Shown: piece after piece, positions 1 to 64,000 of the stretch
Layout of the letters: each line of letters opens with the position of its first letter
Numbering within the stretch: the stretch's first letter is position 1
Assembly: GCF_030064895.1 (NCBI RefSeq)
Contig: NZ_JASJEB010000003.1
Span: 1 to 64,000, forward strand
Source of the DNA: Crocosphaera sp.
GTDB taxonomy: Bacteria; Cyanobacteriota; Cyanobacteriia; Cyanobacteriales; Microcystaceae
Direction: 5' to 3'
Length of the DNA stretch: 64,000 bases
Translations under genes and position numbers: made by a program
Notes under the pieces: model-generated
What the model was told of the DNA's origin: nothing
What the model saw: the letters and a program-made list of their open reading frames with translations, nothing else
Database searches by the model: none

Positions 1-104
1 ATATATCTGACGGATAAGAACGTCTCTTCATAAAACTGTCATAAAAACTTATTCCATAGTTTTATAACCACAAATCTGTGCCGCCTAATTTCTTTATCTT
101 TTCT

Positions 105-2429
105 TTACAAACAGTCTCTAACTCTTTCTGATTTTAGAGATAAAAGATTTCTGATTTCGATGGCTTTTTGCCTCAAGGTTACAATAGTCGTTTTTCTCTC
201 CGCTTCTTGTCGCTGAAAATTAGCAAAAATACCAAATGCACCCACCACCAACGTTGACATCAATGCCACTATAGTGCGAGTTTGAGCTGCCTTGCGAGCC
301 TTTTTTTCTTGTTCTAATTCACGATTACGGCGCGCTTTTTCTTCTTGTTGTTTCCTATCACGCAATTCTAAACTTAACTCAATATAATTTCGCTGAGATT
401 TGCTCAAATTGTCCGAAGATTCTTGCAACCAAACTTCTGCTTCTCCTAAAGGGACATTCTGTAATAATGCTCCATCATTTCTTTCACTCGTCTCCCATTC
501 CTGTATTCTTACCTTAAGTCTTTCCTGCCAAGTACGAAACTCCCGATTTTTCTCTATCCAATCTCGTAGCGTTCCCCATTCTCGAATCAATGCTTCATGA
601 ATAATCTCAACGATTTCTTGTTCAGTTTCCTCTTTTTCATCAGTTTTCTCGATTTTATTCGTTACCACCAAACGAGCGGAAGCCAACTTTGTCACTAAAT
701 CCCAATTATCTTCTCTCACCTCATCACGAGTTGCTGATCTTCGAGTATCTTCTGTTCCTTCTCCTGGACGTACCAACTGAATAAACACCTGTTGCGCTTT
801 TTCTTTATCCTCCTCACTCAAATCTTCATATTGTTCTTGTGCATATTTAGCCAGTGCCTTTTCCACACCCCCAATGTCTTCATAAGCTTGATGGGTTAAC
901 TGACCATTTTGCTGTTTTGCCCACATTTTTTCCAACGCAAACTCTAGCAATGGCAAGTTTCCTGGTTCCTTCTCCACTGCTTTTAAAATACGCTCTGTTA
1001 ACCCAGATTCCAGTCTTACTCCCAGTAGTTGGGCTGGTTTTTCAATGGCCTCTTGGAGTTCTTCATGATTCATCGGACCCAGTTTTCGGTCAGCATCCTG
1101 TAAAGCATCAGCAAAGGGACGATAAGAAAGAGCATAGCCAAAAAAGTCAGCCCTTAAGGTAAGAACAAGCTTGAAATTCTCTGTCTGATTGACTGTTTCC
1201 AATAATTGATCTAGAAATAACTGGCGTTCTGAATTATCTTGACAAAGGGTGTAGAGTTCCTCAAATTGGTCTGCTATGAGCAATATCTGGGTACATTTGT
1301 TCCTTTCGAGAACATCCTCGATGACATCTCGTAACTTTCTTTTTCCCTGCTCAATCTTTTCTAGGGTTTCTTCCATTTGAGTTAGAGGATCTATTTCCTT
1401 GATTTTCCGCAAAGAAACTAACTTCTTGATCAAATTATATAAAGGGCGATTACCTGGACGAAATGACTCAATTAACCAACCTTCTTGGGAACGTAACTGA
1501 GGAATTAACCCTGCAAACACCACCGAAGACTTTCCACTCCCAGATGCTCCAATTACCGGCACTAGAGACTGTTTCTGCACCGCTTTATAGCAGTCGCCAA
1601 AGCTATTAGGACATTTTTCTGTTCCCTGTTCCCTGTTCCCTGTTCCCTTAAAATATAATTTATGTGTCCTAACTAGCCTGTCTATTGCTATAACTAATTC
1701 TTCAGTAAAAGTTTTTCGTCCAAAGAAATATTGAGCATCCTGCTCTCTAAAAGCAAACAAACCCCGATAGGGACAAGGGGGAATCGCTTGCTCTGCTAAT
1801 TCTGGACAAGCATTAATAAGCTGAGTGGTGGGAATAATAAAAGCTGCCCTATTTTCTGGTCGCCCACTATCAATGGCCACAGTCATTCCTGCTACCCCAT
1901 CTAGCTGCTCATCCCAGACGGGAGAACCGCTAAACCCAGGCTCAATACGATAAGCAGAAGAGGGTAAGACATCTATTTGCACTCGACCATTTCCCTGTTT
2001 CTCCCTGATGATGCCATCGGTATAGACTCCTGATGATTGCCCTTTGGGAAAGCCAAAAACTCGAAAGGGATGTTTCCAGAGGTTTTCTGCTGTAATCAAT
2101 CGTATGGGTTGGATTCCTTCTGGCAGAGGGCTTTCCAGTTCTAATAAAGCCATATCTGCTCCCGTTTCTGGCAGAATAGAAGAACTTGGTTGAACAGGTA
2201 TCCAGCGAACAACTTTCCCCTTAAGAATTTTTCCCGATGCTACTAAGGGAAAATCTAAACAGATTTCTTTATCGGGTTCATCGATCGCATTTAAAGGTTT
2301 TCCCAATGCTGCATTAACCACATGAGCGCAGGTGAGAATGTGCTTATCAGATACCAGGAAACCAGCACCAACCACCTTGTCATTGGCTCGACGAATTCTG
2401 GCGATCGCTTCTAGTCGTTGAAAGGTCAT
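105..2429 (-). CDS. Trypsin-like protease fused to nSTAND ATPase, WD40-less
   Basis: Predicted sensor/effector ATPase of the STAND class joined to a serine-protease domain. Residues 1-215 form a trypsin/HtrA-like domain with His36 (TCAHVV), Asp92 (GADMALLELE) and Ser167 (GFSGSP), so the triad looks intact. The linker PYRGLFAF..FFGR (about 220-237) precedes an nSTAND NTPase with Walker A GASGSGKSS (294-302) and Walker B-like ILLIADQFEELY (about 380). One membrane segment lies near residues 720-740. Homologues usually continue into WD40 repeats; here the protein stops in the linker just after the membrane segment, so the C-terminus looks truncated. Residues about 250-283 are an extra segment encoded by an inserted palindromic element. 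The Trypco1 gene ends 13 bp upstream, giving a two-gene operon. Known family context: predicted NTP-dependent conflict systems. The biological role here is inferred. Confidence 0.85.
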   Translation of the reverse strand: MTFQRLEAIARIRRANDKVVGAGFLVSDKHILTCAHVVNAALGKPLNAIDEPDKEICLDFPLVASGKILKGKVVRWIPVQPSSSILPETGADMALLELESPLPEGIQPIRLITAENLWKHPFRVFGFPKGQSSGVYTDGIIREKQGNGRVQIDVLPSSAYRIEPGFSGSPVWDEQLDGVAGMTVAIDSGRPENRAAFIIPTTQLINACPELAEQAIPPCPYRGLFAFREQDAQYFFGRKTFTEELVIAIDRLVRTHKLYFKGTGNREQGTEKCPNSFGDCYKAVQKQSLVPVIGASGSGKSSVVFAGLIPQLRSQEGWLIESFRPGNRPLYNLIKKLVSLRKIKEIDPLTQMEETLEKIEQGKRKLRDVIEDVLERNKCTQILLIADQFEELYTLCQDNSERQLFLDQLLETVNQTENFKLVLTLRADFFGYALSYRPFADALQDADRKLGPMNHEELQEAIEKPAQLLGVRLESGLTERILKAVEKEPGNLPLLEFALEKMWAKQQNGQLTHQAYEDIGGVEKALAKYAQEQYEDLSEEDKEKAQQVFIQLVRPGEGTEDTRRSATRDEVREDNWDLVTKLASARLVVTNKIEKTDEKEETEQEIVEIIHEALIREWGTLRDWIEKNREFRTWQERLKVRIQEWETSERNDGALLQNVPLGEAEVWLQESSDNLSKSQRNYIELSLELRDRKQQEEKARRNRELEQEKKARKAAQTRTIVALMSTLVVGAFGIFANFQRQEAERKTTIVTLRQKAIEIRNLLSLKSERVRDCL
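1585..1693. repeat. MITE-like palindromic insertion inside the nSTAND gene
   Basis: Imperfect inverted arms TTATAGCA..AGCTATTAGGACA (1585-1613) and TGTCCTAACTAGCC..TGCTATAA (1665-1693) flank four exact copies of the heptamer GTTCCCT (1621-1648). The element keeps the host reading frame open. It falls just before Walker A, where relatives read straight from the N-terminal helix into VQKxxLVxVIG. No transposase is encoded; the form fits a non-autonomous element. Confidence 0.7.
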
Positions 2430-2442
2430 GATTCACTACATC

Positions 2443-2772
2443 TCACTTCTTCCACTTTAAGGTAATTTCATAGTTGCCTTCCACATTAGCAGAAGCAATA
2501 ATCGCACCCATCTCAGCCGTCATCTTTACCCCGAATTTTACCTCTATTTCATCAGGAGAGTCTTTCAATTCACGGACTTTACCGATAATATTAGCAGCTA
2601 CAGGCTTAATTTTATCCATCGCATCGGCAAAGGAAGTTTGAGCTTGAACAACCACTTGTTGCCCAGGGTAATTTGCTACCAGTCCTTCATCGACCTCGGA
2701 TGTCGGCAACTCCTCTACTTCTACTAGAATCGAGTCATCGCCATCGAGAGAATATTTTATCAAGGGTTTCAC
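2443..2772 (-). CDS. Trypsin-co-occurring domain protein (Trypco1)
   Basis: 109-residue single-domain protein matching the Trypco1 pattern as I know it: an N-terminal strand with ILVEVEE, a central helix (SFADAMDKIKPVAANII), then the strongly conserved DEIEVKFGVKMTAEMGAIIASA and a terminal strand ending in LKWKK. Members sit beside trypsin-like/nSTAND genes and are thought to be a partner or substrate of the protease. Here the stop codon is only 13 bp before the protease-ATPase start, so the two are probably co-transcribed. No signal peptide or membrane segment is visible. Molecular function unproven. Confidence 0.85.
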   Translation of the reverse strand: MKPLIKYSLDGDDSILVEVEELPTSEVDEGLVANYPGQQVVVQAQTSFADAMDKIKPVAANIIGKVRELKDSPDEIEVKFGVKMTAEMGAIIASANVEGNYEITLKWKK

Positions 2773-2801
2773 TGTTTTTATCTGCTCGCTTATTGCAGTT
2801 T

Positions 2802-2987
2802 CTATCTTTTGTTATAGAAAGTATATACGAAAAATTGTTGACTGGATAAACTAAATAAAAAAGAGTCAGAAACTTGATAATTTTCATGACTCTTTCTTAA
2901 TTCTATATAATTTAATCTTGTGGTTAATATCGGTTCTGGTATTTTTTCAATGCGGTGAATAATGTCTTGTTTTGTAATCATAATCAA
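2802..2987 (-). pseudogene. Degenerate DUF2281/antitoxin-like fragment
   Basis: The first 30 or so residues (MITKQDIIHRIEKIPEPIL) resemble the start of DUF2281-type small proteins that often act as antitoxins in cyanobacteria, but after that the reading frame gives unrelated sequence and stops at 61 codons. It looks like a frameshifted or truncated remnant. No toxin partner is visible next to it. Confidence 0.35.
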
Positions 2988-2999
2988 TATCCCAACTCT

Positions 3000-3152
3000 T
3001 TAATTACCACAATTATTGCTATCAGAATTTTTGAGATCCTGTTTTAATTGTTTATTGCGTTTTTTAAGCTGTCTTAATCTAGCAGATGCTAGACGACCCT
3101 TATCATTACGCCGATTCATTTTACGGGGAGATTCCCATGATTTGATGCGCAT
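3000..3152 (-). CDS. Small basic hypothetical protein (50 aa)
   Basis: A 50-codon frame starting at ATG 3152 encodes a strongly basic, helical peptide (RRNDKGRLASARLRQLKKRN in the middle). I do not recognise the family. It lies 12 bp upstream of the degenerate DUF2281-like fragment on the same strand, so both may descend from one small module. The lysine/arginine content suggests nucleic-acid contact, but coding status is uncertain. Confidence 0.3.
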   Translation of the reverse strand: MRIKSWESPRKMNRRNDKGRLASARLRQLKKRNKQLKQDLKNSDSNNCGN

Positions 3153-3230
3153 AATTTTTCTGTTCTTCTTTCATATACTACATTCTACTATAACATACTA
3201 CATATAATTGTCCATTGTCCATTATTCAAC

Positions 3231-3794
3231 TTACATATTACGTTTTAATTGATCTAACTCATCATCTAATTCCCACTTTTGAAACTCTACTTCTAGGGGG
3301 TCATTAGCCTTATTGTAGGTATTATAATTAATTTTCTCATTCCATCCCTTTGTATCATAATCAGTTTTAGCTTGATTGGCTTGAGCTTGCCTTGCTTTAG
3401 CTTGTAATTCCTCCTTTCTCTTTCTAATTTGAGTTAATAAGGTTTTTCCATTAGCAAGTTGTTGTTTAGCTGCTTCCATTTGGCCCCATAATTGATTACC
3501 TTGACGCAAGAGAGTTGCCTCTCTTTCTTGGGCCCTTTGAGCTAAATCTAAACGTCCGGCAGCTTTAGCTTTAGCTACTCGTTTATGCCAAGCTTGAATA
3601 TCTTCAGCTAAAGATAAAATATCAGCTTCTAGACGTTTTTTTTGACCTTCCTTTTCAACAATTAATTTTAGGGCTTCTTCTTCCTGTTCTCTTAATTGTT
3701 CCAAAAGAGCTTGTAATTCCAAATGGGGATTATTTTTCAGGAATTCTTCTAAGCGTGTTTCTAGAAAGCGACTGAAATCATCAAAAATACTCAT
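3231..3794 (-). CDS. TIGR04376 family coiled-coil protein
   Basis: 187 residues, almost entirely predicted coiled coil rich in Q, E, K and A from about residue 15 to 145, with N-terminus MSIFDDFSRFLETRLEEFL and C-terminus DPLEVEFQKWELDDELDQLK. This matches the cyanobacterial TIGR04376 family, distantly PspA-like in composition. No signal peptide or membrane segment. It follows the PulC-like gene by 29 bp on the same strand, suggesting one transcript. Function of the family is unknown; a membrane-associated structural role is an inference from the coiled-coil architecture. Confidence 0.75.
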   Translation of the reverse strand: MSIFDDFSRFLETRLEEFLKNNPHLELQALLEQLREQEEEALKLIVEKEGQKKRLEADILSLAEDIQAWHKRVAKAKAAGRLDLAQRAQEREATLLRQGNQLWGQMEAAKQQLANGKTLLTQIRKRKEELQAKARQAQANQAKTDYDTKGWNEKINYNTYNKANDPLEVEFQKWELDDELDQLKRNM

Positions 3795-3823
3795 AACAGC
3801 AATAATAAATTCTAATATTTCAA

Positions 3824-4525
3824 TTAAAAACCCTGTCCAACTTCCACATATTTAGTCTGACCATTGTGATAAATAATGGCTTGTTGATTTTGCACTCCCA
3901 TCAGAATACCACCACTACTACCCACAGCTTCCCCAATCTCAAAGCGTCGACTGATTCCATTGAAGGTAAAAATAGCAGTTGATTGTTCTCCCGATTCCAA
4001 AACCCCTACCAACTGGTGGCCAGTATTTTGGGGTAGTTGGTTATTAATAGCAATTTCTGGGGGGATAGAAACGGTATTTTGCTCAGGGTTTAAGACAGCA
4101 GTAGGGGGACGTAAAGGAGGGGCAGGAGAAATGTTATTACTAGGTGGAGAAGGAGGTTGTAGAGAAGGAGGAGTGAAGTTTGACTGATTGGGGGGATACA
4201 TTGGCACATAAATCCGTTCTATTACCTTTTCTGGGGTAGGAGGTGAAGGGGGTTGGATAGGCAGGGTTGAGGATTTTTTATCTTCAGGGTTGACTAAAGT
4301 TTTTGCGGTTGACGTTTGGTTAATAACGTTCAAAGACTGTTGTAAATAAGCGATGAACTCAGCATTATCAGGATTAGGGTTAGATTGTTCCGTTTTTTGT
4401 TCTTTTTGCTCAGATAAATAATACAATGCCCACATTAAAGCCAATAAAAAGTAAACACAGGCAGCCCCGAAAAAGACTTTATCAAGATGTTTGGGTATTT
4501 TCCGATCGCTTTGAGTTGGATGCAC
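3824..4525 (-). CDS. Single-pass membrane protein with PulC-like C-terminal domain
   Basis: 233 residues: short cytoplasmic N-terminus, one membrane segment at about 18-38 (VFFGAACVYFLLALMWAL), a long Pro/Ser/Gln-rich spacer (about 45-155) and a C-terminal domain (about 165-233; LVGVLESGEQSTAIFTF, FEIGEAV, GILMGVQNQQAII). This architecture and the C-terminal pattern resemble the HR domain of GspC/PulC, the inner-membrane clamp protein of type II secretion, but no other secretion genes are nearby. A periplasmic anchor or adaptor role is inferred. Probably the first gene of a pair with the TIGR04376 protein. Confidence 0.65.
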   Translation of the reverse strand: MHPTQSDRKIPKHLDKVFFGAACVYFLLALMWALYYLSEQKEQKTEQSNPNPDNAEFIAYLQQSLNVINQTSTAKTLVNPEDKKSSTLPIQPPSPPTPEKVIERIYVPMYPPNQSNFTPPSLQPPSPPSNNISPAPPLRPPTAVLNPEQNTVSIPPEIAINNQLPQNTGHQLVGVLESGEQSTAIFTFNGISRRFEIGEAVGSSGGILMGVQNQQAIIYHNGQTKYVEVGQGF

Positions 4526-4696
4526 AGGATTTTCTCCTCACCGATATAGCTTAATTATCATTATTATCTTAACTTTAGCAGCCTTAAAGATTGCCAAAGT
4601 AAGGGAACCAAAAAAAAGACGCTTAAGGATGATGTTAGTTTCAGTCAGGTTTTCGGGAATGTTATAAGTATATGTCCTTGCTCTCGATAAACCGTG

Positions 4697-7282
4697 ATGA
4701 GTAATGTTTCAGAAGTCCGACATTTGTTAGTAATCGCCGATCAACAATCTCGACGTATTGTCCCTTTAACAGATAATACTTATTCCATTGGTCGCGATCC
4801 CAATAGTAATATTTTGTTATACGATCGCCAAGTTTCTCGTCATCATGCGACTTTATTAAAGATTGATGATAACACTACCAAGAATGATCAACCCTGTTAT
4901 CGGATTATTGACGGTAATTTAGAGGGAAAAAAAAGTACCAATGGCATAGCTGTCAATGGGAAAAATTGTCTATCTCATGATTTAGCCCCAGGAGATTTAA
5001 TTCGTTTTGGCAGTCAATGTCAAGCCAACTATCATATAATTGCTGATTCTTCTGAACTAGCTTTATTACAAGATTCAGATCCTAGTAAAGAGCTTAATAG
5101 TTCTTTACCTTTAGAAGATTTACTCTGTGAAAATCCAGTTGCTTCTCTTGATGAAATTTTCTTAGAAGATGAGGAAGATCAGGAAGATCAGGAAGAACAA
5201 CCTGAAACAATGGCATTGAAGAATAAGGAGAAAAAAAACGCTTCAGAACATTTTCAAAATCAAGTATCTTTAGCTGATTCTAATCCCAATCCCATTATAG
5301 AAGTTGATTTTAAAGGGCAGATTGTCTATGTCAATGCAGCTGCAAAGATAAAGTTTCCTGACTTGAATAAATTACAAGCATTACATCCGATTTTACAAAA
5401 TCTTATTGGTAATAGAACTCCAACAGAAGGAACTTCTTTTGTTAGAGAAATACAAGTTGAGCAAAGTTTTTTTGAACAGCATATTCATTATTTAAAAGAA
5501 AGTGAATGTTTAAGAAGTTATTTATTTGAGATTACAAAGTATCGTAAAAGAGAAATTCAGTTAGTCACCGGAAAAGACCGCTATCGTTTCTTTTTTGAGC
5601 AAAGTACAGAAGGAATTTTAGTGATTAATCCAGATACAAAGCATATTGTTGAAGCAAATCAAGCTTATTGTAAATTATTAGGCTATAGTAGTGCTGAAAT
5701 TATTGGTTGTAATCTTTATCAATTATTAGAAACAAAAAAAGATACTTTTAACAAAATATTAAAACAAATCACTCCAGAAAATCCTTACATAATTAGAGAA
5801 GCTTTTCACCGTCATCAAAATGGTTCATTGTTAGCAGTTGCTGGCAAAATTAACCTAACTAACTATCAAGGACAAGAGATTTTGTGTTTAATTGTGCGCG
5901 ATATTCGTGACCGAAAACAAGCAGAAGAAGAATTACAATATCAACTCCTCCATGACCCTCTAACCAATTTACCCAATCGACAACTATTTAAGCAGCAATT
6001 AGAAACAGCTTTAGCCCATGCCCAACGCCATGAACATTTACTGGCAGTTATGTTTATTGATCTTGATTCTTTTATCCACATTAATAATACTTTAGGTCAT
6101 TCTTTGGGGGATCAAGTATTAAAAAGTTTTGCGGAAAGATTAAGTTCTTGTATTCGTGCAGGAGATATGGTGAGTCGTTGGGGAAGTGATGAATTTGTTT
6201 TATTATTACCTCAAATTAAAAACACAGAAGACACCGTTAAATTAGCCCAACGTATTTTTGATAACCTACAACTTCCCTTTATTTTGGATGAACATCGTCT
6301 GCAAATTAAATGTAGTATTGGTATTGCTATTTATCCCCAAGATGGAGACAATGTAGAGAAATTATTAAAAAATGCAGATACGGCTTTATATCAGACAAAA
6401 GAACAAGGAAAAAATCACTATCAATTTTACAGTCCCCATCTCACCGCAGAAGCAGAAATGTTATTGCGTTTAGAGAGTCTTCTACATCAAGCTTTAGAGA
6501 AGAAACAATTCTTCCTTGAGTATCAACCTCAACTGCAATATAAAACTGGAAAAATTGTTGGGATGGAAGCATTGTTGCGCTGGGAAAACCCTGCTTTTGG
6601 GGTCATTATGCCTCAAAAATTCTTACCATTAGCGGCTAAAACTAACCTAATTTTACATTTGAGTAAATGGGTTTTAAAAACAGCTTGTGAACAAAATTTG
6701 TCTTGGCAAAAAGATAATTTACCCCCAGTTCCTGTAACAGTCAATTTATCGGCAAAGGAATTTCAACAACCCCATTTAGCCACAGTGGTAGCCAGTATTC
6801 TCGATAAAACCGGTCTAGATCCTCAATGGTTAGAATTAGAAATCACCGAGTCAACCTTACGGCAAAATTTACAATTGGCTCGTAAAACAATACAGGATCT
6901 ACAAAATTTAGGAGTTCGTATTGCCTTGGATGATTTTGGACGGGGTTTTTCTTCTTTAGGATACCTCAAACAATTTTCATTCCGTACTTTAAAACTTGAT
7001 CAAAACTTCATCCGAGACTTACGAGGAACCTCGGAAGAATTAGGGTTAATTGCTGCGGTTTTAGCAATTGGAAAAGGTTTTAATATGCGTGTTGTTGCGG
7101 AAGGAGTGGAAACTTCTGAACAATTAAAAATATTAGAAAATCTCGATTGTACCGAGATTCAAGGCTATTGGTTTAGTCGTCCTTTAGTTACCAAAGAAGC
7201 AACAGAACTACTAAGTAAAATTGCGAGAAACGATTATATAGATTCTGCAAATTCTATGTCTTTACCGATGATAGATAGTTAG
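4697..7282 (+). CDS. FHA-PAS-GGDEF-EAL cyclic-di-GMP signalling protein 1
   Basis: 861 residues from the ATG at 4697 (a GTG lies one codon earlier). Order: FHA domain (about 25-110; YSIGRD, VSRHHATL, STNGIAVNG), an acidic linker, two PAS-like modules (about 188-265 and 295-405), GGDEF (about 415-580) and EAL (about 590-845). The cyclase signature is GSDEF rather than GGDEF, a substitution compatible with activity in some proteins. An I-site RAGD sits five residues before it. EAL catalytic elements are present: MEALLRW, VNLS, ELEITE, LDDFG, LKLD, AEGVE. It could make or degrade c-di-GMP in response to a phosphothreonine partner bound by FHA and a PAS-sensed signal. First of three tandem paralogues. 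Confidence 0.9.
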   Translation: MSNVSEVRHLLVIADQQSRRIVPLTDNTYSIGRDPNSNILLYDRQVSRHHATLLKIDDNTTKNDQPCYRIIDGNLEGKKSTNGIAVNGKNCLSHDLAPGDLIRFGSQCQANYHIIADSSELALLQDSDPSKELNSSLPLEDLLCENPVASLDEIFLEDEEDQEDQEEQPETMALKNKEKKNASEHFQNQVSLADSNPNPIIEVDFKGQIVYVNAAAKIKFPDLNKLQALHPILQNLIGNRTPTEGTSFVREIQVEQSFFEQHIHYLKESECLRSYLFEITKYRKREIQLVTGKDRYRFFFEQSTEGILVINPDTKHIVEANQAYCKLLGYSSAEIIGCNLYQLLETKKDTFNKILKQITPENPYIIREAFHRHQNGSLLAVAGKINLTNYQGQEILCLIVRDIRDRKQAEEELQYQLLHDPLTNLPNRQLFKQQLETALAHAQRHEHLLAVMFIDLDSFIHINNTLGHSLGDQVLKSFAERLSSCIRAGDMVSRWGSDEFVLLLPQIKNTEDTVKLAQRIFDNLQLPFILDEHRLQIKCSIGIAIYPQDGDNVEKLLKNADTALYQTKEQGKNHYQFYSPHLTAEAEMLLRLESLLHQALEKKQFFLEYQPQLQYKTGKIVGMEALLRWENPAFGVIMPQKFLPLAAKTNLILHLSKWVLKTACEQNLSWQKDNLPPVPVTVNLSAKEFQQPHLATVVASILDKTGLDPQWLELEITESTLRQNLQLARKTIQDLQNLGVRIALDDFGRGFSSLGYLKQFSFRTLKLDQNFIRDLRGTSEELGLIAAVLAIGKGFNMRVVAEGVETSEQLKILENLDCTEIQGYWFSRPLVTKEATELLSKIARNDYIDSANSMSLPMIDS

Positions 7283-7331
7283 TTTCTAGACGGTTCTGGG
7301 AACAATAGGAATAGCCTTTGTTTGTGTATCT

Positions 7332-9437
7332 ATGATGGACAATCTATCATCCTTTCGTCATATTCTTGTTATTGAGGATCAAAAAGCGCGACGTATCGTT
7401 GCTTTAGAGGAGGCCACCTATAGTGTTGGCCGAGAATCAAGTAATGATATTGTTATCTATGAAGAAGTTGTTTCCCGTCGCCATGCTACGATTGTCCGAG
7501 TTAGACTCAGTCCCCGATTAGATAGTTATTCTTATCGGATTATTGATGGAGATTTAGAAGGTAATCGCAGTACCAATGGTTTATTAATTAATGGGAAGCT
7601 AGAACTATCTCATAATTTAAAACATGGTAATATGGTTATTTTTGGTCCGAAGGCTAAGGTCAGTTATTATATTATTTCTACGGCTTTAGATATTGATTTA
7701 TTTAATCCTCTTGATCCCAAACAATTAGAAGTAGAGGAAGAAACAGTCATGGAAACCATGATTGCTGATGACAATCATCAGCCAACTTTAATTAATGAGG
7801 AGAGTTTACAAGGACGAGATCGGAATGATTTGATTCGACTGGCTTCTTTTCCTGAATTAAGTCCTAATCCTATTGTTGAAATTGATTTTACAGGTCATTT
7901 AACTTATCTTAATCCTGCCGCTAATATCAAGTTTCAAAGTATTGAACAAGAAAAGTTAAAACATCCTGTTTTAGCCGGTTTACTTTCAGAAGTTCATAAC
8001 ATACAAGGGAATTTATTGTTAAGAGAGGTTATCATTGGGTCAGAGGTTTTTGAACAGTATGTCCATTATTTATCAGAACATCAACTGATTAGGAGTTATT
8101 TATTTGATATTACTGCTAGAAAACAGGCGGAAAAAAAATTAGAATATCGGGCTTTTTATGATACTTTGACTGATTTACCTAATCGTAATTATTTTGATAA
8201 AAAATTGGAAATTGCGTTGGTTAAAGCCAAGAATAATAAGGACTTAATGGCCTTGCTTTTTCTTGATTTAGATTGTTTTAAAAATATTAATGATACTCTA
8301 GGTCATAAAGTTGGAGATCAATTACTAAAAAGTTTTGCTCAAAGGTTAAGTTCTTGTGTAAGAACTAATGATGTTGTATCCCGTTGGGGAGGGGATGAAT
8401 TTACTTTATTATTACCTAAAATTAATACGCCAGAAGATACTATTAATTTAGCACAACGTATTCTAGATGATCTCAAGCAACCTTTTGAAATTGCAGGTCA
8501 TCAACTACATATTAAAACCAGTATCGGTATTGCTATTTATCCTCAAGATGGTCATGATGCAGAAACCCTCCTAAAAAATGCAGATGCTGCACTATATAGG
8601 GCTAAAGAACGAGGGAGAAATCATTATCGTTGTTATAGTTATAGTTCTACGATGACCTCTAAAGCCTCTTTATTATTAAAATTAGAAAACCTTTTATATC
8701 AAGCCTTGGAAGAAGAAAGCTTATCTTTACATTACCAACCTCAATTAAATTTGACCAACAATAAAGTTAGTGGAATGGAGGCACTTTTACGGTGGTATCA
8801 TCCAGAACTAGGTCATGTATCTCCTCTTAAACTAATTCCTTTAGCAGAAAAAACAGACCTAATTATTCCTATTAGTATCTGGGTTCTAAAAACAGCTTGT
8901 CTGCAAAATAAAGCTTGGCAAAAACAAGGTTTCTCTCCTATTCCTATCGCTGTTAATTTATCTACAATACAATTTCAACAGCCAAATTTAGTTGATATTG
9001 TGGCCCAGGTTTTAGAAGATACTGGTTTAGAACCTCATCTTTTAGATTTAGAAATTACTGAAACAGCAATGATAAAAAATATAGATTTTTCTCACAAAAA
9101 TTTACAGAAACTAAGGGAATTAGGAGTACAAATTTCTTTAGATGATTTTGGGACAGGTTATTCTTCTTTGGGGTATTTACAAAAGTTTCCTATTACGACT
9201 CTGAAAATTGATCAATCTTTCATCCAAACTTTATCAGATAAGCCTCAAAATACGGCGATTGTTTCTGCTATAATTGCTTTAGGGCAAAGCTTTGATCTTA
9301 GGGTCATCGCTGAAGGGGTAGAAACTTTAAAACAGTTAGAACTTTTACAAGGACTCAACTGTAGAGAGATTCAAGGATTTTGGTTTAGTCGTCCCCTCAA
9401 ACCTAACGATGTGACGACACTTTTAAGTCAGGTGTGA
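7332..9437 (+). CDS. FHA-GGDEF-EAL cyclic-di-GMP signalling protein 2
   Basis: 701 residues, paralogue of the preceding gene, 49 bp downstream. FHA at about 25-110 (YSVGRE, VSRRHATI, STNGLLING), one PAS-like module at about 170-255, GGDEF at about 275-435 with canonical RWGGDEF and an RTND I-site, EAL at about 445-695 with MEALLRW, VNLS, LEITE, LDDFGTGYSS, LKIDQSF and AEGVE all intact. On sequence this is the most complete of the three and could be bifunctional. The second PAS of paralogue 1 is missing. The stop overlaps the start of paralogue 3, so the genes are translationally coupled. Confidence 0.9.
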   Translation: MMDNLSSFRHILVIEDQKARRIVALEEATYSVGRESSNDIVIYEEVVSRRHATIVRVRLSPRLDSYSYRIIDGDLEGNRSTNGLLINGKLELSHNLKHGNMVIFGPKAKVSYYIISTALDIDLFNPLDPKQLEVEEETVMETMIADDNHQPTLINEESLQGRDRNDLIRLASFPELSPNPIVEIDFTGHLTYLNPAANIKFQSIEQEKLKHPVLAGLLSEVHNIQGNLLLREVIIGSEVFEQYVHYLSEHQLIRSYLFDITARKQAEKKLEYRAFYDTLTDLPNRNYFDKKLEIALVKAKNNKDLMALLFLDLDCFKNINDTLGHKVGDQLLKSFAQRLSSCVRTNDVVSRWGGDEFTLLLPKINTPEDTINLAQRILDDLKQPFEIAGHQLHIKTSIGIAIYPQDGHDAETLLKNADAALYRAKERGRNHYRCYSYSSTMTSKASLLLKLENLLYQALEEESLSLHYQPQLNLTNNKVSGMEALLRWYHPELGHVSPLKLIPLAEKTDLIIPISIWVLKTACLQNKAWQKQGFSPIPIAVNLSTIQFQQPNLVDIVAQVLEDTGLEPHLLDLEITETAMIKNIDFSHKNLQKLRELGVQISLDDFGTGYSSLGYLQKFPITTLKIDQSFIQTLSDKPQNTAIVSAIIALGQSFDLRVIAEGVETLKQLELLQGLNCREIQGFWFSRPLKPNDVTTLLSQV

Positions 9438-11287
9438 AAATCAAGATGAATCAAAACAAAAAAAATGTCGAGAATCGTTATATCTTGGTTCTTGAAGATA
9501 GTAACTGTCGTCGAAGTATTTCCTTAGAAGAGTCGCAATATTCTCTGGGCCGACATTCAAGTAATTCTATTATTATTTATTCTAAACAAGTTTCTCGAAA
9601 ACACGCTACTTTAATTAAAAAATTTAACCGCAAAACAAATGAAGAGTGTTTTTGGATTTTAGATGGAGATTTAGATGGGGTAAAAAGCAGAAATGGTATT
9701 TTTGTAAATGGAGAAAAATGTTCATTTCATGAACTCAAAGATGGGGATTTAATTAATTTTGGTTGTGAAGTAAATGCGAGTTACCACACAGTTTCTATTT
9801 CTAAAGTTTCCTCTGGTTTTACTGATAAGGATACAGCGAAGGAATTAGAGAAATCGGTACTTAGACCTATTAAACAAGCAGCAAAACCAAATTTAGAAGA
9901 TACTGCTGAACAATCGACTTTTATCTTAGTAGATTCCAATTCTTCTCTTAAAGATTTAAGTAATGATGATACTTTTCAAGAGGACTCTTATCTTGATCCT
10001 GTCACTGAATTACCTAACCGTATTCTATTCAATGAATATGTATCTATCGCAGTCACTAATGCTAAGCGGAATAAAAATTGTATAGCAATTTTTTTGATAG
10101 ATATTAAAGGTTTTAGTAAAATTAATGATGCTTTTGGTTATACCATTGGAGACTATTTTTTACAAGCAATTGCTAAACGATTAAAAGATTGTGTAAGAAC
10201 TGGGGATATCGTCTCTCGTTGGGGAGGGGATGAGTTTGCTATTTTATTACCTCATATTAAAGAAGAGGATAATTTATATAAAATTACTCAACGGATTATT
10301 AAAGAACTAAAATATCCTTTTACTGTTGAAAATAATACTCAATCTTTGGTAACTCATTTGGGAATGGCTATTTATCCTAAAAATGGACAAGTTTCTCAAG
10401 ATCTTTTTAATTATGCAGAAACTCAACTAAGTTATCATAAAAAAACAGGTGATTGTAACCTTATTAAAGAGAATTCAAGGAAAAAGAATGCCTCATTATC
10501 ACAGATTGAAAAGCGACTTTATGAAGCATTAAACCAAGAAGAATTATGTTTATATTACCAACCTCAATTAAATACCTATAGCAAAACAACGGAAGCAGTG
10601 GAAGCTTTTATCCGTTGGCAACATCCAAAATATGGTTTAGTTCCTCCTAAACAATTTTTACCTTGGGTGGATAAAACAGAATTAGTTGTCCCCTTAACTC
10701 GCTGGATTTTAGAAAAGGCCTGTACACAAAATAAAGCATGGCAAACTAATCAGTTACCTTCTATTTTAGTCTCGGTTAATTTGTCTATGGCCCAATTTTA
10801 TCATCCCCAATTAGTTGATATCATTGATGGAATATTAACTTCTACAGGTCTCGATCCCCAATGGTTAGAATTGGAAATTACGGAGGCAGTTATTTTAAAA
10901 GATATCAAACTAACTTATCAAGTTTTAAGAGAATTAAAAAGCTTAGGAGTTAGGGTTTGCTTAGATGATTTTGGCATTGGTTATGCTGCTGTTAGTCATC
11001 TACATCGACTACCATTTGATACGATTAAAATTGATGTCTCTTTAATCAAAGAAATGGATGATAACCCTAATAACACTACTTTAGTTTCTGCCTTGATTTC
11101 TTTGGGAGAAAGTTTTAATATGAGGGTGATTGCTGAAGGAGTAGAAACCCAACAACAACTGAATACTTTACATAATTTACAATGTCAAACCATGCAAGGT
11201 TATTATTTTAGTAAACCCCTTTCGGTTGAAGAAACTAGCCAATTTTTAACCCTTAATCATGCAGAATTTTTTGACAATTTAGGGTAA
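9434..11287 (+). CDS. FHA-GGDEF-EAL protein 3, partly degenerate
   Basis: 617 residues from GTG 9434, which overlaps the preceding stop (GTGTGA); an ATG at 9446 is an alternative start. FHA at about 30-115 (YSLGRH, VSRKHATL, SRNGIFVNG), no PAS, GGDEF at about 185-345 with RWGGDEF and RTGD I-site, EAL at about 360-610. Departures from consensus: the EAL signature is EAF, DDFGTGYSS has become DDFGIGYAA, and the first cyclase motif reads LIDIKGF where relatives have LDLDGF. The metal-binding acidic residues of the EAL core (LEITE, LDDFG, IKID, AEGVE) remain. It may be a weak enzyme or a c-di-GMP-binding regulator. Its 3' end overlaps the convergent parA-like gene by 9 bp. Confidence 0.85.
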   Translation: MKIKMNQNKKNVENRYILVLEDSNCRRSISLEESQYSLGRHSSNSIIIYSKQVSRKHATLIKKFNRKTNEECFWILDGDLDGVKSRNGIFVNGEKCSFHELKDGDLINFGCEVNASYHTVSISKVSSGFTDKDTAKELEKSVLRPIKQAAKPNLEDTAEQSTFILVDSNSSLKDLSNDDTFQEDSYLDPVTELPNRILFNEYVSIAVTNAKRNKNCIAIFLIDIKGFSKINDAFGYTIGDYFLQAIAKRLKDCVRTGDIVSRWGGDEFAILLPHIKEEDNLYKITQRIIKELKYPFTVENNTQSLVTHLGMAIYPKNGQVSQDLFNYAETQLSYHKKTGDCNLIKENSRKKNASLSQIEKRLYEALNQEELCLYYQPQLNTYSKTTEAVEAFIRWQHPKYGLVPPKQFLPWVDKTELVVPLTRWILEKACTQNKAWQTNQLPSILVSVNLSMAQFYHPQLVDIIDGILTSTGLDPQWLELEITEAVILKDIKLTYQVLRELKSLGVRVCLDDFGIGYAAVSHLHRLPFDTIKIDVSLIKEMDDNPNNTTLVSALISLGESFNMRVIAEGVETQQQLNTLHNLQCQTMQGYYFSKPLSVEETSQFLTLNHAEFFDNLG

Positions 11288-11866
11288 AATTTCTCTACCC
11301 ACTGCTTCGTAAGCATACCAAGCAGCTTTAGAAGTAGGACTGGAATAATCTCTAGTAATAACACCCTTTTGAGAAGCCTTTTCAAAGACAACTAAAAGAG
11401 GAATAGAGGTCTTAAAGCGAGGTAAGTTCGCTTCTTTTAATCTTTTTTTCGCTTCCTGTGCGCTTTTGGTACGAGCATCTACTTTGGTTAACAATACTTT
11501 AAAATTAGCATTAAGAGCCTCTAACTGTTCTACGGCCTTAAAGGTTGCGTCTAAATCTAAATGATTGGGGGTTGTGGGGATAATTAATAAGTCACTGCCA
11601 TCAGCGAGATCCTTAAATTCTTCTGGTTCCGGTCTAGCCCTCGTATCAACGATAATATGGGGATATTTACGGATAATACTGGTTGAGCCTGCCTGGGATG
11701 CCACATGAAACGGCAGTTTATCCTCCCTAGACCAAATTAGCGCGGAACGGTTGCGATCGGCATCGATCAGCAAAGTAGGTGCCTTTCCTTGTAAATAAGC
11801 AGCGAGATGGATCGAAGTGGTGGTTTTGCCGACACCCCCTTTTAAAGCAGTGATAGAAATGATCAT
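11279..11866 (-). CDS. ParA-family ATPase (orphan)
   Basis: 195-residue MinD/ParA-type P-loop ATPase with deviant Walker A KGGVGKTT at about residues 8-15, LLIDADRNRSALIW after it, a short IIVDTRARPE segment (switch II region) and LLIIPTTPNHLDLDAT. It lacks the N-terminal DNA-binding extension of large plasmid ParA proteins. No parB or parS-like array is visible nearby, so it is an orphan ParA, of the type that can position cellular cargoes as well as DNA. It converges on and overlaps the third FHA-GGDEF-EAL gene by 9 bp. Confidence 0.85.
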   Translation of the reverse strand: MIISITALKGGVGKTTTSIHLAAYLQGKAPTLLIDADRNRSALIWSREDKLPFHVASQAGSTSIIRKYPHIIVDTRARPEPEEFKDLADGSDLLIIPTTPNHLDLDATFKAVEQLEALNANFKVLLTKVDARTKSAQEAKKRLKEANLPRFKTSIPLLVVFEKASQKGVITRDYSSPTSKAAWYAYEAVGREILP

Positions 11867-12035
11867 GATCTAGTTTACTGATTGACCGAATTTATATATT
11901 TCTTCCCGTTCCTAGATTACACTACCTTGACCCCCTTTTTTCTAATGACAGTTAAAAAATGGTCACCTATAAGAAACTTATTTTGTTGGCTTTGCGTCTC
12001 AACTAGAGTGTGTGTGAGGAGTAAGAACGAAAGAC

Positions 12036-12083
12036 AAAAGCCTTTGAGGTCGAAACATGGCCAGACTCTTAAAGGCTTTTTTT
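12036..12083. terminator. Bidirectional Rho-independent terminator
   Basis: Arms AAAAGCCTTTGAG (12036-12048) and CTTAAAGGCTTTT (12068-12080) pair with one wobble and run into a T tract on the plus strand; the A tract on the other side serves the minus strand. It lies just downstream of the decayed Uma2 gene read on the minus strand. Confidence 0.7.
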
Positions 12084-12088
12084 CTTGC

Positions 12089-12389
12089 TTAGATTTCCGT
12101 TTCTCCCACATTTACTCCTTCATAAACATCTCTGATATTTATTTTTATAGGAACAGTTGTTAATTGAATTATTGGTTTTTCATCTTCGTATTCTTGTATT
12201 AACCAATTACTTTCTGCTGTTTTGGTATAGTGCATAATTAATTGTTTATCTTGTGCGATTAAAATATATTCTTGAAAAGTAGGAAGAGAACTATAGAAAC
12301 GAAACTTATCTCCTTGATCCTAGTTTTGTGTAGATAAGGGCTAAATATTCTTGTGGTGTGTAATATTGGTTTTTAGTTTGAGTAACCAT
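12089..12389 (-). pseudogene. Uma2 (DUF820) endonuclease pseudogene
   Basis: Two pieces of a Uma2-family gene lie in different frames. The start is MVTQTKNQYYTPQEYLALI (from ATG 12389), and it stops after 27 codons. A second frame then continues with DKFRFYSSLPTFQEYILIAQ and ends in IRDVYEGVNVGETEI before the stop at 12089. The middle of the gene, including the catalytic PD-(D/E)xK core, is missing. An internal deletion plus a frameshift explains this. The intact relative at 26758-27324 shows the expected full length of about 190 residues. Confidence 0.7.
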
Positions 12390-12441
12390 TGATGACTTAA
12401 GAGATATGTTTATTTAATTCTAACTGATAATTTTCAGTGTA

Positions 12442-13476
12442 TTAATTCTGATTTTTTTGTATTTGGCTACTAATGCCAATAAGTAATAACGTTAATCCTT
12501 GAATTACTGTTACAATAGTCACAGGAACCTCCACACTTCTTTGCATAATATTCGCCCCACTTAATAAAGCACCAAAGAATAAGGAAGTAAGCAAAACACC
12601 AAAGACATTACCCCGACTTAAAAAAGCGATCGCCACGGCATTAAATCCATAACCTGGAGAAAAGTTTTCAAATAAACGGTACTTTAAACCCATAACTTCA
12701 GTTCCTCCTGCTAATCCACATAATCCCCCTGATAATGCCATAACTAAAATAATTATTTTGCTAACAGAAATCCCTCCATAGGTAGCTGCTTTAGGGTTGA
12801 TTCCAACCACTTCTATTTCATAGCCTAAAATTGTTTTTTGTAGCAAAATACCAACAATAATCATAGCAATAATGCCCACAAAAATTCCAGCATGAGCTAA
12901 AGTTTTAGGTAATATAATTGGCAATTTAGCAGACTCAGAAATTAAGGGAGAATAAGCACTGGGTGCATTAGCTTCAGCTAAAGAATGATTGACTAAATAA
13001 CTAATAAAATCAATGGCAATATAGTTAAGTAATAAAGTAGTAATAACTTCATTTATTCCTCGATAAGCTTTCAAAAAACCAGGAATAAGTCCCCACAATG
13101 CACCGAGAACAAATCCAAACATTAAGGTTAAAATAATATGTAAAAAACTAGGTATATCTTTAATAAATAATCCAACTAAAGTGCTACCCAATGCCCCTAA
13201 ATAAATTTGTCCTTCTCCGCCAATATTAAACTGTCCCCCTTTCAAAGCAATTAAAATCCCTAAACTGGATAAAAGTAAGGGGCTAGTTTTGCTTAAAGTA
13301 TTAGCAAAACCATAATAATTAAATAAAGATTCTTGAAATAAAATACTGTATGCTTCTAAGGGATTTTTGCCAATTAATATAATTAAAATTGCCCCAACTA
13401 TTAGGGACATTATAATAGCTAAAATTGCATAAATTAGATTATTAATTTTATCTAACAAAATTAAGATTTTCCTCAA
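12442..13476 (-). CDS. ABC transporter permease, BMP/nucleoside type (COG4603)
   Basis: 344 residues with about eight to ten hydrophobic segments and the family hallmarks of the YufP/NupP-type permease: GKNPLEAYSILFQ near the N-terminus, GILIALKGGQFNIGGEGQIYLGA at about 78-100 (quoted in part) and GAxAGGTEVMGL-like SGGLCGLAGGTEVMGL near 250. These permeases import nucleosides or related solutes with a BmpA lipoprotein, a fused ATPase and a second permease; none of those genes is next to it. It is transcribed divergently from thrC. Substrate is inferred from the family only. A concentrative nucleoside transporter is encoded further on at 44702-45910. Confidence 0.8.
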   Translation of the reverse strand: MRKILILLDKINNLIYAILAIIMSLIVGAILIILIGKNPLEAYSILFQESLFNYYGFANTLSKTSPLLLSSLGILIALKGGQFNIGGEGQIYLGALGSTLVGLFIKDIPSFLHIILTLMFGFVLGALWGLIPGFLKAYRGINEVITTLLLNYIAIDFISYLVNHSLAEANAPSAYSPLISESAKLPIILPKTLAHAGIFVGIIAMIIVGILLQKTILGYEIEVVGINPKAATYGGISVSKIIILVMALSGGLCGLAGGTEVMGLKYRLFENFSPGYGFNAVAIAFLSRGNVFGVLLTSLFFGALLSGANIMQRSVEVPVTIVTVIQGLTLLLIGISSQIQKNQN

Positions 13477-13579
13477 TTTAAGGACTGGATTTAAACTTCA
13501 ACGCTTATTAATATACATCTTCTGCACTTAAACCCCCCACACTCCCCCATCCAACCGTAGAAACCCTGAAAAATTTAAT

Positions 13580-13598
13580 CCCGACTAAAACAGTCGGG
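13580..13598 (+). promoter_or_regulatory. Perfect hairpin in the thrC leader region
   Basis: CCCGACT-AAAAC-AGTCGGG is a perfect 7-bp stem with a 5-nt loop, about 70 bp upstream of the thrC start. It is not followed by a T tract, so it does not look like a terminator. It could be a 5' UTR structure or an operator; no ribosome-binding site is obvious in front of thrC. Confidence 0.4.
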
Positions 13599-13669
13599 TA
13601 TGTTTGACTGAGATTTTTACCCGTGTTAGTATCCAAAAAGATTGACAAAGTGTTACTCAGTACCCAACT

Positions 13670-14977
13670 ATGACCCAGGCAACTCAAACCCAAACAAAAC
13701 CAGGCTTTGCGCCTACTTTCACCCACCTAGTTTCTAAAGAAGGTGGAGTTAAATACCCTCTCAAAGCCCTTCATGTTTGTGAAGAAACCTTTTCTCCGTT
13801 AGAAGTCGCCTACGATTATGAGGCCATTCGCAATCAAGTGAGTCGCGCGACCATCGAAGCTGGTCCTAACTCTATTTGGCGTTATAAAGCGTTTTTGCCT
13901 GTAGAAAGCCAAAATCCCATCGATGTTGGCACAGGAATGACTCCTCTTGTTAAATCTCACCGTCTCGCTCGTCGCCTGGGTCTAAAAAATCTTTACATCA
14001 AAAACGATGCGGTGAATATGCCCACCCTTAGCTTTAAAGATCGGGTGGTTTCTGTGGCATTAACTCGTGCCAAAGAATTAGGGTTTACCACCGTTTCTTG
14101 TGCTAGTACTGGGAATTTAGCCAATTCTACCGCAGCGATCGCGGCTCATGCAGGATTAGATTGTTGTGTGTTCATTCCCTCCGATTTAGAAGCAGGGAAA
14201 GTCTTAGGAACCCTCGTCTACAATCCTACCGTGATGGCAGTTAAGGGTAACTACGACCAAGTTAACCGCCTTTGTTGCGAAGTCGGTAACACCTACGGTT
14301 GGGGCTTTGTCAATATTAATTTACGTCCCTACTATTCCGAAGGATCTAAAACATTAGGCTTTGAAGTTGCCGAACAGTTGGGCTGGAAATTACCGGATCA
14401 TGTGGTTGCACCCTTAGCCTCTGGTTCTCTTTATACCAAGATTTACAAAGGTTTCCAAGAATTCATCAAAACCGGCTTAGTAGAAGATAAAGCCGTACGT
14501 TTCAGTGGCGCACAAGCGGAAGGATGTTCCCCTATTGCCTCTGCATTTAAGGAAGGACGGGACTTTGTGACCCCCGTTAAACCCAATACCATCGCTAAGT
14601 CTATTGCCATCGGCAACCCAGCAGACGGTTACTACGCTTTAGATATTGCCCGTAAGACCAACGGTAATATTGAAAGTGTCACCGATCCTGAGATTGTCGA
14701 AGGTATTAAATTATTAGCCGAAACCGAAGGTATCTTCACCGAAACCGCCGGCGGAACAACCGTTGCAGTCCTCAAGAAGTTGGTAGAAGCAGGAAAAATT
14801 GATCCTGAAGAAACCACCGTCATTTACATCACTGGTAACGGACTGAAAACCCAAGAAGCGGTACAAGAATACATTGGTGAACCCTTAACCATTGAGCCAA
14901 AATTAGACAGTTTTGAGCGTGCATTGGAACGTTCTCGCACCTTAGAGCGTCTAGATTGGCAACAAGTCCTCGTTTAG
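13670..14977 (+). CDS. thrC: Threonine synthase
   Basis: 435 residues of the PLP-dependent fold type II family. It converts O-phosphohomoserine to threonine and phosphate, the last step of threonine synthesis, in the cytoplasm. The PLP lysine is Lys123 in LSFKDRVVS; the phosphate-binding loop is STGNLANS, the adenosylmethionine-independent bacterial form. MTPLVKSHRLARRLGLKNLYIK is the characteristic N-terminal segment (quoted in part). GSLYTK and GNPADGYYA are further family motifs. The gene has a terminator 10 bp after its stop, and a CysO-like sulfur-carrier gene follows on the same strand. Confidence 0.95.
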   Translation: MTQATQTQTKPGFAPTFTHLVSKEGGVKYPLKALHVCEETFSPLEVAYDYEAIRNQVSRATIEAGPNSIWRYKAFLPVESQNPIDVGTGMTPLVKSHRLARRLGLKNLYIKNDAVNMPTLSFKDRVVSVALTRAKELGFTTVSCASTGNLANSTAAIAAHAGLDCCVFIPSDLEAGKVLGTLVYNPTVMAVKGNYDQVNRLCCEVGNTYGWGFVNINLRPYYSEGSKTLGFEVAEQLGWKLPDHVVAPLASGSLYTKIYKGFQEFIKTGLVEDKAVRFSGAQAEGCSPIASAFKEGRDFVTPVKPNTIAKSIAIGNPADGYYALDIARKTNGNIESVTDPEIVEGIKLLAETEGIFTETAGGTTVAVLKKLVEAGKIDPEETTVIYITGNGLKTQEAVQEYIGEPLTIEPKLDSFERALERSRTLERLDWQQVLV

Positions 14978-14987
14978 TTCCCTTTAT

Positions 14988-15035
14988 AGCCGTCAGGGTT
15001 TCCTTTATTGTATCCTTGGCGGCTGTTTTTTTTGG
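14988..15035 (+). terminator. Rho-independent terminator after thrC
   Basis: Stem AGCCGTCAGG / CCTTGGCGGCT with a 16-nt loop is followed by a run of eight T. It separates thrC from the sulfur-carrier gene, so the latter may have its own promoter or depend on read-through. Confidence 0.75.
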
Positions 15036-15082
15036 CAATTTTTCGCCATCATTATTGATCATTGGTTCATTTTTGGATAACT

Positions 15083-15358
15083 ATGGCTGTTAAAGTATTG
15101 ATTCCCACTCCTCTGCAAAAATTCACTAACAACCAAGCTACTTTAGAATGTAGCGCAGGAAATGTAGGTGCGTTAATTGAAAAGTTGGAAAGCGATTTTC
15201 CTGGTATTAAAGATCGTTTATGCGATGAGAGTGGAACACCCCGTCGCTTCTTAAATTTTTATGTCAATAGCGAAGATATTCGCTTTTTGGACAATACAGA
15301 AACGAAATTGGAAGATGGCGATGAAGTTAGTATTGTTCCTGCTGTTGCAGGAGGTTAA
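15083..15358 (+). CDS. MoaD/ThiS-family sulfur carrier, CysO-like
   Basis: 91-residue ubiquitin-fold protein from ATG 15083 (an in-frame TTG upstream at 15062 is less likely). It ends in VPAVAGG, the di-glycine tail that is activated to a thiocarboxylate. [15 protein letters not shown] and the PAVAGG end look more like mycobacterial CysO than like molybdopterin-synthase MoaD. In CysO systems the thiocarboxylate is the sulfide donor for a PLP enzyme of the cysteine synthase family. It follows thrC, itself a fold type II PLP enzyme. A role in cysteine or other sulfur transfer is inferred; a MoaD role cannot be excluded. Confidence 0.75.
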
Positions 15359-15362
15359 ATAT

Positions 15363-15458
15363 AATACTGCTCGGTTAAGCTAGAAAACCCTTAATTTCAG
15401 AGGGTTAGAGGTGGTAGGGGGAGTCAAAAGAAAGAATTTTCCTTAACCGAGTAGTATT
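15363..15458. repeat. 96-bp palindromic element (MITE-like or bidirectional terminator)
   Basis: Seventeen-base arms AATACTGCTCGGTTAAG (15363-15379) and CTTAACCGAGTAGTATT (15442-15458) pair with one mismatch. A nested hairpin AACCCT..AGGGTT lies inside. The element fills the space between two convergent genes, so it could end transcription from both, but its length and long terminal arms look like a small mobile palindrome. Confidence 0.6.
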
Positions 15459-15469
15459 TCACCACCATC

Positions 15470-17158
15470 TTACAAACTGAGGGTCTCAATTTTAGAATTT
15501 GTCGAGTGTTCTTGTTGAATCACCTCGGCATTTTTTGCTTTTTCAGCAGATAGTTGTTTCATCACTTCTTCTACAATCAATTGATGCTCAGCTTCACTAA
15601 TCTCAAGCTCTAAACGGATCTGGATGAGAACATCTGAATCTTTCTTGATAGCAAAAGAATCCTCGCTAATTGACTCTTTGACCACTCCTTTATAAGCTTT
15701 TAGGCGTTTTTGTTTATCAAATCCAGGCAAAATTTTAGCTAAAACATAAACTTCATCTGCATCGAGATCATTGAGGGATCTTCCGTCTAAAAATTCAGGA
15801 ATATTTACGTTCAGTTTACTGAGTTGTTTGCGAAGACGAACAGCTGAGTTTTCCCTCTGATAAATATAGGGATTTCTTGGCCAAGTTTTATATAACCAGA
15901 TACCACTAGACAGGGCAATTATTATGGGGAAAAGATATTGTATTTGAACAGGTAACATACGAACAAAATTACGACCTGCGAAAATGAAGAAGAAATTGAA
16001 AATAACGAAAGTTACTAGGGTAAACATACGATGACGAACAACTTCGTCGTTAACCAATTTGTTGTTACGAAATAGATAAGCTTTATAACGTTTTTCCAGT
16101 TTCTTACCTAACCAATAACTAATTAAACCAAAGGAGCCAATTGTCAAAGGAGCAGCAACTAATTTAGGGATTGCAATGGGATGGTTAAAGAGATAAAAAC
16201 CTGGATTGAGTAAATTGCTTAACTGGTTTTCTTCATGGGCCCAAACACCAGACATATAATATTCCCAGTTACCTGCATAAAGGTAATAATAAACAAAGTA
16301 ACCGATCACAAAACCAAAATAAGCATAATAGAGCCATTGTTGTTCGGGTTTGGTAATATTTGCCCAGTAGCCTTTCTCTGCATCAATATCCATGCAAGTC
16401 GCTTTACAACCAACACAGTTGCTAGATTCTTGTCCTTGAGAATCTATTGTGCGACACATGGATTGTGTTATTTTTTGACCTTCTCCTTCATGAGCAGCAC
16501 TATTGAATAATCCTCTCGGTTCTCCGTAAATTTTTTGGACAGGAGCCATAGGACAAAAATATTGACACCAAGATTTACCTTCATACAGATAACCTACTAA
16601 AATTGATGCTAAAATAGTGCCAATCAAGAATAAACCTAAAATAGTCCGTTCTGAATTGATAAACAAGATTCTCGCATTAATTCCCAAGTAAAAAAGTCCT
16701 AATTGCAAATATAAATGATTACGACCTAACCAAGAATTCTTATGAACTTTTATCCGTTCATAACGAGTTTTTCCTGTTTTAGAATCAACTCGTTTATATC
16801 TTTGCAAACCTAAGGCACGGGGAATTTGAGACATAAAAGATAAAGGACAAATACGCCGCCATACCTCATGACCTCCAATCATTAAAATGAAGATGGCTGC
16901 TGGCACAATCATACCCCAAAATAAAGCTGCTCCCATACCAAAAGGTTCTTCATTTAAGCAGGTTCCTTGTACTTTAACACATTCAAACTGTGTGATTTTA
17001 TTAATGTTAAAGGGACTCCAGTTTGTTTCTGGTTGAGTCAACCAGAGAGAGATTGGATCGTAGAATAAAGATGCAATGAGGAATAACCAACTCACGGTTA
17101 AAATCCACCTGACTAGGTGCATTGATTTTTCAGAAAGTTTAGCAAACATGGTTTTCAA
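15470..17158 (-). CDS. 4Fe-4S polytopic membrane protein (NapH/NosR-like)
   Basis: 562 residues with about eight to nine membrane segments and cysteine motifs typical of NapH/RdxA-like membrane ferredoxins: RRICPLSF (about 105), WCQYFCP (about 197; CxxxCP) and SNCVGCKATC (about 242; CxxCxxxC). It probably passes electrons between quinol and a redox partner at the membrane. The hydrophilic C-terminal tail (about 440-562) is an extra domain for which I recognise no family; its segment SDVLIQIRLELEISEAE could be regulatory. No molybdoenzyme or nos genes are next to it, so the partner is unknown. Confidence 0.65.
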   Translation of the reverse strand: MKTMFAKLSEKSMHLVRWILTVSWLFLIASLFYDPISLWLTQPETNWSPFNINKITQFECVKVQGTCLNEEPFGMGAALFWGMIVPAAIFILMIGGHEVWRRICPLSFMSQIPRALGLQRYKRVDSKTGKTRYERIKVHKNSWLGRNHLYLQLGLFYLGINARILFINSERTILGLFLIGTILASILVGYLYEGKSWCQYFCPMAPVQKIYGEPRGLFNSAAHEGEGQKITQSMCRTIDSQGQESSNCVGCKATCMDIDAEKGYWANITKPEQQWLYYAYFGFVIGYFVYYYLYAGNWEYYMSGVWAHEENQLSNLLNPGFYLFNHPIAIPKLVAAPLTIGSFGLISYWLGKKLEKRYKAYLFRNNKLVNDEVVRHRMFTLVTFVIFNFFFIFAGRNFVRMLPVQIQYLFPIIIALSSGIWLYKTWPRNPYIYQRENSAVRLRKQLSKLNVNIPEFLDGRSLNDLDADEVYVLAKILPGFDKQKRLKAYKGVVKESISEDSFAIKKDSDVLIQIRLELEISEAEHQLIVEEVMKQLSAEKAKNAEVIQQEHSTNSKIETLSL

Positions 17159-17294
17159 ATACTATAAACAGGTTACAACAAAAGTCAATTCAATTTGGGT
17201 ACTAAGATTAAAATTAAAATACTCCCCACAGTTTCTGCACTTCTCACATTGACTGAATTGACAACAGCCAAGTTAGTTAGAAACATTTAAAGCG

Positions 17295-17588
17295 AACTAT
17301 TAGGTAAGGGAAAAATAAATGGGTTATAGGGAACAGTTAATGTAGAAGGTATAAACCTTTTTTTTATATACTCACATCTTGCGCCCTCTGTCAAACTAGC
17401 TAGTTTAGGGAGGGAACAGGGAACGGGGAACAGAGTTTATTTTGACGGTAACTGCTTAATAATTGATTTTTTTTCTTTGGTTATTGAGTTTACCTGTACT
17501 GCTGCAAGATATAATTATAGCTTTATAAAGCTAACTATTAGGTAAGGGAAAAATAAATGTGTAATAGGGAACAGTTAATATAGAAGGT
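17295..17588 (+). repeat. Pair of 56-bp direct repeats in a 600-bp gene-free gap
   Basis: Copies at 17295-17350 and 17533-17588 differ at three positions and share the core AACTATTAGGTAAGGG and AGGGAACAGTTAAT. Between them lies a heptamer-type run (GGGAACAGGGAACGGGGAAC, 17408-17427). The whole interval 17159-17755 holds no convincing gene. It is downstream of the DHH gene on the minus strand and upstream of the Fe-S membrane protein, so the repeats may lie in that gene's promoter region. Confidence 0.65.
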
Positions 17589-17755
17589 GTCAAACTTTCC
17601 TTTGTATACCTTTATACAATGTATACTACTTGATCTCTTGTGGAAACACAACCTAACTTTAGGATCTTAAGATCAGAAGATAAGATAGTTCTTGAATAAA
17701 CTACGAACTGTTTCTATTCTAATATTGTCTGCTATGCTGTTCAATTTGGGGTAGT

Positions 17756-18997
17756 CTAGGCATGAACTACCTTATTTTTAGGATTAACTAACTTTAAGAG
17801 TTTGTGCTTGATTTGTTTATCCGCTAATTCCCATTTCAATTTAGTGTAGTTGCTATCATCGTTACTACCTCCAAAAAATCCCATGGGAATCTCAAAACCA
17901 CCAGCCATTTCTCGTCCACCTCCATAGTAACGGCCTTGAGGATTTTTCCCTAACGCTTCTTTAATAAATTCATCAGGGTCAAGGGTTAATTTATTGGTGC
18001 GTAAAGAACCGATCACAACTTCAAGTTCGTGGGTCTCATCATGAATAATGCCATAAACAACCGCCGTGTGTATATTGTCTTCTGTTACTAAAAAATCTGC
18101 TGCTTGGGGAATAGCATCTCGATCTTCGTAACGTAAATAACCCACACCAGCAATGGAAAAACTGTTTTTAATTAGGCGATTTTTCAGCGATCGCTCGATA
18201 ACATCCATGACATGATGCGATCGCGCCGACTGTAAAACAGCGTTAAGTAACTGGGGATCATAAACACGGGATAAATAAGCGGCCGCTAGTAAATCTTCTT
18301 CTTGGGCCTGTCGTAACCCATTGGTATCAGATCGAAGACCGTGCATTAAGGCTGTAGCGCATTTAACATGAGTAACATTACTGCTGTTGAGATCCAGTAA
18401 CCCTGCTTGTATATACTGAGTGAGAATAGTTGCCGTTGCGCGAATTTTCGGCCTGAGATCCACAAATTCCGCTTGGATACCTCCTTGTTCACTATGATGA
18501 TCAACGACAATCAAAACAGGAATTCTTGCCTGCTTAACATAAGGCATCAGTTGACTGGTATTACCCTGAGAGTCCACTAAAACACACCCTTGATAAATAG
18601 AAAGATCCCGATCTTTGAGAGTGTTTGTACTCCATTTCGTTGCTGGTAAACCAGTTAGTTTAACCAGGGCAATGTTTTCCTGATGGGAAAGAGTCCCTGC
18701 ATAGACAATATCACATTCTATATCGTAGGGTTGAGCAATTAATTGATAAGCCCAAGCACTGGAAAGAGCATCAGGATCAGGAAAATCTTGAATGACGACA
18801 ATATGACGCTCACCACGATGATTTTCTAGGGTTTGCTCTAGTTTCTGCGCTAACTTTCCTGTTGACAGATATTGACTCCCTTTTTCTCTTTCTAATGCTA
18901 TATCTGCCCCTATGTTACCGTCAATTTGACCAAAAGCCGATGGTAAGCAATTTTGTTCATTGTTATTATTTGTAGGGGGAAGTAGGTATGATTTCAT
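17756..18997 (-). CDS. DHH-family phosphoesterase (NrnA-like)
   Basis: 413 residues. N-terminal DHH domain with QDFPDPDALSSAWAYQ (about 78; metal-binding DxD), VDSQGN and the signature VDHHSEQGG (about 172); C-terminal DHHA1 domain ending in GRYYGGGREMAGGFEIP (about 362; GGG motif, substrate binding). Bacterial relatives cleave nanoRNAs or pApA/PAP, or act on cyclic dinucleotides. The first about 35 residues form a low-complexity extension. It is divergently transcribed from the ABC-2 permease across a 380-bp spacer. Exact substrate cannot be told from sequence. Confidence 0.85.
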   Translation of the reverse strand: MKSYLLPPTNNNNEQNCLPSAFGQIDGNIGADIALEREKGSQYLSTGKLAQKLEQTLENHRGERHIVVIQDFPDPDALSSAWAYQLIAQPYDIECDIVYAGTLSHQENIALVKLTGLPATKWSTNTLKDRDLSIYQGCVLVDSQGNTSQLMPYVKQARIPVLIVVDHHSEQGGIQAEFVDLRPKIRATATILTQYIQAGLLDLNSSNVTHVKCATALMHGLRSDTNGLRQAQEEDLLAAAYLSRVYDPQLLNAVLQSARSHHVMDVIERSLKNRLIKNSFSIAGVGYLRYEDRDAIPQAADFLVTEDNIHTAVVYGIIHDETHELEVVIGSLRTNKLTLDPDEFIKEALGKNPQGRYYGGGREMAGGFEIPMGFFGGSNDDSNYTKLKWELADKQIKHKLLKLVNPKNKVVHA

Positions 18998-19380
18998 TTG
19001 TTAAGGTGTGTTTAAGGGATAATCTAAAAGGATTCATAAAGATAACTTCCGGGTTAAGTTTACTACTTTTTGACTATTCTTAGAAATTTGCTATCTTTGT
19101 TCAATACAAAGGTGAGCAGCCATAGTAAACTGTATATTTGACTACTTTATTATTTGATTTACTTGTCATTATTGTATCCGATTTGTGCTTCTAATTCAAG
19201 GAAATTAATAAAATATTCTCTTACCAAGAAATTAGCAAAAATTATGAAGACTTTAACGATATTTAATATCTAATTGAGATTCCACAATCAAGGTGTACCT
19301 GATTAGTCCGACAAACGCTATAGATTTTTGAGGTGTCTTGCTGCTAAATTAAATAAGAATAATTCAGTTGTTGTATATTG
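18998..19380. other. Divergent intergenic region
   Basis: AT-rich spacer between the DHH phosphoesterase (minus) and the ABC-2 permease (plus). It must contain both promoters, but I see no strong consensus element, hairpin or ORF in it. Confidence 0.4.
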
Positions 19381-20169
19381 ATGCGTTGGTTAATTAACAA
19401 AGTTGCCTCTTTTCTTTCTGTGTATTATGCTCATATGTTAGAGTATCGAGCAGAAATATTTTTTTGGATTTTGTCTGGTTCCCTGCCAATTATTTTAATG
19501 GGGGTGTGGATAAAAGCTTCTCAAGGAGGAGATTTTGCTTTAAGTTCTGTAGAATTTGCTCGTTATTTTTTCTGTGTTTTTCAAGTTCGTCAATTTAGTA
19601 ATGTTTGGGTAATTTGGGAGTTTGAAAAAGAAGTTATTGAAGGTCAATTATCTTTTAAATTATTATATCCTGTCGATCCTGCTTGGTATCATGTAGCTAG
19701 ACATATTGCTGAAAAAATGACCCGCTTTCCTATTGCTATTTTAATTACTTTATTGTTCTTTTGGTTGTACCCTGAAGCTATTTTTATTCCTAAGTTGCTC
19801 AATATTATCTTAGGATTAATAGCCATTGTTTTAGCTTTTACATTAAGATTCATTATTCAATATACTTTGGCTATGTTTTGTTTTTGGATAGAAAGAGCTA
19901 GTTCTATTCAACAATTTTGGTTCTTATTTGATATATTTTTATCAGGAATAACTGCACCTTTAGATGTTTTTCCTTCCGGCATTAAAGAGATTATTTTACT
20001 AACTCCTTTTCCTTACACCGTGTATTTCCCTGCATCTTTATTTATTAATCGTCCTGTCAATGTTACTTTGAGTTTCATTATTATGTTAACCTGGATTATT
20101 ATCTTTTTTATACTCAATCGTTGGTTATGGAGAAAAGGATTAAAACAATATTCAGGAATGGGAGCTTAA
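19381..20169 (+). CDS. ABC-2 type transporter permease
   Basis: 262 residues with six hydrophobic segments, of the ABC-2 family (COG3694/COG4587 type). MLEYRAEIFFWILSGSLPII near the N-terminus and LDVFPSGIKEIILLTPFPYTV (partly quoted) near residue 200 are characteristic of this two-permease exporter group. Start chosen at ATG 19381; a TTG one codon upstream is also in frame. The cognate ATPase and second permease are not adjacent. The exported substrate is unknown. Confidence 0.8.
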   Translation: MRWLINKVASFLSVYYAHMLEYRAEIFFWILSGSLPIILMGVWIKASQGGDFALSSVEFARYFFCVFQVRQFSNVWVIWEFEKEVIEGQLSFKLLYPVDPAWYHVARHIAEKMTRFPIAILITLLFFWLYPEAIFIPKLLNIILGLIAIVLAFTLRFIIQYTLAMFCFWIERASSIQQFWFLFDIFLSGITAPLDVFPSGIKEIILLTPFPYTVYFPASLFINRPVNVTLSFIIMLTWIIIFFILNRWLWRKGLKQYSGMGA

Positions 20170-20224
20170 ATTGAATCATAAATTTCTCTAATATTATGTT
20201 AATTAAGTAAGTGATGTGGAAAAA

Positions 20225-22306
20225 ATGAAAAAAATTATTTCTATTTTTTTAATGACAATTTTAGGAACATTATTGATATTTACTGTTCCTACTTTAAGTA
20301 AAAATTCTCCAGAAATTCTCTGGGATACTTGGGGAGTGCCTCATATTTATGCTGAAAATAATACGAGTTTATTTAAAGCATTTGGTTGGTCACAAACAAA
20401 AAGTCATGGTAATTTACTCTTAAAATTATATGCACAAGCAAGAGGAAAAGCAGCAGAATATTGGGGAATTAATTATTTAGAATCAGATCAATATGTGAGA
20501 ACAATGGGCATTCCCAAAAGAGCTAAAATATGGTATGAAGAACAAACACCAGAAATGCAGCAATATTTAGATAGTTTTGCCCAGGGAATTAATGATTATG
20601 TTAAACAACATCCTGATGAAATAGCAGAAGAATTAAAAATAGTTTTACCCATCACAGGAACCGATATTTTAGCCCATTTTCAACGGGTTATTTATTTTCA
20701 TTTTTTAACCAACCCCAGGAATATTAAAGCATTACAAAATCTTCCTTCTAAAGCAGGATCAAATGCTTGGGCGATCGCAGGAGAAAAAACAGTAAATAAT
20801 AATTCAATTTTATTAGCTAATCCTCACTTACCTTGGTCAGATTTTTATCTCTGGTACGAAGCACAATTAACCGCCCCTGGAACCAATTTATATGGTGCAA
20901 CTCTAGTAGGAATGCCAGTTTTAGCCATTGCCTTTAATGATCATTTAGGCTGGACTTTAACGGTTAATCCTATCGATGGATCAGACATTTATCAGCTAAA
21001 ATTACAAGAAGATAATTATCTCTTTGATGAACAATTAAAACCCTTAGAGCAAGAAATAGAAAACATCAAAATTCGCCAAAGCAATGGAAGTTTTACAGAG
21101 TTACAAATAGGGATAAAAAAATCAATTCATGGTGTAATAATTGAACAACAAAAAGACATTGGTTATGCTTTGAGATTAGCAGGTTTAGAGCATCCCCAAA
21201 GTTTAGAACAATTGTGGAAGATGGGACAAGCCAAAAACTTCCAGGAATTTGAAACAAGTTTACAACAATTACAATTGCCATTATTTAACATAATTTATGC
21301 CGACAAACAAGATAATATTATGTATCTTTTTAACGGATTAATTCCCCTCCGTTCACAAGGAAATTGGCAAGATTGGCAAGGTATTATAGCAGGAGATAGA
21401 GCAGAAACACTCTGGAAAGATTATCATAAATACGAAGAATTACCCCGTCTAATTAATCCTGAAACTGGCTGGTTACAAAACACAAACGATCCCCCTTGGA
21501 CTAGCACAAATCCTCCTGATTTAAAAGCAGAAGACTTTCCCCCTTATTTTGGTCCCCAAGACTTAGGAAAAGTAACAGATATTTTGCGATCGCAGCGTTC
21601 CATTCAGTTATTAAACGAGTCAGATAAACTCAGTTTAGAAGACGTAATTAATAAAAAATTATCATCTAAACTATTAATTACAGATCGCATTTTAGATATC
21701 CTTATTTCTACTGCCAAAGCATTAGCAAACCCCATCGGAATAGAAGCAGCACAAGTCCTAGAAAAATGGGATCGTCAAACTAATCCCGACAGTAGAGGTG
21801 CCGTATTATTTATGTTATGGGCCACTACCCTAGAATCAAAAAAACTGTTTTCCAAACCCTGGAACCCCCAAACCCCTCTAGAAACACCCACAGGATTAGC
21901 CGATATTAACACAGCAGTCGCTGTGTTAGAAGGGATAGCAGCACAAGTTAAACTCTTATATGGTTCTTTGGACATTGCCTGGGGAGACGTGGTAAGAATG
22001 CGTTTTGGTGAGCAAGACGTACCTGCTAGGGGTGCGCCAGGAAAATTAGGTACTTTTCAAGTATTAGGAATACAAGCGACCCCAGATAAGAAATTTCAAG
22101 TCGTCTCTGGAGATAGTTTTATGATGGCCGTAGAATTCTCTGACCCCATTCAAGCTCAAGGATTAATGGTTTATGGTAACGCAACTCAACCTAACTCACC
22201 CCATCCAGGCGATCAATTATCCTTGTATGGACAAGGGAAAATGCGCCCTATTTGGCGCGATCGCAGTATAGTTGAGCAGCATCTAGAATCAAAAGAAAGA
22301 CTCTGA
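20225..22306 (+). CDS. Penicillin acylase family protein (Ntn hydrolase)
   Basis: About 693 residues from ATG 20225 (an in-frame GTG at 20216 is possible). Signal peptide at residues 1-26 (KKIISIFLMTILGTLLIF). The alpha region contains WDTWGVPHIYAENNTSLFKAFGW (partly quoted), the usual start of this family, and the nucleophile serine after autocleavage lies in KAGSNAWAIAG (about 177-187). Such enzymes mature into alpha/beta subunits in the periplasm and hydrolyse amides such as acyl-homoserine lactones or beta-lactam side chains. It lies 55 bp after the ABC-2 permease. Substrate unknown; quorum-signal turnover is only a possibility. Confidence 0.85.
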   Translation: MKKIISIFLMTILGTLLIFTVPTLSKNSPEILWDTWGVPHIYAENNTSLFKAFGWSQTKSHGNLLLKLYAQARGKAAEYWGINYLESDQYVRTMGIPKRAKIWYEEQTPEMQQYLDSFAQGINDYVKQHPDEIAEELKIVLPITGTDILAHFQRVIYFHFLTNPRNIKALQNLPSKAGSNAWAIAGEKTVNNNSILLANPHLPWSDFYLWYEAQLTAPGTNLYGATLVGMPVLAIAFNDHLGWTLTVNPIDGSDIYQLKLQEDNYLFDEQLKPLEQEIENIKIRQSNGSFTELQIGIKKSIHGVIIEQQKDIGYALRLAGLEHPQSLEQLWKMGQAKNFQEFETSLQQLQLPLFNIIYADKQDNIMYLFNGLIPLRSQGNWQDWQGIIAGDRAETLWKDYHKYEELPRLINPETGWLQNTNDPPWTSTNPPDLKAEDFPPYFGPQDLGKVTDILRSQRSIQLLNESDKLSLEDVINKKLSSKLLITDRILDILISTAKALANPIGIEAAQVLEKWDRQTNPDSRGAVLFMLWATTLESKKLFSKPWNPQTPLETPTGLADINTAVAVLEGIAAQVKLLYGSLDIAWGDVVRMRFGEQDVPARGAPGKLGTFQVLGIQATPDKKFQVVSGDSFMMAVEFSDPIQAQGLMVYGNATQPNSPHPGDQLSLYGQGKMRPIWRDRSIVEQHLESKERL

Positions 22307-22412
22307 CTGTTTAATGATAACTGTTCACTGTTCACTGTTAAAACAATGGCGATATTTTTGTTAAGATATAAATAATCAGTAAAATTATCCCTATTTTTCG
22401 TCTTCAAGTTCT

Positions 22413-22979
22413 ATGGCGAGTTCAATTACAGTTGAAAAAGAAAAATTAGAAAATCCCCCTTTAGATATTCATTTTTTGGGCGATCGCGCACTCCGTCAAC
22501 CTGCCAAGCGTATCGCCAAAGTGGATGACTCCATTCGCAAACTGGCCACAGAAATGCTCCAAACTATGTATAGTTCTCAAGGTATTGGTTTAGCTGCGCC
22601 ACAAGTTGGCATTCATAAGCAATTAATTGTCGTTGACTGTGAACCGGATAATCCAGCCAACTCCCCTTTAATTTTAATCAATCCCAAAATAACCAGTTCC
22701 TCCAAAGAACTATGCGTGGTAGAAGAGGGATGTCTCAGTATTCCTGGGGTTTATCTAGACGTAACCAGACCTAAAACCATTGAAGTGTCTTTTAAAGATG
22801 AACAAGGGAAACCACGAAAAATTAAAGCCACTGAGTTACTATCAAGAGTTATTCAACACGAAATGGACCATCTCAATGGGGTGATGTTTGTTGATAGGGT
22901 AGACAATGACTTAGCTTTAACAGAAAAATTACAAGAAAAAGGATTTTCCAGAGGGGCCGTTAAACCTGTAAAATCTTAA
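22413..22979 (+). CDS. def: Peptide deformylase
   Basis: 188 residues with all three deformylase motifs: GIGLAAPQVG (about 54-63), EGCLSIPG (metal-binding Cys, about 109) and QHEMDHLNG (two metal-binding His, about 150). It removes the N-formyl group from nascent proteins in the cytosol using Fe(II) or Zn. The gene is followed by a run of small genes on the same strand. Confidence 0.95.
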   Translation: MASSITVEKEKLENPPLDIHFLGDRALRQPAKRIAKVDDSIRKLATEMLQTMYSSQGIGLAAPQVGIHKQLIVVDCEPDNPANSPLILINPKITSSSKELCVVEEGCLSIPGVYLDVTRPKTIEVSFKDEQGKPRKIKATELLSRVIQHEMDHLNGVMFVDRVDNDLALTEKLQEKGFSRGAVKPVKS

Positions 22980-23023
22980 GCAATTGATCTATTAATATTT
23001 GACAAAACTTAGGAGTAAAAATT

Positions 23024-23221
23024 GTGACCCCAAAAAGTGGTGTATTTTTGTTAGGATCTTGCATTGCAGCCATTGCTGGTGTAGGTTCTGTATTTGAACT
23101 ATCATCAGGAACTCCCGATTTAGGAACCTTAAACACCAGTGTCATTTTAGCCTTAAGTATTCCTTTGACCGTCCTATTCTTTGTAGTAGCTGTTAAAGAT
23201 ACTCGAGCTAATATGAAATGA
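23024..23221 (+). CDS. Small two-helix membrane protein (65 aa)
   Basis: Starts at GTG 23024 with AGGAG nine bases upstream. Two hydrophobic segments: about residues 5-25 (GVFLLGSCIAAIAGVGSVFEL) partly quoted, and about 40-58 (VILALSIPLTVLFFVVAV). The pattern is that of small cyanobacterial thylakoid or plasma-membrane proteins, but I do not recognise a family. It precedes another small membrane protein and a HEAT protein, likely as one transcript. Confidence 0.6.
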   Translation: MTPKSGVFLLGSCIAAIAGVGSVFELSSGTPDLGTLNTSVILALSIPLTVLFFVVAVKDTRANMK

Positions 23222-23272
23222 ACTGAACAATTATCAGGAAGCTATTGGTATGCAAGGTGAGAGGTGATTGGT

Positions 23273-23488
23273 ATGCAAGTGTGGATTAGTGCGGTTTTCG
23301 TCTTATTTGTCTTAGTGCAGTTTTATCAATGGGTGAAAGGCTTTATTTTACCCTTACCTATCTACGTTTTAGCAGGGGCTTTTTTAGCTATTGCCTCTAA
23401 CTATGATAAAGGAATGGCTATGATCATTTCTTCTTCTAGCAAACAAACTTTAACCCCTTCGGAGAATCAAACCGAAGAAAATGGATAA
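23273..23488 (+). CDS. Small membrane protein (71 aa)
   Basis: Start chosen at ATG 23273 (MQVWISAVF), preceded by GAGAGG; an in-frame GTG lies at 23264. Two hydrophobic segments (about 3-20 and 27-45) are followed by a Ser/Thr/Glu-rich tail. Family not recognised. A 13-bp direct repeat ATTGGTATGCAAG (23244-23256 and 23267-23279) duplicates the start region and creates an upstream mini-frame, ATG 23250 to TGA 23267, of five codons. The duplication could influence initiation. Confidence 0.55.
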   Translation: MQVWISAVFVLFVLVQFYQWVKGFILPLPIYVLAGAFLAIASNYDKGMAMIISSSSKQTLTPSENQTEENG

Positions 23489-23511
23489 AAATTAATCTTA
23501 AAATTATTGTT

Positions 23512-24171
23512 ATGAGTCTTACCCCTGCTGATGTGCAACCCCTTTTAGTATCGGAAAACCTTGGCGATCGCCTCAAAGGTGTTAACCTCTTACGTGAAAT
23601 CGATCCTGCCATCGCCTTTAAACTGATTCAACCCTTGATAACAGATACTAATGAACGAGTTCGTTATGCTGCCGTCAGTCAACTCGATCCTTTAGGGAAA
23701 CAAGATCCAGAGACTGCCCTAAGTTTACTCCGCGATCGCATACAAAATGACACGGAACTAGATGTTAAAGCAGCGGCCGCCGATGTCATTGGTGGACTAC
23801 AATTAACTGAAGCTTATGATGATTTACAACAACTTTATCATCAAACGTCTGATTGGTTATTACAGTTAAGTATTATCGCCACTTTAGGAGAATTAGGAGA
23901 ACCCAAAGCTATTGAATTATTAGAAGTTGCCCTACAATCTGATAATGAATTATTGAGAGTTTCTGCGGTGAGTGCTTTAGGAGAATTAGGTAGTAGTGAG
24001 GCCATTCCTTTATTGGTTCAATTAGTCAAAGATGAAGACTGGCAAGTTCGTTATCGATTGGTTCAAGCGTTAGTTAGATTAGGAGGAGAAGAAGCTCAAC
24101 AAACCATTAAAATTTTGGCAGAAGATCCTATAGAACAAGTAGCAAAAGAAGCAAAGGAAAATCTAGCTTAA
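23512..24171 (+). CDS. nblB: HEAT-repeat protein, NblB-like
   Basis: 219 residues made of about five to six HEAT/PBS-lyase repeats (for example NERVRYAAVSQLDPLG, DVKAAAADVIGGL, NELLRVSAVSALGELG, DWQVRYRLVQALVRLG). This length and repeat type match the cyanobacterial NblB family, related to phycobilin lyases and needed for phycobilisome breakdown during starvation in Synechococcus. Other HEAT proteins of unrelated function look similar, so the symbol is tentative. Soluble, no signal peptide. Follows two small membrane-protein genes on the same strand. Confidence 0.6.
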   Translation: MSLTPADVQPLLVSENLGDRLKGVNLLREIDPAIAFKLIQPLITDTNERVRYAAVSQLDPLGKQDPETALSLLRDRIQNDTELDVKAAAADVIGGLQLTEAYDDLQQLYHQTSDWLLQLSIIATLGELGEPKAIELLEVALQSDNELLRVSAVSALGELGSSEAIPLLVQLVKDEDWQVRYRLVQALVRLGGEEAQQTIKILAEDPIEQVAKEAKENLA

Positions 24172-24297
24172 GGTAATAAGAGAGGCTTAAAAAATAATAG
24201 TAATTAGTACTAATTGAATTTGAGAAAGTTATGGTGTGATATTTAATAATTGGTTGACGTTTTTTATGGGAAAGTTGTTCGTTAATTGATTGATATT

Positions 24298-25239
24298 TTA
24301 TATGATTTCAACTCCTAAAGATTCGAGAAGCAATTGCGAAATAAAAGGTAATATCTCTTTATTTTGACTATTGTTTCTACCCTCTGTAAAGACAACCAAT
24401 AAAAGTGGCGGTAGGTTTGGTATTTCAATATAAGCTGCATCATGACGAACTTGAGATGTCCAACCTGCTTTTGACCATAATTTTGCGTTTTTAGGTAAAC
24501 TTTGCCCTAAAAATCCTCTAATTTGATTTTCTTCTTGACTTTCTTCAATATGTATGGTTGCATCTCTGTTTAATAAAGCCATCATTTGTTGTGATCGCTC
24601 TACAGAAACCGCCATTTCTGTCACAATGGCATGAAATAATCTAGCTACAGCATTAGTGGTTAAACGGTTTCGATGTTGCAAATTTTCTCCTACAAATTGC
24701 TTTTCTCTGCCATAATAACCATCACACCAAGTTTTTTGATTGACATTAATTTGGTTAAATTCTTGCCACCCAAAGCCCTGAAAATAGCGGTTAATGGCAT
24801 TACGTTTATCTTTCCAGGTTTCTATGGCTTCAGGATCTAATTCTGGTCCACTGGTGGTATTTGTTAACATATCCACCACCAGACTAGTTGCATCGTTACT
24901 GGAGTCTACTATCATATCAGCGATCGCACGATTGAGTTCAGTTGACAGTTTAATTTTGCCCGTTTCCAACCATTGATGTACTGCCACTAGATAAAACAGT
25001 TTCACCACACTCGCAGGATATATAAGCTCATCTCCTCGATAAGCGAAACCTTTGATGGGGTGTTGCCAAAATTCTAAGGGAAAGATAATTTCTTCTTTTT
25101 CAACCACAACAGGCGTATCATAGATCAATAATGTCAAAGCGCATTGATTGCGGTTTAATTGAGGAAATTTATCCCATGTTTTTATTAATAGTTGTTTACC
25201 CAAACTATTTAAAGTTTCATCAGGTGTGAAAAAATTCAT
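24298..25239 (-). CDS. Class A beta-lactamase-like serine hydrolase
   Basis: 313 residues with penicillin-binding/beta-lactamase elements: SxxK as YPASVVKLFYL (about 77), SxN as VDSSNDATS (about 132) and KxG as SKAGWTS (about 247). There is no signal peptide at this start, unlike secreted beta-lactamases, so it may be cytoplasmic or the true start may differ. Members in cyanobacteria are annotated as serine hydrolases and their substrates are unknown; antibiotic hydrolysis should not be assumed. Confidence 0.75.
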   Translation of the reverse strand: MNFFTPDETLNSLGKQLLIKTWDKFPQLNRNQCALTLLIYDTPVVVEKEEIIFPLEFWQHPIKGFAYRGDELIYPASVVKLFYLVAVHQWLETGKIKLSTELNRAIADMIVDSSNDATSLVVDMLTNTTSGPELDPEAIETWKDKRNAINRYFQGFGWQEFNQINVNQKTWCDGYYGREKQFVGENLQHRNRLTTNAVARLFHAIVTEMAVSVERSQQMMALLNRDATIHIEESQEENQIRGFLGQSLPKNAKLWSKAGWTSQVRHDAAYIEIPNLPPLLLVVFTEGRNNSQNKEILPFISQLLLESLGVEII

Positions 25240-25583
25240 ATTTTTAATGTGGTAAATAATAGTAAAATCAAAAACTCAAAAAGAAAAATTATCATCAAGA
25301 TAACACATTTATGAGGCAAATAGGTAAAATATGGCAGTATTTTTTATCAACTATTTCAAAACTTTCACCGTTGATTTTTAAATTTATTGAATCTTTCTGA
25401 AGATAATAATTAATCTTCTAGGATACAGTAAAAAACCCTCTCGAACTAATAATTATCTTCCCATAATATCTAAGCTATCCAAACTTTCCCCTTGTAGTTC
25501 TGGGTAGCTTATGCTTATAATCCATACAATTACAACAAATTCTCTCTTATCAGTTCGCTATAACTATCTGTCTTTATATTTGA
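25240..25583. other. Divergent intergenic region with a hairpin
   Basis: No gene seen in this 344-bp spacer between the serine hydrolase (minus) and the glycosyltransferase (plus). A near-perfect inverted repeat, TAAGCTATCC (25471-25480) and GGGTAGCTTA (25502-25511), is the only structure I can support. It is about 75 bp upstream of the glycosyltransferase start and lacks a T tract, so a regulatory rather than a terminating role is more likely. Confidence 0.45.
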
Positions 25584-26732
25584 ATGCACATCGCTTGGCT
25601 TGGGAAAAAATCCCCTTTCTGTGGAAATGTAACTTATGGTCGGGAAGTAACAAACGCCCTTCTAGGCCGAGGTTATCAGGTTAGTTTTCTTCATTTTTCG
25701 CAAGAAGAGACAGATTCGACTCATTGGCCACACTGTAAGGAAGTTACCTTACCTTTTCTCTATAAATCGCAAATTTACACTATCCCTACCCCAAAATCTA
25801 GTAAGATTTTGATGGATGCTTTGGCAAAACTGAAACCGGATGCGGTTCATGCTTCCCTTACCTTATCTCCTCTGGACTTTCGACTACCGGAAATCTGTCA
25901 GGCGTTAAATTTACCCCTCATAGCCACGTTTCACCCCCCTTTTGACAGTAAATTACGTAATTTTAAGTCCAGTACCCAATTTTTAACTTATCAGCTTTAT
26001 GCGCCATTTTTAGCCCACTACGATAAAGTGATTGTTTTCTCCCGACTACAACAGGAGTTATTAATGAAATTGGGGGTTAATAAAGATAAACTAGCGATTA
26101 TTCCTAACGGCGTTGATACAGTTAAATATTCCCCAGGTGTTTCCTGTCTTAAGTCTCAAATCAAAGCTAAAAGGTTGTTTGTCTATGTGGGACGTATTGC
26201 CACAGAGAAGAACGTAGAAGCCTTGCTAAAGGCTTGGAAACAGGTTGATATGGGAGAGCAGAGTAAATTATTGATTGTGGGTGATGGACACCTTAAACCC
26301 TCCTTAGAAGACTTTTATGGTAAAGAACATAATATCTACTGGTTGGGGTTTGTGGCAGATGAACAAAAGCGTATTGATATTTTACGGGCTGCTGATGTCT
26401 TTATTTTGCCTTCTTTGGTGGAAGGGTTATCCTTGTCTTTATTAGAGGCCATGGCTTGTAGTGTCGCTTGTATTGCTACGGATGCAGGGGCCGATGGGGA
26501 AGTATTAGAAAATGGTGCCGGCGTAGTGTTAGATACTCATGGTGTTACCACACAGTTAAAAACCCTGTTACCTTTGTTTCGAGACCATAGCGAAATTACT
26601 CAATTATTAGGGCAAAAGGCCAGACAAAGGGTATTAGATAAATATTCTTTAACCAGTAATATTTCTCAGGTTGAAAAAGTTTATCAAGAGGTTCTAGGTG
26701 GCAAAAAATTTTCAATGATGAGTCATTTATAG
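25584..26732 (+). CDS. Glycosyltransferase family 4
   Basis: 382 residues, GT-B fold. The N-terminal acceptor domain starts MHIAWLGKKSPFCGNVTYGRE; the nucleotide-sugar half has PNGVDTVKY (about 174), VGRIATEKNVEAL (about 206), and the GT4 EX7E motif in VEGLSLSLLEAMAC (about 281-294). It likely transfers a sugar from a nucleotide donor to a lipid or polysaccharide acceptor at the cytoplasmic membrane face. Acceptor and donor cannot be inferred; it stands alone, with no neighbouring polysaccharide genes. Confidence 0.85.
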   Translation: MHIAWLGKKSPFCGNVTYGREVTNALLGRGYQVSFLHFSQEETDSTHWPHCKEVTLPFLYKSQIYTIPTPKSSKILMDALAKLKPDAVHASLTLSPLDFRLPEICQALNLPLIATFHPPFDSKLRNFKSSTQFLTYQLYAPFLAHYDKVIVFSRLQQELLMKLGVNKDKLAIIPNGVDTVKYSPGVSCLKSQIKAKRLFVYVGRIATEKNVEALLKAWKQVDMGEQSKLLIVGDGHLKPSLEDFYGKEHNIYWLGFVADEQKRIDILRAADVFILPSLVEGLSLSLLEAMACSVACIATDAGADGEVLENGAGVVLDTHGVTTQLKTLLPLFRDHSEITQLLGQKARQRVLDKYSLTSNISQVEKVYQEVLGGKKFSMMSHL

Positions 26733-26757
26733 TTTTGGTTTCGATTAGATTATTTAC

Positions 26758-27324
26758 TTAAATAATTAGCCAATCAAACAATTCTTGAACAGTTAATTGC
26801 CAATTTTCTAAATTACTCAAGGCAGGTAAACTAGCTGATTCTGATAAAATTTCTGGTAATTTATTAGGAGAAAATATCATTACTGATTGATCTTGCGAAT
26901 CGATTAACCAACCTAACTCTGTACCATGTTTTAAACAAAATAGAATCTTTTTAATGACTTGGTTGGCTGATTGTTCTGGAGATAAAATTTCTATAATCCA
27001 GTCAGGATAAATATCAAATTTATTCACAATTTTTCCTTCAGGTGTTCTGGGAATTCTAGAATAATAAAAAACCGCTAAATCAGGGACAATAGAGCGTCCA
27101 GAAAAACTACAACGTAACTCAGGAAAAGCATAGGCTAATTTATTAGGTAAACTAATATTATTAATGGCTGTTCCTAGACGCATTTGTAAGATACTATGTT
27201 CACCTTGAGGCATAGGTTTTTGATAAATAATTCCTTCAACATATTCTTTGGCCGGTTTAGTTTCTGGTTGCTTTAAAAATTCTTTAAGGGTGAAAATTGA
27301 CTGAATATTTTTACTAATGACCAT
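26758..27324 (-). CDS. Uma2 family (DUF820) endonuclease-like protein
   Basis: 188 residues of the Uma2 family, which has a PD-(D/E)xK nuclease fold and is greatly expanded in cyanobacteria. Visible core: SIVPDLAVFYY (D of the motif), KFDIYPDWIIEILSPEQS (E-x-L) and IKKILFCLKHGTELGWLI. The family's targets and biological role are poorly known. The C-terminus VQELFDWLII is typical. It converges on the glycosyltransferase. Confidence 0.8.
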   Translation of the reverse strand: MVISKNIQSIFTLKEFLKQPETKPAKEYVEGIIYQKPMPQGEHSILQMRLGTAINNISLPNKLAYAFPELRCSFSGRSIVPDLAVFYYSRIPRTPEGKIVNKFDIYPDWIIEILSPEQSANQVIKKILFCLKHGTELGWLIDSQDQSVMIFSPNKLPEILSESASLPALSNLENWQLTVQELFDWLII

Positions 27325-27430
27325 TAATTTAATATTTGTATTTATAACTTAGTTCATGTAAATTGTTTATGCTCCCCAAAAACACCCCCTTGATTATACT
27401 CTAATTACCAAAAATTAATTAACACCGTAG

Positions 27431-27451
27431 GGGCATAATAATATTATGCCC
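27431..27451. repeat. 21-nt perfect palindrome, copy 1
   Basis: Ten-base arm GGGCATAATA is followed by one A and its exact reverse complement. Flanking GTAG on the left matches the same repeat type at 28134 and 51609. It lies downstream of the HTH gene and upstream of the Uma2 gene (both minus). Confidence 0.7.
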
Positions 27452-27502
27452 ACATTATAAGGGTTTAAACAGTTCATTTTTAATCGGTGTCATATTTTAT
27501 AT

Positions 27503-27799
27503 TTATTTGAATTCTACTAAATCGATTTTAACTTCACGATTAAGAGCAAAAGCAATACGGTTTAACATAGAGAGAGAATTTCCTTCATAATCAGCATCTT
27601 CAAGACGAGAAATAACAGATTGACTTGTTCCAATCTTGTTAGCTAGTTCTGCCTGACTTAAACCTGATTGTATTCTAGCATCATAAATAAGTTGTGCAAC
27701 ATGGGCATTAATTGTAGCCTGTTGACACATTTGTTGAAGTTGAGAATCATCTCCAATCATGTTATCAATAATTTTGAGAGCGTCAGTAGTTTTAGGCAT
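27503..27799 (-). CDS. XRE-type HTH antitoxin (HigA-like)
   Basis: 98 residues with a helix-turn-helix at about 45-75 (SGLSQAELANKIGTSQSVIS). Features IYDARIQSG before the HTH and RIAFALNREVKIDLVEF after it are typical of HigA antitoxins that pair with HigB/Gp49-like RNases. The start codon overlaps by one base (TAATG) the stop of an upstream reading frame that looks like the last part of such a toxin, so the usual toxin-antitoxin order is preserved but the toxin is broken. Confidence 0.75.
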   Translation of the reverse strand: MPKTTDALKIIDNMIGDDSQLQQMCQQATINAHVAQLIYDARIQSGLSQAELANKIGTSQSVISRLEDADYEGNSLSMLNRIAFALNREVKIDLVEFK

Positions 27800-27930
27800 T
27801 ATTCTGATATATCTTCTTGATATGTATGTTGTTGTGGGTTGTTCTCAAAGCGTTTTTTACGTTTGATAGCTATGTCAATATCTTTGTTAGGTACTGCCGA
27901 AGTTTTCTTAATAATTGCGATCGATAATAA
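27799..27930 (-). pseudogene. HigB/Gp49-like toxin relic
   Basis: In frame with the stop that overlaps the antitoxin start, the residues AIIKKTSAVPNKDIDIAIKR look like the C-terminal FxKKTxKxPxxEIxxAxxR motif of HigB-type toxins. About 40 codons upstream a TGA interrupts the frame and no N-terminal toxin half is found. The antitoxin is therefore probably left without an active toxin here. Confidence 0.5.
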
Positions 27931-27982
27931 TTCTCTTCTTCAGGGTATCGTAATATTGAAATAAAAGCCAGTAATCCAGTAG

Positions 27983-28044
27983 GGTGGGTTAGACGGCGAT
28001 AATTTAGGTTATAACAAGAAGATAATAATCCGTCGTAACCCACC
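27983..28044. repeat. Imperfect inverted repeat (GGTGGGTTA type)
   Basis: GGTGGGTTAGACGG (27983-27996) and CCGTCGTAACCCACC (28030-28044) form a stem of about 14 bp around a 33-nt AT-rich loop. The motif with an outward TGGGTTA arm is a common extragenic repeat form in cyanobacteria. No coding content. Confidence 0.55.
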
Positions 28045-28133
28045 AATTTACTTGCAATTATGCTATAAGATTTATAGCATTTAATGGGGTGAAATTGGTT
28101 TATAGGTTTTAATAGGGTGCAAGACGATGCAAT

Positions 28134-28154
28134 GGGTTTAATAATATTAAACCC
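28134..28154. repeat. 21-nt perfect palindrome, copy 2
   Basis: Arm GGGTTTAATA, one central A and the exact reverse complement. It shares the TAATAATATTA core with the 27431 copy and is followed by CCTACA. It sits just after the stop of the Ser/Thr kinase gene, where it could also end transcription. Confidence 0.7.
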
Positions 28155-28160
28155 CTACAA

Positions 28161-29630
28161 TTAAACCAAATATTGCCATAACCACACCACCAATACACCT
28201 AAACCTAGTCCCCCGAAAGAAGTTGTAGTTACAATAAAAAATGTCTGTACTTTTGAGAAATATCTGTTAAGTTTAGGAGCAGAATTCAAATCATTGAACA
28301 GGAACATACCGAACATCAAGGGAGGAAGTAAGAAAACATAAGGGAAATTCTGAGGTTCAATAACTGCACAGAATACCAAGATACTCCAGATAATAAGTAA
28401 AGTGATTGTATTAAAATTAGAATCAAGTTCTCTATCTGATTCAAAGGATAAACAGCTAAAAAACATAGTTATTATACCAACTATAATCCAACCCCATAAA
28501 GGACTAGAAACCATTAATAAAGCGATAGCAATACAAATAAAATTGAGTGACAAAGGAAGTAATGACAACCAAGGATTGCTATTTATTAATTCACAAAATA
28601 TTCTTATCTTTGATTTTGGTTTAGAAACTGGAGACGATTTACGCTTCTTATTCAAAGATTTACGTCTAGGAGATATCTGCTTAGGAGGAGTTTGAATAAC
28701 CGTTGGTTTTGTTGTAACTTTAGGAGGATATAATTTTCTTTCAATCTTCTCTAATTCTTGTAAAATAACTGTTGTATTTGCTGGTCTATTTTTCACTAAA
28801 CGCTGCATTAATTGATCAATAAAATTCTTTAATAATGGATCAATATTCGGTGCTGCATACTGCCAGTTTAAAGTATCGGTATGAGCATCATAAAATTCCC
28901 CAAGAGGTTGCTTAGTTAATAAATGAACAAAAGTTCTTCCCAGTGCAAAAAAGTCTGATTGAGGCACAGGACAACCATTTTGCTGTTCCGTTGGGGTATA
29001 GTTTGTGGAATCAATACCAATCGTTCCTGGTTTTCCTGCTTCAGCTTTTGCCATGTAAGTAACAGTTGCTTCCTTAACCGTTCCAAAATCAATTAAAGCT
29101 AACCTACCATTAGGTTTTAGCATAATATTAGAGGGTTTAATATCTCGGTGAAAAAACTGCTCTTGATGCACAACTTGTAATATTTCTGTTAATTCCTTGA
29201 GCCAGTTTAAAGCAACTCTTTGATTAATGGGTTGTTGCCGTTTATTTAACCAAGTTTCTAAATCTTCTCCCTCTATTTTCTCCATAATTAAACAATGGAT
29301 AGGTTTTTGACTATCTCTAGCAAAATAGCTAAAATAACCATCACTTTCTACGTGAGGAATCCCAGGATGATTCAGTTTTTTTAATACCTCTGCTTCTTGC
29401 TCAAACAATCTTAAAGCATCGGGATCTTCTAACTTTAAAATCTTCAGGACTTTTTCAAAATTTTGGTGGTTATCTCTAACAAGATAAGTAACCCCAAAAC
29501 CCCCTTCTCCTAGTTTCTTGGAAGCACGATACAAACCTTCTAATAGTAATTCTGAGCCACAATTTCGACACTCTAAATTATGGTCAGAGTTTTCGGGTTG
29601 AGTGCATTTAGGATTAATACATAAAGTCAT
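28161..29630 (-). CDS. Ser/Thr protein kinase with Cys-motif N-terminus and membrane tail
   Basis: 489 residues from ATG 29630 (seven codons earlier is another ATG). N-terminal cysteine motif CxxxxC..CxxC (CINPKC and CRNCGSE), as in SpkB-type cyanobacterial kinases. Kinase domain about 28-300: GEGGFGVTYLV loop, VLKILK lysine, HRDIKPSN catalytic loop, DFGTVKE metal motif. A Pro/Lys/Ser-rich linker (about 305-345) leads to four or five membrane segments (about 350-489). Probably a membrane-anchored redox- or metal-sensitive kinase; substrate unknown. Confidence 0.85.
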   Translation of the reverse strand: MTLCINPKCTQPENSDHNLECRNCGSELLLEGLYRASKKLGEGGFGVTYLVRDNHQNFEKVLKILKLEDPDALRLFEQEAEVLKKLNHPGIPHVESDGYFSYFARDSQKPIHCLIMEKIEGEDLETWLNKRQQPINQRVALNWLKELTEILQVVHQEQFFHRDIKPSNIMLKPNGRLALIDFGTVKEATVTYMAKAEAGKPGTIGIDSTNYTPTEQQNGCPVPQSDFFALGRTFVHLLTKQPLGEFYDAHTDTLNWQYAAPNIDPLLKNFIDQLMQRLVKNRPANTTVILQELEKIERKLYPPKVTTKPTVIQTPPKQISPRRKSLNKKRKSSPVSKPKSKIRIFCELINSNPWLSLLPLSLNFICIAIALLMVSSPLWGWIIVGIITMFFSCLSFESDRELDSNFNTITLLIIWSILVFCAVIEPQNFPYVFLLPPLMFGMFLFNDLNSAPKLNRYFSKVQTFFIVTTTSFGGLGLGVLVVWLWQYLV

Positions 29631-30111
29631 GACAGCATCAATATCAAACAAAAATTTACCTTAATATTAGAATAATTTTTCTGAAATTGCTATAAAAATA
29701 TCTGTTACAATTCCTTGCTTTTCTTGACTTGACATGATATTATAAGGACAGTGGAAAAGGCGCGCGCTTATCACCTCAGTTCTCAACTATGGGATGCTCT
29801 GTTTTGTTTTTCCAGACAATTTGTCAAAAATTGATTGTATTCTATATTGATGTAGTGCAAGCATCTTGCTTGCTGTTGTTAACTGTTGTTAAGGAGATTC
29901 CTGGTACATCGAAATGACATTTAACAGCAGTTTTCTTATATATAGATTAAACATTTACATTTCAAAACTCCCCACACTTCCCATCCCTCCCACACTCCTC
30001 ACACTCACTCAACCCAAATATTAATACACTCAATTGAAAACTGCTATAAGGGCTTTGTTTGCAGAACTCTGTGATGATAGGATAACAAAGGCAAGGAATT
30101 AGTATAAATAT
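29631..30111. other. Gene-free interval upstream of pdhB
   Basis: The 480 bp between the divergent kinase and pdhB genes contain no convincing ORF. I see short pyrimidine-rich runs (about 29965-30010) but no strong hairpin; promoters for both flanking genes must lie here. Confidence 0.4.
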
Positions 30112-31095
30112 ATGGCAGAAACTTTATTATTTAATGCGCTACGTCAGGCCATTGATGAAGAAATGGGACGAGACGACACAGTATTTGTCTTAGGGGAAGA
30201 TGTAGGACATTATGGCGGTTCCTATAAAGTAACCAAGGATCTTGCCAAAAAATACGGAGACCTGCGAGTTCTTGATACCCCGATCGCAGAAAATAGCTTT
30301 ACGGGAATGGCTGTAGGTGCCGCAATGACAGGGTTACGACCGATCATTGAAGGGATGAATATGGGCTTTTTATTATTGGCCTTCAACCAAATTGCCAATA
30401 ATGCAGGAATGTTGCGCTATACTTCTGGGGGAAACTTTAAGATCCCTATGGTCATACGTGGACCAGGAGGAGTTGGCAGACAGTTAGGGGCCGAACATTC
30501 CCAACGCTTAGAAGCTTATTTTCACGCCGTTCCTGGCTTAAAAATTGTCGCCTGTTCTACCCCTTATAACGCCAAAGGACTACTCAAAGCAGCCATTCGC
30601 GATGAAAACCCCGTCCTCTTCTTTGAACACGTTTTACTCTACAACCTCAAAGAAACCCTTCCCGATAATGAATATATTGTCCCCTTAGACAAAGCAGAAA
30701 TAGTCAGAAAAGGGAAAGATGTCACCATTCTCACCTATTCAAGAATGCGTCATCATTGCTTACAGGCCCTCAAAGAAATGGAAGCACAAGGGTACGATCC
30801 CGAAATTATTGATTTAATTTCCCTAAAACCCTTCGACTTACAAACCATTGGGGACTCTATTCGCAAAACCCACCGAGTGATCATTGTTGAAGAATGTATG
30901 AAAACCGGCGGTATTGCTGCCGAATTAATTGCTTTAATTAATGATAACTTTTTCGACGAATTAGATGCACCGGTCATTCGTTTATCCTCCCAAGACATTC
31001 CCACCCCTTACAATGGAATGTTAGAAAGATTAACCATTGTACAGCCTCCCCAAATAGCTGAAGCAGTAGATAAGTTGATGACACTGCATATTTAG
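30112..31095 (+). CDS. pdhB: Pyruvate dehydrogenase E1 component, beta subunit
   Basis: 327 residues of the transketolase-like E1-beta family. It begins [21 protein letters not shown] and has the thiamine-diphosphate binding region with [16 protein letters not shown] (about 25-40), [17 protein letters not shown] and a C-terminal transketolase domain ([15 protein letters not shown]). It is the beta half of the heterotetramer that decarboxylates pyruvate to acetyl groups on E2. The pdhA gene is elsewhere. The pdhB-secD-secF order is common in cyanobacteria, though the functions are unrelated. Confidence 0.95.
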
Positions 31096-31221
31096 TTAGA
31101 TGAGATGAATAGGGGATAATGGGGTGTGATCAGTTATCAGTGACCAGTTATCAGTTATCTAGTTCCCCAGTCCCCTTGTCTCCCAGTCTCCCTGTCCTAA
31201 CCCCTTACATAAGCGAATAGT

Positions 31222-32640
31222 ATGAAACAACAAGAACGACGTTTGTTGATCGGTTTTATTATTGCCTTGGTTATCGGTGCGATCGCCCTTCTCAATGTTA
31301 TTCCCTTACAACTCGGTTTAGATTTGAGGGGTGGGGCCCAGTTAACCATTCAACTCCAACCCACCGAAGAAGTTACAACCATCTCCCAAGAAGACTTAGA
31401 AGCAGCGAAAACCGTTCTCGAAAATAGGGTTAATGGGTTAGGAGTTGCTGAACCCGTTGTGCAAACCTTGGGACAAGATAAAATTGTGGTACAGTTGCCC
31501 GGTGTTACCGATCCCGAACAAGCAGAACGGGTATTGGGGGGAACTGCACAATTAGAATTTCGTCAACAAAGACAAGGGACAGAAGGACAACTACCTGTTG
31601 AATTTGGACTCAGACGAGAAAAACAACGAGAATTAAACGATCTGAGACTGGGAGATACCACCCCTGAAGAAGAAGAACGTATTGCAGAGTTAACCGAGTC
31701 TATCAAAGAATCTGACCAAATAATTTTAGACTTATTTGAGTCCGTCGGGTTATCCGGTAAAAATTTGGATAATGCTCGTTATGGGCCAACCCAGGGAACA
31801 GAATGGGAGGTTATTATCGACTTTGACAACGAAGGAGGCACAAAGTTCGCTGAACTAACCAAAAACATTGCTGGAACCGGTCGCAGTATCGGGATCTTCT
31901 TAGATGATGTTTTGATTAGTGCGCCTGTAGTCGGCGCTCAATTTGCTGCTACTGGTATTACTGGAGGCAGTGCAGTCATCACAGGTGGTTTTACCGTAGA
32001 CACTGCCAACGAATTGGCCGTACAGTTACGAGGTGGTTCTTTACCTTTCCCTGTGGAAGTAGTGGAAAATCGCACCGTTGGGGCAACTTTGGGACGGGAT
32101 AGTATCCAACGCAGTATCTATGCTGCGGTGGCTGGTTTAGTGTTAGTTTTAATCTTTATGGGGGTTTATTATCGCTTACCTGGGTTAATTGCTGATTTAG
32201 CTCTCGCTGTCTATACTCTCTTAACTTTAGCTTGTTATTCTTTGATTGGCGTTACTTTAACTCTTCCTGGTATTGCCGGGTTTATCCTCAGTATTGGTAT
32301 GGCAGTGGATGCGAATGTGTTGATTTTTGAACGCACCCGTGAAGAGTTACGGGGTGGCAAAACTTTGTATAGTGGGGTAGAATCGGGCTTTTATCGAGCT
32401 TTTTCTAGTATTTTAGATAGTAATGTCACCACGTTGATTGCTTGTGGTGCTTTATTTGGTCTAGGATCTGGGTTAGTTAAAGGCTTTGCTTTAACTTTAG
32501 CCATAGGTGTTTTGGTGAGTATGTTTACGGCCTTAACTTGTACTCGAACTTTCTTATTAGCGACGGTGTTGGGACTGCCTACAGTTCGCAAAAAACCACA
32601 ATTATTCTGTCCTAATTTACCCAAAGTTAGTAAGACTTAG
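31222..32640 (+). CDS. secD: Protein translocase subunit SecD
   Basis: 472 residues with six membrane segments (first at about 8-28, others about 285-455). GLDLRGGAQLTIQL (about 32-45) and the membrane motifs GFILSIGMAVDANVLIFERTREE (partly quoted) are SecD hallmarks. The large periplasmic P1 loop lies between about 35 and 280. With SecF it couples the proton gradient to protein export through SecYEG. It precedes secF by 54 bp. Confidence 0.95.
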   Translation: MKQQERRLLIGFIIALVIGAIALLNVIPLQLGLDLRGGAQLTIQLQPTEEVTTISQEDLEAAKTVLENRVNGLGVAEPVVQTLGQDKIVVQLPGVTDPEQAERVLGGTAQLEFRQQRQGTEGQLPVEFGLRREKQRELNDLRLGDTTPEEEERIAELTESIKESDQIILDLFESVGLSGKNLDNARYGPTQGTEWEVIIDFDNEGGTKFAELTKNIAGTGRSIGIFLDDVLISAPVVGAQFAATGITGGSAVITGGFTVDTANELAVQLRGGSLPFPVEVVENRTVGATLGRDSIQRSIYAAVAGLVLVLIFMGVYYRLPGLIADLALAVYTLLTLACYSLIGVTLTLPGIAGFILSIGMAVDANVLIFERTREELRGGKTLYSGVESGFYRAFSSILDSNVTTLIACGALFGLGSGLVKGFALTLAIGVLVSMFTALTCTRTFLLATVLGLPTVRKKPQLFCPNLPKVSKT

Positions 32641-32694
32641 ACACAAGACTATTTCTTATTATTGTTCAATTATTGATGTTATTTAACCGAAAAA

Positions 32695-33621
32695 ATGCCC
32701 TTAAATCTTATTAAATTAGAACGGTTATGGTGGTCAATTTCTGCCTTAATTATTTTGGGTGGAATCATTGCTATGATCATTTCTTATTCTACCTTTCAAG
32801 CCCCATTAAGACCCGGTTTAGATTTTATTGGGGGAACTCGTTTACAGTTACAATTAGCTTGTGGGGTTGAAGACAGTTGCGAGCAAGAGATCGATGTGGG
32901 AGAAGTCCGAAATATTCTCACAGAAAAAGAGTTAGGAAACAGCACTATTCAAGTATTAGAAGGAACTATTCTTTCCATTCGCACTAAAAATTTAGATGTG
33001 GATGAAAGGACTCAATTGCAACAAGAATTAAACGAAAAGATAGGTGATTTTGATCCCGAGACTATTCAAATTGATACCGTTGGTCCAACAATTGGGAAAG
33101 AATTATTTGAGTCAGGAGTTTTAGCGTTATTAGTTTCTTTTTTCGGGATTATTGTCTATCTTAGTGTTCGCTTTAAGTTCGATTATGCTTTATTTGCGAT
33201 TATTGCTTTAGTCCACGATGTCTTAATTACAGCAGGATTTTTTGCTGTTTTAGGATTAGTTGCTGGAGTGGAAGTGGATAGTTTATTTTTGGTTGCTTTA
33301 TTAACTATTATTGGCTTTTCTGTTAACGATACTGTGGTTATTTACGATCGCATTCGAGAAAATACAGATAAATATATTGAAGAACTTTCTATTAACGAGA
33401 TTGTTGAAAATTCTGTTAATCAAAGTTTGACTCGTTCTATTAATACTACTATCACCACTTTATTACCTCTGATTGGTATTTTCTTATTCGGTGGAGAAAC
33501 CTTGAAATATTTTTCCCTAGCTTTAATTTTAGGGTTCATAGCAGGTTCTTATTCTAGTATTTTTATTGCTAGTACCTTGCTCGCTTGGTGGCGTAACCGT
33601 CAGGTGTTGGCTAACAGTTAA
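32695..33621 (+). CDS. secF: Protein translocase subunit SecF
   Basis: 308 residues, six membrane segments. [15 protein letters not shown] (about 38-52) is the SecF N-terminal signature, and the inner-half motif [14 protein letters not shown] (about 210) is shared with RND-type proton-coupled exporters. Immediately follows secD; the two form the SecDF export accelerator. A heptamer tandem repeat lies 42 bp after the stop. Confidence 0.95.
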
Positions 33622-33663
33622 GGTTAAGTGTGGGGAGTGTGGGGTGACGGGGAGAGTAAAAAA

Positions 33664-33684
33664 CTGATAACTGATAACTGATAA
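33664..33684 (+). repeat. Heptamer tandem repeat between secF and hemA
   Basis: Three exact copies of CTGATAA followed by a partial copy. Similar heptamer arrays of different sequence occur at 1621-1648, 17408-17427, 22321-22343, 31128-31157 and 59384-59404. Replication slippage is the usual source. Confidence 0.6.
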
Positions 33685-33881
33685 CTGTTATTATTGACAA
33701 CGGACAAGCATATGTCCGAGTGTTACTTTCTCAACATTAACTCACTTTTTTGAAGTTTTATAAAGATTCTTATCAAAGTCTTTGTGATTGGGACAAATTG
33801 GGTCTAAATTGCAGAAATTAGAAACAGTAGCACTTATTCCATTTTCGATTAACGTAAGCTGACACCCTTGTAGGAGAACTC

Positions 33882-35174
33882 ATGAACATTGCAGTGGTGG
33901 GCCTCAGTCACAAAACTGCCCCAGTTGAAGTCCGAGAAAAATTAAGTATTCAAGAGGCTAAAATAGAAGAAGCCTTACACCATTTAAAGGGTTATCCTCA
34001 TATTGAGGAAGTCGCTGTCATTAGCACCTGTAACCGTTTAGAAATTTATGCGGTGGTGACAGACACAGAAAAGGGTGTGGTAGAAATTACTCAATTTTTA
34101 TCGGAAACCGGTCACATTTCCCTAACCTATCTCCGTCGCTATTTATTTACCCTGCTTCATCAAGACGCAGTACGTCATCTGTTAAGGGTGGCCGCTGGTT
34201 TGGAAAGTTTAGTCTTAGGGGAAGGGCAAATTTTAGCCCAGGTGAAAACCACCCATAAATTATCCCAAAAGTACAAAAGTATTAGCAGATTACTAGATCG
34301 CCTCTTTAAACAAGCAATCACAGCAGGAAAACGGGTGCGCAGTGAAACTAATATTGGCACCGGTGCGGTATCCATTAGTTCGGCTGCGGTAGAATTAGCT
34401 GTAACCAAAGTGGATGACCTAGCTTCCCGTAACATTAGTATTATTGGTGCAGGGAAAATGGCTTGTTTACTGGTGAAGCATCTTGTGGCCAAAGGAGCGA
34501 CTTCTATCACCGTTGTTAACCGTTCCCAGCGTCGTGCCGAGGAGTTAGCCAAAAAATTCCCTCAAGCTGAGTTAACCCTGGTTTCTTTGGATGAGATGAT
34601 GACGGTTGTGGGTAACTCTCATATGGTGTTTACTAGCACGGGAGCAACCCAACCTATCTTACATCAAGACAACCTTAAAGAAGTGGTATCCGTTGAACAA
34701 GGGTTAATGTTATTTGATATCTCTGTGCCTCGAAATGTGGCTACAAACGTCCAAGATATGGAAATGGTAGAAGCTTATAATGTGGATGATTTAAAGGCTG
34801 TGGTGGCGCAAAATCATGCTAGTCGTCGTCAGATGGCTTTAGAGGCGGAAGGGTTACTAGAAGAGGAAGTGGAAGCGTTTGAGTTGTGGTGGCGTTCTTT
34901 GGAGACGGTTCCTACTATTAGCTGTTTGAGAACGAAAGTAGAGGGTATTCGTGAACAAGAATTAGAAAAAGCCTTATCCCGTTTAGGAACGGAATTTGCT
35001 GAGAAACACCAAGAGGTGATTGAAGCTTTAACCAGAGGTATTGTTAACAAAATATTACACGAACCGATGGTACAACTACGGGCCCAACAAGATATAGAGG
35101 CAAGACAGAAATGTTTACAGTCTTTACAAATGTTGTTTGACCTTGAAATTGAAATTGAAAAACAATTTGGTTAA
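33882..35174 (+). CDS. hemA: Glutamyl-tRNA reductase
   Basis: 430 residues. The catalytic Cys50 lies in [10 protein letters not shown], and the N-terminus [20 protein letters not shown] and the NADPH-binding motif [13 protein letters not shown] (about 187) identify the enzyme. It reduces glutamyl-tRNA(Glu) to glutamate-1-semialdehyde, the committed step of heme and chlorophyll synthesis by the C5 route. An AGGAG ribosome-binding site sits seven bases before the start. A strong hairpin follows the stop, and the candidate modification island begins 65 bp downstream. Confidence 0.95.
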
Positions 35175-35181
35175 AATAATC

Positions 35182-35212
35182 TGACCCCTCAACTCCAGAA
35201 GTTGGGGGGTCA
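35182..35212 (+). terminator. Strong hairpin after hemA
   Basis: TGACCCCTCAACT and AGTTGGGGGGTCA (35182-35194, 35200-35212) pair over 13 bp with one wobble around a 5-nt loop. There is no long T tract, but its position right after the stop favours termination. It also marks the junction with the downstream island. Confidence 0.6.
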
Positions 35213-35239
35213 GCATTTCTGAGTCAAACATCAAAATTT

Positions 35240-37396
35240 ATGTCCTATCCGCGCGTTTTAGTGGTAACAAACTGTACAGGAGAAAAGCGATTTAAACCCA
35301 AAAATAAGCTTCAACTGTCAGATTTTCAGGATTCTCAATTATTAATATCTCGTTCAAAACAGTTGAGTGAGTTTGCTTGTTGTGCAGGGGAAATGTACAC
35401 AGGTGCGCAACATTTACGTTTGATGGAAGGGCTTAATTTGTTGCGTGAAGTAGGAAAGGAAAAGAATAATAATTGTGATATTACAATAGATTTAGCCATT
35501 ATTTCGGCTGGATATGGCTTAATTGATGAGTATAAAATGATTGTCCCTTATGAAGCTACTTTTAACACAATGAAGGGACAAGAGTTGGATGAATGGGCGC
35601 AATTTTTAGGGATTCATGACGCTTTTGAGCAGCTAATTGCTGATTATGATTTGATTTTTATCTTATTAAGTGAAAATTATTTACGTGCGCTTAACTTACC
35701 TGTTAAAACCAACTCTAATCAGACGTTTATTTTCTTAGCAAGTTGGGGAAGTAGTGAGTATATTAAAATCAATTTTAGTCAACATTTTGTCCTTCCTTTG
35801 TCTAATGCAGAAGCCAAACATTATGGTTACGGATTAGTGGGTTTAAAAGGATTTTTGTTTAAACAATTTGCTCAAACCGTAACACAAGATATTCAATTAA
35901 TTATTAAACTTTTCAAAAGTCCTGAATTATTTAAAGAAGTAATTAATAGATTAGTTGAACAGAAAGAAAGTTATTCAGTGCCATTAAACTTACCTTTTAT
36001 TGATGGTAACAATAAACTAAAAAAGCAACGATCTGAGCTATCGGAGGTTATTCCTCTTCCTTCAATTCCTCCTGCAGCTAATTATCATCATGGAATGAAG
36101 TATTTTATTCCAGAATGGGACGATTATGTTGACCCCAATTTTGATTTTATTCAAGATCAATTTACACCTAATAGAATTCCTCACAAAGATGATTTTTATG
36201 CTCATCAACTGTTTGAATCTCCTAATTACGATGGGATTCTAGTGTCTAAAGTCGTTTTTGACAAAAGCAAAAAAAAACAAAAAGCAATACTACAACAAGG
36301 AATTCATGATTATATTCGTTTCTCTGGAGAAATTATAGGAGATTGTGGGGCTTTTGGATACATTAAACAAGAATTTCCTCCTTATACCACCGAAGAAATT
36401 TTAGACTATTATCAACAATGTGGGTTTAATTATGGGGTTAGTATTGATCATTTAATTGTTGGTAAATTTGCTGAAAAGGGTATTAGAGAAAAACGCTATG
36501 ACTTAACAATAAAAAATGCTGAAGAATTCTTGACAAAACACTCACAATATGGGTATAAATTTACCCCAGTAGGGGCAATTCAAGGGTGGAACCCTCAAAC
36601 TTATGCTGAAGCTGCAAAAGCTTATATAAAAATGGGTTATACTTATTTAGCTGTGGGAGGAGTAGCGAGAGAAAAAATAGAGAAAATTATTGATATTTTA
36701 CTGGCGATTTATCCTTATTTAACACCAGATATCAAACTTCATTTATTTGGGGTAGGAAGACTAAATGCAGTTCCGATTTTTCGTCATTTAGGTGTTACTA
36801 GCTTTGATTCTGCTAGTCCTTTAAGAAAAGCTTGGTTAAGTCCAGAAGCCAACTATCATGGAGTTAATCATAATGTTTATGCAGCTATTAGAATTCCTCA
36901 AGCGAATCATAGGAATAAAAAGATTAAAGAGTTAATTCAATTTGATTGCAAAAGTTATCTAAGCAATTCTATTATTTATTTATTTATTATCACTAGCTTT
37001 TGGAAGTGGGAAATCATTCAAATTCTTGAACAAGAAGCTTTAAAAGTGTTAAGAGATTTTGATGAAAATCAAGCTTATATTGATCTGACTCTAGAAACAG
37101 TTTTAACTTATAATCAGTTATTTGTAAAAGATAGATTATTGCCTAAGTATAGATTCATGTATAAAATACTTTTAGAAGATAAACCTTGGAAAGACTGTGA
37201 TTGTGTAATTTGTCAAAGTTTAGGCGTTGATACTTTAATCTTTAGAGGAAATGACCGTAACCGTCGCCGAGGTTTTCATAATACTTATATGTTTTATAAA
37301 CGATTTAAAGCTTTACTTGAAGAAATGGACTTAAGAGAATTCAATCATAAAAAAATTAGTAATAAGAGTCAAGAAGAAATGATAAAAATAGCTTAA
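35240..37396 (+). CDS. DpdA-like tRNA-guanine transglycosylase family protein with DUF6884-like N-terminus
   Basis: 718 residues. The N-terminal domain (about 1-200: VVTNCTGEKRF, SAGYGLIDEYKMIVPYEATF) resembles DUF6884. A TGT-like barrel follows (about 285-600: SGEIIGDCGAFGYIKQ with an Asp near 368, FTPVGAIQGWN, YLAVGGV, SFDSASPLRKAW with an Asp near 522). The C-terminal zinc site is CDCVIC at 653-658 with His680 (C-x-C-x2-C-x21-H). TGT enzymes exchange guanine for a 7-deazaguanine in tRNA; DpdA proteins do this in DNA, inserting preQ0-derived bases. The zinc site and the island context (second TGT-like gene, DGQHR gene, helicase, nuclease) favour a DpdA role. No preQ0 synthesis genes are present here. 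DNA as substrate is inferred; an RNA substrate cannot be excluded. Confidence 0.75.
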   Translation: MSYPRVLVVTNCTGEKRFKPKNKLQLSDFQDSQLLISRSKQLSEFACCAGEMYTGAQHLRLMEGLNLLREVGKEKNNNCDITIDLAIISAGYGLIDEYKMIVPYEATFNTMKGQELDEWAQFLGIHDAFEQLIADYDLIFILLSENYLRALNLPVKTNSNQTFIFLASWGSSEYIKINFSQHFVLPLSNAEAKHYGYGLVGLKGFLFKQFAQTVTQDIQLIIKLFKSPELFKEVINRLVEQKESYSVPLNLPFIDGNNKLKKQRSELSEVIPLPSIPPAANYHHGMKYFIPEWDDYVDPNFDFIQDQFTPNRIPHKDDFYAHQLFESPNYDGILVSKVVFDKSKKKQKAILQQGIHDYIRFSGEIIGDCGAFGYIKQEFPPYTTEEILDYYQQCGFNYGVSIDHLIVGKFAEKGIREKRYDLTIKNAEEFLTKHSQYGYKFTPVGAIQGWNPQTYAEAAKAYIKMGYTYLAVGGVAREKIEKIIDILLAIYPYLTPDIKLHLFGVGRLNAVPIFRHLGVTSFDSASPLRKAWLSPEANYHGVNHNVYAAIRIPQANHRNKKIKELIQFDCKSYLSNSIIYLFIITSFWKWEIIQILEQEALKVLRDFDENQAYIDLTLETVLTYNQLFVKDRLLPKYRFMYKILLEDKPWKDCDCVICQSLGVDTLIFRGNDRNRRRGFHNTYMFYKRFKALLEEMDLREFNHKKISNKSQEEMIKIA

Positions 37397-37458
37397 TTTT
37401 TTGATAAGGTTTAATTTATTCGTCTTTTTTCTATTTGATAGTATTATTTTTTATCAAC

Positions 37459-38328
37459 ATGAATAATCATTTTCTTCCTGTCTTTTCTCTAGATTGGATA
37501 AAACGCCTAGAACAACTAAATACTCTTGAAGGAGATTATGGCATACTTGCTCCTTTTTCTTGTTATGATAAGCTGTTGGATAAAATTAGGAATTTTGATC
37601 AACCTTTTTTGATAGATAGTGGAGTTTTTGAGAAGCATAATAAGTCTTTATATTATCAACTGAATTGTGAGTTTAAGCATGAACAATGGATCCGAAAATT
37701 TAACTTAGCTAGTGAAAATAAATTACGCAAAATTATACACAACTATTTGAAACGATGTAACTCTTTTTCTCCTGATTTTGTTTTTGCTCCTGATATTATA
37801 GGAGAACCTTTGATTTCCCTCTATTTAGCAAGACTAAGTTGGGATGAATATTGGAAAGAACATAGGAACTATCATTTAATTGGTGTTGTTCAAATGGGAG
37901 CAATACTTTATAATTGGAAAGAAAAATCTGTTCCTTCTCAAGATTCTTTCTTGCCTTATTATAACTCACCTAAAAGTTATCTTTCATCTTTAATTAGTGA
38001 GTATAAAAATATTGGTTATAAATATCTTGCTTTGGGTGGGTTACTCAAACTAGATAAAAGAAAGAGAACTCACTTAAAATTTGGGTTATCAGTTCAAGAA
38101 TTAGATAACTTATTAGCTTGGAGTCGACCCGATTTTGTTTTAGGAGGATTGGCTTTGAGTCGTTTAGAGGTGTTAAAAAAGCATAAAGTTTGGGCTGATT
38201 CTGCGGGGTGGTTTTGGTGGAATAGTTGCTATGAAAAAAGATTCAAAAACCGTAACGTCTTACAAGAAATCATCAATTTTGCCTCTCATTCGTCTTCAAT
38301 AAAACAAAACTCAACTTTTTTACTTTGA
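37459..38328 (+). CDS. Second TGT-like (DpdA-related) barrel protein
   Basis: 289 residues from ATG 37459 (a TTG at 37435 is in frame but less likely). It has barrel-type motifs in the order expected of transglycosylase relatives: FLIDSGVFEK, PDFVFAPDIIGEP, LIGVVQMGA, YKYLALGGLLKL, FVLGGLALSRL and WADSAGWFWW. It lacks the C-terminal CxCxxC zinc site and the N-terminal domain of the neighbour, which it follows by 62 bp. It may be a partner subunit, a second base-exchange enzyme or a degenerate paralogue. Pairing of two TGT-like genes in one operon is the odd feature. Catalytic competence cannot be decided by eye. Confidence 0.6.
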   Translation: MNNHFLPVFSLDWIKRLEQLNTLEGDYGILAPFSCYDKLLDKIRNFDQPFLIDSGVFEKHNKSLYYQLNCEFKHEQWIRKFNLASENKLRKIIHNYLKRCNSFSPDFVFAPDIIGEPLISLYLARLSWDEYWKEHRNYHLIGVVQMGAILYNWKEKSVPSQDSFLPYYNSPKSYLSSLISEYKNIGYKYLALGGLLKLDKRKRTHLKFGLSVQELDNLLAWSRPDFVLGGLALSRLEVLKKHKVWADSAGWFWWNSCYEKRFKNRNVLQEIINFASHSSSIKQNSTFLL

Positions 38329-38475
38329 CTTTAACTAACAAAAAAGTTGTTTCTTTCTCATATATTATAAATCTATGTCAGGAAAACTGATGAGATTTGC
38401 ATTAGGTACGGGTATGTTAAAATAAAGTATACTATTAGTAAATAGTTGATTTTAAACTGTTTCAAGGATAACTTT

Positions 38476-38736
38476 ATGAACACTCAATTAGTTGATTCAA
38501 TTACCCAGATAATTGAATGCTTAACCCCTGAAGAAAAAGACCTTTTAAAAGAAAAAATTAAGCCTATTCTGCAAGATAAGCACATCAAAAAACCGTCTCA
38601 TTTTCAAGAGAAAGCCTCTCCTCAAGAATGGAATAATGCTTTTCAAGAATGGATAGACAGTCATAGAAATAAGAATCTTCCGTGTCTTTCTGATGAAGCC
38701 ATTAGTCGAGAAAATATTTATGGAGAAAGAGGATAA
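38476..38736 (+). CDS. Antitoxin-like small protein, partner of PIN toxin
   Basis: 86 residues from ATG 38476, with AAGGA about eight bases upstream. The N-terminal half (SITQIIECLTPEEKDLLKEKI) is helical, as in DUF2281/VapB-type antitoxins of cyanobacteria; the C-terminal half is a polar tail likely to bind the toxin. The stop TAA is directly followed by the toxin start TTG, giving tight coupling. DNA-binding fold not identified, so the antitoxin role rests mainly on gene order. Confidence 0.65.
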   Translation: MNTQLVDSITQIIECLTPEEKDLLKEKIKPILQDKHIKKPSHFQEKASPQEWNNAFQEWIDSHRNKNLPCLSDEAISRENIYGERG

Positions 38737-39177
38737 TTGGCTTTTTTACTTGACACCAATATTCTATTACGAATGATTGATTTAGACCATCCGATGAATA
38801 AAGATGTTACTAATTCAATTAAAAGTTTGCGCTCACAAAATGAACAGCTTTTTATTATTTCTCAAAATCTGATTGAGTTTTGGAATGTTTGTACTCGCCC
38901 TCTAGAAAAAAATGGTTTAGGAATGACTGTTTCTGAAACTGAAGGAGAAGTTTCTCGAATAGAAAATATTTTTATTGTTCTTCCTGATACCTCGAAAATT
39001 TATCTTCAATGGCGAAATTTAGTCAAAAAATATCAAGTTAAAGGGGTGAAAGTTCATGATACACGCCTAGTTGCTGCTATGTTAGTTTATGAAATTGATA
39101 AAATTTTAACGTTTAATGTTAATGATTTTAGACGTTTTTCAGAAATTACAGCCATTCACCCAACAGATATAAGTTAA
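38737..39177 (+). CDS. PIN-domain RNase toxin (VapC-like)
   Basis: 146 residues starting at TTG 38737 immediately after the antitoxin stop. Acidic PIN residues are visible: Asp in FLLDTNILLR (about 6), Glu in NLIEFWNVC (about 48), Asp in VHDTRLVAA (about 109) and Asp in FNVNDFRRF (about 128). Such proteins cleave tRNA or rRNA when not neutralised. As a unit with the upstream gene this is a VapBC-type module, placed inside the island. Its 3' end overlaps the convergent DGQHR gene by 4 bp. Confidence 0.8.
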   Translation: MAFLLDTNILLRMIDLDHPMNKDVTNSIKSLRSQNEQLFIISQNLIEFWNVCTRPLEKNGLGMTVSETEGEVSRIENIFIVLPDTSKIYLQWRNLVKKYQVKGVKVHDTRLVAAMLVYEIDKILTFNVNDFRRFSEITAIHPTDIS

Positions 39178-40265
39178 ACCATAATTTCCATTATTCCCAC
39201 AAATTCCCGAAGCACTTTATGACAAGCTTTAACTGTAGTTTTTGTATTAGAAATAATCGGTTCTTCTGTTGCTCCTATCTGTATTACTCCTCGTTCTAAC
39301 CAAAATTTATTATCTCTTCGCCAATCCAATTTTTTTAAGTTTTTTAACCACTTTTCTAACTGTTCTGCTGGTACATCTTCTTGATATAAATCATGGGCTA
39401 ATAGTCCCAATGCTTGTAAAAAAACCGCACTAACTAATAAAGTTTCTTGTCTTTGTTGACTTCGTTCTTCTTTAGTCATCACTCGCCAAGGATTATTATC
39501 AAAAATGTTAGCCGATGCTATCCAAAAGCTTCTAGCCCAATTTATTTTTGCTTCTAAATTTTCCTGAGATTTGAGACTAGGAAACATATATTTTGTTGTT
39601 GTTACTAAGGTAGAAAGGGTCATTAATTTAGGATTATAATGACCTAAACCTGTTTCTATCATTTCAATATTATCTATAAATTGAGGAACCGTTTCTAGTA
39701 AATTCTTAGCCATTAAAACTGCCGGAGAACGTTGGTCAAAATAGTGAGATAAAGAAATACTCGGACGTTGAACTAATAAGTTTTGGTCACGAAATGCTTG
39801 ACGTTCCTCTTCTAAAGATAATCCTGAATATAACAATACACCGATTTCTAATTGAGACAAATGCTTAAATTTTATTGAATCTTTTTCTTGAATTTCTTTT
39901 AAAACTTGATAAATTCCAAAACAGCGATGCTGTCCATCGGTTAAACGTAAACTAACAGAATGATAGGGTAAAAAAAGTTTGCCTTCTTCATACCTTGGTT
40001 TTGGTTGAACATTAACACAAATGGGAGGAAAAAATATCATCCCCGTTTGATAATTTTCCAGAATATAAACAGCAATTTGTTTAACCCGTACTTTGTTAAG
40101 TTTCCGTTGGGCAAAATCTGGTAACTCAGGCTGATTAGGCACATATAAACGGTTATCATCGATTAATCGGGCAATATCTCCTAAAAAAAGGCTTCCCAAA
40201 TAGCTTATATGTTTATCTTGAGGACTACGACGCACAGAGACAGCATTAATAATAAGTTCCATCAT
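39174..40265 (-). CDS. DGQHR domain protein (DndB/DpdB-like)
   Basis: 363 residues with the signature LTDGQHR at 108-114. Proteins with DGQHR include DndB, which regulates DNA phosphorothioation genes, and DpdB, required with DpdA to make deazaguanine DNA. Other supporting segments: VRVKQIAVYILENYQTGMIFFPPI (partly quoted, DNA-binding-like) near 60-81, and FRDQNLLVQRP (about 159), a ParB/DGQHR-type pattern. It lies on the opposite strand to the other island genes, 90 bp from the start of the RHH-helicase-nuclease operon and convergent with the VapC gene. The shared divergent region holds a perfect palindrome. Confidence 0.7.
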   Translation of the reverse strand: MMELIINAVSVRRSPQDKHISYLGSLFLGDIARLIDDNRLYVPNQPELPDFAQRKLNKVRVKQIAVYILENYQTGMIFFPPICVNVQPKPRYEEGKLFLPYHSVSLRLTDGQHRCFGIYQVLKEIQEKDSIKFKHLSQLEIGVLLYSGLSLEEERQAFRDQNLLVQRPSISLSHYFDQRSPAVLMAKNLLETVPQFIDNIEMIETGLGHYNPKLMTLSTLVTTTKYMFPSLKSQENLEAKINWARSFWIASANIFDNNPWRVMTKEERSQQRQETLLVSAVFLQALGLLAHDLYQEDVPAEQLEKWLKNLKKLDWRRDNKFWLERGVIQIGATEEPIISNTKTTVKACHKVLREFVGIMEIMV

Positions 40266-40281
40266 TAAAATATCTTGTAAT

Positions 40282-40293
40282 CATGTATACATG
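40282..40293. promoter_or_regulatory. Perfect 12-bp palindrome in divergent promoter
   Basis: CATGTATACATG is self-complementary and lies in the 89-bp gap between the DGQHR gene and the RHH-like gene. Its place and symmetry suit an operator for a dimeric regulator, for instance the RHH-like protein encoded next to it. Confidence 0.5.
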
Positions 40294-40354
40294 GTAGCAG
40301 GTGTTAGGGGAAGCAGATTAGAATTACTAATGTTTTAGATTAAGTATTTTTATT

Positions 40355-40609
40355 TTGACCCCGACTATTCGAGTTCCCACTGAACTTTATCAAACCTTGC
40401 AAGAAATCAAGGTTTCTTTGGAAAGTGAGCATTTTTCCGCAGCACCCACCATGCAAGACTTAGTAAGCGTGTCTGTCAAGCGTTTTATCCGAGATTGGAA
40501 TAACCCAAAGCAGCAGAAAGAGATTATTGAGGAATTATTAAAGAATCGTCAAGATTCTCGCTCAAAAATGGGGAGACCGAAAAGTGATAATAGTGAGAAG
40601 GGAAGATAA
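40355..40609 (+). CDS. Small ribbon-helix-helix-like protein
   Basis: 84 residues from TTG 40355; no in-frame ATG is available. The pattern TIRVPTELYQTLQEI then a second helix PTMQDLVSVSVKRFIRDW is strand-helix-helix, as in RHH repressors and antitoxins. The C-terminus is basic (RSKMGRPKSDNSEKGR). The stop overlaps the helicase start by one base (TAATG), so translation is coupled. It could autoregulate the operon through the nearby palindrome or act as an accessory subunit. RHH assignment is by pattern only. Confidence 0.5.
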   Translation: MTPTIRVPTELYQTLQEIKVSLESEHFSAAPTMQDLVSVSVKRFIRDWNNPKQQKEIIEELLKNRQDSRSKMGRPKSDNSEKGR

Positions 40610-42849
40610 TGATAGATATTCAGACTTTTCATAGTTGTTTAGCTCAAACTACTGCACGAGGCTATGACTTAGACGATAATCAAAAAAAAGCAGTAGAATA
40701 TGGAGATGGTCAATTGTGGCTTTTAGCTGGCCCTGGCTCTGGAAAAAGTGAAGTCCTGGTAACACGAACCTTAAAGTTACTTTGTGTAGATAATATTGAG
40801 CCTAAATCAATTTTTCTGACAACTTTTACAGAAAAAGCAGCAAGAAACCTTGAGGATCGTTTAGCAACATATCTTGCAGTCTTACAAAACACGGATTCTG
40901 ACATCAAAGATGTTGATATAGCTGATATTAGAATAGGAACACTACATAGTTTATGCAATGATATTCTACAAGAATACCGCTATCCAAATTACCAAAATGT
41001 TCGTCTTTTAGACAAAGTCGAACAAGATTTATTCACTTATCGTTATTCTGATATTTCAAAACATGAAGATTTAGATTTTTGGATACATTTTGATTATGTC
41101 GTAAAAACATGGAAAAAGCCAAAGAATCAAAAACCAAAGTATCCACCAAATAAATGGCAACGAGCTAAAGCAGGAGTTACACTTTTTAATCATATTGTAG
41201 AAGATTATCTTGATATAGATAGAATGCTTAATGCAGGTGAACATTGGGAAACTTTAGCAGAACTATATCAACAATATTCTCAAGCATTAAAAGATAATTA
41301 CCGTTGCGACTTTGCTCATCTTCAAGCTTACTTTCTTGAATTTCTTAAGTCTCCTGCTAGTCGACAGTTTTTAGAAGGAGATTACCAAAATCCTCCTTTA
41401 AAGTATATATTAGTCGATGAATATCAAGATACTAATCCAATTCAAGAACGTATTTATTTAGCTCTCGCTCATCAAAAACCCCATAATATTACTGTAGTTG
41501 GAGATGATGACCAAGCACTATATCGTTTTCGAGGTGGCAATGTTACTTGTATGGTTAATTTTGATAAAGCCTGTCAAGAGATATTTAATCAAACTCCTCA
41601 TCAACTTCAGCTAGAAAATAACTACCGTTCTCATCCTGATATTGTTAACTTTTTCAATCACTATATCACTTCATTTGCAGAAATGAATGTTTCAGGAGTT
41701 CGTGCGCCGAACAAGCAACCAATTATCGCTGCTTCATCTATTTCTGGTAATTATCCTGCTGTTTCTTGGATTCAAACCAAAAACGTAGGAGATTTAGCTA
41801 ATTCCGTTGCTCAATTTATTCATAATCATTTGATAAGTGATGGTATTATCAAGGATCTCAGTCAATGTGTTTTATTACTACGAAGTGCTAAAGATTCACC
41901 TAGAAATGCTGGCCCATTTATTCAAGCATTTCAGAACTTAGGAATCCCTATTTATAATCCTCGTTCTAAGTCTTTTATGGATAGTGGAGAAGTTAAGTGT
42001 TTACTAGCAGCACTAATTCAAGTGATTGATAAAAATCATAGTTTTCAATCAAAAAAAGATCCAAAAGGAAAGCCTTTATCTTGGGTTACACCTATTCAAG
42101 AATGGTTTGCTACTTTAGATCACATAAGAAATGACTCTAATATATCTACTAATTCTCTAGATGACTACTTAAAAAAGAGCAACACAAAACTATCAGAAGT
42201 ATGTAAAAATAGCTCATCCCAAGATAATCCAGGACGATTTCTTAAACTAAACTTACTAGAAATTATCTATCGGATTCTAGCACAAGAGCCATTTTTAACA
42301 TGGAGACAAGATCCTGTTAGGAACTTACGTCTTTCTAAAGTCACTCGTTTATTTGAAGGCTACAATAGTTTTAATTTAGATTCTTTGCGAGCCAATTATA
42401 CAGGTACTGAAATTGATTCAAGCTTTCTTAATCGTTTTTATAATATGTTTGTTAGCTACTTAATTGAAGCAGGAATTGATGAAGATGAAGATGATGAGGT
42501 TATTGTTCCTGAAGGTTCTCTGCCAATTATGACAATTCATCAATCAAAAGGATTAGAGTTTCCTTTCGTATTCGTTGTAACTAAGTTAGGTAGAGAAGGA
42601 CAAGTCGGAGCAGCACAACAACTTGAGCAAACTTTAGCTCCATTTAGACAGAATCTTTATCCAAGAGTGACTAGAACTCCTGAAGATTTAGCCATAGAAG
42701 ATGATATTCGCTTGCTTTATGTAGCTTATTCTCGCGCACAGTATGGTCTAATTTTAATAGGAACAAAGACGCAGATTAAAAGCCATATTGCTGTTCCTAA
42801 TCGAGATCATTTAGAATTTCAACGAAACACAGATGCTCTTATTATATAA
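40609..42849 (+). CDS. UvrD/Rep-type superfamily 1 helicase
   Basis: 746 residues. Helicase motifs in order: Q-like DDNQKKAVEYG, motif I AGPGSGKSE (about 40), motif Ia LTTFTEKAA, motif II LVDEYQDTNP (about 272), motif III VVGDDDQALYRFRGG, motif IV NNYRSHP, motif V TIHQSKGLEF (about 645) and motif VI LLYVAYSRAQ (about 705). It is a 3'-5' DNA translocase of the UvrD/PcrA class. Sequence of the middle (about 450-600) is less typical and may be a specificity insertion. Coupled to the RHH-like gene upstream and followed after 15 bp by a Cas4/RecB-like nuclease, as in AddAB-like helicase-nuclease pairs. Confidence 0.9.
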   Translation: MIDIQTFHSCLAQTTARGYDLDDNQKKAVEYGDGQLWLLAGPGSGKSEVLVTRTLKLLCVDNIEPKSIFLTTFTEKAARNLEDRLATYLAVLQNTDSDIKDVDIADIRIGTLHSLCNDILQEYRYPNYQNVRLLDKVEQDLFTYRYSDISKHEDLDFWIHFDYVVKTWKKPKNQKPKYPPNKWQRAKAGVTLFNHIVEDYLDIDRMLNAGEHWETLAELYQQYSQALKDNYRCDFAHLQAYFLEFLKSPASRQFLEGDYQNPPLKYILVDEYQDTNPIQERIYLALAHQKPHNITVVGDDDQALYRFRGGNVTCMVNFDKACQEIFNQTPHQLQLENNYRSHPDIVNFFNHYITSFAEMNVSGVRAPNKQPIIAASSISGNYPAVSWIQTKNVGDLANSVAQFIHNHLISDGIIKDLSQCVLLLRSAKDSPRNAGPFIQAFQNLGIPIYNPRSKSFMDSGEVKCLLAALIQVIDKNHSFQSKKDPKGKPLSWVTPIQEWFATLDHIRNDSNISTNSLDDYLKKSNTKLSEVCKNSSSQDNPGRFLKLNLLEIIYRILAQEPFLTWRQDPVRNLRLSKVTRLFEGYNSFNLDSLRANYTGTEIDSSFLNRFYNMFVSYLIEAGIDEDEDDEVIVPEGSLPIMTIHQSKGLEFPFVFVVTKLGREGQVGAAQQLEQTLAPFRQNLYPRVTRTPEDLAIEDDIRLLYVAYSRAQYGLILIGTKTQIKSHIAVPNRDHLEFQRNTDALII

Positions 42850-42864
42850 ATAAAGGTAAAATTA

Positions 42865-43884
42865 ATGACAATAAATAAAAGAAAACCTTTTGAAAATATT
42901 TCAATTCCTTCACCTAATATTCCTAATATTAAACGGCGTTACAGTGTGACTCAAGATATTGTCTCATTTAGACGTTGCCCTCGTCAATACGGAACTTTTA
43001 ATGTCCATAAATATGCACCTGCTTATCAAAATCAGACTTATTTTGGGACTATTCTTCACCAAGTTTTAGATCGTTGTCATACTCATTTTCATGGAAAAAT
43101 AGATCCTTCAACAAAAGGTTCTCTACCGGATAATAGGAAAATTCTCAGTGATCAAGAAATTCTTGAATATTTTAATGATTTGCAAAAGGCTGAAACAGAA
43201 AAAAACAAAAAACCAATTCCTCCCAGTAAAATCATTCAATATTTTATTGAAGTTGACAATGGATTAAAAAGTCAAGGTATTAGAAATATCCCACAAGAGA
43301 CAAGATTAAAAGCAGTTAGACTACTTCAATATTTTAATGCTCTTGAAGGATCAACACTGTATCCAAGGGTTAAAGATACAGAACATAGATTACAAGCAGA
43401 TCGTACTGATCATATTCTTCATGGAGTAGTTGATCTTCTTGTTGATTCAGAAAATTTAGAAGCTAATCCTGCTGATTGTGAAATGTGGGACTACAAAGGT
43501 AGTAGCTTGTTAGGTGTTAATACTAAAGACCTAGAAAACTATGAATTTCAAATGCGAGTTTATGCAAAACTGTATGAACTAAAACATGGTGTTTTCCCTC
43601 GAAAAGCTATTTTATATTTTTTGAATGAACTTGATGGTTCAACTTGTCCATCTCAACGACCAAAAAATGCTCTCTTAGAAGTTAGTATTACTTCTAATGA
43701 AATTGATGATGCTGTTAAGGAATTTGCAACAACTGTATTAAAAATTGAAGAAGCGCGTTTGAATGATCAATGGAATCCAGCAACTCCTGGAGATATTAGT
43801 GAAAAAGATTGTACTATTTGTGATCTTCGTTGGGATTGTAAAACTCCCAATAATGGACAAGGAGTCAAACTACGATATCCGTAA
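42865..43884 (+). CDS. Cas4/RecB-like PD-(D/E)xK nuclease with Fe-S cysteines
   Basis: 339 residues. Nuclease core: FGTILHQVLDR (about 66, H of the RecB motif), HGVVDLLVDSE (GxxD, about 193), EMWDYKGS (D-x-K, about 207) and ENYEFQMRVYAKLYEL (QxxxY, about 228). Cysteines fit an Fe-S cluster of the Cas4/AddB type: one in FRRCPRQYG (about 39) and three in DCTICDLRWDC near the C-terminus. It starts 15 bp after the helicase gene. Together they probably act as a helicase-nuclease. No cas1, cas2 or CRISPR array is nearby, so it is not a CRISPR adaptation gene. Confidence 0.85.
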   Translation: MTINKRKPFENISIPSPNIPNIKRRYSVTQDIVSFRRCPRQYGTFNVHKYAPAYQNQTYFGTILHQVLDRCHTHFHGKIDPSTKGSLPDNRKILSDQEILEYFNDLQKAETEKNKKPIPPSKIIQYFIEVDNGLKSQGIRNIPQETRLKAVRLLQYFNALEGSTLYPRVKDTEHRLQADRTDHILHGVVDLLVDSENLEANPADCEMWDYKGSSLLGVNTKDLENYEFQMRVYAKLYELKHGVFPRKAILYFLNELDGSTCPSQRPKNALLEVSITSNEIDDAVKEFATTVLKIEEARLNDQWNPATPGDISEKDCTICDLRWDCKTPNNGQGVKLRYP

Positions 43885-43928
43885 TTTAATTTCATCTAAA
43901 GCTTAATTTTTAGTTATTCTTATACGGT

Positions 43929-43966
43929 TTCAGCAACCCTCAGCAGTTAGTCATCTGGTTGCTGAA
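43929..43966 (+). terminator. Hairpin after the nuclease gene
   Basis: TTCAGCAACC and GGTTGCTGAA form a perfect 10-bp stem with an 18-nt loop, 44 bp after the nuclease stop. No T tract follows, so termination is likely but not certain. It marks the 3' edge of the island. Confidence 0.5.
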
Positions 43967-44101
43967 GCGTTAATGAAAGAGTTAGGGGACACACTATAGC
44001 ACTACACATTTCTGTTAGGAAGTTTTTCAAGAGTATACTTAAAATCAAGGAAGGACGAATCACCTAGAAATAATTAAATGCAGTTTATAGATAAACAACC
44101 A

Positions 44102-44141
44102 AAAAACTGCCTAATTAATTCTAGCTAACTAGGCAGTTTTT
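44102..44141. terminator. Bidirectional terminator
   Basis: AAAACTGCCTA and TAGGCAGTTTT pair around a 16-nt loop and are flanked by A and T tracts on both sides. It is 15 bp after the stop of the cupin gene (minus strand) and also faces the island operon. Confidence 0.8.
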
Positions 44142-44156
44142 CAATTATTTATTTAC

Positions 44157-44573
44157 CTATTTATGACGAGAATAATCATCTTGGAAACGAATAATATCAT
44201 CTTCTCCTAAATATTCGCCATTTTGAACTTCAATCAGGATAAGCTTAATCACCCCGGGGTTTTCTAGACGATGGGAGGTACACTGAGGAACGTAGGTAGA
44301 TTGATTAGCTCCCAAAATCTCTTCTTTGCCCCCACAAGTCACCTTAGCAGTACCAGAAACAACAATCCAGTGTTCACTGCGGTGGTGGTGCATTTGTAAG
44401 CTGAGACGATGACCAGGATTAACTTCAATACGTTTGATCTTATAGCCAGGTCCTTCTTCTAGGGTAGTAAAGGAACCCCAGGGACGCGTTTCAGTAGATG
44501 TAATACCTGCATGAGCTACAGAGAAGGGCAAAGTAGCAACTTCACTTTTTTTATTTTCTTTAGCTTGAACCAT
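44157..44573 (-). CDS. Cupin domain protein, mannose-phosphate isomerase type
   Basis: 138 residues of the type II phosphomannose isomerase C-terminal cupin fold: RPWGSFTTLEEGPGYKIKRI, HRLSLQMHHHRSEHWIVVSG with metal-binding His residues (partly quoted), and TSHRLENPG. It corresponds to the isomerase half of bifunctional ManC/AlgA without the guanylyltransferase half. It likely interconverts fructose-6-P and mannose-6-P or a related sugar for polysaccharide precursors. No sugar-nucleotide genes adjoin. Confidence 0.85.
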   Translation of the reverse strand: MVQAKENKKSEVATLPFSVAHAGITSTETRPWGSFTTLEEGPGYKIKRIEVNPGHRLSLQMHHHRSEHWIVVSGTAKVTCGGKEEILGANQSTYVPQCTSHRLENPGVIKLILIEVQNGEYLGEDDIIRFQDDYSRHK

Positions 44574-44701
44574 AATACTTTTTAACTATACAAACGTTAA
44601 AATCTAAAAATTTAAACCAACTTGCCAGTATGATAACATAAATTATCAAAAATGACTGTTACCTGAGAAAGTTTAGATTATCTTAAAATTTCAAAGAAAT
44701 G

Positions 44702-45910
44702 TTACAATAAAAGTCCAGCAATACAAGCGGTTAGAAAACAAGCCAAAGAACCAGCTATCATGGTTCTCAAACCTAACTTAGCTAAATCTTGTTGACGGTT
44801 GGGAGCGATCGCACTTATTCCTCCTATTTGAATACCGATAGTTCCTAAGTTAGAAAAGCCACATAAGGCGTAAGTTGCGATGATTTGACTGCGTGGGGAA
44901 ATCGTATTTTCTGTTATCAAATTTTTCAGATCAAGATAAGCAATAAATTCGTTTAAAATTGTTTTTTTGCCCAGTAAAATTCCTACTTGTAAACAATCTT
45001 GCCACGGAACTCCCATTAACCAAGCAACTGGGGCAAGTAAATAAGAAAAAATCAATTCTAAGGATAGATTAGGTAATCCTAATGGTTGACCAATGGTCCC
45101 TAAAATACCATTAATTAAGGCAACTAATCCTAAAATTGCGATTAACATAGCTCCCACATTTAAGGCTAGTTTTAGTCCTTCTAATGCCCCATTTGTGGCT
45201 GCATCAATCGCGTTAGTATAAGGGCTTTTAAGTTCAAGAATAACCTCATCCTTAGTTTCAGATTTATTGGTTTCAGGATACATAATTTTAGAGATAGCGA
45301 GGGCTGCTGGTGCAGACATTACGGAGGCAGAAATTAAATGAGTTGGAGAAATTCCTATAGCAATATAAGCGGCCATTACACCACCAGCAATAGTGGCAAA
45401 ACCTCCTGTCATAATAGCGTGTAGTTCTGACAAAGTTAGGGTTTTTATATAAGGTTTAATCATTAAAGGGGCTTCAGTACAACCCACAAAAATATTGGAT
45501 GCACAACTTAGTGTTTCTGCGCCGGATGTTTTCATAGTACGTATCATTATCCAGCTAATTATATTAACTATACAGGGTAAAATTCCGTAATGGTATAAAA
45601 TAGCAATAAATGAGGCAAAAAATATAATAGTAGGTAATACTTTAAAAGCAATAAAATGGTCTTGAAAAGTTTCCCCAAAAACAAATTTTGCTCCTACATC
45701 AGAATAATCTAAAAAAATTCTAATTGTATTACCCAACCACTCAAAAATCGCTAAGCCAAAGGGAGTTTTTAAGATAAAAATACCAAGAATAAATTGTAAT
45801 CCTAATCCCCAAGCAACTGTATTCCACCGAATAGCTAAACGGTTGTAAGATACTAAATAAGCGAATCCTAAAAAAACAATTATACCCAATAAAGATATTA
45901 AACGTTCCAT
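44702..45910 (-). CDS. Concentrative nucleoside transporter (CNT/NupC family)
   Basis: 402 residues with about ten membrane segments. Family motifs: IFVGCTEAPLMIKPY (about 143-157), ITGGFATIAGGVMAAY-like MTGGFATIAGGVMAAYI (about 168) and LLGKKTILNEFIAYLDL (about 313). CNT proteins import nucleosides with sodium or protons. It starts 14 bp after the stop of the DUF952 gene, so the MscS, DUF952 and transporter genes form one minus-strand operon. Substrate inferred from family. Confidence 0.85.
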   Translation of the reverse strand: MERLISLLGIIVFLGFAYLVSYNRLAIRWNTVAWGLGLQFILGIFILKTPFGLAIFEWLGNTIRIFLDYSDVGAKFVFGETFQDHFIAFKVLPTIIFFASFIAILYHYGILPCIVNIISWIMIRTMKTSGAETLSCASNIFVGCTEAPLMIKPYIKTLTLSELHAIMTGGFATIAGGVMAAYIAIGISPTHLISASVMSAPAALAISKIMYPETNKSETKDEVILELKSPYTNAIDAATNGALEGLKLALNVGAMLIAILGLVALINGILGTIGQPLGLPNLSLELIFSYLLAPVAWLMGVPWQDCLQVGILLGKKTILNEFIAYLDLKNLITENTISPRSQIIATYALCGFSNLGTIGIQIGGISAIAPNRQQDLAKLGLRTMIAGSLACFLTACIAGLLL

Positions 45911-45924
45911 AATTTTCTCGAATT

Positions 45925-46281
45925 TTAAACGGTTTTAAATAAACCTTGATCATCTTTACATAAATAGATTATTTTTTCAACAGCATCTAAATTAATTGTT
46001 CCATAGACATGAGGAAATTTTTCAGTATCATTGATATTGTGATCGAGATTAGGATTAGGATGTACAGGAGATTCCCATTTGACTTCTGCTAATAATTTAT
46101 TCGGATTAATTTCTAAGACAATTAATTGCTCATAATCACGATAAAATGTATTAGCAATAGTTATGATTTGAGATTGGGTTGAACAATGAATAAACCTTTC
46201 TTTTTCTAGAGAAGTAGATTTATATTCATTTTCAAGTTGTGCTTTCTGCCAATTTTCAAGAGTAGTAATGTGAAAAATCAT
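45925..46281 (-). CDS. DUF952 family protein
   Basis: 118 residues from ATG 46281 (an in-frame TTG four codons upstream is less likely). MIFHITTLENWQKA at the start, RFIHCSTQSQI in the middle (about 30) and FPHVYGTINLDAVEKI near the end are the three conserved blocks of DUF952, which has a fold related to ADP-ribosyl-type domains. Function unknown. It lies between a MscS channel gene and a nucleoside transporter gene. Confidence 0.75.
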   Translation of the reverse strand: MIFHITTLENWQKAQLENEYKSTSLEKERFIHCSTQSQIITIANTFYRDYEQLIVLEINPNKLLAEVKWESPVHPNPNLDHNINDTEKFPHVYGTINLDAVEKIIYLCKDDQGLFKTV

Positions 46282-46296
46282 AATTGTTTTCAAGGA

Positions 46297-48342
46297 TTAA
46301 TTATTCATTGATGGATTAGCTTGATATCTAACTTCTTGATGGGGAACCCCGAGTGCTATTCCTGCTGTTTCAAATGCTTCTTTAACTCTTAATCTAAACT
46401 CTCTTCCTACGGCCCATTGTTGCATTGCCTGAGTTTTAATCCAAACTTGAATTAAGATACCTTGATGAGAAATACTATCCACTCCTAAAATAGAAGCAGG
46501 TTCAATAATTTTATCTTTCCAAGTGGGATCATTTTGGATTTCTTGCCCCACTTCATTAATAATTTTTAAGGCTTTTCTGACATCAGCATCGTAAGCAATT
46601 TCTATTTTAAATTCAACCCTTGACCAGTCTTTTGTTAAATTTTCTACAATAAAAATTTTACCATTGGGAATAGTAACTAAACGTCCCCCTGAACCTCTAA
46701 TTTGTGTAATGTAAATATTCATATTTTCCACAAAACCACTGATATTTCCTACCTGAATAACATCCCCAATAGCATAACGATCTGTCCATAAAATCAAAAT
46801 CCCATTTAACATATCTTCGACCACATTTCGAGATAAAAAGGCAAAAACAAAAGCTACACCTCCCGCACTTGCTAAGACTGTTAAATTAATCCCTAAAAAC
46901 ACGATGGTTCCTACAGTAGCAAGAGTAATAAAAAGAAAACTTGTGCCACTTTTTAGGGCGTTAGAATAGGTACTGACTCGCAAAGTATAACGATTAGAAT
47001 TAGGGTTAATTAGCTGTGCATTTTTTGCCCATCTATTTAGATAAAAATCAATAAATAGATTGCTCAACTTATCGGCAATATTAGCAGACATCCAAATTAA
47101 AGGAATTATAATAGCCTGTCCTAAAAAGAAATAAGTATAACGACGAGTTTCAGGAAAAATTAAAACAATTAAAGTTAAGGCTAATAATAGTAAAAATAAT
47201 TGTAGCCAAAAAAACAAACCAAGAAATAATTGAATAATATTTTGTTGTCGTTTGATAATTCCCTGTTTCTTTAATGATAAATCAGGAAGGTTCTGAGTAA
47301 TATTTTGTACTGTATGTTCAACTATAATTTTTGCTTTAGCTAGGGCTTTATCAGGCCGATCAATTACTTTCTGTAAACTAGCTATAATAGAAGACCTATT
47401 CAGTTGTACTCTTTGGGAATTTTCTTGATTTTTTTCTGTACTTTGATAGGCGTTATTTACAATAGGTGATTCATCGGAAGATAAAGCCTCTGCATCAACG
47501 GTTAAAGACTCTTTTAAAGCTCGTAATTGACCACGAATATGACGATTCCAAATTTTCAAAAAGTGTCTAATAATTCCTAAAATAAGTATAGGAACAGCAA
47601 CAATAAACAGAATAGCAATAGCAACTCCAAATCTAGCAAAAGGATAATAATAATCGATTTCATAAGCCCAAAGTGCTTCATTAAGACTTTCAGAAATTAG
47701 AAAACGCCATTCCTTAGCAATATCTTCAATTAATTGACCTTGATGAAGACGATCCGCTCTATTTACTGTTACAATCGTCTGTGCAGATAAACCCAAGTCA
47801 AGTTGTCGTGGCACAAAGACCACAGTTTGATTATTTCTGATACCAATTTCAATTTTGGGTCTAGCAGGATGGTCTCCTAAATTATCGCGATCAAAGAACA
47901 AATTTTGCCAATTTGCGATGGCCCCAAATGGAGATTTGATAACATTATCTTGAAACATTAATTCCGACTGACGAACACGATCATAAATGGAATTATAGAT
48001 ACTTTCAACTTGTCTAGCTCTTTCTTCAACAGCAGAAGGTGCATCATTGGGATCATCAAGAGCATCCGGTGTAACCGCAACTTTAAAAACCTTATCTAAA
48101 CCGCCAAATAAATGAACCTCGCTACACCACAGTCTACCACAACGCTGTGCTTTGTTAGGGTCCCACCAAGGAGTTTCCGATCTAATGGGTGTATTTGCTG
48201 AGGCAACCGTAAAAGGAAACTGCCCCACTGCTACAGGACTCCAGGTAACGGTTAAAATGAAAGTAGTTAACCCTAAAATCACGATACGTATTATCATCAA
48301 TGGCCGAATGGACAACCAACCTGCTATAGCGTTTCTTTTCAT
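46297..48342 (-). CDS. Mechanosensitive ion channel (MscS family)
   Basis: 681 residues with an N-terminal membrane or signal segment (about 13-38), a long periplasmic region (about 40-225) and about five further membrane segments. The MscS pore and beta domain lies at about 485-600 (SAGGVAFVFAFLSRNVVEDM, ILWTDRYAIGDVIQVGNISG), followed by the alpha/beta C-terminal domain (about 605-670). Opens under hypo-osmotic shock to release solutes. First gene of the operon with DUF952 and the CNT transporter. A second, different MscS protein starts at 62406. Confidence 0.85.
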   Translation of the reverse strand: MKRNAIAGWLSIRPLMIIRIVILGLTTFILTVTWSPVAVGQFPFTVASANTPIRSETPWWDPNKAQRCGRLWCSEVHLFGGLDKVFKVAVTPDALDDPNDAPSAVEERARQVESIYNSIYDRVRQSELMFQDNVIKSPFGAIANWQNLFFDRDNLGDHPARPKIEIGIRNNQTVVFVPRQLDLGLSAQTIVTVNRADRLHQGQLIEDIAKEWRFLISESLNEALWAYEIDYYYPFARFGVAIAILFIVAVPILILGIIRHFLKIWNRHIRGQLRALKESLTVDAEALSSDESPIVNNAYQSTEKNQENSQRVQLNRSSIIASLQKVIDRPDKALAKAKIIVEHTVQNITQNLPDLSLKKQGIIKRQQNIIQLFLGLFFWLQLFLLLLALTLIVLIFPETRRYTYFFLGQAIIIPLIWMSANIADKLSNLFIDFYLNRWAKNAQLINPNSNRYTLRVSTYSNALKSGTSFLFITLATVGTIVFLGINLTVLASAGGVAFVFAFLSRNVVEDMLNGILILWTDRYAIGDVIQVGNISGFVENMNIYITQIRGSGGRLVTIPNGKIFIVENLTKDWSRVEFKIEIAYDADVRKALKIINEVGQEIQNDPTWKDKIIEPASILGVDSISHQGILIQVWIKTQAMQQWAVGREFRLRVKEAFETAGIALGVPHQEVRYQANPSMNN

Positions 48343-48594
48343 AGAAAAAAGTCGTTAGTCTTGATACATAAAAGTCAATGATAAAAGCTATACTAGATTA
48401 TAGACTTTTAGGTTTAGTTTAACCATTAATTGCAACCTGCTGGTCATACCCTATTGTGATCAGATTATTTGTTATGATACCATAACAATTAGATAAATAC
48501 GAATTAAAAATAGTAAATTTGTTTTAACTGAGCATTATAATAAATCTTCTTAACGGGTTTAATTCTAGTTGGTAATTGAATTGTTGTTATTGCC

Positions 48595-50883
48595 GTGATC
48601 AAGCTTTATTGGCTTTCTGAAATTGATTTACGGGATCGTCCCGTTGTTGGGGAAAAAGCATGGCTATTGAGTCAACTTAAACAAAGTGGCTACAATGTTT
48701 TTCCTGGTTTTGTGATTAGTTCAAGTATATTTCGAGAATTTCTAGATAATTTGAACGATGTGAATTCATTATTAGCAGATTTTCCTGGCTCATCCCTTCA
48801 TTTGGATGTAGATAATCCTCGAACATTACAGTTAGTTGCCCAACAAAGTCGTCAATCTATTTTAAGTTTATCCTTCCCCTCCCAATGGCGAGAAATCTTA
48901 ATGGAAGGGGCAACAAAGTTAGGCAGCGAAGCGTTAATTTTACGTAATTCTTTAGGGGGAAGTTTTCCTCTTAATCAAGATATTTCTGGTTTAACTCCTG
49001 GACAAGTTTGTTGGAATTTTGCCGATAATTTAGAAATAGCGATTAAGGAAATGTGGGCGCAAATATTGAGCGCAAAAAGTTTATTTTATTGGCAACGTTT
49101 AGGGATGAGAATTGACCAACTAAATTTAGGTATTTTGATACAACCGATGGTTAATTCAGTTGCATCTGGGAGAATGATAACTCAATCTAAATATTTTGAA
49201 ATTGAAGGAAATTGGGGATTAGGAAATAGTTTACTTCAAGGAGATATTTTACCAGATTACTGGAAAGTTGAAGGAGAATCAGGAAAAATTTTAGCAAAAA
49301 GATTGGGGAATAAAGCCCGTGCTTATCGTTTGAAAAACAAACCAGAATTGAACCAATCAACAACAGAAAAATGCTTAGAAACTTATTGTCTTAGTGATCA
49401 AGAACAGTCACAATATTGTTTGAAATCTGAAGAAATCATGAGAACATTTCAACTTTTTAATGATTTGCATGATTCCTCGATTTCTTGCAATTCTTTAGAA
49501 TGGATATTGTATAATAATGGTGATAATTCATACTCTGAATTGGCCATAACTCAATTAATTCCATTACCTTATAACCAATTAATTAAAGATACAAAATCAG
49601 AGATAATAAACCAAGCATCTCAACATCAACTAATGGGTATTGGTGCTGCCCCAGGACAAATGAAAGGGACTGTTTATTTACTAAATGAAGATAATTTATC
49701 TAATATAGTTGCTTCAACACATCCTATTATTGTTACTCAAAAAATTCATCCTTTTCAACTATCTTCTATTAAACAAGCAGCAGGGGTTGTCACTGAAGAG
49801 GGAGGAATAACAAGTCATGCAGCTATTTTAGCTAGAGAATTAGGAATTCCTGCGGTTGTGGGTGTTCCTGGGGCAACAACTTGGCTACAAACAGGAGATT
49901 CTATCCTTATTGATGGAGATAACGGCAGCATTGTTTTGAATACATCAGATCACAAAGAAATTACTCTTCAAGCATTTCAAGTTAAGCCTGAAAAAACACC
50001 TTCTTTAGATTATCCCATAGGCACTAAATTAATGGTTAATTTAACCCAGCCTAGTTCTTTAAGTAAGATGGAAGGTTTACCTTGTGATGGTTTAGGTTTA
50101 ATTCGTTCAGAATTGATGTTATTAGATTTATGTCCGCCTCATTCTTTAAGAGAATGGTTAGACAATTCTCAAGAGGTTCAAATTATTGAAAAGATTCAGG
50201 AAAGAATAACTCAATTTGCTGAATTTTTCCATCCTCAACCAATTTTTTACAGAACCTTTGATGACAAATTTTCGGCCGATAAAAACTGTCGAGGAACCTC
50301 TGGTTATAATCTTGATTCAACTTTATTTCGCTTAGAACTACAAGCTTTATCAGCAGTTCAAAAGCAAGGATATGATAATCTTAATATTATTCTACCCTTT
50401 GTGAGAACGGTAGATGAATTCCGTTTTTGTCTTGATTTAATTGAAGAGTTTGAATTATCTTTTTCAGAATCATTTCAAGTTTGGATTATGGCAGAAGTAC
50501 CTTCCATTATTTTTCAACTAGCTGATTATGTTAAAGCTGGTGTACAAGGAATTGCCATTGGTACTAACGATTTAATTCCTTTATTGTTAGGTATAGAACG
50601 AAATAAGTTATCCTGGAGTGATATTCCTTCCTCTTATAAATCTTCTATTTCGGGTGCTTTTAAACAGTTAATTGAAGAAGCCAATAGATTAGAAATTCCC
50701 TCTTCTGTGTGTGGTCAAATTGTTGTTAATTCTTCTAAAATCATTGAAGATTTGATTAATTGGGGTATTAGCAATATTTCCGTAGAACCGGAAGCAATTG
50801 AAAAAACTTATCGAGCGATCGCCAGAACAGAACAAAGATTACTATTAGCATTAGCTAGAGAAAAAAGGAATAATTTAGAATAA
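48595..50883 (+). CDS. PEP synthase-like phosphotransferase
   Basis: 762 residues from GTG 48595. N-terminal PEP/pyruvate-binding ATP-grasp-like region (about 1-340) is divergent: the usual AVRSSATAED stretch reads LILRNSLGGSFPLNQD. The central phosphohistidine domain is intact with VTEEGGITSHAAILARE (about 397-413). The C-terminal PEP-utilising domain has IRSEL, FYRTFDDK, AEVPSII, GTNDLIPLLLG and VCGQIVVN with the catalytic Cys. Family: phosphoenolpyruvate synthase/PPDK-type, slightly shorter than PpsA (about 790-820 residues). Loss of ATP-site residues may mean an altered donor or a regulatory pseudo-enzyme. Confidence 0.7.
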   Translation: MIKLYWLSEIDLRDRPVVGEKAWLLSQLKQSGYNVFPGFVISSSIFREFLDNLNDVNSLLADFPGSSLHLDVDNPRTLQLVAQQSRQSILSLSFPSQWREILMEGATKLGSEALILRNSLGGSFPLNQDISGLTPGQVCWNFADNLEIAIKEMWAQILSAKSLFYWQRLGMRIDQLNLGILIQPMVNSVASGRMITQSKYFEIEGNWGLGNSLLQGDILPDYWKVEGESGKILAKRLGNKARAYRLKNKPELNQSTTEKCLETYCLSDQEQSQYCLKSEEIMRTFQLFNDLHDSSISCNSLEWILYNNGDNSYSELAITQLIPLPYNQLIKDTKSEIINQASQHQLMGIGAAPGQMKGTVYLLNEDNLSNIVASTHPIIVTQKIHPFQLSSIKQAAGVVTEEGGITSHAAILARELGIPAVVGVPGATTWLQTGDSILIDGDNGSIVLNTSDHKEITLQAFQVKPEKTPSLDYPIGTKLMVNLTQPSSLSKMEGLPCDGLGLIRSELMLLDLCPPHSLREWLDNSQEVQIIEKIQERITQFAEFFHPQPIFYRTFDDKFSADKNCRGTSGYNLDSTLFRLELQALSAVQKQGYDNLNIILPFVRTVDEFRFCLDLIEEFELSFSESFQVWIMAEVPSIIFQLADYVKAGVQGIAIGTNDLIPLLLGIERNKLSWSDIPSSYKSSISGAFKQLIEEANRLEIPSSVCGQIVVNSSKIIEDLINWGISNISVEPEAIEKTYRAIARTEQRLLLALAREKRNNLE

Positions 50884-50922
50884 TTCACCTTGTATTTGTG
50901 TTATTATATTTGTGTATGATAT

Positions 50923-50944
50923 CCTGTCTTTAAGGACGGGTTTT
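50923..50944 (+). terminator. Short terminator hairpin
   Basis: CCTGTC and GACGGG form a six-base stem with a TTTAAG loop followed by TTTT, 40 bp after the PEP-synthase-like gene. It is also just upstream of the methyltransferase start at 50963. The shape resembles ends of IS200/IS605 elements as well. Confidence 0.5.
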
Positions 50945-50962
50945 CGATTATATTTTTTTCAA

Positions 50963-51586
50963 ATGGCAACTTTTTTAAGACCTTTAAGTTATCAATATCC
51001 TTGGTTATATAATACCATTTCTTGTTTAAGTTCCTTAGCGGTAGGTGGAGAAAAGCGGTTTCGTAGTTTATCTCTTGAAGGTATTAGGATTAACTCAGAT
51101 AGTCAAATTTTAGACCTTTGTTGTGGCAGTGGTCAAACCACTCAATTTTTAGTCGAAAAATCTTCACAAGTTATGGGACTTGATGCTTCTCCTAACGCAA
51201 TTGAACGGGCTAAAAAACGGGTTCCTCAAGCTAATTATGTTAACGCTTTAGCCGAAAAAATACCCTTTTCTGAGCAAGAATTTGACATAGTTCATAGTAG
51301 TGTTGCCTTGCATGAAATGGAAACCGAACAATTAAGGGAAATTATTAAAGAAGTTTATCGAGTTCTCAAACCTGGTGGAATTTTTGCGTTTATTGATTTA
51401 CATAAACCTACTAATCTTTTATTTTGGCCATCTTTAGCAACATTTATGTGGTTATTTGAAACAGAAACCGCTTGGAAACTATTAGAAACAAATTTGATTA
51501 ATGAGTTACAATCTTTTGGTTTTAATGACTGTAAACAAAAATTATATGCAGGAGGTAGTTTACAGGTAATTCAAGCAAGAAAGTAA
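50963..51586 (+). CDS. Class I SAM-dependent methyltransferase
   Basis: 207 residues from ATG 50963 (MATFLRPLSYQYP, a common start in cyanobacterial relatives; an upstream in-frame start at 50912 would add 17 residues). Rossmann-fold motifs: ILDLCCGSGQTTQFL (motif I, about 47), GLDASPNAIERA (motif II), FDIVHSSVALHE (motif IV) and VLKPGGIFAFIDLH. UbiE/COQ5-like type 11 methyltransferase; substrate unknown, lipid-quinone or small-molecule methylation plausible. It follows a terminator, so it likely has its own promoter. Confidence 0.85.
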   Translation: MATFLRPLSYQYPWLYNTISCLSSLAVGGEKRFRSLSLEGIRINSDSQILDLCCGSGQTTQFLVEKSSQVMGLDASPNAIERAKKRVPQANYVNALAEKIPFSEQEFDIVHSSVALHEMETEQLREIIKEVYRVLKPGGIFAFIDLHKPTNLLFWPSLATFMWLFETETAWKLLETNLINELQSFGFNDCKQKLYAGGSLQVIQARK

Positions 51587-51608
51587 TCTCTAGCAATTGT
51601 ATTTTTTT

Positions 51609-51629
51609 GGGCTTAATATTATTAAGCCC
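51609..51629. repeat. 21-nt perfect palindrome, copy 3
   Basis: Arm GGGCTTAATA, central T, and the exact reverse complement; it is followed by TTACA. Same family as the palindromes at 27431 and 28134, with variation that is compensated in both arms. It lies 23 bp after the methyltransferase stop. Confidence 0.7.
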
Positions 51630-51678
51630 TTACATAATATACCACTTCTCATACTAGTTGTGAGGTAAATAGTTTTTT

Positions 51679-51706
51679 GTAGAGACGTTATATGCAAAGT
51701 CTCTAC
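51679..51706. repeat. GTAGAGACGTT inverted repeat
   Basis: GTAGAGACGTT (51679-51689) and AAAGTCTCTAC (51696-51706) form an 11-bp stem with one mismatch and a 6-nt loop. The motif TGTAGAGACGT is a widespread extragenic repeat in cyanobacteria. The flanking TGAGGTA and TACCTCA (about 51660 and 51720) extend the symmetry outward. Confidence 0.6.
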
Positions 51707-51749
51707 GGGGGTTTAGGGTGTACCTCATAAGTCTAAGAAATGCTATAGC

Positions 51750-53444
51750 TTATCTACGTCGTGATTGAGTGATTTGCCAACTGAGAAAAATAACAGGAAT
51801 CATCCCCACTAAAACAATGGCTAAAGCAGGGGCTGCGGCATCAGGTAATCGTTCATCGGAAGCATATTGATATACCCTAATGGCTAAGGTATCAAAATTA
51901 AAGGGACGAATCACTAAAGTAGCTGGTAATTCTTTCATGACATCGACAAAAACTAACATAATTCCTGTTAGTATGCCTCCAGTCATTAACGGGGTATGAA
52001 TCTTAATTAAAATCTTGCTAGGAGTTTCTCCTAAACTTCTAGCAGCATCGTCTAAGCTAGGTCTAATTTTCCCTAAACTGGATTCAACCGCACCAAAAGC
52101 AACGGGCAGAAATCGCACTAGATAAGCATAAATTAAAGCCAAAATTGTGCCACTAATTAATAACCCTATTTTAACATTAAAAGCCTCTTCTATCATATTA
52201 GCGATCGCATTATCTAACCGTGCTACTGGTATCAAAATTCCCACAGCAATCACTGAACCTGGAATCGCATAACCTAAAGCAGCAATTCTCACACTGCTAT
52301 TCATAAAAAAGCCATCTTTTAGTCTTTTGCCGTAAGCCATAATCAAGGATAAAATCAACGCTGCGATCGCAGTAATTACTGAAACTTTTAAACTATGAAC
52401 AGCCAATGTGAAAAAGTTATTTTGAAAAGCTGTTTTTGCATTATTAATAACTAAGTCTACTAAATAGATAGAAGGAGCTAAAAAACCTCCAAAAAAAGGA
52501 ACAAAACAAAATAGAAAAGCTAAAAATGCTCGCCAAGATGTTAACTGATAACGATTAATATGGCTTTTAATACTACTATTTTGATAATAACGAGCTTGAC
52601 GACGTGACCATAATTCTAAAATAATTAGTGTAAAAATAAATAGCATTAAAAAAGCTGCTAGTTGCGCTGCTGCTGACCTTTCACCTAAACCAAACCAGGT
52701 ATCATAAATTCCAGTGGTAAAGGTATTTACCCCAAAATATTCAACCGTTCCGAAATCATTTAAAGCTTCCATTAAAGCTAGGGCTAAACCAGCAATAATT
52801 CCAGGACGAGCTAAAGGAAGAGCAACTTTAAAAAAGCTTTGCCAAGGACTACAACCTAGAGAACGGCTCGCTTCTAAGGTAGCAATTGACTGTTCTAAAA
52901 AAGCGGTTCTAGCTAATAAATAAACATAGGGATAAAGAACCAAAATTAACATCACAATTGCCCCCCATAAAGAACGAATATCAGGGAACCAATAATCATT
53001 AACACTTTGCCATCCAAACCAAGAACGAAGTGCCATTTGAACTGGTCCATAATATTCCAACATATTCGTATAAGTATAGGCTAATAAATAGGCAGGAGCA
53101 GAAAGAGGAAGCAACAATAACCATTCAAACCAATCACATCCCCAAAAGCGACAGATGGTTACTAACCATGCTGTTACAACCCCAATAATCAATACTCCTA
53201 TTCCTACTCCAAACATTAGCAGTAAAGAGTTGACAATATAACCAGTTAATACAGTTTCAGCTAAGTGTTTCCATATGGTTCCAGCATCGATAAAAATACT
53301 ACTAACTACGAATAAAATAGGTGTAGCAATTAAAACAGCTATCATAATAACAACGGTTACCCAACTTGTTGAGGATAGATAATTAATTAAGCTACGGGTG
53401 TTAGAAAACATCGGTTTAGAGTTATCCATAAATATTTTGTTCAA
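51750..53444 (-). CDS. futB: Iron(III) ABC transporter permease, FutB-like
   Basis: 564 residues with about 12 membrane segments and two internal binding-protein-dependent permease domains. EAA loops are visible: LEASRSLGCSPWQSFFKVALPLARPGI (partly quoted, about 190-215) and DDAARSLGETPSKILIKIHTPL (about 465). This size and duplicated layout match FutB of the FutABC ferric-iron importer in cyanobacteria. The ATPase and the FutA binding proteins are not adjacent. A thiamine or phosphonate substrate cannot be excluded but is less likely given the layout. Confidence 0.8.
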   Translation of the reverse strand: MNKIFMDNSKPMFSNTRSLINYLSSTSWVTVVIMIAVLIATPILFVVSSIFIDAGTIWKHLAETVLTGYIVNSLLLMFGVGIGVLIIGVVTAWLVTICRFWGCDWFEWLLLLPLSAPAYLLAYTYTNMLEYYGPVQMALRSWFGWQSVNDYWFPDIRSLWGAIVMLILVLYPYVYLLARTAFLEQSIATLEASRSLGCSPWQSFFKVALPLARPGIIAGLALALMEALNDFGTVEYFGVNTFTTGIYDTWFGLGERSAAAQLAAFLMLFIFTLIILELWSRRQARYYQNSSIKSHINRYQLTSWRAFLAFLFCFVPFFGGFLAPSIYLVDLVINNAKTAFQNNFFTLAVHSLKVSVITAIAALILSLIMAYGKRLKDGFFMNSSVRIAALGYAIPGSVIAVGILIPVARLDNAIANMIEEAFNVKIGLLISGTILALIYAYLVRFLPVAFGAVESSLGKIRPSLDDAARSLGETPSKILIKIHTPLMTGGILTGIMLVFVDVMKELPATLVIRPFNFDTLAIRVYQYASDERLPDAAAPALAIVLVGMIPVIFLSWQITQSRRR

Positions 53445-53692
53445 GGATTTACATTATATAAGTAACTATTTAATTTATATAGCATTTTAACCCTTAGATG
53501 TGAATCTGAATCGTAAAATACTCCTCTAGACTGTACATGTTTATCATTAGGATGTTAAAGATATTCCTCCTTACCCACCAATGACAGTTAAGGGTATAAA
53601 AATATCCTAACTATTTTCTGTACGACTATAGTTATTAACAAGGCTCATTCTGGGGTAAAATTGAATATAGTCCTAATTGATTAAAAAGAATT

Positions 53693-54058
53693 ATGAAAGA
53701 GTTACCCCCTCTTAATACTGATACCATTAACGCCATTCTCAGTGAAGAAATAGACGATGAAACCGTCAATCAAATGGTGTGGTATTATTTAGGATATCGT
53801 TACGATGAAAGTAGCCAAACTTGGGATAATTCCGGGGTAGAAGAATCTTGGAAAGAAGAGTATCCCCAACCACCAAACTTCATTGAAAATCGTCCTCCTA
53901 CAGTAAAATTAACCCGTTCTATTCCTAAAGAAAATAAACAGTTACTCAAAGAAAAATTGGGATTCAAAGGCTATAAAATAGGAACTTTTGAACCTAGAGA
54001 TACTCGTCGTGCAACTATGGCTAATTGGTTATTAAGTTACTTGACGATACACTCATAA
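53693..54058 (+). CDS. DUF1823 family protein
   Basis: 121 residues. Conserved blocks of the cyanobacterial/plastid DUF1823 family are visible: VNQMVWYYLGYRYDESSQTW (about 25-44), PPNFIENRPPTVKLTRSIP (about 60-78), and LGFKGYKIGTFEPRDTRRA followed by NWLLSYL. Soluble, no signal peptide. Function unknown; distribution in oxygenic phototrophs suggests a photosynthesis-linked role, which is inference. Confidence 0.8.
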   Translation: MKELPPLNTDTINAILSEEIDDETVNQMVWYYLGYRYDESSQTWDNSGVEESWKEEYPQPPNFIENRPPTVKLTRSIPKENKQLLKEKLGFKGYKIGTFEPRDTRRATMANWLLSYLTIHS

Positions 54059-54133
54059 TTATACTATAAAATCTAGCCCTAAATAAGCGAATAATACTAA
54101 CTATTTCCTTGAGAATATATTTGATTTGTGTAG

Positions 54134-54190
54134 GGTGGGCAAAGCTATCTAACCAATCAATAGCGGAGAAAAATTTCTATTTTGCCCATC
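54134..54190. repeat. Imperfect inverted repeat (GGTGGGCAAA type)
   Basis: GGTGGGCAAA (54134-54143) and TTTGCCCATC (54181-54190) form a stem with one mismatch around a 37-nt loop, in the convergent spacer between the DUF1823 and DUF92 genes. Likely a small extragenic element or a weak terminator. Confidence 0.5.
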
Positions 54191-54224
54191 TTAATACGTT
54201 AATATTTTATTTTTTAACAGCCTC

Positions 54225-54986
54225 TTATATAGTAATAAAATTAATAACTAACCAACCTAATAAAATAGCAACTATAGCACCGATTAATGTGTTAATAATA
54301 TTTACTATTTCATTGGTCATCCATTCTAAATTTTCTTGTAAAGTTGCCCCGATTACACTCTCTAAATTAGTGGCAATAAAAGCAGCGATAATACAATAAA
54401 AAATACCGATTAAATTAATTAATCCTACTAGATAACCCACCAAAGCAATGATAGCAGATGCAACAATTCCGGCTAGAGTTCCTTCTAAACTAATAGCCCC
54501 TTCTGTACCTGGAGAAACGGGTTTTAAAGTAGTAATTAAAAAAGTACGTTTTCCATAAGCTTTCCCAACCTCTGATGCGGTAGTATCTGATAATTTAGTG
54601 CTGAAACTAGCTACATAACCCAATATTAATAATTGTGTCCAAGGAGCGTCAACAAAAAGAGTTCCTAAAGCGCAAAAAGTTGCAATTAAGGCAGAACCCC
54701 AAACATTTTCTGGACCCCTTACTCCTGAGCGTTTTTCGGCGATTCCAGCAGCTTCTTTTTCTGCCATACCAATCTTAGTTACTCCCGAACCCACTAAGAA
54801 ATAAAACATAACAACTGCGTAACCTTGCCAACTCAATGTCGCCCAAACAATTACCCCTAAAATCCAAGCATTAAAATAGCCTAAAGGGGTTAATAATTTT
54901 TTAGGAACAATGAAAGCAAAAACAAGCAAAATACTGTTAAGTATAAGTGCAATAATCCAAGAATTGTTTAAGTATAATTCCATCAT
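54225..54986 (-). CDS. DUF92/TIGR00297 protein, phytyl-phosphate kinase (VTE6-like)
   Basis: 253 residues with about six membrane segments. Conserved block FSTKLSDTTASEVGKAYGKRTFLITTLKPVSPGTEGAISLEG (about 128-168, partly quoted) is the DUF92 signature. The plant homologue VTE6 phosphorylates phytyl-phosphate to phytyl-diphosphate, salvaging chlorophyll-derived phytol for tocopherol and phylloquinone synthesis. Third gene of a minus-strand operon after a NUDIX hydrolase and a sugar kinase. The assignment is by family; enzymatic activity is known from plants and cyanobacterial relatives. Confidence 0.8.
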   Translation of the reverse strand: MMELYLNNSWIIALILNSILLVFAFIVPKKLLTPLGYFNAWILGVIVWATLSWQGYAVVMFYFLVGSGVTKIGMAEKEAAGIAEKRSGVRGPENVWGSALIATFCALGTLFVDAPWTQLLILGYVASFSTKLSDTTASEVGKAYGKRTFLITTLKPVSPGTEGAISLEGTLAGIVASAIIALVGYLVGLINLIGIFYCIIAAFIATNLESVIGATLQENLEWMTNEIVNIINTLIGAIVAILLGWLVINFITI

Positions 54987-55014
54987 AATTTTAAAGTTAC
55001 TCCTGTTTAATAGA

Positions 55015-56268
55015 CTAATTGTTGTGACTTCTTTTAGCTAATAAAGCAGTCCCGTAAGCTGCTTCAGTTTGGTTTGAAATATGTACGGGTATTTGCAGAT
55101 AACTCTGCCTTATTTTAGTCCAATTTCTGTTTTTTGCTCCACCTCCAGCAGTATAAATTTTAGTAGCAGGAGTTGCCCCTAAAGTTTGTAATTTTTTGTA
55201 TCCTAATGCTTCAATTTTTGCCATACTTTCTAGTAAACCTTGTAAAAATTCTACCTTATTATCAGGTATTGGCTCAAGTTTAGGTAGTAGTTTTGGATCA
55301 TTAATGGGAAATCTTTCTCCAGGTTTTAATAAGGGATAATAATCTAATTTTGTCGGTTTAGCAAGATTTATTTTTTGACTCAATTGTTCTAACTCTTCAT
55401 CCTTAAAAAAGTGTTTTAAGACTTTTCCCCCTGTATTAGATGCACCTCCAGTTAACCATAAATCACCTAAACGATGGCTATAAATCCCCGATGAAATATC
55501 TTCAACACGAGTCTTACTTAATAGTTTTAACACTAAAGTTGAACCCAGAGAAGTGACCCCTTCTCCTGGTTTTGTTACACCACTAGCCAAAAAAGCAGCA
55601 ATACTATCAGTGGTTCCTGTGCAAACCAGACAATGTTTAGGAAAGTTAAACTTTTTAACTATATCGTTACTAACGGTATTTATAGGAGTTCCTGGAGGTA
55701 AAACTTCGGGCAAAATTGAGTTAATAGGTAATGCTTTTAACCAGTCAGGATAACATAAATTTTCGACATCATAACCAAGTTTTAAGGCATTATGATAATC
55801 ACTAATTCCTAATTTTCCATGTAATAAAAATCCTAACCAGTCTGCTTGGTGTAAAAAATAATAATTGTTTTCTACTTTATTTGTTTGCTCCCACCACAAA
55901 AGTTTAACTAAACTAGATGTAGAACTATTAATAAGATGGTTTTCTGGAATAATGGTTTTAAACCCATTTAAAATAGTCAAGTCTCGTGACTCGTTATATA
56001 AAATAGGTTCTTTAATTGATTCACCTTGCTTATTACAAAATAAGACAGTAGAAGAAGTTCCATTAATAGAAATTGCTTGAATTTTATTTCTGATATCTAT
56101 TGAAATATTTTCTAAAAGTAGATAAAGAGTATTTTCCCATGTTTGGCTTAAATTCTTAGTATCTTGGTGAGAAAAAGAAAAATTAACTTGACTAATAATT
56201 TCTTCCCCTTCATTAATAACAATCCCTCTTGCCCCTGATGTTCCAAAATCAATCCCTAGAAATAACAT
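55015..56268 (-). CDS. FGGY-family sugar kinase, D-ribulose kinase-like
   Basis: 417 residues, FGGY fold: GIDFGTSGARGIVINEG (phosphate 1, about 5), SINGTSSTVLFCNKQG (about 67), TGTTDSIAAFLASG (about 218), and TAGGGAKNRNWTKIRQ (about 367). Short FGGY proteins of this type in cyanobacteria and plants are D-ribulose kinases, which remove D-ribulose as D-ribulose-5-phosphate. The active-site Asp near 220 (TTDS) is present. It starts two bases after the NUDIX stop, so translation is likely coupled. A xylulokinase role is the main alternative. Confidence 0.75.
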   Translation of the reverse strand: MLFLGIDFGTSGARGIVINEGEEIISQVNFSFSHQDTKNLSQTWENTLYLLLENISIDIRNKIQAISINGTSSTVLFCNKQGESIKEPILYNESRDLTILNGFKTIIPENHLINSSTSSLVKLLWWEQTNKVENNYYFLHQADWLGFLLHGKLGISDYHNALKLGYDVENLCYPDWLKALPINSILPEVLPPGTPINTVSNDIVKKFNFPKHCLVCTGTTDSIAAFLASGVTKPGEGVTSLGSTLVLKLLSKTRVEDISSGIYSHRLGDLWLTGGASNTGGKVLKHFFKDEELEQLSQKINLAKPTKLDYYPLLKPGERFPINDPKLLPKLEPIPDNKVEFLQGLLESMAKIEALGYKKLQTLGATPATKIYTAGGGAKNRNWTKIRQSYLQIPVHISNQTEAAYGTALLAKRSHNN

Positions 56269-56270
56269 AA

Positions 56271-56702
56271 TTAAATTAAATTAGGACGTAATTTATAATA
56301 GCGATAATTTGTATAATCTGCTAGAATTTTATCATGGTCAAAGCAAAGATTTTTAGGTAATTCCCAAAGATCAAAAACTCGTAAATTTTTAGCATCATCT
56401 GCTGCTTGAGCTTGTCCCGTTGCCGTGGCAATAAAAACAATACTCATGGTATGTTTACGTTCATCTCGATTGGGATTAGAATAAACATGGAACTGCTCAA
56501 TTAAATTAACAGATAGACTAACTTCTTCTTGTGCCTCTCGATAGGCTGCATTTTCTACTGTTTCTCCATAGTCAACAAACCCTCCTGGTAAAGCCCATCC
56601 ATAAGGAGTATTTTTGCGTTCAATTAAAATAATAGGTCGGTTAGGTTGATCTATTAATTCGATAATAATATCAACCGTAGGAATTGGGTTACGAAATGTC
56701 AT
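56271..56702 (-). CDS. NUDIX hydrolase
   Basis: 143 residues. The NUDIX box is [22 protein letters not shown], matching GX5EX7REUXEEXGU with all catalytic acids (about residues 42-63; partly quoted). It probably hydrolyses a nucleoside diphosphate derivative such as ADP-ribose or a related pyrophosphate. First gene of an operon with the FGGY kinase and the DUF92 protein, two bases from the next start. Substrate cannot be deduced. Confidence 0.85.
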
Positions 56703-56736
56703 AATTTTGATTTATTAAACTATAATTACTATACAT

Positions 56737-57452
56737 TGAACCTTCCGTCGCGAGAGCCGCGAGGAATTCCCATATAGACTCTTAACTAGACCAAAGTCCC
56801 CGTCAGATCGCCATTACTGGGCTGTTTAACCACGGGCGCACCGACCGCAGTTTGTGCTAAACCTCTTTGTTTTATTACCAAAGAGGCTGCAACATCTCTA
56901 TCTTGTTCATAGCCACATTCAGGACATTTATGAACTCTTACATCTAGCTCTTTTTTGCCTGTATGTATTCCACAATTAGGACAAATTTGCGAAGTGTAAT
57001 CTTTATCAACCTTGGCAAAATAGGTATCTGTTTGACTACAAACATATTCTAATATAGTGAAAAATTGAGCTAAACCCATTTTATCTTTCTTCCAAAAGAA
57101 GACCCTCGGCTTTGCCGACGTGATGAATTTTGGGGAAGATATCTCGGCTCGTAGTATAATGGTATATAGCGGTAAAGGGCATGGGAATATTCAGGGGATT
57201 GGCTTTCCTTACCTCAGATCGTCGGGACAAATATCGCCCTAGAAATTGTAAAGGTGACGCGACTGGTAAATTAGGTTTAGCGGTGACGCACAGCCAAAAA
57301 ATTAAATAGATTTTAGATCCGTTTGCGGTCGGTGCGCCCGTGAACGCGCTTATAAACAGCCCAGTAATGGCGGTCTGACGGGGACTATTTCGGTAGTCTA
57401 GTCAAGAGTCTATATGGGAATCCCTCGCGCCTCTCGCGACGGGAGGTTCAAA
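56737..57452. mobile_element. IS200/IS605 remnant with inverted copies of one end
   Basis: The segment 56737-56849 (TTGAACCTTCCGTCGCGAGA and on) is repeated in inverted orientation at 57324-57452, about 113 and 129 bp long. Shared blocks include GTCTATATGGGAAT, CCGTCAGA-CGCCATTACTGG and CACGGGCGCACCGACCGC in the two orientations. Between them lie a truncated TnpB gene and a short ORF (57181-57309, 42 codons from ATG, unrecognised). No TnpA gene is present, so the element cannot move alone. One copy sits where TnpB-associated omega RNA scaffolds lie. Confidence 0.7.
56786..57079 (-). pseudogene. TnpB C-terminal fragment (IS200/IS605)
   Basis: 97 codons that keep only the end of TnpB: a zinc ribbon (ICPNCGIHTG and HKCPECGYEQ) and the last RuvC aspartate region DRDVAAS. 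The first two RuvC acidic residues and the N-terminal two thirds of the protein (normally about 400 residues) are missing. The extended tail overlaps the repeated end of the element. Confidence 0.8.
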
Positions 57453-57474
57453 AGTAAAGGATAAGAATTAATTA

Positions 57475-58848
57475 ATGTCATTTTTGCGTTCTGGTAGTGG
57501 AAAACCTAGTGCGATTAATCTGGTTTTTATTGGCTTGATGGTCATTTCTGTCCTATTAGCCAGTTATACAGGGAAAATGGAAGCTGTTACCCAAGCGAGT
57601 GTAGACGCTGCTAAGAGTGCAGTGCAATTAGCTATTGGGTTAATTGGAATTATGGCACTTTGGTTAGGGTTAATTCGTGTTCTCGAAGCAGGAGGATTGA
57701 TGTTAACTTTAGCTGAGTGGTTAAAACCCTTAATGATTCGCTTATTCCCGGATGTTCCTCCCACTCATCCGGCCATGGGGGCGATGTTATTGAATATCTC
57801 AGCTAATATGTTGGGACTAGGAAATGCGGCCACTCCTTTTGGTTTGAAGGCCATGGTTGAACTAAATAAACTTAACCCCTTTCCAGGAACTGCCACTAAT
57901 GCCATGTGTTTATTTTTGGCCATTAATACCTCCAGTGTCACCTTATTTCCATTGACTATTATTGGCGTAAGAGCAGCCGCAGGGAGTACGCTTCCGGCTG
58001 CAATTTGGCTTCCAACCTTAGCAGCGACAACGGTTTCAACAGTGGTAGGAGTTTCCGTTGCTGCTTGGCTAGGTTATAAAGATAAGGATTATGCTGAATC
58101 ATTCTCGCAATCTTCTGTGCCAAAACCAAAGACTTCTCAAGAAGAAATGGAAACAGACATAGAAGAAGATAATGGTTTAGATACAGAGGAAATCCAAAAT
58201 TTTGACCACTTATTGTACACTCCTGGTCTACTATCTCGATTAATTGCTTGGGGAATTATGGGGGCATTTTTAGGAGCGGTTTTTTATCGAGGATTGAATA
58301 GCGAGAATTATTGGGAATTTATTCGGTCTGATTTTCTTGCCCATTGGTTACTACCAGGTTTAATGCTGTTAATTGTGGTTTATGGTCTGGGAAGAGGTGT
58401 AAAAGTCTATGAAGCCGTTACAGAAGGAGCAAAACAAGGTTTTGATATTGCCATTAGCATTATTCCTTTTTTAGTAGCGATTTTAGTGGCTATTGGAATG
58501 TTTCGTGCATCAGGAGCGATGGATGAGATTACCGTTTTTTTGAGTCCTTATACAGAGTGGATTGGCCTTCCTGTTGATGTCTTACCGATGGCGTTGTTGC
58601 GTCCTTTATCTGGAGGGGGAGCCTTTGGTTTGATGAGTGAAGCGATTGAGCGAGACCCTAATTCCTATAGTGCTTTTGTTTCCTCTATCATGATGGGAAG
58701 TACCGAAACGACGTTTTATGTTTTGGCTGTCTACTTTGGGTCTATCGGTATTATGAATATTCGTCACGGATTAGTGGCTGCTTTATTAGCAGATTTTTCA
58801 GGGATTTTATCCGCTTGTCTATTAGCTCAAATTTTTTGGGGAGGTTAA
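57475..58848 (+). CDS. Nucleoside-recognition protein, SpmA-SpmB fusion
   Basis: 457 residues with about ten membrane segments. The N-terminal half (about 1-200) has LNISANMLGLGNAATPFGLKAM and is SpmA-like. After an acidic linker (about 205-235) the C-terminal half is SpmB-like (FLVAILVAIGMFRASGAMD, LLRPLSGGGAFGLMSE). In Bacillus the two are separate spore-maturation genes; in non-sporulating bacteria the role is unknown, possibly transport of a nucleoside-like solute. It starts right after an IS200/IS605 remnant. Confidence 0.8.
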   Translation: MSFLRSGSGKPSAINLVFIGLMVISVLLASYTGKMEAVTQASVDAAKSAVQLAIGLIGIMALWLGLIRVLEAGGLMLTLAEWLKPLMIRLFPDVPPTHPAMGAMLLNISANMLGLGNAATPFGLKAMVELNKLNPFPGTATNAMCLFLAINTSSVTLFPLTIIGVRAAAGSTLPAAIWLPTLAATTVSTVVGVSVAAWLGYKDKDYAESFSQSSVPKPKTSQEEMETDIEEDNGLDTEEIQNFDHLLYTPGLLSRLIAWGIMGAFLGAVFYRGLNSENYWEFIRSDFLAHWLLPGLMLLIVVYGLGRGVKVYEAVTEGAKQGFDIAISIIPFLVAILVAIGMFRASGAMDEITVFLSPYTEWIGLPVDVLPMALLRPLSGGGAFGLMSEAIERDPNSYSAFVSSIMMGSTETTFYVLAVYFGSIGIMNIRHGLVAALLADFSGILSACLLAQIFWGG

Positions 58849-58885
58849 CGAAGTCAGAAGTTCCTCCCTACGCTCCGGCTCTAGC

Positions 58886-58965
58886 GAACAGAAGTTGTTT
58901 TTGAGACAAAGATTTAAGCTCCGTCTCAAAAACTGTTCGCCTTAAAAGGCGGGGCTTTAGACCCC
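58886..58965. repeat. Nested hairpins resembling an IS200/IS605-type end
   Basis: GAACAG plus TTTTTGAGAC (58886-58907) pair with GTCTCAAAAA plus CTGTTC (58923-58938). Two small hairpins follow: CGCC-TTAAAA-GGCG, and GGGG-CTTTAGA-CCCC (58951-58965). The arrangement of compact hairpins ending in ACCCCATGATTTTCGG is like the terminal structure of IS200/IS605 elements. No transposase gene adjoins. Confidence 0.5.
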
Positions 58966-58987
58966 ATGATTTTCGGTAATTGAATAA

Positions 58988-59010
58988 CCCTACCGTGTAT
59001 ACGGGTAGGG
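58988..59010 (+). terminator. Terminator after the SpmA-SpmB fusion gene
   Basis: CCCTACCGT and ACGGGTAGGG form a strong stem with one bulge around a GTAT loop, followed by ATTCTTTT. It ends the 57475-58848 transcript and isolates the downstream small gene. Confidence 0.7.
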
Positions 59011-59050
59011 ATTCTTTTCACAATAAAGAAAATAAACAAAAACTTAAATA

Positions 59051-59239
59051 ATGAAAAATTCATCTTCACCTAACTTGATTTTTATTGGTAGTTTATTATT
59101 TCTTATAGGTAGTATAATCTTTACATTTGAAGCAGTATTAAGGATTTTAAATTCGATTTCTATTTTATCTTTAGGAAATTTTATAGCTTGTCTTTTTTTC
59201 ACTATTGGCTCTTTTCTTTTTCTAATTAAAGCTAAATAG
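59051..59239 (+). CDS. Small two-helix membrane protein (YrhK-like)
   Basis: 62 residues with two hydrophobic segments, about 7-27 (LIFIGSLLFLIGSIIFTFEA) and about 39-58 (LGNFIACLFFTIGSFLFLI). The repeated IGS(x)LFLI pattern resembles the YrhK-like domain of small membrane proteins. Function unknown. It has a terminator upstream and 290 bp of non-coding sequence downstream, so it is probably monocistronic. Confidence 0.5.
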   Translation: MKNSSSPNLIFIGSLLFLIGSIIFTFEAVLRILNSISILSLGNFIACLFFTIGSFLFLIKAK

Positions 59240-59529
59240 TTGTACTTAAATTTAGACTATGACACTATTTATCTATTCCATAAGTTAAAGGTTGAGGAGT
59301 GAGATGATTTTTAGTCATTGACATAACTGGAATCTGATACTAAATCCGGTTCCGAGACCTATTTTATCTGCTAGAAGAGGCAGAGGGCAGGAGGCAGGAG
59401 GCAAGAGGGTTTTCAAGTTTTAAGCTATGCAATTTAAAAGGGAATATGGCAAGCGGATTTGGTATGAATTAAGAAAAATTATGTGTTAAAATAATGCTCT
59501 AGTTATTTTGAATAATCAATAGAGGAAAA

Positions 59530-59778
59530 ATGGCACCATCACAAAATGAAGGAAAAGCAAACTTGAGTCAACTTTTAAAAGATTCTAAGGGCGAATATTC
59601 TTCCGTTAGAGCGCAGACATGGTTAGTTATTCTCTGTTTCGGTGGGGATTGGATTGCACATATTGTTAGGAAGGAACCATTTACTCCCGATTTATCCATA
59701 GTAGGAATTGTTGTAGGGGTTTTGGGAGCAAAAGTAGGACAAAAATTTGCAGAAAATAATAAAAGCGATTCCCAATAA
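59530..59778 (+). CDS. Small hypothetical protein with membrane segment (82 aa)
   Basis: 82 residues. A polar N-terminus (about 1-28) is followed by a weak hydrophobic segment (about 30-46) and a clearer one (about 54-70, SIVGIVVGVLGAKVGQK), then a polar tail. Starts at ATG with GAGGAAA just upstream. Family not recognised; the layout could fit a phage-type holin-like protein, but nothing else phage-like is nearby. Confidence 0.5.
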   Translation: MAPSQNEGKANLSQLLKDSKGEYSSVRAQTWLVILCFGGDWIAHIVRKEPFTPDLSIVGIVVGVLGAKVGQKFAENNKSDSQ

Positions 59779-60332
59779 ACCTAAAAGTTTTAAAATAATT
59801 TAGCTATTTCTTATTTTATCCTTCAAATGTATTCTTGATTGCTATAAAAAAAGAAAAAATCAATTGAATTAGAAATAAGAAATGGCTTATTAATATTATT
59901 AATTAATGATGTTTCTTGATGCTAGATCCTATTACTGTTGGTCAACAAATTATTAGTAACCCAGAGATTTAAGAGGCAGCAGTAAAGGGTTGAGCAACGG
60001 TTTTTTGGGAAAAAGGCAGGGTGATTTCCAGAAGTATTAAATGTTAGAAAAAGGCTTAGAAAAAATATGTTAAAAATGATAAAATAAGAAAAAGTATAGG
60101 AAAGTAAAATAAAAAATTTGATTGTTAAACTATTTTGTGGATTAGACAGTTGGACATCAGAATCAGGAGGAATAGTTATTTATTTTGGTCATAGGCTTTG
60201 TCTAATTTGATATGTAAAGTTTTCTAATGACATTCAACATTTCTGCTCCGAGATAAAGACAATAATAAGTTAAGCTGCTAAGGTTGATCGTTAGAGAAAA
60301 TTTATTAGTTAATTTAATCGAAAGTACAAAAT
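59779..60332. other. Gene-free interval
   Basis: About 550 bp with no convincing gene. A 17-codon frame from ATG 59919 (MLDPITVGQQIISNPEI) might be the remnant of a decayed gene. Nothing else is coding-like; the rhamnulokinase promoter should lie in its last part. Confidence 0.35.
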
Positions 60333-61784
60333 ATGAGTAAAAATAGTCCTACTTATTTAGCCTTTGATCTAGGTTGGTCTAGTAGTCGCGTAATCTTGGG
60401 TTGGCTTTCAGGTGAGAATTGCGATTGCATAGAGATTGAAGAACTATATCGCTTTGATACTCCGAGGACCACAGAACAAGGAGAACTGTATTGGAATTTA
60501 GAAACTTTGTGGCAAAAATTAAATGAAGGACTAAGTATCGCCCTTAACTCTAATCCAAATGTTTGTAGTCTTTCAGTGGATTCATGGGGATTTGATTATG
60601 TTCCTTTGAATGCTCAAGGTAACAGACTTCGCAATGCTTATTGTTATCGAAGTCCGAGAACAGAAAATGCACGAGACTGGGTATTCGACGGAATTAATGA
60701 GTCTTCACTTTATGAAGCAACGGGTATCCAGTTTTTGGAATTCAATACCTTGTGCCAGGTTATGGCAGATCAGCAACAAGAGTTAGATTTACCAGAAAAT
60801 CGTCTTATGATGGCTGATTATTTTAACTATTGTTTTGCTCAACAGACACAAGATGCTGCCGTATCTGAAGTGTCCCTAGTGAGTACCAGTGGACTACTCG
60901 ATGTTCACAATCTTGATGCTCCCAGTTGGTCTATAGGAGTGATGAATCAATTAGGAATTCCGGCACAGAGTTGGCCACAAATTGTGCAGTCAGGGACAAT
61001 TATTGGTTCGGTGAACGATCATCCATCAATTAATGTGATTGCTAGTTGTTCTCATGATACTGCTTGTGCTGTAGCAGCCGTTCCTGTTGCTCCCAATAGC
61101 CCAACCTGGGCTTATTTAAGTTGTGGCAGTTGGTCATTACTGGGTGTAGAACGGGATGCCCCCATTACGACTGAAGGGGCCCGACAAGCTAACTTCACAA
61201 ATGAAGTCGGGTTAGATGGTACTATTCGGTTTTTGACTAACTTGACCGGTTTATGGGTACTTCAAGAATGTCAACATCAACCAGAATGGGAACACTTATG
61301 GGTAAGGGGTGAGTGTGACGAGTTTGACTATGATACTTTACTCCAAGAAGCATCTAACGCCGATAACTTTGACATTGCAATTGATTTCAATGCCCCGTCT
61401 TTTCAAAATCCAGATAATATGATCACAGCCATCAGAAATTATTGTCATCAAGAAGGATTGCCTGTACCAGAAAGTCCAGGTGAATTAGCACGCATCATCT
61501 TTTATAGTTTAGCATCAAGCTATCAGACAGCCCTTAGTCTTTTAGAAATAATAATTAACGAACAAATTGAAATCTTGCATATAGTCGGAGGAGGTGCGCA
61601 GAATTATTTACTATGTCAATTAGTGGCTAATGTCTGTCAGCGTCAAGTTGTCGCCGGTCCAACGGAGGCCACTACTCTCGGAAATTTACTGATTCAAGCT
61701 CGAACAATGGGACACCTGCCAACAAATGTTTCAATTCGAGAAGTTGTTATAAATAGCACTGACCTAACAATTTATTATCCTTAA
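60333..61784 (+). CDS. rhaB: Rhamnulokinase (FGGY family)
   Basis: 483 residues. FGGY-fold motifs: AFDLGWSSSRVILG (about 11), DSWGFDYVPLN (about 88; as in RhaB), PNSPTWAYLSCGSWSLLG (about 260), and LHIVGGGAQNYLLCQLVANV (about 412). The NLTGLWVLQECQ segment (about 304) is typical of RhaB. It phosphorylates L-rhamnulose in deoxysugar catabolism. No rhaA or rhaD is adjacent. It converges on a fragment that resembles an alpha-L-fucosidase, so the region may have held deoxysugar salvage genes. Confidence 0.8.
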   Translation: MSKNSPTYLAFDLGWSSSRVILGWLSGENCDCIEIEELYRFDTPRTTEQGELYWNLETLWQKLNEGLSIALNSNPNVCSLSVDSWGFDYVPLNAQGNRLRNAYCYRSPRTENARDWVFDGINESSLYEATGIQFLEFNTLCQVMADQQQELDLPENRLMMADYFNYCFAQQTQDAAVSEVSLVSTSGLLDVHNLDAPSWSIGVMNQLGIPAQSWPQIVQSGTIIGSVNDHPSINVIASCSHDTACAVAAVPVAPNSPTWAYLSCGSWSLLGVERDAPITTEGARQANFTNEVGLDGTIRFLTNLTGLWVLQECQHQPEWEHLWVRGECDEFDYDTLLQEASNADNFDIAIDFNAPSFQNPDNMITAIRNYCHQEGLPVPESPGELARIIFYSLASSYQTALSLLEIIINEQIEILHIVGGGAQNYLLCQLVANVCQRQVVAGPTEATTLGNLLIQARTMGHLPTNVSIREVVINSTDLTIYYP

Positions 61785-61825
61785 ACTAGAATGGTGCAAC
61801 GCCTTTTTTTAGGAATCGCAGCAGT

Positions 61826-62152
61826 TTATTCATCAATTTCAATGACAATAACTGTTGCATAATCATTAACAGAAGAAGAAGGAATAATAATAGTTAACTC
61901 CCCTTCTGGGTCTTCATTAAACAGGGAATCCACAATAGCACACCGTTGATGATATTCTAGAGGAGTTGCAGATGGTAGAGCCAACACAGATTTGACTCTT
62001 TTAATGGGAATACCTCGCACTTTAATGGTGTCATAAGGCTTCATTAACAGATGTAGATAAATTCGATTTTCTCGACGAGTCGAAGACTCATAAAATTGCC
62101 AAGGTTCCAAGCCAGGTTTTGTGTCTATGATACTCTCGCTGTAATCTTGCAT
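61826..62152 (-). CDS. Fragment resembling alpha-L-fucosidase C-terminal domain
   Basis: 108 residues. The order NRIYLHLLMKPYDTIKVRGIPIKRVKSVLAL, then PEGELTIIIPSSSVNDYATVIVIEID (both partly quoted) is like the C-terminal beta-sandwich of GH29 alpha-L-fucosidases, where IYxHLL and DxxTxxxxGxP precede the ending AxVIxIEI. No catalytic domain precedes it, so it is either a broken gene or a small stand-alone domain. Located 41 bp past the rhamnulokinase stop on the opposite strand. The assignment rests on pattern memory only. Confidence 0.4.
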   Translation of the reverse strand: MQDYSESIIDTKPGLEPWQFYESSTRRENRIYLHLLMKPYDTIKVRGIPIKRVKSVLALPSATPLEYHQRCAIVDSLFNEDPEGELTIIIPSSSVNDYATVIVIEIDE

Positions 62153-62405
62153 CCAGGTTTTTATAATCTCTAAACGTTCAAGTAATTTTGTTTAAGAGTA
62201 GTTTAATAATTAGAAAAACCATTAGATAATAAGTGTAGTCGTTTCAAATAAGTTTGAGACAGAGTAGTGTGAGTATTCTGCTCACTATGGTAACAATACA
62301 GTAGGCAAGTTTTTTCTCATTTCTATTTGAATTAACTATAAGTTGTAAAAAATGTCATTCCTTCGTTATCATAGGTATGATATCAAAAAATAAATCTCAA
62401 TTGAT

Positions 62406-64000
62406 ATGTATCTTTTCAACAAGAAATCAAAGTTAATCACATCTTTGATACCCTGGATTTTGACAATTTTAATGAGTTTTAGTTTTTTGGTTTGTCTTCA
62501 TCCAATTTTAGGACAAGAAAAGCCAACAGCACCCATAATTTTGGAAGGAAGAACCCTATTTTATGTCAGTGAATCAGGACAATATACAGCACAACAAAGA
62601 GCAACAGAAGCCAATAATCATTTAGAAAAAATATTAGAAAGCGGTAACGCCCCCGCAGTTGTCGAAATTGATTCAGGGCAAGAAGTTCCCGTGATTACTA
62701 TTAATAACCGTTATTTTTTATCCGTTACCTATAATGATGTTCCTATCGGAAAAAGTTTAAAAGGACAAGCATTAGCTTGGAAAAATACCCTAGAAGTTGC
62801 CATTAGCAAAGCCGAATACGAAAGAACATTACAATATTATATTAAAGCCATTATTTTTGCGATCGCTATTATTTTTATCGCCTCTATTTTATCTTGGAAA
62901 TTAGGAGTAATTTGGCAACGTTGGCTGAACCCTCTGAAAACAACACCAACCGATCCCAACCCTTCTAATTCTAATTTTTCCTCTCAACCATTAACCGGCC
63001 ATCCTAGTCAATCTTCTCTTAAGCTTAAGGTATTTATATTGTTAGTTTTATTGACAATAATAAGAGGAATAATTTGGATTATTGCCCTTGTTTATATAAG
63101 TAGTTTATTTTCTAAAACTCGCCAATGGAGTGATTTTATCATTGATATTTTAAGATTTAGTTTAATTACTGATATTTTTCCTTTAGGCAATCAGAAGTAT
63201 TCAGTAATTGACTTTTTTATTTTACTTGGGTTACTAATTGGTTTAGTAACCTTAACTCGAATGGTTAGCCGTGTATTAAAATCAAAATTATTAACTGCAA
63301 CTGGACTCAGTCGTTCAGTTCAAGACACCACAGCTTTAATTTTTAACTATACCTTTATATTTTTAGGTACTATTGTTGTTCTACAAGTTTGGGGATTAGA
63401 CCTAAGTTCTTTAACAGTTTTTGCTAGTGTTTTAGGTGTAGGTATTGGTTTGGGACTGCAAGGAATTGCCAAAGAATTTGTTAGTGGATTGGTGTTAATT
63501 TTTGAGCGTCCTATACAAATTGGAGATTTTGTTGAAGTTGCTGGATTGATGGGTACAGTAGAAAGAATTAGTGTTAGAAGTACAGAAATTAAGACATTAG
63601 ATCAAATTTCTGTTATCTTACCTAACTCCCGTTTCTTAGATTCAGAAGTAATTAATTGGAGTCATTCTAGTCCTATTTCGCGCTTAAAAATTCCTGTTAA
63701 TGTTGCCTATGGTTCTAATTTAGAAACAGTTAAAAACATCTTAACTAATGTTGCTAAAAACCATCAAGATATTTTATCTATGCCATCTCCTCAAGTCTTT
63801 TTCTCTGAATTTGGGGACAGTTTTCTTAAGATTAACTTATTGGTTTGGATTAGTAAACCTTATAAACAATTTCAAATTAAAAGCGATATTTACTTCAAAA
63901 TTGATAGTCACTTTAGACAAGAAGGCATCAAAATTCCTTTCCCCCAAAGAGACTTACACTTCCGTTCTAGTGAATTACCTTCACAAAATATTTCACCCGA
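62406..64000 (+). CDS. MscS-family mechanosensitive channel, 3' truncated by window
   Basis: Open frame from ATG 62406 to the window end, at least 531 residues. Signal or membrane segment at about 14-36, a periplasmic domain (about 37-155), then membrane segments at about 155-175, 205-235, 265-285 and 310-350. The pore and beta domain lies at about 335-400 (LGVGIGLGLQGIAKEFVSGL, FERPIQIGDFVEVAGLMGTV, ILPNSRFLDSEVINWSH). The alpha/beta C-terminal domain follows. It is distinct from the MscS at 46297: the vestibule region is longer here and no operon partner is seen. The C-terminus is outside the window. Confidence 0.85.
   Translation, partial: MYLFNKKSKLITSLIPWILTILMSFSFLVCLHPILGQEKPTAPIILEGRTLFYVSESGQYTAQQRATEANNHLEKILESGNAPAVVEIDSGQEVPVITINNRYFLSVTYNDVPIGKSLKGQALAWKNTLEVAISKAEYERTLQYYIKAIIFAIAIIFIASILSWKLGVIWQRWLNPLKTTPTDPNPSNSNFSSQPLTGHPSQSSLKLKVFILLVLLTIIRGIIWIIALVYISSLFSKTRQWSDFIIDILRFSLITDIFPLGNQKYSVIDFFILLGLLIGLVTLTRMVSRVLKSKLLTATGLSRSVQDTTALIFNYTFIFLGTIVVLQVWGLDLSSLTVFASVLGVGIGLGLQGIAKEFVSGLVLIFERPIQIGDFVEVAGLMGTVERISVRSTEIKTLDQISVILPNSRFLDSEVINWSHSSPISRLKIPVNVAYGSNLETVKNILTNVAKNHQDILSMPSPQVFFSEFGDSFLKINLLVWISKPYKQFQIKSDIYFKIDSHFRQEGIKIPFPQRDLHFRSSELPSQNISP

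What the first reader, a model, noticed from the sequence alone, without database searches (positions are those of the whole stretch)
35240..43884. Candidate 7-deazaguanine DNA-modification or defence island
Seen: between hemA and a cupin gene lie a TGT-like protein with an intact zinc site (CxCxxC..H), a second TGT-like protein, a VapBC-type pair, a DGQHR protein, a small RHH-like protein, a UvrD helicase and a Cas4/RecB-like Fe-S nuclease. Known: DpdA (a TGT relative) with DpdB (a DGQHR/DndB-like protein) makes 7-deazaguanine bases in DNA, and the modification is linked to restriction. Inferred: this is a compact modification-restriction unit with a helicase-nuclease as the attack arm. The known dpdC-K genes are not recognisable here, so the layout may be a new variant.
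Basis: partly seen in the sequence, partly recalled or inferred. Interest (0 to 1): 0.8.

Follow-up and report, generated by a model that had tools for sequence, protein, structure and literature searches.

The report
Compact DNA base-marking defence island
A small gene cluster, probably from a cyanobacterium, looks like a DNA-marking defence system that swaps guanine for an unusual base, but its marking enzymes are paired with a different helicase-nuclease pair from the usual one, which suggests that the attack parts are interchangeable.

Summary
35240-43884 encodes a DNA-type transglycosylase (DpdA), a second small TGT-like protein, a VapBC-like pair, a DGQHR protein, a small RHH-like protein, a UvrD helicase and a Cas4/RecB-like nuclease, between housekeeping genes. 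Two inferences need correcting: a DpdC-like domain is present, fused to the front of DpdA, and the DGQHR protein is of the DndB branch, not DpdB. DpdD and H have no match in the genome, DpdE and J only background scores; F, G, I, K are not on the contig. In relatives the same DpdC-DpdA core sits beside true DpdE/F/G/H or DpdJ/K, so this is a Dpd-type island with an exchanged restriction arm. The small TGT tracks DpdA: 6 of 7 DpdA-bearing genomes, 1 fragment in 379 others. A 27-bp imperfect palindrome plus RHH gene heads the effector slot in 9 islands; comparing two islands 87-91% alike shows UvrD-nuclease inserted before DpdJ with a duplicated element and RHH copy. The same pair sits beside DISARM elsewhere, so it is portable and need not read this mark. 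Island genes are under purifying selection. No biochemistry was possible. New variant of a known kind.

The parts
35240..37396 (+). DpdC-DpdA fusion (718 aa): residues ~1-240 DUF6884/DpdC-like (YaaA-type fold), ~286-691 DNA-guanine transglycosylase with Zn site
   Evidence: NF041059 453.9 bits; PADLOC DpdA 406 bits at 286-695, DpdC 2e-10 at 7-110; 7ui4 E 3e-85; YaaA 5caj Z 10.4, next 7.7
37459..38328 (+). second, small TGT-like protein (289 aa), no zinc site; D61, Q153, G201-G202, D255 (numbered from 37435) invariant in 8 aligned
38446..38736 (+). VapB-like antitoxin candidate (passenger)
   Evidence: position before a PIN gene; no family over cut-off
38737..39177 (+). VapC-type PIN toxin candidate (passenger; after the small TGT the G105 island has DpdE-F-G-H instead)
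   Evidence: PF01850 36.8 bits; island comparison
39174..40265 (-). DGQHR protein of the DndB branch; probable regulator or accessory NTPase
   Evidence: PF14072 268 bits; tree
40274..40300 (+). 27-bp imperfect palindrome, candidate operator of the effector cassette
   Evidence: found in 9 islands, twice in two near-copy islands; exact 16-mer once in the window; coordinates checked
40355..40609 (+). small RHH-like protein heading the effector operon; its stop overlaps the UvrD start (TAATG)
   Evidence: 7 aligned sequences, also in G105; overlap; no Pfam match over cut-off
40609..42849 (+). UvrD/SF1 helicase
   Evidence: PF00580 189.5 bits; 4 aligned
42865..43884 (+). PD-(D/E)XK RecB/Cas4-type nuclease with a candidate Fe-S cysteine set
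   Evidence: PF12705 50 bits; alignment

Best explanation
It is a compact Dpd-type modification-restriction island. Host-made preQ0 is exchanged for guanine in DNA by the DpdA domain, and the fused DpdC-like domain hydrolyses the nitrile to the amide (dADG); the small zinc-less TGT probably works with DpdA as a partner or specificity subunit. The DndB-branch protein and the RHH-like protein control a divergent promoter at the 27-bp element. UvrD plus the Fe-S-type nuclease, in the effector slot that DpdJ fills elsewhere, unwinds and degrades DNA that lacks the mark. Shown: gene identities, linkage, insertion of the pair at the slot in a relative, purifying selection. Inferred: the chemistry (from known DpdA and DpdC), the partner role of the small TGT, the operator role, the Fe-S cluster, and that the helicase-nuclease depends on the mark.
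For: DpdA identity and separation from the own tRNA TGT. DpdC-like domain; in a haloarchaeal island DpdA and a stand-alone 235-aa DpdC-like protein are neighbours, the latter 30% identical to the fused domain over 223 columns. QueC in the own genome, 245 bits. The same core beside DpdE/F/G (832, 739, 59 bits; L019) and DpdJ (528 bits; L017), DpdK, DpdH, DpdD. UvrD-nuclease in 9 of 15 DpdC-DpdA islands examined, three of the 9 near-identical and one pair ~33 kb from the core on the same contig; and near queC/folE/queE/queD/DpdA in a haloarchaeon. Insertion of element-RHH-UvrD-nuclease: L029 8984-13622 matches L017 8374-13013 (86.9%) and L029 17098-21194 matches L017 12783-16867 (90.8%). dN/dS 0.16-0.29 for five island genes (NG86). 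G157 is a second island with only a UvrD-nuclease pair as arm.
Against: The pair also lives beside DISARM without DpdA nearby (L102) and beside DrmMI/DrmD-type genes in a genome without DpdA over cut-off (L062), so it need not depend on the deazaguanine mark. Two haloarchaeal plasmids that carry DpdA have a fused helicase-nuclease relative tens of kb away from it. No mark-reading domain was identified. In 6 of the 9 islands with the pair, DpdJ and/or DpdE-H is present too, so the pair may be an accessory. Nuclease linkage is weaker than that of the small TGT: 3 of 7 against 2 of 379 genomes. The DpdC profile covers only residues 5-155 at best, and the Foldseek TM to YaaA is low (0.34).
Confidence: 0.6

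Rival explanations
1. Marking island plus an independent nuclease-helicase defence: DpdC-DpdA and the small TGT mark DNA, while UvrD-nuclease is a stand-alone Gabija/AddAB-like cassette that does not read the mark and merely shares the regulatory slot.
For: The pair occurs beside DISARM and DrmMI/DrmD without DpdA; GajB-type PADLOC profiles hit the helicase; distant nuclease relatives (21-25% identity) sit on Enterococcus, Nitrosomonas and other plasmids (those contexts were not inspected).
Against: Same slot, element and RHH as DpdJ; recurrent Dpd linkage; two islands where it is the only candidate arm found.
Confidence: 0.25
2. A decaying Dpd island: DpdE-H and DpdJ were lost, vapBC moved in, and what remains is on its way out.
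For: The close relative G105 carries the fuller set; a congener has only a ~109-residue remnant of DpdC-DpdA; the G199 copy is split in two frames (L022).
Against: All window frames open; dN/dS 0.16-0.29 for marking and attack genes alike; G157 has a similarly reduced composition with a different helicase-nuclease pair (27-29% identical).
Confidence: 0.12
3. The TGT-like proteins modify tRNA or another RNA, not DNA.
For: TGT superfamily; the small TGT is too diverged to assign.
Against: DpdA profile and structure match far above tRNA TGT profiles; a separate 511-bit tRNA-type TGT in the genome; tree.
Confidence: 0.03

Closest known systems
Dpd system (dpdA-K; original papers recalled, not held; as described in passages of PMC11888242 and PMC12839542)
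   Same: DNA-type DpdA, DpdC-like domain, a DGQHR protein nearby, preQ0 genes beside several relatives, helicase plus nuclease genes
   Different: DpdC fused to DpdA; second zinc-less TGT; DndB-branch instead of DpdB-branch DGQHR protein; DpdD, E, H, J not found; UvrD plus Fe-S-type PD-(D/E)XK instead
BRIGADE (PMC12458937, passages seen)
   Same: Dpd-like marking with an alternative nuclease, sometimes PD-(D/E)xK
   Different: defined by YprA-family helicases and reported only from halophilic archaea; here the DpdJ profile finds only helicase background
Dnd/DndB (PMC4507180 abstract and outline; PMC10853773 passages)
   Same: DGQHR protein of the DndB branch next to a divergent promoter with a palindrome
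   Different: no dndC/D/E among the island genes; the element differs by eye from the published TACGN10CGTA motif
DISARM
   Same: the same UvrD-nuclease pair (67%) sits beside it in Nostoc N6
   Different: no Drm gene among the island genes or the ten flanking genes scanned with Pfam
BREX-related capture system with a TGT (PMC12839542, passages seen)
   Same: TGT in a defence context
   Different: PglZ/HerA-centred; that paper reports no DpdB or DpdC homologue in it

Membership tests
Dpd system | DNA-type DpdA over curated cut-off | tested here: met
   453.9 bits vs 200; 7ui4 E 3.3e-85; tree
Dpd system | zinc site and Asp motifs of DpdA | tested here: met
   aligned to 7ui4; kept in 10 of 10. 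Roles of the residues are recalled
Dpd system | DpdC | tested here: met
   as a fused N-terminal domain: PADLOC DpdC 2e-10, DUF6884 34 bits over cut-off 30, YaaA-type fold Z 10.4; partial profile cover
Dpd system | DpdB | tested here: not met
   no PADLOC DpdB hit for the DGQHR protein; blastp DndB E 1e-23 to 1e-26, DpdB at best 0.002, tree with DndB. PDLC02812 in 0 of 7 genomes, but no control rang either
Dpd system | restriction genes DpdD-K | tested here: not met
   no DpdH or DpdD match; DpdJ and DpdE only 28 and 54 bits; no F, G, I or K on the 102-kb contig; F, G, I, K not searched genome-wide
Dpd system | preQ0 supply | tested here: inconclusive
   QueC present; QueD, QueE, FolE not searched genome-wide
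Dpd system | dPreQ0/dADG in DNA | not testable with these tools
   needs LC-MS
BRIGADE | YprA-family helicase | tested here: not met
   tested only with the DpdJ profile: 28 bits in the own genome
DndB | NCBIfam DndB equivalog cut-off | tested here: not met
   122 bits vs 328; same branch but own clade of 9
Dnd system | dndC/D/E | not tested
   none among the island genes; the genome was not searched
tRNA TGT | tRNA-type TGT equivalog | tested here: not met
   TIGR00430 28 bits vs 306.75
TGT superfamily (small TGT) | TGT fold | tested here: inconclusive
   profile match to DpdA; no Pfam hit; model too poor, pLDDT 38.5
VapBC | PIN toxin with cognate antitoxin | tested here: inconclusive
   PIN over Pfam cut-off, TIGR00028 33.9 vs 73.6; antitoxin unassigned

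The most novel reading that the evidence does not exclude
The 27-bp element plus RHH gene is a docking slot into which complete effector modules (UvrD-nuclease, DpdJ, perhaps others) are exchanged or stacked behind one constant marking module, and the zinc-less second TGT is an obligate partner of DpdA that sets the target or strand, so that one deazaguanine mark is read by unrelated attack machines.
Probability: 0.3. Interest if true: 0.78.

Novelty: new variant of a known kind. Interest (0 to 1): 0.62.

Why it matters
If right, deazaguanine defence is modular: the marking enzymes stay, the attack arm is swapped. That gives a small, testable gene set for the open question of how Dpd restriction tells marked from unmarked DNA, which is hard to study in the eleven-gene system. 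The closely linked second TGT is a component not mentioned in the passages read here, and a single-chain DpdC-DpdA could be a practical tool for writing the base into DNA.

Tried and rejected
Structure of the small TGT: AlphaFold with 4 sequences gave pLDDT 38.5, not used; its TGT kinship rests on an 83-column profile match and motifs, and it was not placed in the tree. The DpdB model search rang nowhere, controls included, so it is not proof of absence; and carry that point. PADLOC helicase profiles cross-hit widely; DpdJ/DpdE scores of 28 and 54 bits in the own genome, and 27 and 82 bits in G157, were taken as background, a judgement. Both trees carry long-branch warnings; the DpdB rows and the island rows are among the long ones, and most deep forks are open and two of the five other second TGTs (L018, Paenibacillus) fall on the DpdA side, three on the tRNA TGT side. 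Only the splits named are used. dS: the contrast with hemA is clear by NG86 (0.42-0.55 against 1.57) but smaller by YN00 (0.64-0.97 for four genes, against 1.45; it failed for the nuclease), and hemA is one yardstick. Empty site: hemA homology ends at 35170-35176 in five congeners, but what follows there was not matched to the other flank. One search reports a stop inside the G376 nuclease match; one search shows an open 335-aa frame there, so the stop is probably outside the gene. VapBC as a core part: rejected. RHH: no Pfam support, kept as a pattern reading. Print: (listings) and the passages read showed no mention of the fusion, the second TGT or a UvrD arm, but key Dpd papers (Thiaville 2016, Gedara 2023, the 2024 review) are not held and Yuan 2018 was not looked up, so nothing is claimed about what is in print. 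L032 (short contig, gene in pieces) was dropped from island counts; flanks differ in length between islands, so island counts are lower bounds.
Full report
What is there. The window lies on a 102-kb contig (C20) of a 5.5-Mb draft genome in 188 contigs. The ten flanking genes scanned look like housekeeping: transketolase, SecD, SecF before; nucleoside transporter, DUF952, MscS channel, PEP-utilising enzyme, methyltransferase, transporter, FGGY kinase after.

The first protein is DpdC plus DpdA in one chain. Residues 286-691 match NCBIfam DpdA at 453.9 bits against a cut-off of 200 and the solved DNA-guanine transglycosylase 7ui4 (named as Salmonella DpdA in PMC12137116, passages) at E 3.3e-85, with the GDCGAF, FDSASP and CDCVIC...H stretches aligned. 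The tRNA-type TGT of the same genome is another gene, on contig 76, 511 bits, and a tree separates it from the window DpdA and nine other DpdA rows (96/99, with long-branch warnings). Residues 84-169 match DUF6884 over its cut-off, residues 7-110 a PADLOC DpdC profile at 2e-10. A model of the N-terminal 286 residues (pLDDT 78.9) has E. coli YaaA (DUF328) as best solved neighbour: Z 10.4 over 190 residues, next row 7.7. PMC12839542 calls DpdC DUF328 (passages) and PMC11888242 calls it DUF6884 (passages). In a Salinigranum plasmid the two halves are neighbouring genes, the small one 30% identical to the window's N-terminal domain over 223 columns; a Paenibacillus plasmid has the fusion at 41.5%. 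So 'dpdC not recognisable' is wrong.

The second TGT. The 289-residue protein has no Pfam match and only marginal DpdA hits. Eight orthologues keep IDSG/LDSD-type, VVQ, ALGGL and WADS stretches where DpdA has GDCG, IQG/AQG, GG and DS, but no zinc site. Profile against profile it matches DpdA (probability 87.8, E 3e-6, 83 columns), against 0.5 and 0.1 for the DGQHR and UvrD alignments. It could not be modelled. In 386 genomes drawn from the phylum, DpdA over cut-off occurs in 7; the small TGT occurs in 6 of these 7 and, as a 28-residue fragment, in 1 of the other 379 (Fisher 1e-11). In G027 it is about 35 kb from DpdA on the same contig. It has no match in the phage collection at E 0.01 and matches in two plasmid records, both with DpdC-DpdA. 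Several islands without it hold another TGT-like gene: Nostoc NIES-3756, Picosynechococcus and Pseudanabaena (60-69% identical to each other, no zinc site by eye), Paenibacillus and Salinigranum (with a zinc-type motif by eye). G199 (L022) showed neither in the stretch read. Two TGT-type proteins per island is thus recurrent, not universal.

The DGQHR protein. It matches PF14072 at 268 bits and PADLOC DndB at 134.5 bits but no DpdB model. Against reference proteins, DndB gives E 1e-23 to 1e-26 and DpdB at best 0.002; in a tree of 19 the nine island copies form a clade (98/98) on the side of three DndB proteins (100/100), apart from seven annotated DpdB proteins (long-branch warning). It stays under the NCBIfam DndB equivalog cut-off (122 vs 328). 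Published DndB is described as a transcriptional regulator (PMC4507180, abstract and outline), with other roles discussed in PMC10853773 (passages).

Islands compared. I examined 15 DpdC-DpdA loci of the window's phylum or of named cyanobacteria (window, L017-L022, L027-L031, L094-L096; L029-L031 are near copies, 95-98%) and one from Paenibacillus (L097); L032 was left out. Relatives carry known restriction genes beside the same core: DpdE, DpdF, DpdG in L019, DpdE in L021, DpdJ in L017; DpdK, DpdD, DpdH and a weak DpdI. Of 7 genomes searched each, DpdJ is clear in G027, G199, G185, G101, G105, DpdE in G027, G199, G105, DpdH in G105, G199, G027, DpdD in G199 and G027. The window's genome has no DpdD or DpdH match and only 28 and 54 bits for DpdJ and DpdE, which I take as helicase background; no Dpd restriction gene was found on the rest of the contig. 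G157 is alike (no DpdD or DpdH; 27 bits DpdJ, 82 bits DpdE): its island ends in a UvrD-nuclease pair only 28-29% identical to the window's, and its contig ends soon after.

The nearest relative, G105 (DpdC-DpdA 81-83% identical), carries DpdC-DpdA, small TGT, DpdE, F, G, H, then the DGQHR protein, the RHH-like protein, UvrD (84%), nuclease (86%) and a DpdJ-type helicase. The window lacks the DpdE-H block and DpdJ; the VapBC-like pair sits where DpdE-H would be. Between window and G105, dN/dS (NG86) is 0.16-0.29 for the five shared genes, with dS 0.42-0.55, against dS 1.57 for hemA; YN00 gives dS 0.64-0.97 for four of them (it failed for the nuclease) against 1.45. This shows purifying selection on marking and attack genes alike and suggests, on one yardstick gene, that the island moved as a unit after the hosts diverged. 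Of 9 genomes of the genus, 2 match DpdC-DpdA: the own one and G401, which has a remnant of about 109 residues at another place.

The effector slot. Between the divergent DGQHR and RHH-like genes lies a 27-bp imperfect palindrome (window 40274-40300), present in the window and eight other islands. The 10-base core CATGGTRGCA occurs 11 times in the nine loci scanned, each time in front of an RHH gene or RHH remnant (the remnant was read in L029, and inferred for its near copy L031). In a matrix scan of 24 loci (507 kb) true sites score 35-40; the other hits listed stay under 16, apart from overlapping reverse readings of the same sites (up to 28). The matrix was built from eight of these sites, so that scan is not independent. 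G027 has the DGQHR and small TGT genes but not the element, L022 has an RHH gene in front of DpdE without the element, and the DISARM-side pairs (L062, L102) lack it. The comparison of L029 with L017 is the most telling: they match at 87% to the end of RHH, then L029 has UvrD-nuclease plus a second element and a broken RHH copy, then both continue into DpdJ at 91%. So element-RHH-UvrD-nuclease behaves as a cassette stacked in front of DpdJ.

The helicase-nuclease pair is portable. It sits in 9 of the 15 islands (window, G185, G157, G105, G027, L029-L031, Picosynechococcus), in two diverged types, and 6 of these 9 also have DpdJ and/or DpdE-H. A 39.5% identical nuclease beside a helicase gene sits near queC, folE, queE, queD and DpdA in Halobaculum. 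But the pair is beside DISARM in Nostoc N6 (67%) and beside DrmMI and a DrmD/DpdE-type helicase in G376, without DpdA nearby; and in Salinigranum and Natronococcus a fused relative is far from DpdA on the same plasmid. In 386 genomes the nuclease profile hits 5: 3 of the 7 with DpdA and 2 of 379 others (Fisher 3.6e-5); it misses the diverged type in G157 and G027. This is why the independent-defence rival stays at 0.25.

Mechanism. Most likely the island writes a 7-deazaguanine mark with DpdC-DpdA and the small TGT, fed by host preQ0 (QueC present), and degrades unmarked DNA with UvrD-nuclease under control of the RHH-like and DndB-branch proteins. The chemistry is transferred from known DpdA and DpdC; the dependence of UvrD-nuclease on the mark, the operator function and the TGT partnership are inferred.

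Place among known systems. It meets some defining features of the Dpd system (DpdA, DpdC) and fails others (DpdB, and DpdD-K as far as searched), so I call it a Dpd-like variant, not a member of the canonical system. BRIGADE (PMC12458937, passages) already showed Dpd-like systems with other nucleases, built on YprA helicases in halophilic archaea; no such arm was found here. Whether the fusion, the second TGT or the UvrD arm has been described in papers not held is open.

Noticed in passing
L102 9773-13002; L062 7716-10976: UvrD plus PD-(D/E)XK pair beside DISARM or DrmMI/DrmD-type genes without DpdA nearby; in L062 an 81-aa HTH control-protein-like gene heads the pair.
   Followed up: partly
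L018 11329-12595: queC in the G185 island is spread over three short frames, so it looks broken; other supply was not checked.
   Followed up: no
L094 3831-5021 and L018 7106-8287: A ~395-aa protein family (56% identical) with no Pfam match, next to the small TGT in two islands.
   Followed up: partly
L095 12083-18450, L096 3141-9403: A third arrangement: DpdC-DpdA with two DEAD helicases around another TGT-like protein without a zinc site by eye, on plasmids of Nostoc and Picosynechococcus; Pseudanabaena (L028) has the same kind of TGT.
   Followed up: partly
window 36947-37018 (approx.): A 17-residue insertion in DpdA shared only with G105 among 10 aligned sequences.
   Followed up: no
window 35182-35212: GC-rich inverted repeat right after hemA, seen by eye, perhaps its terminator, just before the DpdC-DpdA start.
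   Followed up: no
L114 3988-4326: Remnant of DpdC-DpdA (about the first 109 residues) in a congener, at another place in the genome.
   Followed up: partly
L061 308-1932: In G199 the element and RHH-like gene head a 454-aa protein without a Pfam match: possibly another effector.
   Followed up: no
L029, L030, L031: Nearly identical Dpd islands (95-98% DNA identity) in Scytonema, Nostoc and Fortiea records, the first on a plasmid: recent transfer; a DrmD-type gene (954 bits) lies upstream in L029.
   Followed up: partly
window 28161-29651: Ser/Thr kinase-like protein with MAD6 and PglW defence kinases among its hits, all far under their cut-offs: probably an ordinary kinase.
   Followed up: no
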